DNA of 30,979 nucleotides from a virus. Shown here piece after piece: positions 1 to 30,979 of the stretch. A model generated the notes under the pieces. That model ran no database searches and was not told where the DNA came from. It saw only the letters and a program-made list of their open reading frames with translations. Numbering within the stretch: position 1 is the first letter of the stretch; each line of letters opens with the position of its first letter. Location of the stretch: the IMG/VR virus record IMGVR_UViG_3300005470_000263, positions 1-30,979 of that record. The stretch is one strand, 5' to 3'. The translations under genes were made by a program, and so were the position numbers.

Positions 1-175
1 CGGCTGTCGGAACTCCTGGTTTTGGAATGGTTTAAAAATATTGATTGTCAGACAGTAATTTTTTGGTAGAATAATCGCCTGATTGTTCAAGTTTCAGGTT
101 CCAGGCCTCAAGTCCCAAGAGGATGGAGCGGAGGGATTTGATCTTGAAATTGTTTGGTTCTGAATTTTTGTGTGA

Positions 176-384
176 CCTGCGACATGGAAGATTTGACTTT
201 TCCTGTGTCGTTGTGACATGAGTCCTTTCAGGGCTTTGATTTGACCTGTTACGCGTATCTTGTTGCATGAGATGTTTACGGTTTTGATTTTTGTTTTTGA
301 TGATTTTTGTGTCCTTGTGGCATGAGCCTTTTAAGGGCTTTGATTTTTCCTGTCACCTGTGACATGAAATATGAGACTTTTATG
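176..384. repeat. Degenerate direct repeats left of tRNA-His
   Basis: Two 39-base copies at 211-249 and 315-353 agree at 33 positions. Both contain TTGTGRCATGAG and GGGCTTTGATTT. A more degenerate third copy lies near 259-293 (CTTGTTGCATGAG...TTTTGATTTTT). Related CCTGYGACATG pieces occur at 176 and 355. Each main copy can fold a short AGYCC...GGGCT hairpin. I see no convincing gene in 1-383; the one long reverse reading frame (32-268) has a low-complexity sequence without a good ribosome site. This is probably host intergenic DNA next to the insertion site. Confidence 0.55.
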
Positions 385-459
385 GTGGCTGTAGCTCAGT
401 GGCAGAGCTCCTGATTGTGGTTCAGGCGGTCGCCGGTTCAACCCCGGTCAGCCACCCCA
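384..459 (+). tRNA. tRNA-His (anticodon GTG), CCA encoded
   Basis: A full cloverleaf can be folded. The acceptor stem is GTGGCTG (385-391) with CAGCCAC (449-455). G-1 at 384 faces C73 at 456, which is the histidine identity element. The D stem is GCTC/GAGC. The anticodon stem is CCTGA/TCAGG around the loop TTGTGGT, giving anticodon GTG. The T arm is GCCGG-TTCAACC-CCGGT, and CCA is encoded at 457-459. The last 12 bases are shared with the 3' end of the reverse-strand integrase gene. This makes the tRNA the likely attachment site, with an intact tRNA kept at the left junction. It could alternatively be a phage-borne tRNA, which is less likely given its position at the integrase end. Confidence 0.96.
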
Positions 460-2124
460 TACTTGACGATAAGTCGAAACAGAGTCCTTAGGGGCCACGG
501 TTTCGGCGTTAACCCCGTTCTGAACATTGTTCAGGGCGGGGTTTTCGTCTTTTAGGGGCATATCGGGCAGATTATGGGGCAGGCATTCCGGCTGGACAAA
601 GAGGTTCATTTCGATCGTATCATCGTAGACGATGATGCTGTGGATCAGCATCTGCAGGAGGTTTTTCTGGATCTCCGCAGGCGCGTCAGCCATGTGTTGC
701 ATAATAAGCCGGATATTGCTGTGGGTGAATTCACCGGACTGGGCGTTCATCTGAGCGACGTTTCTTTTCGCGCGCAACTTATCCATTTCATCTTCCAATG
801 CAATAATCTCTTTTTCCAGTTCCGTCATTTTGGCTTTATAAGTCGTTCCTTTGACCACAGAGTTTTTAAGCGCCAGATCAAGGAGCTTTTGGGTTTCATG
901 CTTCAGCAGGGAGAGGCGTTTGTCTTTTTCTTTCATCTGGGCTTCAATCTTATCAAATGTCATCTGAGCTTCTTGGATCGCGTTACCGATGGCTTTATAG
1001 ATGATATCGGCGTTTTCAGACGCTTGTTTGAAATATTTAATGACCGCTTGGTCAAGACCGTTTGCGGGGATCCGGTTGTAATCACATCCCAATCCTTGTC
1101 TGGATCGACCGCATTCGTAGTAGAAAAACTTCTTTTTATCCCGCCCGCTCGAATGCACTGAAACCAAATGGCTTCCGCATTTCCCGCATTTGATTAATCC
1201 CGATAGTAAAAATTTATGATCATGTTTAAGTGCCCGCAGGCGTTTGCCCGGCTTGCGGGCATTCATAACATCATTCGCTTTATCCCACATTTTTTCCTCC
1301 ACGAGTGGTTCATGTTTTCCCGGGTGCAGTTCTCCGTTGTATCGAATGAACCCTTTATAAAAAGGATTCTTCAGGATCAACGATACGCCTTGTTTGCGCC
1401 ATGTCAGTTTGTTTCGGGTATATACTCCGCGCTTCATGAGTGTTTCAGCGATCTCGACCAGCGATCGATTCTCAGCCGCCATTTCCCAGACGATCTTAAG
1501 ATGAGGCGCAACCTTTTCATCAAGCACGATCTTTTTTGGTTGTTTGCCGTTTGGAAGTGGCGCGCCGTCTTTGACCAGTTTGTATCCGATCGGTGTTGTT
1601 CCTCCAACGCGGAATCCCTGCCGGACCCGGGCGATTGCGGAGGCTTTTACGCGTTCGCCGGTTAGCTCTCTTTCAAAAGCTGACAGTAAACCAAGTATTC
1701 CAATCACAACCCTTCCAATAGCTGTTGAGCTGTCCAGATTTTCTCTTACCGAAATAAAATCAATGTCTTTTTCTTTGAAGAGGTCAATCATCGCGTAAAG
1801 GTCGCGGGGATTGCGTGTGAGGCGGTCAAGGCGGAAGAAGATGACACCGTCAAAGGGGCGTTTAGTTTCGATGTTTTGCAGGATTTGCTGGATTCCCGGC
1901 CGACTCAGATCTTTTCCGGAATAACCGTCATCGTTAACGATTCCTTTTTTACCAAAGTCAGCCAGTTCATATCCAAACGCGTCCAGCATGTTTTTGCAGT
2001 GATGGGCTTGGGCATCAAGTGTCGTGTAATCACCCATCGCCTGTTCATCTGTCGAGCATCGCGTGTAGATGATGTACTTTTTCGTTTCCTCAGTTTTGTT
2101 GTTCAGAATTTGTTTTCTTTTCAT
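448..2124 (-). CDS. int: Large serine recombinase (phage integrase)
   Basis: This 558-residue protein would integrate and excise the element through a covalent serine-DNA intermediate. The N-terminal resolvase domain has YTRCSTDEQ with catalytic Ser24 and Arg22, and FFRLDRLTRN with Arg98 and Arg101. A recombinase domain spans about 170-290. A zinc ribbon follows (Cys313, Cys316, Cys338, Cys347), and a long charged coiled coil lies at about 395-470, as in large serine integrases. The length is typical and no key residue is missing, so it looks active. It reads leftwards, away from the rest of the element. Its last three residues (WGG) and its stop are encoded by the complement of the tRNA-His 3' end. 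The start is the ATG at 2124-2122, preceded by a modest GGTGAG site. Confidence 0.95.
   Translation of the reverse strand: MKRKQILNNKTEETKKYIIYTRCSTDEQAMGDYTTLDAQAHHCKNMLDAFGYELADFGKKGIVNDDGYSGKDLSRPGIQQILQNIETKRPFDGVIFFRLDRLTRNPRDLYAMIDLFKEKDIDFISVRENLDSSTAIGRVVIGILGLLSAFERELTGERVKASAIARVRQGFRVGGTTPIGYKLVKDGAPLPNGKQPKKIVLDEKVAPHLKIVWEMAAENRSLVEIAETLMKRGVYTRNKLTWRKQGVSLILKNPFYKGFIRYNGELHPGKHEPLVEEKMWDKANDVMNARKPGKRLRALKHDHKFLLSGLIKCGKCGSHLVSVHSSGRDKKKFFYYECGRSRQGLGCDYNRIPANGLDQAVIKYFKQASENADIIYKAIGNAIQEAQMTFDKIEAQMKEKDKRLSLLKHETQKLLDLALKNSVVKGTTYKAKMTELEKEIIALEDEMDKLRAKRNVAQMNAQSGEFTHSNIRLIMQHMADAPAEIQKNLLQMLIHSIIVYDDTIEMNLFVQPECLPHNLPDMPLKDENPALNNVQNGVNAETVAPKDSVSTYRQVWGG
511..545 (+). terminator. 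Intrinsic terminator of tRNA-His, antisense inside int
   Basis: Bases 511-525 pair with 529-543 as a continuous 15-bp stem (two G-U pairs) closed by the 3-base loop ATT. The stem is followed on the + strand by TT, C, G and a further T-rich run. It lies about 50 bases after the tRNA and would stop tRNA transcription before it runs far antisense to int. It sits wholly inside the int reading frame (about codons 527-538), so the same hairpin also forms near the 3' end of the int message. Confidence 0.7.
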
Positions 2125-2179
2125 TTCTCACCAGCCAACCCTATGCCAATTCCATAGGTAAGTCAAGTCATATCAATAG

Positions 2180-2205
2180 GTTGTGATTTTAGATAAAATC
2201 ATAAC
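2180..2205. promoter_or_regulatory. 26-bp operator-like palindrome
   Basis: The half-sites GTTGTGATTTTA (2180-2191) and TAAAATCATAAC (2194-2205) are inverted repeats agreeing at 11 of 12 positions around a GA centre. The site lies between the divergent integrase and early genes, where a phage repressor or integrase regulator would be expected to bind. No protein in the window can be assigned to it from sequence alone. No strong -35/-10 pair is evident around it. Confidence 0.5.
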
Positions 2206-2225
2206 TTAATGGGTTTTTAAAGGTG

Positions 2226-2336
2226 CTCCCTTAAGCCTTTTACGACGCAATTCGTTAAGTTCCCGCTTTTTTTAATTTTTTTTAGGTTTTTTCCGGGAAC
2301 TTGGCAAATCACGTCGTATAGGGCTTTTGAAGGGAG
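2226..2336. repeat. Long imperfect inverted repeat that masks a ribosome binding site
   Basis: The arms 2233-2265 and 2294-2326 match at 26 of 33 positions as inverted repeats, and three of the mismatches are G-U in RNA. A T/A-rich loop (2266-2293) separates them. Outside the arms, CTCCCTT (2226-2232) can pair with AAGGGAG (2330-2336), which is the ribosome site of the gene starting at 2344. The element could be a translational switch, an attenuator, or a DNA site such as a recombination or replication site. The sequence alone does not choose between these. Confidence 0.65.
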
Positions 2337-2343
2337 AAAACTT

Positions 2344-2568
2344 ATGGGGAGGAAAATCGAGCAAAATTTTGAACGGCGATTCGCGGATAGAATCGATGTT
2401 GTCTTTAAGGCCAGATCTTTAGAGGGACAAGAGCGCAAGATTTACAACACAAGAATGAATGAGGCTTTTAAGACCCTTATGACTGCCGTTCTCGGGCGGG
2501 AACCGACACCAGCTGAATTGCTTGGGATTGTTCCGGTCGTTTTGCCAAAGAGAAAGGGCGGGTTATGA
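2344..2568 (+). CDS. Small early protein, unknown function
   Basis: This is a 74-residue basic protein that I do not recognise. It begins with MGRKIEQNFERRF and is rich in Arg, Lys and Glu in its first half. The middle predicts as helical (RMNEAFKTLMTAVLGREPTPAEL), and the end is KRKGGL. The ATG follows AAGGGAG at a good distance, and that site is the one enclosed by the preceding inverted repeat. It is the first gene of the rightward operon, before the sigma-like gene. Its size and position suit a phage regulatory protein, but no domain supports that. Confidence 0.65.
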   Translation: MGRKIEQNFERRFADRIDVVFKARSLEGQERKIYNTRMNEAFKTLMTAVLGREPTPAELLGIVPVVLPKRKGGL

Positions 2569-2613
2569 GGGTCGTTTTATTTGAGAGGCACCTTAATTGA
2601 GGAGGTGTCTTTT

Positions 2614-3177
2614 TTGGGGAGATATCAAGGAATATTTGAGGAGTGGGAACTTCGACATGCCAGGGCATTTGTCAGAACGTACCAGTTGAGATTCAAGGCG
2701 CTTCAAAAGGAAGGGTTTGAAGATCTTCTTCAGGAATGTTTGGCGCATTGGTTTTTTGTCCGCGATCAATACGATCCGGAGAAAGCCGTGCTTCGTAAAA
2801 CATTCATGAGCCGGGTAATGGAAAACAAACTGATGGATATCACACAGGCAACAGGACGTGAAAAACGCAAGATCCTTTATCAGAGTTTGTCTTTGGATGA
2901 AGTTATGCAAGACGGGGAGGGGGATGGTTTGGATTTTTTAATTGTTGAGGACGAGGAATTAAAACGGTTTTTCAAGTCCGACTTTGAAGTTGTTATGGCG
3001 CGTGCTTTAAAAAAACTTTCGCGCAGGCAAAGGGAGTTGTGCCGGTTGGTTAGGGACGAGGGCGCCAGTCTTAATCAGGCGCGTAAAGCATTAAACATAT
3101 CAAAAGGTGCGGTTTATGACGAGGTTCTTCGTATCCGTGCCGTCTTTAAAGAAGAGGGATTGGAACAGTATTTGTGA
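2614..3177 (+). CDS. Sigma-70-family RNA polymerase sigma factor (phage-encoded)
   Basis: The protein has 187 residues from the chosen TTG at 2614, which is preceded by GAGGAGG with about 8 bases spacing. An upstream in-frame TTG at 2581 lacks such a site. The N-terminal half resembles sigma region 2 (FEDLLQECLAHW, then a basic helix FMSRVMENKLMDI followed by REKRK). The C-terminal part (LKKLSRRQRELCRLV...LNISKGAVYDEVLRIR) is a region-4 helix-turn-helix that would contact the -35 box. This is the two-domain layout of ECF sigma factors. No anti-sigma gene is next to it. It probably redirects host polymerase to phage promoters, perhaps the late operon, but no target is shown by the sequence. 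Confidence 0.8.
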   Translation: MGRYQGIFEEWELRHARAFVRTYQLRFKALQKEGFEDLLQECLAHWFFVRDQYDPEKAVLRKTFMSRVMENKLMDITQATGREKRKILYQSLSLDEVMQDGEGDGLDFLIVEDEELKRFFKSDFEVVMARALKKLSRRQRELCRLVRDEGASLNQARKALNISKGAVYDEVLRIRAVFKEEGLEQYL

Positions 3178-3197
3178 AAATTTAAGGAGAAGGAGCC

Positions 3198-3503
3198 ATG
3201 AAAGAAGTATTTGTTTTTCGTTTTCAAAAAGATGCAGATAACGAGGTTTTGGAAACTCTTATTGCGACAACGATTCGCGACGCTGAGCACTATTTCGGCG
3301 AACCGCGGGTGAGGCTGTGCACCTCGTATCTTGTTACAAAGGACAGCGTCATCATTAACGTTTCATCGGATGACACGGTTTCTGATTTTATCGTCAGAGT
3401 TTTAACCGGGAATCTCTCGGATGTTTTTGGAGGTAAAGAGTTTTCTGTTGAACGCAAGGCTGGCAAGCGAAAGGAGTCTTATGACACCACCCAAGAAACT
3501 TAA
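3198..3503 (+). CDS. Unknown 101-aa phage protein
   Basis: The protein is acidic in its first two thirds (FRFQKDADNEVLETLIATTI) and basic and polar at the end (ERKAGKRKESYDTTQET). It has alternating hydrophobic segments compatible with an alpha/beta fold and no membrane segment. The ATG follows AAGGAGAAGGAGCC, a strong ribosome site. Its 3' end overlaps the next gene by 23 bases, so the two are probably translated together. I do not recognise a family, and its location in the early operon gives the only hint. Confidence 0.7.
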   Translation: MKEVFVFRFQKDADNEVLETLIATTIRDAEHYFGEPRVRLCTSYLVTKDSVIINVSSDDTVSDFIVRVLTGNLSDVFGGKEFSVERKAGKRKESYDTTQET

Positions 3504-3636
3504 AAAAAATAATAAAGGATATCTGATCAGGTGCCTGCGATGCGGGCAGGAATCGCGCGTTGATCTGGTTGCAAAATGCGGACATTGCGGATCATACGCT
3601 GTGCGGTTGGTGAAAACAAAGGAGGAGAACCCATGA
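3481..3636 (+). CDS. Zinc-ribbon protein, 51 aa
   Basis: This short protein starts MTPPKKLKKNNK and carries two paired cysteine motifs, CLRCG and CGHCG, in the spacing of a rubredoxin-like zinc ribbon. The ATG at 3481 follows GAAAGGAG. The reading frame stays open upstream to 3421, but that longer form would lie wholly inside the preceding gene and lacks a ribosome site. The basic N-terminus suggests nucleic acid contact. The protein is probably a small transcription-related or adaptor factor, and its function is otherwise unknown. Confidence 0.7.
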   Translation: MTPPKKLKKNNKGYLIRCLRCGQESRVDLVAKCGHCGSYAVRLVKTKEENP

Positions 3637-3833
3637 TGTGGCTACTTACGGGTTTGTCAATCTTTGGTGTTGTTTTGAATGTGAATAAACATCCAGCCGG
3701 TTTTTTGGTGTGGATGTTTACGAATGCTTGCTGGGCGGTGATTGATTATCGCAAGCGTTTATATGCTCAGGCGTTCTTGTTCGTTGTGTATTTTTTCTTG
3801 GCGTTGTGGGGTTGGATCAGTTGGGCAAGATGA
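3633..3833 (+). CDS. PnuC-like small membrane protein
   Basis: The 66-residue product is mostly hydrophobic and should span the membrane two or three times (LLTGLSIFGVVLNV, FLVWMFTNACWAVIDY, QAFLFVVYFFLALWGW). The pattern of a short N-terminal helix, a small polar turn, W...N..W..YD/IDY, and then a helix ending in GW resembles the mini-PnuC proteins often labelled nicotinamide mononucleotide transporter in phage genomes. The real PnuC transporter is much longer, so transport by this protein alone is doubtful. The chosen ATG at 3633 follows AAAGGAGGAG and overlaps the previous stop. This is inference from a recalled family pattern. Confidence 0.65.
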   Translation: MMWLLTGLSIFGVVLNVNKHPAGFLVWMFTNACWAVIDYRKRLYAQAFLFVVYFFLALWGWISWAR

Positions 3834-3858
3834 GTTTCTTGAAAGGAGGGAAATAATA

Positions 3859-4101
3859 ATGACGGAACAGGCAGATAAATTTCTATCGAAAGAAGAATTG
3901 CTTTTGCGTTGGTGCAGGCAACAGAAGATTTTTTCAAAAGCCGAGGTCATATCGTATGGAGCGAAAAATTACTATTTACGAGCCGAGAGGACTATCAGGG
4001 ATTTTGTTTCTCAAGACATTGTAAGAAGAATCAGCAAAGAGGAATGTGTCCGGAGAAATCTTAAGGGCAACATGGCTTGGTACGAAGCGGTTTCTTTTTA
4101 A
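3859..4101 (+). CDS. Winged-helix-like DNA-binding protein, 80 aa
   Basis: The start at 3859 follows AAAGGAGGG; an open extension upstream to 3742 has no ribosome site and overlaps the membrane gene in another frame. The segment from about residue 24 (FSKAEVISYGAKNYYLRAER) through RTIRDFVSQDIVRRI looks like a helix-turn-helix followed by a short wing. This arrangement is common in small phage regulators and replication accessory proteins. The gene ends 11 bases before the replication initiator gene, so it probably acts in the same early operon. The exact role is unknown. Confidence 0.6.
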   Translation: MTEQADKFLSKEELLLRWCRQQKIFSKAEVISYGAKNYYLRAERTIRDFVSQDIVRRISKEECVRRNLKGNMAWYEAVSF

Positions 4102-4112
4102 AAAGGTTTTTC

Positions 4113-4919
4113 ATGGTGAATATTGATATCAGAGATTTACGTGATGGGAAATTTCTTTGGATTGATAAATCCGCGTTGAATTTGGTGAGCGCGCAAGCAG
4201 GGAATACTGGAGTCGCTGTTTATTCTTGGCTTTGTTATTACGCCAACGCAAAACATCAGAATTGTTTTCCGTCAATCAAGACGCTGGCAGAACACTGCAA
4301 TGTTTGCCGAAGGACTGTGATGAGGACAGTTAAAGATTTGGAGAGGATCGGTATTGTTTCGATTGAACGAAAAAAGGGAAAGCCGAACGTCTACAAATTG
4401 CTCAATGCGCCTGTGGAAAAAAGTAGTGACACTCATGTCACTGGTGACGCTGATGTCACTGGGGTGGTGACACCCATGTCACAACCGGTAGTGACTCCGG
4501 TGTCACCCGAACAAGAATTAATAAAACAAAAAGAAACTAACAATACGGTCGTTTCTTTTTCAAAGCTGTGGATAAGTTCAGCTTTGCCGTATGAGTATCC
4601 AAAACAGAAAGAGATCGAAGATCTGTCTGTCTGGTTCATAAAAATAAAAGCTGACATTGATTTGTACCGATTGATTCTGGATTTTCGTAATGACAAGGGT
4701 TATCCGCCTAAACCAGAGATCGTGATTGCTTTATGCAGACAGTTTAAGCAGGGCAGGATCCGGATCAGAAATGTTTTTGGGTGGTTTAAGAAGGCTTTGT
4801 ACGAACAGATGAGGCGGTATTTGATGGATCAAAGATTAGAAGAACATGAAAGGATAAAAAAAGAACCTGCTCTGATCGGGCATATTCTTTCTCAAATTGG
4901 AAGGGGGAATCAATGTTAA
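4113..4919 (+). CDS. Replication initiator, O-like, helix-turn-helix N-terminus
   Basis: The protein has 268 residues from the ATG at 4113. Residues about 30-100 form a winged helix-turn-helix (FPSIKTLAEHCNVCRRTVMR, then TVKDLERIGIVSIER) of the type found in phage O-like and DnaD-like replication proteins. A hydrophilic linker (about 105-145) is encoded by the four iterons described separately. The C-terminal half is helical and ends in a charged tail, as expected for a helicase-contacting domain. I see no separate helicase-loader gene downstream, so the C-terminal half may recruit the host helicase directly. Its start is 11 bases after the previous stop, with a weak AAAAGG site, which suggests coupling. 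Confidence 0.8.
   Translation: MVNIDIRDLRDGKFLWIDKSALNLVSAQAGNTGVAVYSWLCYYANAKHQNCFPSIKTLAEHCNVCRRTVMRTVKDLERIGIVSIERKKGKPNVYKLLNAPVEKSSDTHVTGDADVTGVVTPMSQPVVTPVSPEQELIKQKETNNTVVSFSKLWISSALPYEYPKQKEIEDLSVWFIKIKADIDLYRLILDFRNDKGYPPKPEIVIALCRQFKQGRIRIRNVFGWFKKALYEQMRRYLMDQRLEEHERIKKEPALIGHILSQIGRGNQC
4426..4560. other. Probable replication origin: four iterons plus AT-rich stretch
   Basis: Four copies of the 16-bp inverted repeat GTGAC-N6-GTCAC lie at 4426-4441, 4444-4459, 4467-4482 and 4491-4506. They are followed by an AT-rich segment (about 4508-4560) with several A runs. Copies one and two are read in one codon phase and copies three and four in another, so the sequence is conserved as DNA and not as peptide. 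The layout matches the lambda origin, which has four iterons and an AT-rich unwinding region inside initiator gene O. The initiator encoded here is the expected binding protein. Confidence 0.8.
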
Positions 4920-5380
4920 ACAATGAATTATTTATGGTTTTTATCCCAGCTGTTAGTTGGTTGTTATTTGCACTGGGCGGGACGCAAATATCACAGGATA
5001 CGCCCGGATGGAAAGGTTGGCGTAGATTCATCCTGCCTACTGTGTATCTGGTTGCATGTTTAATTGGTGGCATTGCTTGGTGGCAAGCCCTGTTGGTTAC
5101 AGTTATAGCAGGTGCAGGTTACTCGCTGGGCTATGGTGAAGGCAAGACGTGGTGGCAACGTGCGTTAGTAGGATTAGCTTACGCATTGATTACCGTGCCG
5201 GTAGGTCTATCAATATGGAACGCCTTTACAGCGATAGCTTTCATCATTTTGTTCTGGTTTTCGAACACAAAATTAACAGCGAACATATTTGTTTGGAAGG
5301 TGTGTGAAGGATTCTTTGGATTATTTTGTGGCATCCAGCTGGCTTATACGCTGATGAAGCTAGGAATGATTTGGTCATGA
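4913..5380 (+). CDS. Multi-spanning membrane protein, unknown function
   Basis: The 155-residue protein is strongly hydrophobic with about five predicted spans, for example MVFIPAVSWLLFALGG, VYLVACLIGGIAWW, ALLVTVIAGAGYSLGYG, AFTAIAFIILFWFS and FGLFCGIQLAYTLMKLG. The loop with GYGEGKTWWQRA is glycine-rich and may be conserved. The ATG at 4913 overlaps the end of the initiator gene by 7 bases and has GGAAGGGGG upstream. I do not recognise a family. A membrane protein after the replication gene could anchor replication or alter the host envelope, but nothing here shows which. Confidence 0.75.
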   Translation: MLNNELFMVFIPAVSWLLFALGGTQISQDTPGWKGWRRFILPTVYLVACLIGGIAWWQALLVTVIAGAGYSLGYGEGKTWWQRALVGLAYALITVPVGLSIWNAFTAIAFIILFWFSNTKLTANIFVWKVCEGFFGLFCGIQLAYTLMKLGMIWS

Positions 5381-5505
5381 TATATCGCGGGTCCTTCTGG
5401 GGGCGGGTTGGACGAGGGTCGGGCGAGGCGCGAGCCTTCAGTGATGATGGGTTAAAAAAACGATGTCCATGTCCATCACTTTTGGGATTTTGCACATTCT
5501 CTTGA
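5377..5505 (+). CDS. Possible 42-aa small ORF (doubtful)
   Basis: An ATG overlaps the stop of the membrane gene (ATGA), has AGGA upstream, and opens 42 codons beginning MIYRGSFWGRVGRG. The codons lie partly in a GC-rich island that is unlike its neighbours, and the reading frame crosses a perfect repeat arm and a possible promoter. It may be a real leader peptide or only chance, and I favour chance. Confidence 0.25.
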   Translation: MIYRGSFWGRVGRGSGEARAFSDDGLKKRCPCPSLLGFCTFS

Positions 5506-5604
5506 AATACGGCATAAATGCCTGTTACCGTCGAGAAATAAGGGATTATTTGATAAAAATACACGTCTGCAAGTTGCTCAAAAAGGGCATTTTGATGGAC
5601 ATGG
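5467..5604. repeat. Perfect 12-bp inverted repeat pair flanking the 5.5-kb gap
   Basis: CCATGTCCATCA (5467-5478) is exactly inverted as TGATGGACATGG (5593-5604). Each copy is part of a cluster of the hexamer ATGTCC, twice in tandem on the left and twice with a spacer on the right. The pair brackets the probable promoter at 5490-5518 and lies just before the methyltransferase gene. It may be a pair of binding sites for a looped repressor, or part of a packaging or cohesive-end site. Confidence 0.5.
5490..5518 (+). promoter_or_regulatory. Possible promoter for the morphogenesis operon
   Basis: TTGCAC (5490-5495) and CATAAA (5513-5518) are separated by 17 bases. Both hexamers are partial matches to the sigma-70 consensus. 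The site lies in the only sizeable gap (5381-5628) between the early genes and the methyltransferase-terminase genes. It could also be read by the phage sigma factor, but no consensus for that factor is known. Support is by position and hexamers only. Confidence 0.35.
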
Positions 5605-5628
5605 GTGGACATAACAAAGGAGGAAGTT

Positions 5629-6933
5629 TTGGCAAAAATTAATGTGAAACCAAAAATTGAAGAGGTTAAGGTTTCGGACTTGAGACCGGCTCCGTATAAC
5701 CCGCGGGAAATCACAGAACCAGCTTATGCGGGGCTTAAGCATAGCTTGGAAAAGTTTGGTTATGTGGATCTTTTGATCGTGAATAAGCGCAATATGCGGA
5801 TCGTATCCGGTCATCAGCGGTACAAGGTCTTGCAGGAGGATGGTGTTGAAACGGTTTCAGTGATCATGGTTGATTTGGATGAAATTCAAGAGCAGGCAAT
5901 GAATGTGACGCTTAATAACGCGGAGATCACGGGTCAGTGGACAGCCGCGTTGATCCCGATCTTAGAAAAACTACGAAAAGAGTCAGCTGATGATTATTTG
6001 AATTTGCGTCTTCAAACCTTAAGGGAGACGGTGGGCGATATGGGGGTTGAGAATATGGGGAGCGGGAAAACTCTTCCGGATGATATTCCCGAACCTCCCA
6101 AAGTGCCGATAACGAAAAAAGGCGATCTCTGGATTCTTGGAGAGCATCGTCTTTTATGCGGGGATTCAACGGATCCGTTAGATGTCGCGCGTCTTATGGA
6201 TGGGCATAAAGCCAGTCTGTTTGCCACTGACCCGCCTTATTGCGTGGATTACACAGGAAAGGATAGACCGAACGGCGGGCGTGATTGGTCGAATGTTTAT
6301 CATGAGATTGATATTCCGGATGCGATGGCATTTATGAAAGGTTTTCTTTCTGTCGGCGTTGAGCATATCAAGGAAAAAACCGCTCTTTATATGTGGCATG
6401 CCTCAAAGCGACGAGCTGAAATTGAACAGGTGTGCAAAGAGATCAATATTCTCATTCATCAGGAAATTGTTTGGGTTAAACCTTGCGTTATTTTGACGTA
6501 TTCGTTTTATTCGTGGAGGCATGAGCCGTGTCTTTTGATGTGGATTAAAGGTGACAAGCCGGATTATAAGCCCAAGAATAAATCTATCGGTAGTGTTTGG
6601 ACAGTTGATTTTCTTCGTTCAGGGGATCCGACAACGCCTGAGTATCACACGGATGTCTGGGAACTTGACTGGGAAGGCAAGAAGCGTAATCCGGGTATTG
6701 AACATCCGACCGTTAAACCGACTGAAGTCTTCGCGATTCCTATGCGGGTTCACACAACTCCGGGTGATGTTTGCTATGAGCCGTTCAGCGGATCCGGTTC
6801 TCAGATTATCGCGGGTGAGCGTTTAAACCGGCGGGTTTTTGCTATGGAGGTTGAACCTGTTTTTTGTGATGTGGCTGTCAAACGATGGGAAGAGTTTTCG
6901 GGCAAAAAAGCGGTAAGGGAAACAAATGGATGA
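5629..6933 (+). CDS. ParB-like domain fused to DNA methyltransferase
   Basis: The protein has 434 residues from the TTG at 5629, which follows AAAGGAGG with about 5 bases spacing; an ATG at 5605 lies before that site and is less likely. Residues about 10-100 are a ParB/Srx-type domain with RPAPYNPRE and the box VSGHQRY. The second half is an N6-adenine or N4-cytosine methyltransferase with ATDPPY (about 199-204), HPTVKPTE, and the AdoMet motif FSGSGS near residue 386. The catalytic motif before the AdoMet motif is the beta-class order. Such fusions are common just upstream of phage terminases. It probably protects phage DNA or marks packaging sites. All motifs are intact. Confidence 0.9.
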   Translation: MAKINVKPKIEEVKVSDLRPAPYNPREITEPAYAGLKHSLEKFGYVDLLIVNKRNMRIVSGHQRYKVLQEDGVETVSVIMVDLDEIQEQAMNVTLNNAEITGQWTAALIPILEKLRKESADDYLNLRLQTLRETVGDMGVENMGSGKTLPDDIPEPPKVPITKKGDLWILGEHRLLCGDSTDPLDVARLMDGHKASLFATDPPYCVDYTGKDRPNGGRDWSNVYHEIDIPDAMAFMKGFLSVGVEHIKEKTALYMWHASKRRAEIEQVCKEINILIHQEIVWVKPCVILTYSFYSWRHEPCLLMWIKGDKPDYKPKNKSIGSVWTVDFLRSGDPTTPEYHTDVWELDWEGKKRNPGIEHPTVKPTEVFAIPMRVHTTPGDVCYEPFSGSGSQIIAGERLNRRVFAMEVEPVFCDVAVKRWEEFSGKKAVRETNG

Positions 6934-7552
6934 AAAGAACAGCAACCTTGTTGAGATCGCGAAAAAGAAACGTTACATCGCCCTTGTTGAGAAATTGCAA
7001 CGGGGTTCGCTTTCATCCAAGGAACTCAAAGAGCTTGAGGAATTCGAGAAGTCCGGCCAGCGTCCATCAGGGATTATTGATGGAACGGTAGACTTGCCGA
7101 CCTTATGTGTATATTTCGAGAAATCTCCGCGCATGATCAGACGCTATGTCCAGCAGGGCATGCCTGTTCTAAGGGACGCGTCCGGGGAGATCGCGAGGTT
7201 TAAGGTTGGGGAAGTTTTTAAGTGGTTTTATAAAAAGCAGGGATCCGAAGAAGACAACGGCAAAGACTATTGGGATAAGGAATATCGAAAGAATCGGGCG
7301 AAGCTGAGCGAGATTGAGTTAAAGCAGAAAGAAGGCGAGGTCATACCGTTTGAGGATCATGTTTCGATTGTAAAGAATCAGATTCGAGGGATTAAAGCGG
7401 GATTTTTGCGGTTGCCGAAACATATTGCGCCGAAACTCTATCAGCAGGATCCCAAGGTGATTTGTGAGGTTCTTGATCATGAGATCCGCTACATCATTGA
7501 ACAATTTGCGGGGAAGAAGAATGCCGATAAAACTGGGAAGAGAAATTCTTAA
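6926..7552 (+). CDS. Terminase small subunit (Nu1-like)
   Basis: The protein has 208 residues. Its start overlaps the methyltransferase stop by 8 bases and has GGTAAGGG upstream. Residues about 55-100 are a helix-turn-helix (DLPTLCVYFEKSPRMIRRYV, then QQGMPV) of the type that opens lambda Nu1 and related packaging proteins. This is followed by a short wing (IARFKVGEVFKWF) and a long charged helix (KNRAKLSEIELKQKEGE) for self-association. It should recognise the packaging site on concatemeric DNA and recruit the large subunit encoded next. Identification rests on the domain order and on its position directly before terL. Confidence 0.87.
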   Translation: MDEKNSNLVEIAKKKRYIALVEKLQRGSLSSKELKELEEFEKSGQRPSGIIDGTVDLPTLCVYFEKSPRMIRRYVQQGMPVLRDASGEIARFKVGEVFKWFYKKQGSEEDNGKDYWDKEYRKNRAKLSEIELKQKEGEVIPFEDHVSIVKNQIRGIKAGFLRLPKHIAPKLYQQDPKVICEVLDHEIRYIIEQFAGKKNADKTGKRNS

Positions 7553-9365
7553 GACGATTGTACCGTATGCCTCAGCTGAGTGGGTGTTGCCTGTCAAAAT
7601 GACGGTTAGCGAGTGGGCAGATCAGTTTCGCAGGCTTGATGTCAAAACATCAGCGGAGCCCGGGCAGTGGCAGACTGCACGGACGCCGTATTTAAAAGGA
7701 ATCATGGATGCGTTTACGGATCCTTATGTTGATGAGATTACGGTCATGGCGGCTTCTCAAGTTGGGAAAACGGAATCAATGTATAACATGCTTGCTTTTA
7801 TCATTGATCAGGATCCGGGCCCGACGCTTATGGTTTCACCGCGCGCGGATGATGCCAAGAGCGTTTCTTATAATCGTGTCCGGCCGATGATCGAATGCTC
7901 TCCGGTATTAAGCAAATATATTCCAATCAATACCGATGATATAACGAAGCTTGAATATCATTTTGACCGTATGATTCTTTATTTCGCGGGATCCAACAGT
8001 CCGGCAGATTTAGCATCCAGACCGATCCGGTATTTATTTCTTGATGAGGTAGATAAGTATCCGAAGTTTTCCGGCCGTGAGGCTGATCCTATCAAGCTGG
8101 CTTCTGAAAGACAAAAGACGTTCTGGAATAAGAAAACAGTCAAGGTTTCAACGCCGACTACGCGCGATGGTTATATTTTTCGCGAGTATGACAAATCCGA
8201 TCAGCGTCGGTTTTATGTGCCGTGTCCGCATTGCGGGAAGAAGCAGGTGTTTGTATTTGGTCAGATCAAATGGCCGAAAGAAGAATCATCGCCTGAACGT
8301 ATCAAGAACAATCGATTGGCATGGTATGAATGCGTTAAGTGCAAGAAGCATATCGAGGATATTCATAAACAGAAAATGATGCTTGCTGGTGAGTGGAAGT
8401 CGGAAAGCAAAGATCATAACCGTCATCGAGGATTTTGGATCAGTTCATTGTATTCGCCATGGCTGACGTGGAGTGATATTGCCTCAGAATTTTTACGGTC
8501 AAAGGATTACGTTGAGCTGTTGATGAATTTCGTTAATTCGTGGCTTGCGGAGGTTTGGGAGGAAAAGATTGAAGAAACCACCGTTGATAAGATACGAAAA
8601 CTCGCGCGGGATTACGATCAGGGGGTAGTACCTGATGAGATACTGGTTCTTACGGCAGGAGTGGATGTTCAGAAAGATCATTTTTATTATGTGATTCGTG
8701 GGTGGGGGTATCAGGAGGAATCATGGCTGATTCGCGCGGATCGTGTGGAGTATTGGGAGGATATTGTTGAGGTTTTGTTTAAGACGGAATACCGCCGTGT
8801 GAATTCGGCTGGGACATTGGGTGTTTATCTGACTTGCATTGATTCGGGTTTCCGGACAGATGAGGTGTATCGTTTTTGCCGTCATTGGCGGGATAAGACC
8901 AAGGCGATCAAAGGTCTTGAGGAAATATCCGGAGGGAGGTTTTACCGGGCGAATAAGATCGACATCAATTCAAGAACAGGTTCTGTTCTTCCGGGCGGGC
9001 TGGTGCTGTGGAATCTGAATGTCACGCAGTACAAGGACAAGATGAACCGTATGGTCACCTCAATAAATCCCGCGAAGTGGCATTTGTTTCGCAATCCGGA
9101 TGAGGATTATTTGAGACAGTTTACGGCAGAGCATAAAGTGCTTATTCGCAACCGCACGACAGGCAAGGCAAAGGAGGTTTGGCAGAAAAAGAAAGAAGCC
9201 GCGGCTAATCATTATCTGGATGCCGAGGTTTACGCGCTCGCGGCCGCGGATATCATCCGTGCGCTTAATATCCGGAAAGAAGACGGACCCAAGATTCATC
9301 AGGTATCTCAGGAGGAGAATGACCGCGGAGGCTGGCTCAGAAAAACGAAAGGATCTTGGATCTAA
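7521..9365 (+). CDS. terL: Terminase large subunit (lambda gpA family)
   Basis: This 614-residue packaging motor and nuclease uses the ATG at 7521, preceded by GGGGAAGAAG and inside the end of the small-subunit gene. The ATPase half has Walker A AASQVGKT (about 77-84) and Walker B YLFLDEVD (171-178). A zinc-binding insertion has CPHC at 235-238 and CVKC at 271-274, typical of the gpA family. The nuclease half has acidic patches TAGVDVQKD, CIDSGFRTDEVY and HYLDAEVYALAAA. The length is close to lambda gpA (641). In the lambda group this enzyme cuts at cos sites, so cohesive ends are likely here, but no cos can be proven from the sequence. Confidence 0.95.
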   Translation: MPIKLGREILKTIVPYASAEWVLPVKMTVSEWADQFRRLDVKTSAEPGQWQTARTPYLKGIMDAFTDPYVDEITVMAASQVGKTESMYNMLAFIIDQDPGPTLMVSPRADDAKSVSYNRVRPMIECSPVLSKYIPINTDDITKLEYHFDRMILYFAGSNSPADLASRPIRYLFLDEVDKYPKFSGREADPIKLASERQKTFWNKKTVKVSTPTTRDGYIFREYDKSDQRRFYVPCPHCGKKQVFVFGQIKWPKEESSPERIKNNRLAWYECVKCKKHIEDIHKQKMMLAGEWKSESKDHNRHRGFWISSLYSPWLTWSDIASEFLRSKDYVELLMNFVNSWLAEVWEEKIEETTVDKIRKLARDYDQGVVPDEILVLTAGVDVQKDHFYYVIRGWGYQEESWLIRADRVEYWEDIVEVLFKTEYRRVNSAGTLGVYLTCIDSGFRTDEVYRFCRHWRDKTKAIKGLEEISGGRFYRANKIDINSRTGSVLPGGLVLWNLNVTQYKDKMNRMVTSINPAKWHLFRNPDEDYLRQFTAEHKVLIRNRTTGKAKEVWQKKKEAAANHYLDAEVYALAAADIIRALNIRKEDGPKIHQVSQEENDRGGWLRKTKGSWI

Positions 9366-9592
9366 TGGGAGGGCGATGGGTCAATAGATATAAAAATTGG
9401 CTGAAAGAAACTCCTGAGCCTGAGAGGGAGGATGCGGTTAAAAATGAGGAAAAATATGGAGTTCCGTTTATTCCGTTACGTTGTCCGGAATGTCAAAGCA
9501 AAGACGTGCGGTGCTATGTAAGTCGTCCGCCAGTGCGATATCATGTTTGCCGGGAATGCGGGAAGAAGTTTAAGTCTGTTGAGAGAGATTAA
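9365..9592 (+). CDS. Zinc-ribbon protein downstream of terminase
   Basis: The 75-residue protein has CPEC and CREC pairs about 25 residues apart, near its end, as in a small zinc ribbon. The ATG overlaps the terL stop (TAATG) with AAAGGA upstream; a TTG nine bases earlier is possible. The first third is rich in Glu and Pro. It ends tail to tail with the reverse-strand insertion gene, sharing 4 bases. Lambda has no such gene here. It may aid packaging or regulation, but the function is unknown. Confidence 0.7.
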   Translation: MGGRWVNRYKNWLKETPEPEREDAVKNEEKYGVPFIPLRCPECQSKDVRCYVSRPPVRYHVCRECGKKFKSVERD

Positions 9593-10188
9593 TCATCTAA
9601 TATAATTTGATAATAAGACCATCCTTTTTCATCTTTGCATCGTTCTTTTATTGAAAATTTGCGGGTATATTTTTTATTTTCCAGATTTCTATATTCAATC
9701 TTGATAAATCCCGGTTCTTTTATAATCCACATGTCTTGTTCACCTTTTTGTAATGGAGTTAGTAATCGTTCTTCACCTGGATATAGAAAACATGGGAGAT
9801 TAAATTTTGGGGTGGCTTTTTTCAGATCGTTGTCTTTTAAAGGGTAGATGGAATTTCGACAAATAACGGTATTTTCAATAATTTTTATGTCAAGAGCTGA
9901 ACCTTGACCAACATTTTTCAGATTAAACTTGTATCCTGCAGCTTGGTTTTCCAACAACTCAAACGATATTATAGGGGTTAAGGCAAATTCAGTTTGTTTT
10001 TCTAGGTTTAACCTCGTTCTTCTTGTTTCGTAGGTATACCAAAGAACGGTTAAGAATGTGATAAAAAGAATTAAATCGCTTGATGAGGTAATGTGACAGT
10101 GATTTTTATTTATCAAACATACAACGCCAATCATGATTAGTAGGGATAAAAGAAGAAGATTGTTTTTTAGCCAGTTTTTATTTTGCAT
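9589..10188 (-). CDS. Reverse-strand membrane protein, probable moron
   Basis: The protein has 199 residues. The first 50 include two membrane segments (NLLLLSLLIMIGVVCLI and LILFITFLTVLWYTY), with a short loop between them. The rest is soluble and beta-rich (PIISFELLENQAAGYKFNLK, VGQGSALDIKIIEN). The gene is on the strand opposite all its neighbours, is clearly more AT-rich, and has its own -10 box upstream. These are marks of a moron, a later-gained gene expressed from the prophage. Similar membrane-anchored proteins often change the host surface or exclude other phages, but I recognise no family and this role is inference. Its stop overlaps that of the zinc-ribbon gene, with no terminator between them. 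Confidence 0.8.
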   Translation of the reverse strand: MQNKNWLKNNLLLLSLLIMIGVVCLINKNHCHITSSSDLILFITFLTVLWYTYETRRTRLNLEKQTEFALTPIISFELLENQAAGYKFNLKNVGQGSALDIKIIENTVICRNSIYPLKDNDLKKATPKFNLPCFLYPGEERLLTPLQKGEQDMWIIKEPGFIKIEYRNLENKKYTRKFSIKERCKDEKGWSYYQIILDD

Positions 10189-10252
10189 ATATTTTAGTCC
10201 TGTTTGTTTTTACTATTTTGTAGTAACGACCCTATTGAAAAAGATTTTAGTC

Positions 10253-10258
10253 ATTATA
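10253..10258 (-). promoter_or_regulatory. -10 box of the reverse-strand insertion gene
   Basis: The reverse strand reads TATAAT here, a perfect -10, about 65 bases before the ATG. No good -35 lies at the usual distance (the best is a T-rich hexamer near 10280). Expression from the prophage independent of the late operon is therefore plausible. Confidence 0.45.
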
Positions 10259-10326
10259 ACATATTGGTAAGTAATAAGAAACGAAACGGCTGATCACCGT
10301 TTTCGTACCCCAATAGTTTTTAAAAG

Positions 10327-10364
10327 AAGCTCGTTACCGTGCACGGCGGTGGCGGGCTTTTTTT
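10327..10364 (+). terminator. Probable intrinsic terminator ahead of the gpW gene
   Basis: AAGCTCG (10327-10333) pairs with CGGGCTT (10353-10359). An inner self-complementary CCGTGCACGG lies between them, and a run of T follows to 10364. The site splits the packaging genes from the head genes. Full late transcription would then need antitermination or a new promoter after it. A second, weaker hairpin lies at 10281-10306. Both may have come with the insertion gene. Confidence 0.6.
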
Positions 10365-10385
10365 ATTGGGATTAAAGGAGAGAAC

Positions 10386-10601
10386 ATGGCTTCACCGTCG
10401 AAACAAGAGATGCTCGAAAATGTTGAGAATGCTATTAACGCACGCATGACAGGTGGGGCGGTGCAGTCATATTCGATCGGCGGTCGGAACTTGCAGTACA
10501 TCACGCTTTCAGAGTTGATGAAGCTTCGGGATCAATTAAAGCAGGAACTCGCAAGCGGGACATCCCGCACGAGTTACGCAAAGTTTGAGAAACCAGTATG
10601 A
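10386..10601 (+). CDS. Head-tail joining protein, gpW-like
   Basis: The 71-residue protein has the gpW plan: an N-terminal helix (KQEMLENVENAINARMTGG), a two-strand hairpin (VQSYSIGGRNLQYITL), and a second helix (SELMKLRDQLKQELASG) with a polar tail. Lambda gpW is 68 residues and sits at the same place between A and B. It stabilises DNA in the filled head and forms the platform for FII. The ATG follows AAAGGAGAGAAC, and the end overlaps the portal start (ATGA). Confidence 0.85.
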   Translation: MASPSKQEMLENVENAINARMTGGAVQSYSIGGRNLQYITLSELMKLRDQLKQELASGTSRTSYAKFEKPV

Positions 10602-12169
10602 GTGTAAAAGAAAAGATATCACAAGGGATTGATGGCGTTGTCGGCTTTTTCTCGCCTAAGGCGGGATTTAAACGACGCATGTACCGTGAGGCGATCAAAC
10701 TGACTGAGCAGTTCGGTTCATATCGGGGTGCGGATCGCAGTCGTTTGCGGGGCTCGTGGATGCCGGGTGGCGGTTCTGCGGATGAGGATATTATTCCTGA
10801 TCTTCCGGCAATTCGTGAACGAAGCCGGGACTTAAATCGTAACGACGCCCATGCATCAGGAATTACCAACACCATGACAACGAATGTTGTCGGGACAGGA
10901 ATCAGACCGCAAAGCCGGATTGAGCGGGAAATATTAGGGATTAGTGATCGCAAGGCGGATAAGTTTCAGAAACAGGCGGAGCGGGCGTGGAAACGGTGGC
11001 TTCCGATCGCGGATGCGGGAAACAGGATGGACTTCTATGAAATCCAGCAGTTAGTGGATAGGCAGATTATGGAAAATGGTGAGGCGATCATTATTCCAGC
11101 GATGTTAAAAAATCGACCGTTTTCGCTAGCCCTTCAGGTGATTGAGTCAGACCGTTTGGCAACGCCTCCGGAACATGCGGGCAATAAGTCGGTTCGAGGT
11201 GGTGTTCGGTTAGGTGAAAACGGCGAGCCGGTTTCTTATTTCATTCAAAAAACCCATCCGGGCGACTATCGCTTCAGCAAATCTTTTGAACGCCAGTTTG
11301 TCGAGATCCCTGTTCGCAATGAATTGGGAAGGTTGAATGTGATTCATTTGTATCCGATGCAACGCTCGGGACAAACTCGGGGCGTTCCTTTTTTCGCGCC
11401 TGTACTGAATTATTTTAAGGACTTGGCAGACTATGCTGAGGCTGAACTTGTGGCCGCTCGAATAGCGGCTTGCTTCTCGCTTTTTATCACATCCGAAGCG
11501 TCCATGGATTTAAACGCAGGGTATGACCGCAATTTTCAGGGGCAGTATTTAGAATCACTTGAGCCGGGCATGATCAAGCATTTATTGCCGGGTGAGTCGA
11601 TCACATCATTTAATCCGCAACGCCCATCAGCAACCTTTGAGCCGTTTGTCGAGCGAGTATTACGGGCAATCTCAGCGGCTCTCGGGTTACCGTATGAACT
11701 TGTCGCAAAAGACTTTTCAAAAACAAATTATTCAAGCGCACGAGCGGCTCTTTTGGAAGCCCGCAGATATTTCAAGGTCAGGCAGGAATGGCTTGCCCGC
11801 AAGCTGTGTCAGCCGGTGTGGGAGATGGTTTTAGAGGAGGCGTATTTGCGAGGTGATTTTGGTTCGATTCCTTTTTATGACAATAAGCAGGGATGGACAA
11901 GCGCGACGTGGATTACGCCTGGATGGGAGTGGGTGGATCCTTTGAAAGAAGCCAAAGCAGCTGAGGTCGGGCTAAAGAACGGAATCGTGACCCATTCGGA
12001 TTTATTTTCCGCACAGGGAAAAGATTGGGAGGAATGTTTTGAACAGAAAAAAAGAGAACAGGAAAAAATCAAAGAGCTTGGACTGCAAATCAATTCAGAA
12101 GGAAGTTCAAATAATGATAACGACGCAGATGCAGACGGCGAAGGTGATAAGAGTGGAGGTGATGAATAA
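10598..12169 (+). CDS. Portal protein (lambda gpB family)
   Basis: The 523-residue protein forms the twelve-part ring at the packaging vertex. Lambda-family features include the N-terminal RSRLRGSWMPGGGSADEDI stretch, ERSRDLNRNDAHASGITNTM, and the central segment with NVIHLYPMQRSGQTRGVPFF. The later part carries LPYELVAKDFSKTNYSSARA. The length is close to lambda gpB (533). The C-terminal tail is acidic and low in complexity (NNDNDADADGEGDKSGGDE), a segment that could be trimmed during maturation as in lambda. It starts by ATGA overlap with gpW and ends directly against the protease gene, so the genes are translationally linked. Confidence 0.93.
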   Translation: MSVKEKISQGIDGVVGFFSPKAGFKRRMYREAIKLTEQFGSYRGADRSRLRGSWMPGGGSADEDIIPDLPAIRERSRDLNRNDAHASGITNTMTTNVVGTGIRPQSRIEREILGISDRKADKFQKQAERAWKRWLPIADAGNRMDFYEIQQLVDRQIMENGEAIIIPAMLKNRPFSLALQVIESDRLATPPEHAGNKSVRGGVRLGENGEPVSYFIQKTHPGDYRFSKSFERQFVEIPVRNELGRLNVIHLYPMQRSGQTRGVPFFAPVLNYFKDLADYAEAELVAARIAACFSLFITSEASMDLNAGYDRNFQGQYLESLEPGMIKHLLPGESITSFNPQRPSATFEPFVERVLRAISAALGLPYELVAKDFSKTNYSSARAALLEARRYFKVRQEWLARKLCQPVWEMVLEEAYLRGDFGSIPFYDNKQGWTSATWITPGWEWVDPLKEAKAAEVGLKNGIVTHSDLFSAQGKDWEECFEQKKREQEKIKELGLQINSEGSSNNDNDADADGEGDKSGGDE

Positions 12170-13231
12170 ATGAAAAAGGATTTATTCAGAGCGGATATTG
12201 CTCGTGGAGCAGATTTACGAATTGACCGCAAGAATGCGGTCATTAAAGGTTTTGCCGTAGTAACGAAAGGGCCCACGAAAGATGAGCGGGGCGAATTTGA
12301 CGAGGAGTCATTAGATGCGATTGTCAGTCTTGGGAACCAAACGAATCTGGGAATCAAATCACGGTTTGGTCATCCGAATATGAGTAGTACAGCGTTAGGG
12401 ACTTTCTTGGGGAGGGTAAAAAACTTCTCACGAGACGGCGATATTGTTCGGGCGGATTTGCATATCGACAAGACAGCTTTTGACACGCCGGACGGTGATT
12501 TGGCGGGTTATGTCCTTAACTTGGCAGAGAGCGACCCGGAAATGTTTGGCGCATCAATGGTTATTTACTGGGACGCCAAGGACAGAGAAGCCCTTGAAGC
12601 TGGAGACCAAGATTTACCGCCCTTGATCCGTGTTACCAAACTTCTTTCGGTTGATGTGGTAGATGATCCGGCGGCTAACAATGGATTCTTTGGCAGGTCA
12701 TTTTTTACGGACAGCGTTTTACCCTCATCAGAGATGACAGCATTTCTGGATAAATTTCTTAACAATCCTGATGCCGTTGAGAAAACCATCGGGTTTTTGG
12801 ATAGATATCGTTTTAACAAACAAATTAAGCAGAAGGAGAAAGCCATCATGGAAGATTTAACCCTAGAGCAGTTTAAAGAACAGCACAAAGACCTTTATGA
12901 GTCAGTGCAAAAGGAAAGTTTTAAGACAGGCGTTGAGAGTGAACGTCAACGGTCTGTTGAAATCCTGAAAAAAGCCAAGGCTTTTGAGGGGATGAACGAT
13001 CTTGCGCTTGAAGCCGTTGAGCAGGGCAAAACGGTTGATCAGGCGGTGATCAATTTTCAGCAGAAACGGTTGGATGATCTTCAGAAAAGTTCAGCACCGC
13101 AGGTCGGGCCGGATCAAGAAGAACAACCGAAAAAGAAGCTCTCTCATGTTGAGCGGGCGCAAGAGTATCAAAAACAAAACGGCGGAAGCATGACAGATGC
13201 TTTAAAAGCCACGGCTGAAAAACGCCAATAA
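12170..13231 (+). CDS. Prohead protease with C-terminal scaffold domain (gpC-like)
   Basis: The 353-residue protein has a protease half (about 1-190) with KSRFGHPNMSS (His68), MFGASMVI (Ser129) and LLSVDVVDDPAA, the His-Ser-acid layout of HK97-type (S78) prohead proteases. Lambda gpC is of the ClpP type, so the enzyme family differs. The C-terminal half is charged and helical and acts as scaffold. An internal start at codon 227 can make this part alone. The protease should cut scaffold and portal ends after shell assembly. The ATG lies immediately after the portal stop with GGAGGTGATG upstream. Confidence 0.85.
   Translation: MKKDLFRADIARGADLRIDRKNAVIKGFAVVTKGPTKDERGEFDEESLDAIVSLGNQTNLGIKSRFGHPNMSSTALGTFLGRVKNFSRDGDIVRADLHIDKTAFDTPDGDLAGYVLNLAESDPEMFGASMVIYWDAKDREALEAGDQDLPPLIRVTKLLSVDVVDDPAANNGFFGRSFFTDSVLPSSEMTAFLDKFLNNPDAVEKTIGFLDRYRFNKQIKQKEKAIMEDLTLEQFKEQHKDLYESVQKESFKTGVESERQRSVEILKKAKAFEGMNDLALEAVEQGKTVDQAVINFQQKRLDDLQKSSAPQVGPDQEEQPKKKLSHVERAQEYQKQNGGSMTDALKATAEKRQ
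12848..13231 (+). CDS. Nested scaffold protein (Nu3-like), internal start
   Basis: The ATG at 12848 is in the protease frame and is preceded by AGAAGGAG (12831-12838), a much better ribosome site than chance would give inside a gene. The 127-residue product (from MEDLTLEQFKEQHKDL) is helical, highly charged, and ends in a Lys/Gln-rich tail. This copies the lambda C/Nu3 design, in which the scaffold is made in excess from an internal start of the protease gene. Translation from this start is inferred and not shown. Confidence 0.75.
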   Translation: MEDLTLEQFKEQHKDLYESVQKESFKTGVESERQRSVEILKKAKAFEGMNDLALEAVEQGKTVDQAVINFQQKRLDDLQKSSAPQVGPDQEEQPKKKLSHVERAQEYQKQNGGSMTDALKATAEKRQ

Positions 13232-13246
13232 ACGAGGAGGATAACA

Positions 13247-13600
13247 ATGTCACAGGAAAATTTAGGAGCAAAAGCATTTGTTGCTGGTGAAGACTTAGAA
13301 GCGTATCGCAGGGTCAAGCTCAGCACAGGGAGCGGGACACAGGTTGAGTATGCCGACGCTGGAGAGGCGTTTATCGGGTTTACAGCGAGCAAAGTTTCAT
13401 CTGGTGATTTTGTAACGGTGAATCTTAAATCCACAGGGCGGACATTCAAGATGGTCGCAGGAGGAGCTATCAGCGTTGGAGCAAATTTCTATGGCGCCAA
13501 TGATGGGAAGATCAGCGCAACCGTAAGCGGTTCGATTATCGGAAAAGTGCTGGAAGCATCAAGCGCCGATCTTGAGGTGGTTGAGGGATTGTTGTCATAA
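13247..13600 (+). CDS. Head decoration protein, DUF2190/gpD-like
   Basis: The 117-residue protein is rich in Gly, Ala, Val and Ser with the pattern EDLEAYRRVKL...YADAGEAFIGFTASKVSSGDF, which I recall from the DUF2190 capsid-cement family. Lambda gpD (110 residues) stands at the same place, before the major capsid gene. It would bind the three-fold points of the expanded shell and stabilise it. The ATG follows CGAGGAGG. I am confident of the role from pattern and place; the exact family is from memory. Confidence 0.8.
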   Translation: MSQENLGAKAFVAGEDLEAYRRVKLSTGSGTQVEYADAGEAFIGFTASKVSSGDFVTVNLKSTGRTFKMVAGGAISVGANFYGANDGKISATVSGSIIGKVLEASSADLEVVEGLLS

Positions 13601-13626
13601 CAAAATAAATATAGAGGAGGACTACC

Positions 13627-14589
13627 ATGGGAGTTGATTATTCAGGAGTCAGGGCAACGCCGAGAATGGATCTGGGTGTTGCGGTTATGGAGTATGTCGA
13701 GCAGGAGAATGAGTTTATCGGCACGCAGGTTTTGCCGATCTTCAGGACTCAAAAACAGAAGTCTGTTTTTCCGGCCATTACTCGAGAGAGTATCACTCGG
13801 GATGCTGATACCAAACGAGCGACACGAGGCAATTACAACCGTGACGGTTTTAGCGCAAAGGACAAATCGTACAACTGTCAGGAACACGGTCTGGAAGGGG
13901 CGTTGGATGATAGTGAGCGGTCAATGTATCAGAGCGACTTTGACGCCGAGCTTGTAACAACAAAGATCACAACCCGCCGTGTTTTGCAGGCACAGGAAAA
14001 GCGGATTGCGGATTCGTTGTTTGATACAAGCACGTTTACCGGCTCAGCGCTTTACACGGATCATTCTTCCAATCCTTGGGACAATATTGCCAGCAAAGTC
14101 ATCAAGCAGATTCGTGACGCGAAGGCTCAGGTTCGTTCCAACTGTGGGATGATGCCTAATGCGTTGATCATGAGTTCAACGAATATCGAACGCCTGAAGG
14201 CGAATACCGAGATCGTTGACTTGATCAAGTACACGTCACGACCGACAGATGCTGAGGTGCGCAAGGCTTTGGCAGATCTTTTCGGGATTAAATACATCTT
14301 CGAAGGAAAAGCGATCCGCAATACCGCTAAAGAAGGCAAGTCTTTTGTGAGCGGGGATATCTGGAGTGATGATTATGCGCTTGTCGCGTTACTTGCCGAG
14401 GATGGTCAGGATCTGTCTCGTCCGGGGTTAGGGCGCACTTTCCTTTGGGTGTCTGACAGCCCTGAGAATGCGGTTGTTGAGCAGTACCGGGCAGAGGAAA
14501 TCAGAAGCGATGTCTTTCGTGTTCGTCAGCATGTTGATGAAATGGTCATCGATCCTTATTTCGCTCACCTTTTAAAAGTTGACGCTTAA
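13627..14589 (+). CDS. Major capsid protein (HK97 fold, gpE-like)
   Basis: The 320-residue protein sits in the lambda E position after the decoration gene, with a strong AGAGGAGG site upstream. It has an N-terminal arm (GVRATPRMDLGVAVMEYVEQ), a long acid-basic helix (QSDFDAELVTTKITTRRVLQ), and the palm segment with PNALIMSSTNIERLKANTEI. The C-terminal segment (RSDVFRVRQHVDEMVIDPY) resembles the end of the E-like capsids. Lambda gpE has 341 residues. No separate delta domain is needed because the scaffold is made from the nested gene. The next gene is separated by a terminator, which could raise the dose of the capsid message. Confidence 0.88.
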   Translation: MGVDYSGVRATPRMDLGVAVMEYVEQENEFIGTQVLPIFRTQKQKSVFPAITRESITRDADTKRATRGNYNRDGFSAKDKSYNCQEHGLEGALDDSERSMYQSDFDAELVTTKITTRRVLQAQEKRIADSLFDTSTFTGSALYTDHSSNPWDNIASKVIKQIRDAKAQVRSNCGMMPNALIMSSTNIERLKANTEIVDLIKYTSRPTDAEVRKALADLFGIKYIFEGKAIRNTAKEGKSFVSGDIWSDDYALVALLAEDGQDLSRPGLGRTFLWVSDSPENAVVEQYRAEEIRSDVFRVRQHVDEMVIDPYFAHLLKVDA

Positions 14590-14593
14590 TTCG

Positions 14594-14620
14594 AGGGGGC
14601 TTTATGCCCCCTTTTAATTT
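14594..14620 (+). terminator. Hairpin terminator after the major capsid gene
   Basis: AGGGGGC (14594-14600) pairs with GCCCCCT (14606-14612) as a 7-bp stem around TTTAT, followed by TTTAATTTT. It should work as a partial terminator that favours capsid over downstream products. The ribosome site of the next gene lies just after it. Confidence 0.75.
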
Positions 14621-14634
14621 TAAGGAGCGAAGTT

Positions 14635-15027
14635 ATGAACGGACCTTATCAGGTTGTTGATGCGGGCAGAGTGCTTCATGTGGAGTACGGCCCATTTATT
14701 TCTGTCCGGACGAATGTTAGTTCAGATGACGCTGGCAATCCAGCCAATTTTGATGATTGTCATGATTTGACCGGATGGGAATATGTAGATGTTTACATCA
14801 AACTTTCAGGATCGAATCCGTCTTGTGATATTACGCCAATTTTTGGGATTGACGATGGTGGATTCACTTTCTTTGAAGGCGAAACGATTACAGTTACGAA
14901 GAATGAAATAAGGCGTTTGCAAGTCTTTGGAGCGCCGTGTCTGTATTTCAAATGTGGGAATATGAGCGGAACAAATCCAACGATTCAGTATTTGAGCATT
15001 AAACCGGTAAATTTGCGGAGGGCGTAA
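14635..15027 (+). CDS. Unknown structural protein, 130 aa
   Basis: A beta-rich sequence with many Asp, Gly and aromatic residues (DDCHDLTGWEYVDVYIKLSG, GIDDGGFTFFEGETITVTKN), as in a jelly-roll or Ig-like capsid or fibre piece. The ATG follows TAAGGAGC. It stands between the capsid and joining genes where lambda has FI, but I see no similarity to FI. It probably pairs with the lectin-like protein made next, from which it is separated by one base. Its function is unknown. Confidence 0.7.
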   Translation: MNGPYQVVDAGRVLHVEYGPFISVRTNVSSDDAGNPANFDDCHDLTGWEYVDVYIKLSGSNPSCDITPIFGIDDGGFTFFEGETITVTKNEIRRLQVFGAPCLYFKCGNMSGTNPTIQYLSIKPVNLRRA

Positions 15028-15028
15028 A

Positions 15029-15727
15029 GTGTTAATGGATCGGGTCAGATCTTCTGCATTTAAGTTAAATGTTCCAGTTTTTAGGGATGTTACATTTAAA
15101 GCATTGAATCAATGTCAGGGTTTTTCCCAGTTACGGCAGGCAAATAGTTCGGTTACTTTTATAAAAAGTGCACAGTTAGAGCCTCAGGACACAACGATTG
15201 CTGTATGGATAAAATCTTTAAGATGGGATGAGCCGACCGCAACGGCTTTAGTTACAAAAAGAGTAGCAACAGACAGCGGATATTTTTTGTTTGTTTTGAC
15301 AACCTCACGGACAATTCATTTCGATTGGGGAGGAACATCTACTCGATGGAATACGGGATACGAACCTCCGTTGAATAAGTGGATTCATATATGCGTGACT
15401 AGGGATAGTGATGTGCGCAAATTATTTATTAATGGATATCAGCAGGCAGAAACAAATATTCCCGGGAATCCTTTATCAGTTCCATGTGATTCAAATCTGT
15501 TTATCGGAAAGAATACAACAGCCGGAGGATATCAGTATAAAGGTGATATATCGAGATTTATGTTTTGGGATAGGGCGTTGACGGCAGATGATGTTCGTCG
15601 GGTTTATGAAGGAGCCGTTATTATGGACGGGTTAAATATTTTTTGTCCTTTTCAATCTAACAGTCTGGATGTGTCCGGTAATAATAATCATGGAGAATCT
15701 CAATCGGTAATATTCAAGAGGGATTAG
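15029..15727 (+). CDS. LamG/concanavalin-like virion protein
   Basis: The 232-residue protein has the signature of a LamG-type beta sandwich: TTIAVWIKSLRW, GYFLFVLTTSRTIHFDWG, KWIHICVTRDSDVRKLFING, and SRFMFWDRALTADDVRRVYE. These are the typical edges of a laminin-G-like domain, which often binds sugar. The GTG at 15029 follows GGAGGG with six bases between them; an ATG two codons later is also possible. A lectin-like protein in the head module might decorate the capsid and hold the phage to a glycan surface. That is inference, as lambda has no equivalent here. Confidence 0.8.
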   Translation: MLMDRVRSSAFKLNVPVFRDVTFKALNQCQGFSQLRQANSSVTFIKSAQLEPQDTTIAVWIKSLRWDEPTATALVTKRVATDSGYFLFVLTTSRTIHFDWGGTSTRWNTGYEPPLNKWIHICVTRDSDVRKLFINGYQQAETNIPGNPLSVPCDSNLFIGKNTTAGGYQYKGDISRFMFWDRALTADDVRRVYEGAVIMDGLNIFCPFQSNSLDVSGNNNHGESQSVIFKRD

Positions 15728-16084
15728 ATGAGTTCAGATTTTATTGAAAAAGAGGTGTGTAAGGAAAAACATGGGGCAATCTCAAAAGACAGAGATCTTA
15801 CGCGTGAGCAATTAAAAGAACATGAGGAAAAATTACGTTTAGCTGATATCCGTTATGTCGAGCTTGCCGGAGATGTTAGACATATCAAGGATCGGATTGA
15901 TAACGGGCTTTCAAAAACGATTTATGAGATCCGGCAGAAGATGGATGAGTTTGTTCCGCTTGTTCGTGAAAGTTCTGAGTGGGCAGGAAGGTTTAAACAA
16001 GCCATTTTCTATATTGCGGTGATCAGTGTCGGTGGCGGGCTTGTTAGTCTTGCCTTTTATTTATTGAAAGGATTTGTCGAGTGA
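15728..16084 (+). CDS. Coiled-coil protein with C-terminal membrane anchor (XhlA-like)
   Basis: The first 90 residues are charged heptads (TREQLKEHEEKLRLADIRYV, VRHIKDRIDNG), and the end is one clear membrane span (AIFYIAVISVGGGLVSLAFYL) with a short tail. This layout resembles hemolysin XhlA-like proteins, which work with holins in some phages. The genome place is odd for lysis, because it lies between head genes. The ATG immediately follows the previous stop and has GAGGG upstream, and the next start overlaps by four bases (GTGA). A virion or lysis role cannot be decided. Confidence 0.65.
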   Translation: MSSDFIEKEVCKEKHGAISKDRDLTREQLKEHEEKLRLADIRYVELAGDVRHIKDRIDNGLSKTIYEIRQKMDEFVPLVRESSEWAGRFKQAIFYIAVISVGGGLVSLAFYLLKGFVE

Positions 16085-16422
16085 GTTTAAGAGATCAGAT
16101 TCAACAAGACGGTGCGGATGTGTTTTTAAACTCTGATGAGTTTGCGGAAGAAATCACTTATGCGACAGAGACGGATTCAAAAGTGATCAAGGCGATAGTT
16201 GTTCGTTATGAACTGGCTCCGGCAGAGGAGAACATTAACCGTTCTTTAAAAAAGCAGGCGGAAGTTTTTATCGCTAATGACGCAAATGATGGAGTGACGG
16301 AAATCAGTAAGAAGGATGATCGCATTACGCTTAAAGACACTCAGGGTGTTGATCGAGAAGCAAGGATTAATGATGTGCTTAATAGTGATGATGGGATGTG
16401 GCACTTATTGGTGGGGTGGTAG
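16081..16422 (+). CDS. Head-tail attachment protein, gpFII-like
   Basis: The protein has 113 residues from GTG; lambda FII has 117 and lies at the same point, just before Z. The middle is beta-rich (DSKVIKAIVVRYELAP, KQAEVFIANDANDGVTEISK, DDRITLKD), ending with the short DGMWHLLVGW, a feature of this small beta-barrel group. It should form the last ring of the head connector and hold the tail terminator. The match is by place, size and fold pattern. The start shares GTGA with the preceding stop. Confidence 0.72.
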   Translation: MSLRDQIQQDGADVFLNSDEFAEEITYATETDSKVIKAIVVRYELAPAEENINRSLKKQAEVFIANDANDGVTEISKKDDRITLKDTQGVDREARINDVLNSDDGMWHLLVGW

Positions 16423-16424
16423 AA

Positions 16425-17033
16425 ATGGTTCAACTTAAAACTGAGATTGATACAAGAAATTTGGAGAGGGTTATTAAGATCGCGCCCCGGGTACTTAAGT
16501 TTGAATTGGCAGACGGTATGGATCGAATCGGCAAAGGTTTTTTGAAGCGGTTTAGGCAACAGCAGTTGCAGGGCCCGCCCGGTGTTCGTGGAGCATCAGG
16601 TCACGGTCTTTTCGGGACATTCAAGCGGGTGTTTTTGGTTTCGCCAACGATTGAGGGAATGGGGATAGAGATATTTTCAGATTCAAAGATTGCGAAATTG
16701 CATGAAACAGGCGGGACGGTTCGAGATAAGAGCGGAGGACGGCTTGCGGTTCCTTTGTCAGCACGTTCTCAGATGTATACGCAGTCCGGCAAGTTAAGAA
16801 GCCGATATAAACGACCCAGAGAGTTAAAAAACGTCAGGGCGATACGCCTTAAAGGTGAGACGTTTCTTGCCCGGGTGACCAAGCGGGCGCAGAAGATTTT
16901 ACCGCTTTATGTTCTTAAGCGTCAGGTGAGGATCAAGCCAAGGCTTGGCTTTTACAGGACATGGGATGGATTGGTGAATTACCGTATCGATATTTTAAAT
17001 AAGTCAGTTGAAAAAGCATTGAGGAAACTTTAA
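16425..17033 (+). CDS. Minor tail protein Z-like (tail completion)
   Basis: A strongly basic 202-residue protein from the ATG at 16425. The frame is open a little upstream to a GTG, which I reject because GGTGGGGTGG lies directly before the ATG. Segments such as KLHETGGTVRDKSGGRLAVP and RVTKRAQKILPLYVLKRQVR recall the Z family of head-closure proteins. Lambda gpZ has 192 residues and sits between FII and U, as here. It would finish the tail so that it can join the head. It overlaps the next gene by one base (TAATG). Confidence 0.75.
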   Translation: MVQLKTEIDTRNLERVIKIAPRVLKFELADGMDRIGKGFLKRFRQQQLQGPPGVRGASGHGLFGTFKRVFLVSPTIEGMGIEIFSDSKIAKLHETGGTVRDKSGGRLAVPLSARSQMYTQSGKLRSRYKRPRELKNVRAIRLKGETFLARVTKRAQKILPLYVLKRQVRIKPRLGFYRTWDGLVNYRIDILNKSVEKALRKL

Positions 17034-17500
17034 TGGAAACCGTCAGAGAACGAATATTACAGAACATTAAAACAACGATTGAAGGCGTAACGATCGCAAA
17101 CGGCTACAACTTTGATTTCACTCAGGAGACGGTTCAGCGTTGGTCTATGCATGGAAACAGGATGGTTGATATGCCGACTGTTGTCATCAGCCCGGGCGAT
17201 GAAGATGAGTCCAGTTCGCCTCATCCGTTTGAGGAATGTTTGATGTCGGTCTTTCTCGATGTGTTTTATGTGACGGATGAAGATGATCTGGTATCAACGG
17301 ACACGTATTTGAACAGGCTTCAGGGAGATATTAAAAAAGCGATTCTTGCTGATGTGACTCGTGGAGATGAGGCGGTTGATACGGATATTTTAGGAACAAC
17401 GCCTTTTGAAACAACTGAGGCGCAACCATATGCGGGAATCATTATTGAGGTCAGGGTTCGTTACCGTCACTTGAGAAACGACCCGACCGCTAAGATTTAA
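17033..17500 (+). CDS. Tail terminator protein, gpU-like
   Basis: The 155-residue protein has VRERILQNIKTTIEGV at its start, the alternation TVVISPGDEDESSSPHPFEE in the middle, and the end YAGIIIEVRVRYRHLRNDP, the usual last strand of tail terminators that form a hexamer on the tail tube. Lambda gpU has 131 residues and lies between Z and V. It should stop tail growth at the length set by the tape measure and bind the head. The ATG overlaps the previous stop. Confidence 0.8.
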   Translation: METVRERILQNIKTTIEGVTIANGYNFDFTQETVQRWSMHGNRMVDMPTVVISPGDEDESSSPHPFEECLMSVFLDVFYVTDEDDLVSTDTYLNRLQGDIKKAILADVTRGDEAVDTDILGTTPFETTEAQPYAGIIIEVRVRYRHLRNDPTAKI

Positions 17501-17515
17501 AAGGAGGATAAGACA

Positions 17516-18667
17516 ATGTCAATGCTAACACGAAAACGTCAGGTAGCGGCTAAGGTGGAGGCTCAGGAGGGAACAGCTGAAACCTTATCGGCTTCTGATG
17601 CGGGGATTCTGGTTAACTTTTCACCGAAGGCGATGTACGAACCGCAAATGTATCAGCGGGATCCGGTGCGGGCATCACTTACGAAGCTGGGGAAACTGGC
17701 AGGGAAACGATCAGCCGGAATTGATTTTAGTATCGAGTTAAGAGGTTCAGGATCGATCACGCAAGAGCCGGAGTGGTCGAAACTTATTAAGGCGTGCGGT
17801 TTCGCAGTGAACACATTGAAGAAGATTTCAATCGGGGCGATTACATCGGGGCCGTTTGTTCATGGAGAGACGATCACAGGGGATTCATCCGGAGCGACTG
17901 GGCGTGTTGTCATCAAGACGGAAAACGGAACAACGACGCTTTATTACGTTTCGATCTCCGGCACGTTTATTTCTACTGATGAGATTACAGGTTCAACGTC
18001 AGGGGCAAGTGCCAATGCTTCAGATGATCCGGATGATGCGGGCTATGAAGTCAAGACAATCAGTTCGTCTATTCCATCTTTGACCATGGGGTTGTTTGAG
18101 GACGGCATTCGCAAGGTGATTAAGGGGTGCCGGGGGACGGTCAAGTTTATGTTCAAGATCGGCGAACCCGCAATGATTGATTTTAGTTTCAAGGGGGTTG
18201 AGTCAGGCGTTGCTGATGTTGCTTTGTTGTCAGGCGTAACATTCGACAGTACGGTTCCGCCAGTGCTTCTTAACGCTGTTATGTCGGCAGACGGCGTTTC
18301 TTTAAATGTCGGGGAGATGGAGATCGATATTTCAAACACGCTTGCTTCAAAAGACAAGATCGACGATGCCAAAGGGATTTTATCTTACATGATCACAGGG
18401 CGTGATCCTCAGGGTAATTTTAATCCTGAAATGGTTCCGGTTGCCACGCATGATTTCTTTAATAAGTGGTTTAACAATACGCCGATGGTTTTGGATCTTG
18501 CCTATGGAGATACAGACGGCAATAAATTCAGGTTTTACGCTCCGAGCATTGTTTACAACAAGGTCGATGACGGGGATCGTGACGGAATTCAGCTGGCACA
18601 AACGTCATTTGATCTGACTGGATCAATGAATCCCGGAGATGATGAACTTTCACTATTACTTTTATAA
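17516..18667 (+). CDS. Major tail tube protein, gpV-like
   Basis: The 383-residue protein begins with the tail-tube pattern TRKRQVAAKVEAQEGTAETL and has repeated beta strands through the body. A serine/threonine-rich inserted segment (about 105-180, with GPFVHGETITGDSSGATGRV) looks like a repeated beta domain projecting from the tube, in the place where other phages carry Ig-like additions. The end, LAQTSFDLTGSMNPGDDELS, also suits a tube subunit. Lambda gpV has 246 residues, so this one is longer. The ATG follows AAAGGAGG. Confidence 0.85.
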   Translation: MSMLTRKRQVAAKVEAQEGTAETLSASDAGILVNFSPKAMYEPQMYQRDPVRASLTKLGKLAGKRSAGIDFSIELRGSGSITQEPEWSKLIKACGFAVNTLKKISIGAITSGPFVHGETITGDSSGATGRVVIKTENGTTTLYYVSISGTFISTDEITGSTSGASANASDDPDDAGYEVKTISSSIPSLTMGLFEDGIRKVIKGCRGTVKFMFKIGEPAMIDFSFKGVESGVADVALLSGVTFDSTVPPVLLNAVMSADGVSLNVGEMEIDISNTLASKDKIDDAKGILSYMITGRDPQGNFNPEMVPVATHDFFNKWFNNTPMVLDLAYGDTDGNKFRFYAPSIVYNKVDDGDRDGIQLAQTSFDLTGSMNPGDDELSLLLL

Positions 18668-18680
18668 ACGGAGGTGATTT

Positions 18681-19106
18681 ATGTTAACTGGAATTGATGT
18701 TAATTCGACACGCAAATATGTGTCAAAGATGGATCCCGATAAAGAGAATCCGACCGTGTTTCATATCGGGCTTTTGGATCCGGTATTAAGGGCAGAGGTT
18801 GATGATGAGAGCAGTACTTATGAGATGAGTTCAACCAACCCGAACGATAAAGCAAAGGTCAGGCTCAACTGGAACAAGCGTCAGATCATGGCGATCAAGT
18901 TTGGTTTGAAGGGAATTGATAACTTTCTGGATCCGCAGACAGAAAAGCCGATTGAGCTTCGTTTTGACACGATCAATTATGCGGGCAAATCCCGCAATGT
19001 TATTCCTGATCGCATTATTGCGATGTTTCCGAATGAACTCAGGCAAGAACTTGCGGAGGTCATTCTTAACGAATCCAAACTGTCGGAGGACGAGCAAAAA
19101 AACTGA
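18681..19106 (+). CDS. Tail assembly chaperone, gpG-like
   Basis: The 141-residue protein (lambda gpG has 140) begins GIDVNSTRKYVSKMDPDKEN and has the acidic end ILNESKLSEDEQKN. It would bind the tape measure before tube assembly. The gene ends at a -1 frameshift heptamer, A AAA AAC, whose last codon is directly followed by the stop. The frameshift would join it to the next frame as G-T. The ATG follows AACGGAGGTG. It lies between tube and tape measure genes, the fixed place of this chaperone. Confidence 0.85.
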   Translation: MLTGIDVNSTRKYVSKMDPDKENPTVFHIGLLDPVLRAEVDDESSTYEMSSTNPNDKAKVRLNWNKRQIMAIKFGLKGIDNFLDPQTEKPIELRFDTINYAGKSRNVIPDRIIAMFPNELRQELAEVILNESKLSEDEQKN

Positions 19107-19145
19107 TCGTGGCGGTTCATTTGGGCGAACTGACAATGAACTGCC
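19097..19145 (+). promoter_or_regulatory. Programmed -1 frameshift signal (G to G-T)
   Basis: The slippery heptamer A AAA AAC (19097-19103) is in the zero frame with codons AAA AAC and is followed by the TGA stop. Seven bases later GGCGGTTCAT (19111-19120) pairs with ATGAACTGCC (19136-19145) as a 10-bp stem with one G-U and a 15-base loop. A shift by -1 enters the frame of the next gene (CTG ATC GTG) without meeting a stop. The heptamer, spacer and stem have the textbook arrangement. Confidence 0.85.
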
Positions 19146-19432
19146 GTGGATGTTTAAACGGAAAGAAAACGGTATGTGAGTATGAAGTGCCGGGACAGGA
19201 AATCTGGGAATTAAATTCTCAGCAGTATCAGGGATGCCCTTACAAAATCGTCACACGTCAGTCGGCGAATTTTCTAAGGGCATTTCAGTTTTATCGAAGC
19301 GGATATTTACCCAATCAGGGGGCGTGGATTGATCAGTCAGCCAAGATGCTGGATGCCTTTGAAGTGATTGAAAGGGAGATCAAAGAAATTGAACTTGAGA
19401 GGGAAAAAAGATTAAGGAAATTTCAGCGATGA
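19109..19432 (+). CDS. Tail chaperone T part (made as the G-T fusion)
   Basis: The frame opens with GTG at 19109, but this has no ribosome site, and the sequence before it is the frameshift signal. The product is therefore probably made only as a G-T fusion of about 250 residues, reading on from 19103; lambda G-T has 279. The T part carries two cysteine pairs (CRGC and a later C...C), suggesting a small metal site. It ends in a charged helix (IEREIKEIELEREKRLRKFQ). T would bring tube protein to the G-coated tape measure. Its stop overlaps the tape measure start (ATGA). Confidence 0.78.
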   Translation: MAVHLGELTMNCRGCLNGKKTVCEYEVPGQEIWELNSQQYQGCPYKIVTRQSANFLRAFQFYRSGYLPNQGAWIDQSAKMLDAFEVIEREIKEIELEREKRLRKFQR

Positions 19433-21204
19433 ACAATAAAGAGTTATCCATCATTTTGCGTCTGCGTGATGAAGCCTCAAAACGTCTTGAAGGTGTGCGG
19501 GGGAATTTGCAGAGGTTTGCGAATTCATGGAAACGCAATTGGCTTGCGATTACAGCTTCAGTGACGGCCGCTGTCGTGGCGTTACGCAAGGCATGGGATC
19601 TGATGGAACTGGGTGCAAAGGCGGAACAGCAAAAGCAAGCCTTTGAGAATCTTGCCACGTCTGTCGGTATGAGTGCGGATAAGATCATCAGTGATTTAAG
19701 GAAGATGTCCGGCGAAACTTTATCGACGGCACAGATTATGGAAAAAGCATCGCAGGCAATGATCTTGGGGATAGATCCCACGAAGCTTTCAAAAATGATG
19801 GAGATCGCAAGGGCTTCAGCAAGAGCGTTTGGAAAAGACGTTGGTTTTATGTTTGAGAGTATTGCTATCGGTGTCGGACGTCAGTCAAAACTGGTTCTTG
19901 ATAACTTAGGAATTATTGTCAGTGCGGGAGAGGCATACGAAAAGTACGCCCAAACCATTGGCAAGTCTGTAAAGGAATTGACGGAATATGAACGAAAGCA
20001 AGCCTTCTTAAACGCAACGCTCGAGGCTGGTGAGAGGATTCTTCAGCGAATTGATACGTCGACAATGACTAGGCTGGAGAAGATGCAGAAACTCAAAGCC
20101 CAGTGGGAAGATTTTGTCGTGAAGGTTGGGCAAGCCTTGTGGCACGTTCTGGGATTCTTGCAGGCATTTATGAATCAAATTGTTACGGGAATTTTTACTG
20201 TTCTTGAGTTTGCAAGCGGGGCAGTCAAAGGTTTTGTGAAGGGCATCGCAGATGCGTTTAATAATCTGATGCAGTTTGGGGTCGAGTTCTTTCAGGGGTT
20301 AATGACACCATTAATCAAATTTTATGAACTGCTTGCCCGATTGCCGGGAGATTTGGGAGAGACATACGCTCAAGCGGCTCTTGAGGTGCAAAAATTCTCT
20401 GATGGTCTTGAAGACAAGACAATCAAATTCAATGTGGAGGGAATGACTCAGGAGCTTGAGCAAACTCAGAGGGCGTTTGCATTAGCGGCTCAACAGAGCG
20501 CACAGGATGCGATAGCGCAATACGATCTTGTGTTCGCGAAAGTCAGAGAGACAGGAACGCAAACCGCTGAGGTTTTGAAAAATGTTTCCCAGCAAATGGG
20601 TGATGGTGCTGAGCAGGTCGCAGAGAAGTTTGAGGCAATGGAAGAATTCGCCAAACAGTCAGCCCGTAATATGCAGAACGCATTCTCGCAGTTCTTTTTT
20701 AAAGCATTTACCGGTGAGTTGCGAAGCATCAAGGAAGTTTTTGCAGACTTCGGGCGAGCGGTGTTGCAGATGATATCGAACATACTGGCAAAACTTCTTC
20801 TTATCAAGATGTTTACGGCCATGGCAGGACCCAGCGGGAAGATATTCGGTGTGTCGATAGGGAGTTTGTTCCATCAAGGCGGAATGGTTCGCAAAATGCA
20901 CCATGGAGGGTTTATTAAAGCGCATAGTGGTCTTGCTCCGGATGAGGTTCCTATTATTGCTCAGACAGGTGAAGGGGTGTTATCCCGCAGAGGTATGAGT
21001 GCGCTTGGCGGGTCAGATAATTTAAGAGCGCTGAACAATGGTGAGAATGTTTCAAGGGGTGGTGTGACGATTAATGTCAATCAGGTTATTCAAGCCTGGG
21101 ATGCGCAGGATGTGTGGCGTAACCGCAAGATGCTATCGAATGCGATTGCGGATGACATTTACAACAACGGCAAGATCAGGTCGGTTATCAGGAGTTACGC
21201 ATGA
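19429..21204 (+). CDS. Tape measure protein, gpH-like
   Basis: The protein has 591 residues, fewer than lambda gpH (853), so a shorter tail than that of lambda is expected. It is mostly helical, with many heptad-like stretches (RLRDEASKRLEGVRGNLQRF at the start) and a hydrophobic centre (WHVLGFLQAFMNQIVTGIFT) that may enter the host membrane. The end is Gly- and His-rich (LFHQGGMVRKMHHGGFIKAH), followed by a polar tail. It sets tail length and passes into the cell during DNA entry. It starts by ATGA overlap with T and ends by ATGA overlap with the M-like gene. Confidence 0.92.
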   Translation: MNNKELSIILRLRDEASKRLEGVRGNLQRFANSWKRNWLAITASVTAAVVALRKAWDLMELGAKAEQQKQAFENLATSVGMSADKIISDLRKMSGETLSTAQIMEKASQAMILGIDPTKLSKMMEIARASARAFGKDVGFMFESIAIGVGRQSKLVLDNLGIIVSAGEAYEKYAQTIGKSVKELTEYERKQAFLNATLEAGERILQRIDTSTMTRLEKMQKLKAQWEDFVVKVGQALWHVLGFLQAFMNQIVTGIFTVLEFASGAVKGFVKGIADAFNNLMQFGVEFFQGLMTPLIKFYELLARLPGDLGETYAQAALEVQKFSDGLEDKTIKFNVEGMTQELEQTQRAFALAAQQSAQDAIAQYDLVFAKVRETGTQTAEVLKNVSQQMGDGAEQVAEKFEAMEEFAKQSARNMQNAFSQFFFKAFTGELRSIKEVFADFGRAVLQMISNILAKLLLIKMFTAMAGPSGKIFGVSIGSLFHQGGMVRKMHHGGFIKAHSGLAPDEVPIIAQTGEGVLSRRGMSALGGSDNLRALNNGENVSRGGVTINVNQVIQAWDAQDVWRNRKMLSNAIADDIYNNGKIRSVIRSYA

Positions 21205-21539
21205 GCGATTTTAATATGTTGCCGGATTTTGTTTTTGAGGAAACGCAGGAATATAAAACGCTTGTTTCTGAGTTTGAGAACGGCGTTGAACAGCGTAGAC
21301 GCAAATGGGCAAATCCTGTGGGTAAATGGACACTCAGATTTAAAAACCGCATAAAAGTCGATATGGAAACAGTGCGGGATTTTTTCAAGAGCAAGTATGG
21401 TTCGTTCATGACATTCACATGGACAAATCCCAATGATTCTCTCGAGTATAACGTTCGTTTTGTTGAGGATAGTTTTAAGTCTTCAATAAAAGCATATGGT
21501 GTTTATGATTTTGAATTTGAGTTTATCGAGGTGAAGTAA
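21201..21539 (+). CDS. Minor tail protein M-like
   Basis: The 112-residue protein (lambda gpM has 109) has LPDFVFEETQEYKTLVSEFE at its start, the basic RRRKWANPVGKWTLRFKNR, and the ending DFEFEFIEVK. This pattern of a short beta-rich protein with WxLxF matches gpM-like distal tail proteins. It should bridge the tape measure tip and the L protein. It overlaps the stops and starts on both sides by a few bases, as in lambda. The place between H and L supports the call. Confidence 0.85.
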   Translation: MSDFNMLPDFVFEETQEYKTLVSEFENGVEQRRRKWANPVGKWTLRFKNRIKVDMETVRDFFKSKYGSFMTFTWTNPNDSLEYNVRFVEDSFKSSIKAYGVYDFEFEFIEVK

Positions 21540-22150
21540 TGCCCAGAAATATTGACGCAACATTTAAAAGCGAGAAATCCAAAAAAGAAAATGCACCGCT
21601 GTTTCTTTACACGCTTAAAGAGTATGACGGCGTGAACGATCTTAATCTGGCAGGGTTTGATGAGGACGTGACTTTTAATGGAACCGTATATTTCAAGTTC
21701 CCTGTAACGCATGAGTATATCGGCGAGAATAATCAGGGGCAGATTGATCAGGTTAAGATCAGGCTGGGCAATGTATCTCGGTTTATTCAGTCTTATTTGG
21801 AGCAGTATGATTTCCGGGGCAAGAAAGTCATCATCCGTATGGTGTGGGCGGATCAGCTATTGGATCCGGATGCGTATATTGATGATGTTTTTTTTATTGA
21901 TAGCTACACGGCAGATCAGAGCAATGTCGAGTTTACTCTAACAAGCAAGTTTGATGTTTTGGGTGTGGATTTGCCATCGCGCAGGTATTCACGCAATTAC
22001 TGTGCATGGAAATTTAAGTCCGCAGAGTGCGGGTATTCAGGAGGGGAAACCGTATGCAACAAGACAAAACAGCGTTGCAAACAGCTCGGGAATTACAGCC
22101 GGTTCGGGGCGTTTCCGTCAGTACCGACAAGGCGGATATACGTGATGTAG
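21539..22150 (+). CDS. Minor tail protein L-like, four-cysteine C-terminus
   Basis: The 203-residue protein matches the L family in size and place. Its start carries DVTFNGTVYFKFPVTH, a strand-rich first domain. The C-terminal part has Cys155, Cys164, Cys173 and Cys180. Lambda gpL holds an iron-sulfur cluster on four C-terminal cysteines, and from memory the first and last pairs there have the same gaps of 9 and 7. An iron-sulfur or zinc site is therefore expected. It forms part of the tail tip. Its last 97 bases overlap the start of the K-like gene. Confidence 0.83.
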   Translation: MPRNIDATFKSEKSKKENAPLFLYTLKEYDGVNDLNLAGFDEDVTFNGTVYFKFPVTHEYIGENNQGQIDQVKIRLGNVSRFIQSYLEQYDFRGKKVIIRMVWADQLLDPDAYIDDVFFIDSYTADQSNVEFTLTSKFDVLGVDLPSRRYSRNYCAWKFKSAECGYSGGETVCNKTKQRCKQLGNYSRFGAFPSVPTRRIYVM

Positions 22151-22545
22151 AGCGGTTCATAATCGAGAAATATCTCGGCATTCCCTATTGTCACAGAGGA
22201 CGGACGATGGAGGGCTTGGATTGCTGGGGATTTTTGAAACTTGTTTATGCCGATTTAGGTTTCGCGTTGTTTGATGTCGAAGACTTGCAGTACAGCAAAG
22301 TCTGGGGTCTTAAAGGCAGGGATTATTTTAAGGAGAATTACGCAAACGACTGGATCAGTGTTGATGATCCTGAACCGCTTGACGGAGTTCTTTTTGTTAA
22401 TTCGCGAGGCATTGCTAATCATGCCGGAGTTGTGTTGCAGAACAGGCGTTTCATTCACTGTTGCCGTCAGGGTGTGATCGTATCACGTCTTGATGAGGTT
22501 TCGTGGAAACAGAAAACAGAAGGTTTTTACAGGTTAAAGAAATGA
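22054..22545 (+). CDS. Tail tip peptidase, NlpC/P60 (gpK-like)
   Basis: The 163-residue protein starts at the ATG at 22054 after TCAGGAGGGG; a frame opening at 22027 has no such site. The NlpC/P60 domain has Cys57 in LDCWGF, His113 in NHAGVV and His125 in RFIHCC, in the usual order of the catalytic triad. It may cut peptide bridges in the host wall during entry. Lambda gpK also has a JAB-type domain before the NlpC domain, and that is missing here. It begins inside the L-like gene and overlaps the J gene by four bases (ATGA). Confidence 0.88.
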   Translation: MQQDKTALQTARELQPVRGVSVSTDKADIRDVERFIIEKYLGIPYCHRGRTMEGLDCWGFLKLVYADLGFALFDVEDLQYSKVWGLKGRDYFKENYANDWISVDDPEPLDGVLFVNSRGIANHAGVVLQNRRFIHCCRQGVIVSRLDEVSWKQKTEGFYRLKK

Positions 22546-25500
22546 TCAAGGTTAGAAAGATAGACAATCCGTTTCAGCCGGATCAGGCAGAGATTAAAGA
22601 ATTTGCTTATTCAAGAGGCAAGAGTCTTCGTGATTATCTTAATGAGTCCGGTTTTGAATATGAGGACAGGCGGGTTATCGTTACCGGCAAGGCAGTTGAG
22701 GATCTGGACGTACGTCTTGATGAGGGTGATGAGATCACGGTTATTCCGGAAGTTGAAGCGCCGGTTGTAGCTGTGGTTTCTGCGATCATATCAGCTGTTT
22801 GGGCGTATGCCGTTGCGCATCCATTTTTGTTTGCTTTTTATGTGCTTTCCATGGCGTATTCGGTTTATCAATACATGAACCAGCCGAAGATGCCGGACTT
22901 TAATCTTGGCTCAAGCGGGATGGATGAAGGGTCACCTACTTACGGCTGGGATGGCGTGCAGACAATTCAAGAGGTCGGCGTGCCGGTTGCGCTTGTTTAC
23001 GGCGAACATCGAGTCGGAGGGAATATTATCAATCAGTTTTTGTGGGAGGACGGTGATAATAATTACCTTAATGTTTTGCTGGCTTTATGTGAAGGCGAAA
23101 TCGAGGCTGTTGAGGATATCGAAGTTAACAGCAATCCGATCAATAATTTTGATGGCGTTTCTATCGTAAAACGTTACGGCACAAATAATCAGGATTTGAT
23201 TTCAAACTTTGAGGATCTGCACAATATCTATCCTGTTAATGCCACTCTCACGAAAAACAATTCATACGTTTACACCACGGTTGATTCTGATGTGGAAGCT
23301 TTTGAAATTCACTTGCGTTGTAATAACGGACTGTATCAGCAGAATTCAAGTTCAGGAGATATTCAGAGCTGGAGCGTTTCATACAGGGTTGAATACAAAC
23401 TTCATTCAGAGGGGACGTATACGGATTTAGGCGTTGCTACGATTTCAGCAAAGTCACGATCAGTTGTTCGTCGTGTTTACCGCAAGGCAGGTCTTACACC
23501 GGGTCAGTATGATATCCGCATTACCCGCACAAGTGACGACAGTTCGCTTGATCCGTTAAAGCAGGGAGACCTTTCGCTTTTTCAAATCGATGAAATTAAG
23601 ACGGATGATTTGTCGTATCCGAATACGGCTCTTTTAGGATTACAGCTTCTTGCAACTGATCAGCTTTCAGGTTCCATGCCGAACATCACATCGGTTGTTA
23701 AAGGTAAAAAGATTCTGGTGCCGGATGTTCTCAACGCGGGCGCGCCGGTTGACTGGGAAGATTATTATTGGGATGGAAGCGATTACCGTCTGTTGGCTGA
23801 TGATACTTTGCTTGTGTGGAACGGAATAACGTATACGGATAAATATTCGGCAAACCCAGTCTGGTGTTTACGAGACATGATCGTCAATAACCGTTTCGGG
23901 TTAGGTGAATTCATTTCAACGCAAAATCTGGACATGGCTTCGCTTCTTGAGATGTCACGTTATTGTGAGGAGAAAGTTCCGGACGGTCAGGGCGGGTTTG
24001 AGAAACGATTCAGGCTAGACGTGGTCATCGACAGCAATAACAAGGCTCTCGATATTCTCATTCAGTTGTGCGCAACGTTTAACGCCATGCCAGTTTATAG
24101 CGGTGGCGGGATTTCCTTTAAGATCGATAAACCATCAATGCCGACTCAGCTTTTTGGTATGGGCAATATTATTAAGGACAGTTTTGCCCAAAGCTGGAAA
24201 ACGCTCAAAGAAGTTCCGAATGTTATCGAAGTTCAGTTTACGGACAAAGATAAAAACTACAATCAGGAAACGATCGCTTACATTGATGAAGAGGCTTTGG
24301 CTTCAGGTGAGCCGATGCGTAAAAGTCAAGTCAGGCTCTTTACGACCCGGGTTAGTTACGCTATTCGGACGGCTCGTTATGCGTTGAAAGTCGCGCGATA
24401 CATTAACCGTTCAGTTGCTTTTAAAGCCGGGATTGACGCGGTTGCCTGTCAGGCGGGAGATATTATTTCCATTTCTCATGACGTTCCTCAGTGGGGTTTT
24501 TCCGGCCGGATTCAGCAAAATAGCACGCCTACGTTTATAAAACTTGACCGAGAGATGGTGATTGAGGACGGCAAGTCTTACAAGATTCAGATTCGATTCT
24601 CTGATGATGTTATTGAGGAAAAGTTGATCACATCATCGGCAGGCGCATATACAGAGATTGAGTGTGAAGAATTTACTTACGTTCCGCAGGCGTTTGATGT
24701 TTACGCTATTGGTGAAACGAATAAGGTGAAGAAAGATTTTCGTGTCGTGTCGGTTCAGCGTGAAGGCAAGAATGAAGTGCAGATCTCCGCGCTTGAGTAT
24801 AACGAGGCGGTTTACGATGATTCAGAGATCACAATACCAGAAAACAATTATTCATCACTTTCAAATGAAGTTCCGCTTGTTGAAGATTTAATTCTAACCG
24901 AATCCGTTGTCAAAAAACCGGATGGAACGATCGTCAATGCAATAGATGTCTGGTGGACGTTGCCTCAGCAATATTCATACGACTTGGGCTCTTATCAGAA
25001 AGCAAAGGTTTATATCAAAGAAACCTTATCGCAGGGATGGATTCTTGCCGGGGAAACCACTGGAGATAATTTTTCAATAACGAACAATATCAACGTCGGG
25101 ACTTCATATGATGTGGCAGTTGTATCAGTTGGGAGATATTCAGAGCGGGGCATATCCGAGAGCCCTCTGGAAACGCTTCAGGTAAACGGCAAAGGGGAAC
25201 GGCCGGACGATGTTTCCGGCTTTACTGTTGGGCAGGATGGAAATGAAATATTGATGACTTGGGCCGCTAACAGTGACACGGATTTAAAAGGATATGAAAT
25301 AAGAGAGGGCGAGGCGTGGGATCGCGGAGTGCTGGTGACAAAAAATATTGCCGGAACGATATTTCGTATTCCTGTTTTTGGATATGGCGAGAAGCGTTAC
25401 ATGATCAAGGCGATTGATACCTCAGGCAACTATTCTTTAAATGAACAATCAGGTGTTATTGAAATTACCGGAACAATTTCATTCGACAACGTGCAGGAAG

Positions 25501-26252
25501 ATAACTTGTTGAATTTTGATGAGGGTCAATGGCAGATCGTAAGCGAGCAGAATTCAGTTTTGGTTGTGACCTCTTTAGATGAAGTAGTCACGGATAGCTT
25601 GGGAAACAATGTCGAAATAAACACGTACGGCTTTGAGCAGGGCAGAGACCTGTTGAATGTTGTTGATTCTTCCGGTGAGCAGGTTCAGGCGGGAGCTGAA
25701 GATGTCATGGCTTATTCATCATATGTGTATTTGAATTTACGGGATCTTGGCGGGGAATATGCATCTGAAGGGATATTCATTTCAGATGTTGTTGATTTGG
25801 GAAGCAGACTGAGGGCGCGGATCAATGTGGTTGCTAATGTGGACGCAATCAATGCGAACGCAGTATTACAGATTTCCTTATCCGATGACAATGTCGTTTG
25901 GAGCGATTGGGCGGAATACAACTATGGCGAATACATTTGCCGGTATTATCGAATTATGCTCATCGTGACAAATAATGATACTCGTTTCGGCGGGAAGGTT
26001 AACGCCTTAAACGGATACGCCACGATTCAGTATTACGAAGAAGAGTGGGCGGATGAAATTGTTAACCAGACCAAGGCGATTGATTATAAAAAAGACTATT
26101 ACTCAAAGGTTTCAATTGCGGCTATTGCGCATGGCGCCAAGTATGTGCGGATCACAAACAAAACATTGAACGGTTGCACGCTGGAAGTCAGGGACGACGC
26201 GACAGGTTCTTTAACAACAGGGACAGTGGATATCAAAATAAAAGGTTATTAA
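22542..26252 (+). CDS. Tail tip host-specificity protein, gpJ-like with gpI-like N-terminus
   Basis: The 1236-residue protein starts at the ATG overlapping the K stop; the frame is open a little upstream without a ribosome site. Residues about 1-75 look like the ubiquitin-like domain of lambda gpI, followed by a hydrophobic segment (VAVVSAIISAVWAYAVAHPF, then FAFYVLSMAYSVYQY). The body (about 130-780) is a J-type tail hub (GVPVALVYGEHRVGGNIINQ, WCLRDMIVNNRFGLGEF). Two fibronectin-III-like domains follow (about 790-990, with DVWWTLPQQYSYDLGSYQKA and GNEILMTWAANSDTDLKGYE), then a variable C-terminal domain. J binds the receptor and starts DNA entry. No separate I gene is present, so I and J are probably fused. 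Confidence 0.92.
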   Translation: MIKVRKIDNPFQPDQAEIKEFAYSRGKSLRDYLNESGFEYEDRRVIVTGKAVEDLDVRLDEGDEITVIPEVEAPVVAVVSAIISAVWAYAVAHPFLFAFYVLSMAYSVYQYMNQPKMPDFNLGSSGMDEGSPTYGWDGVQTIQEVGVPVALVYGEHRVGGNIINQFLWEDGDNNYLNVLLALCEGEIEAVEDIEVNSNPINNFDGVSIVKRYGTNNQDLISNFEDLHNIYPVNATLTKNNSYVYTTVDSDVEAFEIHLRCNNGLYQQNSSSGDIQSWSVSYRVEYKLHSEGTYTDLGVATISAKSRSVVRRVYRKAGLTPGQYDIRITRTSDDSSLDPLKQGDLSLFQIDEIKTDDLSYPNTALLGLQLLATDQLSGSMPNITSVVKGKKILVPDVLNAGAPVDWEDYYWDGSDYRLLADDTLLVWNGITYTDKYSANPVWCLRDMIVNNRFGLGEFISTQNLDMASLLEMSRYCEEKVPDGQGGFEKRFRLDVVIDSNNKALDILIQLCATFNAMPVYSGGGISFKIDKPSMPTQLFGMGNIIKDSFAQSWKTLKEVPNVIEVQFTDKDKNYNQETIAYIDEEALASGEPMRKSQVRLFTTRVSYAIRTARYALKVARYINRSVAFKAGIDAVACQAGDIISISHDVPQWGFSGRIQQNSTPTFIKLDREMVIEDGKSYKIQIRFSDDVIEEKLITSSAGAYTEIECEEFTYVPQAFDVYAIGETNKVKKDFRVVSVQREGKNEVQISALEYNEAVYDDSEITIPENNYSSLSNEVPLVEDLILTESVVKKPDGTIVNAIDVWWTLPQQYSYDLGSYQKAKVYIKETLSQGWILAGETTGDNFSITNNINVGTSYDVAVVSVGRYSERGISESPLETLQVNGKGERPDDVSGFTVGQDGNEILMTWAANSDTDLKGYEIREGEAWDRGVLVTKNIAGTIFRIPVFGYGEKRYMIKAIDTSGNYSLNEQSGVIEITGTISFDNVQEDNLLNFDEGQWQIVSEQNSVLVVTSLDEVVTDSLGNNVEINTYGFEQGRDLLNVVDSSGEQVQAGAEDVMAYSSYVYLNLRDLGGEYASEGIFISDVVDLGSRLRARINVVANVDAINANAVLQISLSDDNVVWSDWAEYNYGEYICRYYRIMLIVTNNDTRFGGKVNALNGYATIQYYEEEWADEIVNQTKAIDYKKDYYSKVSIAAIAHGAKYVRITNKTLNGCTLEVRDDATGSLTTGTVDIKIKGY

Positions 26253-26265
26253 TGGGAGGTTAAAA

Positions 26266-27483
26266 ATGAGTGTACAGCATAAAGATTTATCGGGCGATGA
26301 ACTTCATCAGCCTATGCCGATAGGAAATGATGCGGATAAATCGGCAACACCGGTTTCGGGTGATTGGTATTTAGCGACTGATACGGGAAAATTATATGTG
26401 TGCTTTTCTGACGGAACATGGGAAGAATTTGGCGTGGATTCAAGCGCGCTTCAGGATGCGGATGCTGATACCAAAGTGGAAGTTGAGCAGAGCGCTGATG
26501 AAGATAAGGTGCGGGTTACAACAGCCGGAACGCAAAGAGCGGTTATTGATAGTAATGGTTTAGCTCTTGAAAATGGCGGAGCGGTAAACGAATTCTCAAC
26601 GGATGGAACGCTTGCGGGAAATTCTGATTTAGCTGTGCCGACAGAAAAGGCTGTGAAAACCTATTGCGATAATTTGGACACCAGTCCCGCAAACGGGAGC
26701 ATATCAACGGCTAAACTTAAAACAGCTTCGGGGCAGGTTAGTTCATCATCAGGCGCTGTTATCGCGATGCCGGGTGGTACGTATGGTTTTTATCCTCAAA
26801 CAAGAAGTTCAACCGGAAGCAGTACCGCCGGGCGTATCACAATGGGCGGTACAAGTTTAAATGGTAACGGTCAGATCAACAGTTCTTACGGAACGTGGAT
26901 CGCCTTTATTCCTAATGGTTGCACGTTATACGCTCAACAGTTGTATGTGACGGCATCCGGTCAGGACTATTGGGTATTTGTTTTGGCGGATAAGACGACA
27001 GGCGAAATTGTATCAACGTATTGTGCGCCAGATCATCCGTGTTACGGCAACGGAGGAGATGTTGAGCAAACACCGCATCCTTTCGGTGATTTTGATCAGG
27101 ATAAATATTTTGTCGCCATTTTGGACAAGGCTTCGGTGGAGAAGGTGCGTTATGAAAAGAATCCGGCAGAGTTGCTTCTTGATAATTTCAAGATCAATGC
27201 TGATGGGGTTTATGAACCGATTCATTCAGGGAGATTCTTGGATCAGGATCCGGAATTAATAATGGAATTGCCAGCAGGCATTCAGGTCAAAACTATCAAA
27301 TCGTATACAAAGGCAGAGAAAGAAACCCGAAGATTAAAACAGGAATCGTTGCGTCAGGAAGCTGAGGACAGGGAATCGATCATGAAAAAGATTGATGAGC
27401 AAAAACATAAAAGCGCGGTTTTAGCATTGAAAGCTGAAGGCGTTTTGTCTTCAGATTATGAGGACGAAATTACACGAAAGTAA
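26266..27483 (+). CDS. Tail fibre or side protein
   Basis: The 405-residue protein has a phage-fibre start (MPIGNDADKSATPVSGDWYL, then TDTGKLYVCF), a short repeat-rich middle with Asp/Ala (ALQDADADTKVEVEQSADED), the segment NSDLAVPTEKAVKTYCDN typical of fibre trimers, and a Ser/Gly-rich beta domain. The last 80 residues are a charged coiled coil (KAEKETRRLKQESLRQEAED). The place after J and the ribosome site GGGAGG fit a receptor-binding protein. The C-terminal coiled coil is unusual for a fibre tip and could bind a chaperone. Receptor unknown. Confidence 0.8.
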   Translation: MSVQHKDLSGDELHQPMPIGNDADKSATPVSGDWYLATDTGKLYVCFSDGTWEEFGVDSSALQDADADTKVEVEQSADEDKVRVTTAGTQRAVIDSNGLALENGGAVNEFSTDGTLAGNSDLAVPTEKAVKTYCDNLDTSPANGSISTAKLKTASGQVSSSSGAVIAMPGGTYGFYPQTRSSTGSSTAGRITMGGTSLNGNGQINSSYGTWIAFIPNGCTLYAQQLYVTASGQDYWVFVLADKTTGEIVSTYCAPDHPCYGNGGDVEQTPHPFGDFDQDKYFVAILDKASVEKVRYEKNPAELLLDNFKINADGVYEPIHSGRFLDQDPELIMELPAGIQVKTIKSYTKAEKETRRLKQESLRQEAEDRESIMKKIDEQKHKSAVLALKAEGVLSSDYEDEITRK

Positions 27484-27487
27484 ATAT

Positions 27488-27754
27488 ATGACGGTTGAAA
27501 ATATTACAGGTGCAATAAGAGAAGTTTTTGGATTTCTTCGGGAATGGAATAACGCTGATCAAAAGCAGAAGCGTTATGCGCTTAAGAGGATTAAGCGTAT
27601 CAAGCAGGCAACAGATGTGGCGGAGGACATTTTTGTTGTCGTTGAGGATATGCTCAAAATAGCGCATGAGCAAGGGCTTGGGGATCAGAAAAGTTTTGTT
27701 CGGCTCGAAGGCAGGTACAGAAAGTTGGTTCAAAAGTTTAACAATTTAGACTAA
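27488..27754 (+). CDS. Unknown helical late protein, 88 aa
   Basis: The protein starts at the ATG at 27488 with a weak GAAAG site; a longer frame from 27458 overlaps the fibre gene without a ribosome site. It is charged and helical (DQKQKRYALKRIKRIKQATD, then VAEDIFVVVEDML) with no membrane span. It stands between the fibre and the holin-like gene. It could be a lysis accessory or fibre chaperone; neither is supported by a domain. Confidence 0.6.
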   Translation: MTVENITGAIREVFGFLREWNNADQKQKRYALKRIKRIKQATDVAEDIFVVVEDMLKIAHEQGLGDQKSFVRLEGRYRKLVQKFNNLD

Positions 27755-27768
27755 GGGAGGGAAAGAAA

Positions 27769-28014
27769 ATGGAAATCATTATGGATTATCTCACGGGGAA
27801 TGTTCCTCAAATTATCACAGCGGTTGTCGGGATCGGGGCGGTTTGGTTGGTGCTTTCAAAGGCGCTCAACGTGCTTAAGGAGATCAGCGAATTACTTAAC
27901 GCCATCGTCGTGGCTTTTGCCGATAAAAAGCTCACCAAAGACGAGGTGGATATCATCGTCAAAGAGGCTAAAGACGTGCCGTTGGCGGTCAAAGCGTTGA
28001 TCAAGAAAGCCTGA
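27769..28014 (+). CDS. Holin-like small membrane protein
   Basis: The 81-residue protein has one clear span near its start (VPQIITAVVGIGAVWLVLSK), then a second weaker amphipathic stretch and a charged tail (KLTKDEVDIIVKEAKDVPLA, ending IKKA). Size, a short N-terminal head and a lysine-rich tail suit a holin of the single- or two-span kind. The ATG follows GGGAGGG. It stands after the fibre gene, the usual place of lysis genes. No endolysin follows it in the window, so the call is from form and place only. Confidence 0.55.
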   Translation: MEIIMDYLTGNVPQIITAVVGIGAVWLVLSKALNVLKEISELLNAIVVAFADKKLTKDEVDIIVKEAKDVPLAVKALIKKA

Positions 28015-28053
28015 ACAAACGCCTTGCCAACTATGAAACCCTATGGCCTACTT

Positions 28054-28070
28054 ACCCTCAAAAGGAGGGT
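28054..28070 (+). promoter_or_regulatory. Hairpin holding the ribosome site of the next gene
   Basis: ACCCTC (28054-28059) and GAGGGT (28065-28070) form a perfect 6-bp stem with an AAAAG loop. The ribosome site AAAGGAGG (28061-28068) lies in the loop and 3' arm, so initiation at 28076 could be slowed unless the hairpin is opened by ribosomes. No T run follows, so it is not a terminator. Confidence 0.5.
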
Positions 28071-28075
28071 TGAAT

Positions 28076-28342
28076 ATGGTTCGTGAAAACATGACAGCAA
28101 AAAAAGAGCGGTATGTCAGCGTCAGAAATGACGGTGAGGAAATGTATGTTGAAAACATTTCGACGACAGGGCGGATGCGGGATCATCTTCCGGCCGTCAA
28201 ATTGCGTCTTCGTGAAATTCAGCGGGTGATGCCGTTGGGTAAATGGTCGATCACGATTGAGCAACAATGGAAAGAAAAAGGCGCGACACATTTTCAAATG
28301 CTGGATGTCGTGACCGGTAAATTACAAGAATCTGTATTATGA
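28076..28342 (+). CDS. Unknown late protein, 88 aa
   Basis: The protein starts at the ATG at 28076 after AAAGGAGG. The beginning is basic (VRENMTAKKERYVSVRNDGE), and the middle predicts as beta then helix (HLPAVKLRLREIQRVMPLGK). It has no membrane segment. The frame stays open upstream to 28043, without a good site. It overlaps the next gene's first possible ATG by four bases. I recognise no family, and its place among small late genes is the only context. Confidence 0.6.
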   Translation: MVRENMTAKKERYVSVRNDGEEMYVENISTTGRMRDHLPAVKLRLREIQRVMPLGKWSITIEQQWKEKGATHFQMLDVVTGKLQESVL

Positions 28343-28353
28343 AGGGAGAGGTC

Positions 28354-28788
28354 ATGAATGTAAGGGATTTCATAGAAAAGGCGATGAGTTTAAATGATCA
28401 TGATTGCGAGCGGGAAGTTTGGCATCTTGCCGGACCCGCTAATCGCAAATTCAGGCAGGAAGTTATGAGCGAGCTTTCAAGCGAGAAGGTGCCTTTGTCC
28501 AAGTGCGGGGTTAATGCGATCAGCGAGAAGATCAAGTCTTTAAAGATGGCGAACATCGTGCCCAATGATCAGGGCGAGACGGAAGTCAAGCTATCCCGCC
28601 ATTCACTGATGATGATCGCCAAGGGGCGTGGGATTAAAAATTTCCGTGTTTTAAACAAGGAAGAATTGATGCATGTGACGGCTGATGGGATCACTCAGCA
28701 GGAGATCGATGCGCTTGTGGCTGGTGCGGTTGCCCGCTGGAAGTCCGGCTGGGGAAAGGGGAAGGTAAAAAATGAAAGTCAAAGCTGA
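28354..28788 (+). CDS. Unknown 144-aa late protein
   Basis: The chosen ATG at 28354 follows AAGGGAGAGG; another ATG at 28339 overlaps the previous stop but has a worse site. The protein is helical and charged (DFIEKAMSLNDHDCEREVWH at the start, KFRQEVMSELSSEK next), and its end is rich in Gly, Lys and Trp (RWKSGWGKGKVKNESQS). A short helix-turn-helix is possible around EVKLSRHSLMMIAKGRGIKN. It overlaps the next gene by 17 bases. It is not recognised; it may be a DNA-binding or accessory protein. Confidence 0.65.
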   Translation: MNVRDFIEKAMSLNDHDCEREVWHLAGPANRKFRQEVMSELSSEKVPLSKCGVNAISEKIKSLKMANIVPNDQGETEVKLSRHSLMMIAKGRGIKNFRVLNKEELMHVTADGITQQEIDALVAGAVARWKSGWGKGKVKNESQS

Positions 28789-29083
28789 AATTGAATTGAA
28801 GGTTGAAATGGGCGGGGTATCTCATGACGGCACCGGCTGTCAGGGATACCTGCCGGAAGGCACACGTTATGAAGATATTGTTCGAGTCTTTGGCGAGCCT
28901 CAGTTAGGCAATTCGCTGGACAATAAGATCAAGGTTGAATGGGTTGGCAGGATCAATGGTCTTGTCTTTACGATTTATGACTACAAATCAAATCTGGATC
29001 CGGAGCGCAACACCGATTGGCATATCGGAGGCAAGCACAAGTTTGTCGCGGAGCTGGTGAACATCTATTTTATATCTAATTGA
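28772..29083 (+). CDS. Small conserved phage protein, IYDYK/DWHIGG type
   Basis: The 103-residue protein has FGEPQLGN, KIKVEWVGRINGLVFTIYDY and NTDWHIGGKHKFVAELV. I recall this order of segments (FGEP, then VEW, TIYDYK, DWHIGG) in small unassigned proteins of many phages, without a proven role. It is probably a small beta-rich cytoplasmic protein. The ATG follows GGGGAAGG and overlaps the previous gene. It is the last gene before the strong terminator at 29101 and is expressed with the late operon. Its function is unknown. Confidence 0.68.
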   Translation: MKVKAEIELKVEMGGVSHDGTGCQGYLPEGTRYEDIVRVFGEPQLGNSLDNKIKVEWVGRINGLVFTIYDYKSNLDPERNTDWHIGGKHKFVAELVNIYFISN

Positions 29084-29100
29084 AATATTAATATTATTGG

Positions 29101-29136
29101 AAGCCTCCGTTGGTTCATTTCTGACGGAGGTTTTTT
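29101..29136 (+). terminator. Strong intrinsic terminator closing the late operon
   Basis: AAGCCTCCGT (29101-29110) pairs with ACGGAGGTTT (29124-29133) in a 10-bp stem, with a 13-base loop and a T run to 29136. It lies between the phage late genes and the restriction-modification genes and probably ends late transcription. Confidence 0.9.
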
Positions 29137-29162
29137 GTGTTTTATGTGCATGTTGAAAATCA

Positions 29163-29203
29163 TTTTACTGGAAGGGGTTATGTGATACAATGTGAAACAA
29201 TGT
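29163..29203 (+). promoter_or_regulatory. Promoter with tandem operator-like repeats
   Basis: An extended -10, TGATACAAT (29183-29191), lies 17 bases after the weak -35 TTTTAC (29163-29168). Two overlapping 13-base copies of TGTGAWACAATGT (29181-29193 and 29191-29203) have a ten-base period, one helical turn, and cover the -10. GTGAT at 29182 and ATCAC at 29207 also form an inverted pair. The helix-turn-helix protein encoded next is a natural candidate to bind here. Confidence 0.55.
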
Positions 29204-29228
29204 ACAATCACTTTTTGGAGGAAATCCT

Positions 29229-29402
29229 ATGTCCCTTAAGAAACATTTGACCGTACGTCAAGTTGCTGAGGAGTTGGGGTTGACTGAATATAGAATTCGT
29301 CAGTTGATTCGCGAGAAACAAATCCGCGCAACTAAGATTGGGCAGTGGCGAATTAAGCCGGAAGATTTAGAAGACTTTATCAAAAGACGTACTAATCGAT
29401 AA
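29229..29402 (+). CDS. Excisionase-type helix-turn-helix protein, 57 aa
   Basis: The short frame starts with ATG after TGGAGGAAATCCT and encodes MSLKKHLTVRQVAEELGLTE, then YRIRQLIREKQIRATKIGQW, then RIKPEDLEDFIKRRTNR. This is the HTH_17/MerR-like fold of excisionase-family proteins: TVRQVAEELGL helix, turn, YRIRQLI recognition helix, and wing with KIGQWRI. It lies 17 bases before hsdM, so it probably controls that operon. It could instead be the recombination directionality factor of the integrase, as such factors are small and varied. Place favours the first view. Confidence 0.82.
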   Translation: MSLKKHLTVRQVAEELGLTEYRIRQLIREKQIRATKIGQWRIKPEDLEDFIKRRTNR

Positions 29403-29419
29403 ATTTATAAGGAATCACT

Positions 29420-30979
29420 ATGTCTAGAAACTATATTGCAGAACTTGAAAAACGGTTATGGGATGTTGCCGATGAATTAAGAGCAAACTCGGATTTAAAA
29501 GCAGCTGAATATTCCACTCCAGTTTTAGGTCTTATCTTTTTAAAATACGCCGATTATCGTTTTACCAAACAAGAGAAAATTCTTTCTGATAAATCCAGCG
29601 GTCGTCGCAAGATCGGGAAAACCGATTACCAAGCGGTTGGGATTATGTTTTTGCCTGATGAGGCGCGGTTTTCTTATTTGCTCAATCTTCCGGAAGGCGC
29701 GGATATCGGCAAAGCGATCAATGAAGCTATGAAAGCAATTGAACGTGAGAATGAAGATCTCAAAGGTGTTTTGCCTAAAACATTTAATCGCTTCGACAAT
29801 AGTATTTTGGTTGAGCTTTTAAAGGTCATGTCTTCTATTCCGGATGATATTGAAGGCGATGCTTTTGGAAAAATTTATGAATATTTTCTCGGGAAATTCG
29901 CCATGACCGAGGGTCAGCAGGGCGGAGAGTTTTTCACGCCGATGTCAGTGGTTAAATTGATTGTTTCAGTTATTGAGCCGTTTCATGGGAAGATCTTTGA
30001 TCCGGCTTGCGGATCGGGAGGTATGTTTGTTCAGAGCGCGGAATTTGTTCAGGAGCATAAGAAGAAAGCCATTGATGAAATCAGTGTTTACGGTCAGGAA
30101 AAAACGCGGGAGACCGTGAACCTTTGTAAGATGAATCTGGCAGTGCATGGTTTATCCGGTGATGTGCTTCAGGGGAATTCCTATTATGAAGATTTGCATG
30201 ACATGGCAGGTAAGTTTGATTTTGTGATGGCCAACCCTCCGTTTAACGTGAACCGCATTGATAAAGAACGGATCAAGAACGACCGCAAACGATATCCGTT
30301 TGGTATGCCGTCAGTTGACAATGGAAATTATTTGTGGATCCAGATGTTCTACAGCGCGCTGAATGAAAAGGGACGTGCCGGGTTTGTTATGGCGAATTCA
30401 GCCAGCGACGCACGTGCTAGCGAATTGGAGGTTCGTAAGCAACTGATTGGTGAAAAGGTTGTTGATGTGGTTGTTTCTGTGGGGACAAACTTTTTTTATA
30501 CAGTTGCTTTACCAGTGACTCTTTGGTTTTTGGACAAGGCGAAGAAAAAAACTGATCGCAAGGACAAGGTATTGTTTATTGATGCGCGAAAGATTTATAG
30601 GCAGGTTACTAAAGCCCAGCGTGAATTCTTGCCGGAGCAGGTAGAGTTTTTGGCGAATATTGTCCGGCTGTATCGTGGGGAGAAAGTTGAAGAGGTTCAT
30701 GGTAGTAAAACATTGATGAAGGAAAACTTTCCTAATGGGAAGTATCAGGATATTGCTGGGCTATGCAAAGTTTCGACTTTAAAAGAAATTGAAGCGCAAG
30801 GGTTAACTTTAAATCCTGTACGTTATGTTGGAGTTGAAAAAGATATTGGAGATGGATTTGATTTTAAAGAACGATTGGAAGAATTAAATATAGAGTTGGA
30901 TGCGTTAAATATTCAGGCTAAAGGGCTTGAGAGATCAATAGCTGAAAACATTCAATTAGTTTTAGGAGATTGCAAGTGA
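29420..30979 (+). CDS. hsdM: Type I restriction-modification methyltransferase subunit HsdM
   Basis: The complete 519-residue protein ends at the last base of the window. The N-terminal helical domain has [20 protein letters not shown] and [11 protein letters not shown]. The catalytic domain has [14 protein letters not shown], the AdoMet motif [11 protein letters not shown] (from about residue 193), and the N6-adenine catalytic motif ANPPFN (271-276). The C-terminal helix pairs with HsdS. All motifs are intact. It modifies adenines with HsdS and, with HsdR, forms the restriction enzyme. hsdS and hsdR should follow outside the window. The ATG follows AAGGAATC. It may be phage cargo or host DNA, as no right attachment site is visible. 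Confidence 0.96.

Follow-up and report, generated by a model that had tools for sequence, protein, structure and literature searches.

Gene organisation of the tail region

The DNA studied here is IMG/VR virus record IMGVR_UViG_3300005470_000263, positions 1-30,979, and this full stretch of 30,979 nucleotides is referred to as the window. The tail genes are arranged in the order tail terminator, tail tube, G, T and tape measure (Table 1), with the T stop codon and the tape measure ATG (19429) overlapping as ATGA. Two overlapping open reading frames thus lie between the tail tube and tape measure genes, which is the arrangement used to recognise G/GT tail assembly chaperones. Relatives of G with the same length are 77-95% identical to it. 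Neither G nor T matched any Pfam or PHROG family, or a named chaperone family; such a match is not a strict mark of these chaperones, whose sequences diverge widely. Searches of the PDB with the G sequence and, for fold, with the G model (pLDDT 70, moderate confidence) returned only noise. Confidence in the model of T was low (pLDDT 54). The CxxC...C...CP pattern is kept in T, and is possibly metal-binding.

Table 1. Position of the predicted genes and signals of the G-T locus in the window
Feature	Coordinates	Strand	Remarks
Tail tube protein	17516..18667	+	PF18906 Phage_tube_2, 1e-13
G, predicted N-terminal ORF of the tail assembly chaperone, 141 aa	18681..19106	+	Zero frame, ends AAA AAC TGA
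cGGAGG, internal Shine-Dalgarno-like element	19084..19089	+	7 nt upstream of heptamer
Slippery heptamer A AAA AAC	19097..19103	+	Zero-frame phase; in every complete family junction
T, -1 frame extension, 109 aa counted from slip point	19103..19432	+	CxxC...C...CP cysteines
Zero-frame stop TGA adjoining heptamer	19104..19106	+	TGA, TAA or TAG in every close relative
Predicted stimulatory hairpin, arms 19110-19121 / 19135-19146	19110..19146	+	Pairing kept, covariation
Second conserved hairpin in T	19231..19287	+	ATGCCCTT/AAGGGCAT plus inner AAAATCG/CGAATTTT, then T-rich stretch
Tape measure protein	19429..21204	+	phrog_3779, 3.7e-17

Between the head and tail genes, positions 15029-15727 encode a predicted protein whose resemblance to a LamG/concanavalin-like domain was noted by eye. 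An open reading frame at 29420-30979, which runs to the end of the record, resembles by eye a type I restriction-modification methyltransferase (HsdM-like).

Relatives of the G-T locus

Collections of viral sequences and of genomes were searched and yielded 133 matching rows, from which 50 distinct complete G-T junctions were obtained. When 285 Omnitrophota genomes were searched subsequently, 11 of them gave matches, at 12 loci in all; five of these repeated known junctions and six were new and divergent (L201-L206). In the remaining locus, L200, G matched only up to residue 133 and was followed by unrelated sequence, with no T found nearby. Omnitrophota genomes that carry close relatives include the complete one of Candidatus Velamenicoccus archaeovorus. 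One MAG contig labelled Ruminococcaceae and one labelled Nitrospirae have a copy as well. We infer that the host of the phage belongs to the Omnitrophota. On the Velamenicoccus archaeovorus chromosome the G-T pair is present in two divergent copies, L082 and L206, which suggests the presence of two prophages.

A slippery heptamer adjoins the stop codon of G

The 3' end of G reads CAA AAA AAC TGA (19095-19106), which places the heptamer in X_XXY_YYZ phase, and the -1 frame is open from upstream of the slip site through to 19432. The initial annotation, made from the sequence of the window, had described A AAA AAC in the zero frame, a stop directly after it and an open -1 frame leading into T, and was accurate in all three respects. 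AAAAAAC as such is not enriched in the window (18 occurrences found, 18.2 expected). Of 8637 codon positions, 69 (0.8%) have a slippery heptamer in the zero frame and 3 have A_AAA_AAC. Apart from G, no gene in the scanned gene list of the window has a heptamer touching its own stop codon. The heptamer with its abutting stop was present in all 50 distinct complete junctions of the family, and AAAAAAC followed by a stop in all 11 intact junctions from the Omnitrophota genome search, including the divergent L201-L206. The A run is 6 or 7 long, being 6 in about one fifth of the relatives, which have G or C at position 19096. A chance origin of the signal is excluded by this comparative evidence.

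Selection at synonymous sites was apparent in a codon alignment of 45 sequences, in which the codons of GGAGG, of the heptamer and of both stem arms are nearly or wholly frozen. In the heptamer codons no synonymous differences were seen, against 382 expected for AAA and 332 for AAC; the same holds for GTT (0 against 450 expected) and TGC (0 against 195). No comparable dip in synonymous variation was found in the tail terminator, tube and tape measure genes.

A conserved hairpin follows the heptamer

The stem in the window (19111-19121 / 19135-19145) consists of 11 bp with one G-U pair, and is separated from the heptamer by 7 nt (19104-19110); in relatives 19110 and 19146 pair as well, shortening the spacer to 6 nt. 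The 7-base spacer of the initial annotation was therefore correct, and its 10-bp stem is replaced by the 11 bp given here. Taken in isolation the hairpin is moderately unusual (z -2.8; 3 of 200 shuffles) and ranks 29th among 8000 windows of 45 nt, and in longer folds a rival pairing competes with it (probability 0.47-0.64). Among close relatives alone the covariation of the stem did not rise above that of shuffled alignments, and it became demonstrable because the divergent copies were added: 99.4% of cells were then paired, four pairs had two-sided changes, and the covariation score of 0.335 (0.212 in shuffles) exceeded 500 of 500 shuffles. The stem is thus preserved by compensatory changes. 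A search of Rfam gave no match.

An internal Shine-Dalgarno-like element

Upstream of the heptamer, GGAGG (19085-19089) is nearly invariant across 37 junctions. Its Glu codon GAG showed no synonymous differences, against 389 expected, and the ratio for the preceding Ser codon was 0.19. The element is frozen synonymously, yet it stands at a normal distance from no start codon. The frameshift signal probably has three parts, with this Shine-Dalgarno-like GGAGG as the upstream one. Its gap of 7 nt to the heptamer is below the 9-14 nt reported for the internal Shine-Dalgarno sequences that stimulate -1 frameshifting (PMC5009743). The initial annotation included neither this element nor the second hairpin at 19231-19287.

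Probable synthesis of T by -1 frameshifting

Programmed -1 frameshifting very likely joins G and T into a predicted G-T fusion. As a whole, slippage at A_AAA_AAC giving a fusion that serves as tail assembly chaperone is the best explanation of the locus, with a probability of about 0.94. It is supported by the gene order, the zero-frame heptamer, the covarying stem, the frozen synonymous sites and the fact that T has no conserved start; the covariation and the frozen sites thereby strengthen the proposal of a -1 frameshift signal made in the initial annotation. Most ribosomes would translate G and terminate at TGA 19104. A fraction would slip back by one base at A_AAA_AAC, the tRNA-Lys and tRNA-Asn re-pairing from AAA AAC to AAA AAA. 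The hairpin, which lies 6-7 nt further on, would aid the pause, and pairing of GGAGG with 16S rRNA would probably contribute to it. The shifted ribosomes would continue as ...QKN-LIVAVHL..., giving the G-T fusion. By gene order and by analogy with phage lambda, free G and the fusion would together chaperone the tape measure protein during tail assembly.

A separate T protein could instead arise by re-initiation after the stop of G, at GTG 19109, just past that stop, or at ATG 19136, where nearly all close relatives have ATG or GTG. Neither is always a start codon: many relatives have CTG or GCG in place of GTG 19109, and at 19136 L083 has CTG and L201-L206 have a Leu codon. The independent start at 19109 that the initial annotation had named as evidence against a frameshift was looked for, and the codon proved to be neither conserved nor served by a ribosome site. 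No Shine-Dalgarno sequence lies 5-10 nt from 19109 or 19136 (GGAGG is 19 and 46 nt away), in agreement with the absence of a ribosome site for T stated in the initial annotation, whereas the G starts have GGAGG at normal spacing in all relatives listed. A start at 19136 would moreover fall within an arm of the hairpin, and re-initiation leaves unexplained both the invariant heptamer and the conserved T residues ahead of any possible start (L-I-V/L-A-V-H). Re-initiation is thus very improbable. Slippage of RNA polymerase on the run of 7 A's, adding an A and changing the frame in the transcript as is known for dnaX of Thermus (PMC5009743), is less credible still, since a run of only 6 or 7 A's, with 6 in about a fifth of relatives, speaks against it and a covarying downstream RNA hairpin and upstream GGAGG would not be expected.

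In E. coli, A_AAA_AAC is far less prone to shifting than A_AAA_AAG (PMC5009743). Lack of queuosine as the cause of the AAC codon was rejected, the queuosine enzyme TGT being found in two Omnitrophota genomes. Velamenicoccus has two lysine tRNAs (UUU and CUU), which could disfavour AAAAAAG on the reasoning that PMC5009743 applies to Thermus.

Comparison with known systems and distant relatives

As in phage lambda, the predicted -1 shift lies near the end of G, at the joint between the major tail protein and tape measure genes, and leads to a fusion in the downstream frame. The lambda heptamer is G_GGA_AAG, whereas the window has A_AAA_AAC, a stop abutting the heptamer, a cysteine-rich T, and a G and T for which no relation to known families was detected. 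The initial annotation held that the lambda site had changed here; because no homology to known chaperone families was found, this can be maintained as analogy and not as descent. The lambda G/GT frameshift was described by Levin 1993 and by Xu, Hendrix and Duda 2004, as cited in PMC5009743.

The tape measure chaperones of two Caulobacter phages use AAAAAAC (phiCbK) and GGGAAAC (Colossus) (PMC3556154). These two heptamers are the ones found in the present family, at the same gene joint; the likeness is one of site and position, and the passage of that paper on these phages mentions neither a hairpin nor an upstream element. AAAAAAC adjoining a stop is also given for gp12/gp13 of Acinetobacter phage Loki (PMC5313236), a different phage with a different host, in a passage that contains no comparative test. 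E. coli dnaX, a cellular gene that shifts at about 50%, resembles the present locus in its upstream Shine-Dalgarno sequence, A-rich heptamer and downstream stem-loop, and differs in having A_AAA_AAG with the Shine-Dalgarno sequence 10 nt away (PMC5009743), where the window has A_AAA_AAC and 7 nt. The mechanism is already known (PMC5009743), and AAAAAAC at a tail-chaperone joint, also with an abutting stop, is already published; since it was reported for phiCbK and Loki, the frameshift described here is not new in kind. The comparisons made here give strong grounds for extending conserved tail-chaperone frameshifting to phages of the Omnitrophota, a phylum almost without cultured members.

The usual slippery site of the wide family to which G and T belong is A_AAA_AAC. 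It was found in the zero frame at the G/T joint of Rhizobium phage RHph_TM16, Agrobacterium phage JP1, Rhodobacter phage RcZahn, Alteromonas phage P24 and Microcystis phage Mae-JY22, and Rhizobium phage L338C has G_GGA_AAC in the zero frame at this joint. In the four distant phages that were aligned with the window, identity was 25-33% for G and 19-27% for T, and the protein match is weak for some of the distant phages. The gene arrangement of the window recurs in these phages, whose public records carry G and T as separate open reading frames with no joined product. G/T pairs without a Pfam or PHROG family are thereby linked across phages of Rhizobium, Agrobacterium, Rhodobacter, Alteromonas and Microcystis. 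Two points raise testable questions: the steady use in this family of a heptamer, A_AAA_AAC, that is weak in E. coli, and the second of the two hairpins, with its frozen synonymous sites.

A second hairpin within T

The new item at this locus is a second conserved, synonymously frozen hairpin in T, which begins 85 nt past the first and is stronger than it (z -7.6). Its core pairs are intact in 41-43 of 43 close relatives, among which no compensatory changes were found, and synonymous variation in its region is the lowest of the six tail genes. The T-rich stretch that follows is partly dictated by the protein (F-x-F-Y). The hairpin is limited to the clade of this phage, being absent from L088/L199 and from L201-L206, the latter of which keep the frameshift signal.

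An overlapping open reading frame was rejected as the reason for the frozen sites at 19223-19291, most relatives reading ATG CCC TTT TAA with its immediate stop. Kissing of the two hairpin loops was likewise rejected, as there was no co-evolution and matched and mismatched loops scored alike (-6.8 and -6.6 kcal/mol).

The second hairpin may be a long-range stimulator, a weak attenuator ahead of the tape measure gene, or something else. The first of these would make it a distant part of the frameshift signal, in addition to the elements already described. Precedents are the IS elements, whose stem 1 has a loop that base-pairs with a stem-loop lying 44-104 nt downstream, and the distant terminator in T7 gene 10 (PMC5009743); the 85-nt distance and the frozen synonymous sites would suit such a role. 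The loops, however, do not co-evolve, conserved complementarity reaches 4-6 bp at best and shows no clear compensatory change, and the hairpin is missing in relatives that retain the frameshift signal, so that a distant stimulator is unlikely. Somewhat more doubtful still is a role as an attenuator or terminator within the gene, opened by no ribosomes other than those shifted into the T frame. If true, the frameshift rate would set both the ratio of G to G-T and the amount of tape measure mRNA or protein made downstream. A simple terminator scan did not flag the second hairpin, which its loop limit of 8 excludes.

Elsewhere in the window, a tandem 18-bp repeat at 4426-4505, within a predicted gene at 4077-4919, forms a hairpin of -33 kcal/mol that is among the strongest of the window.
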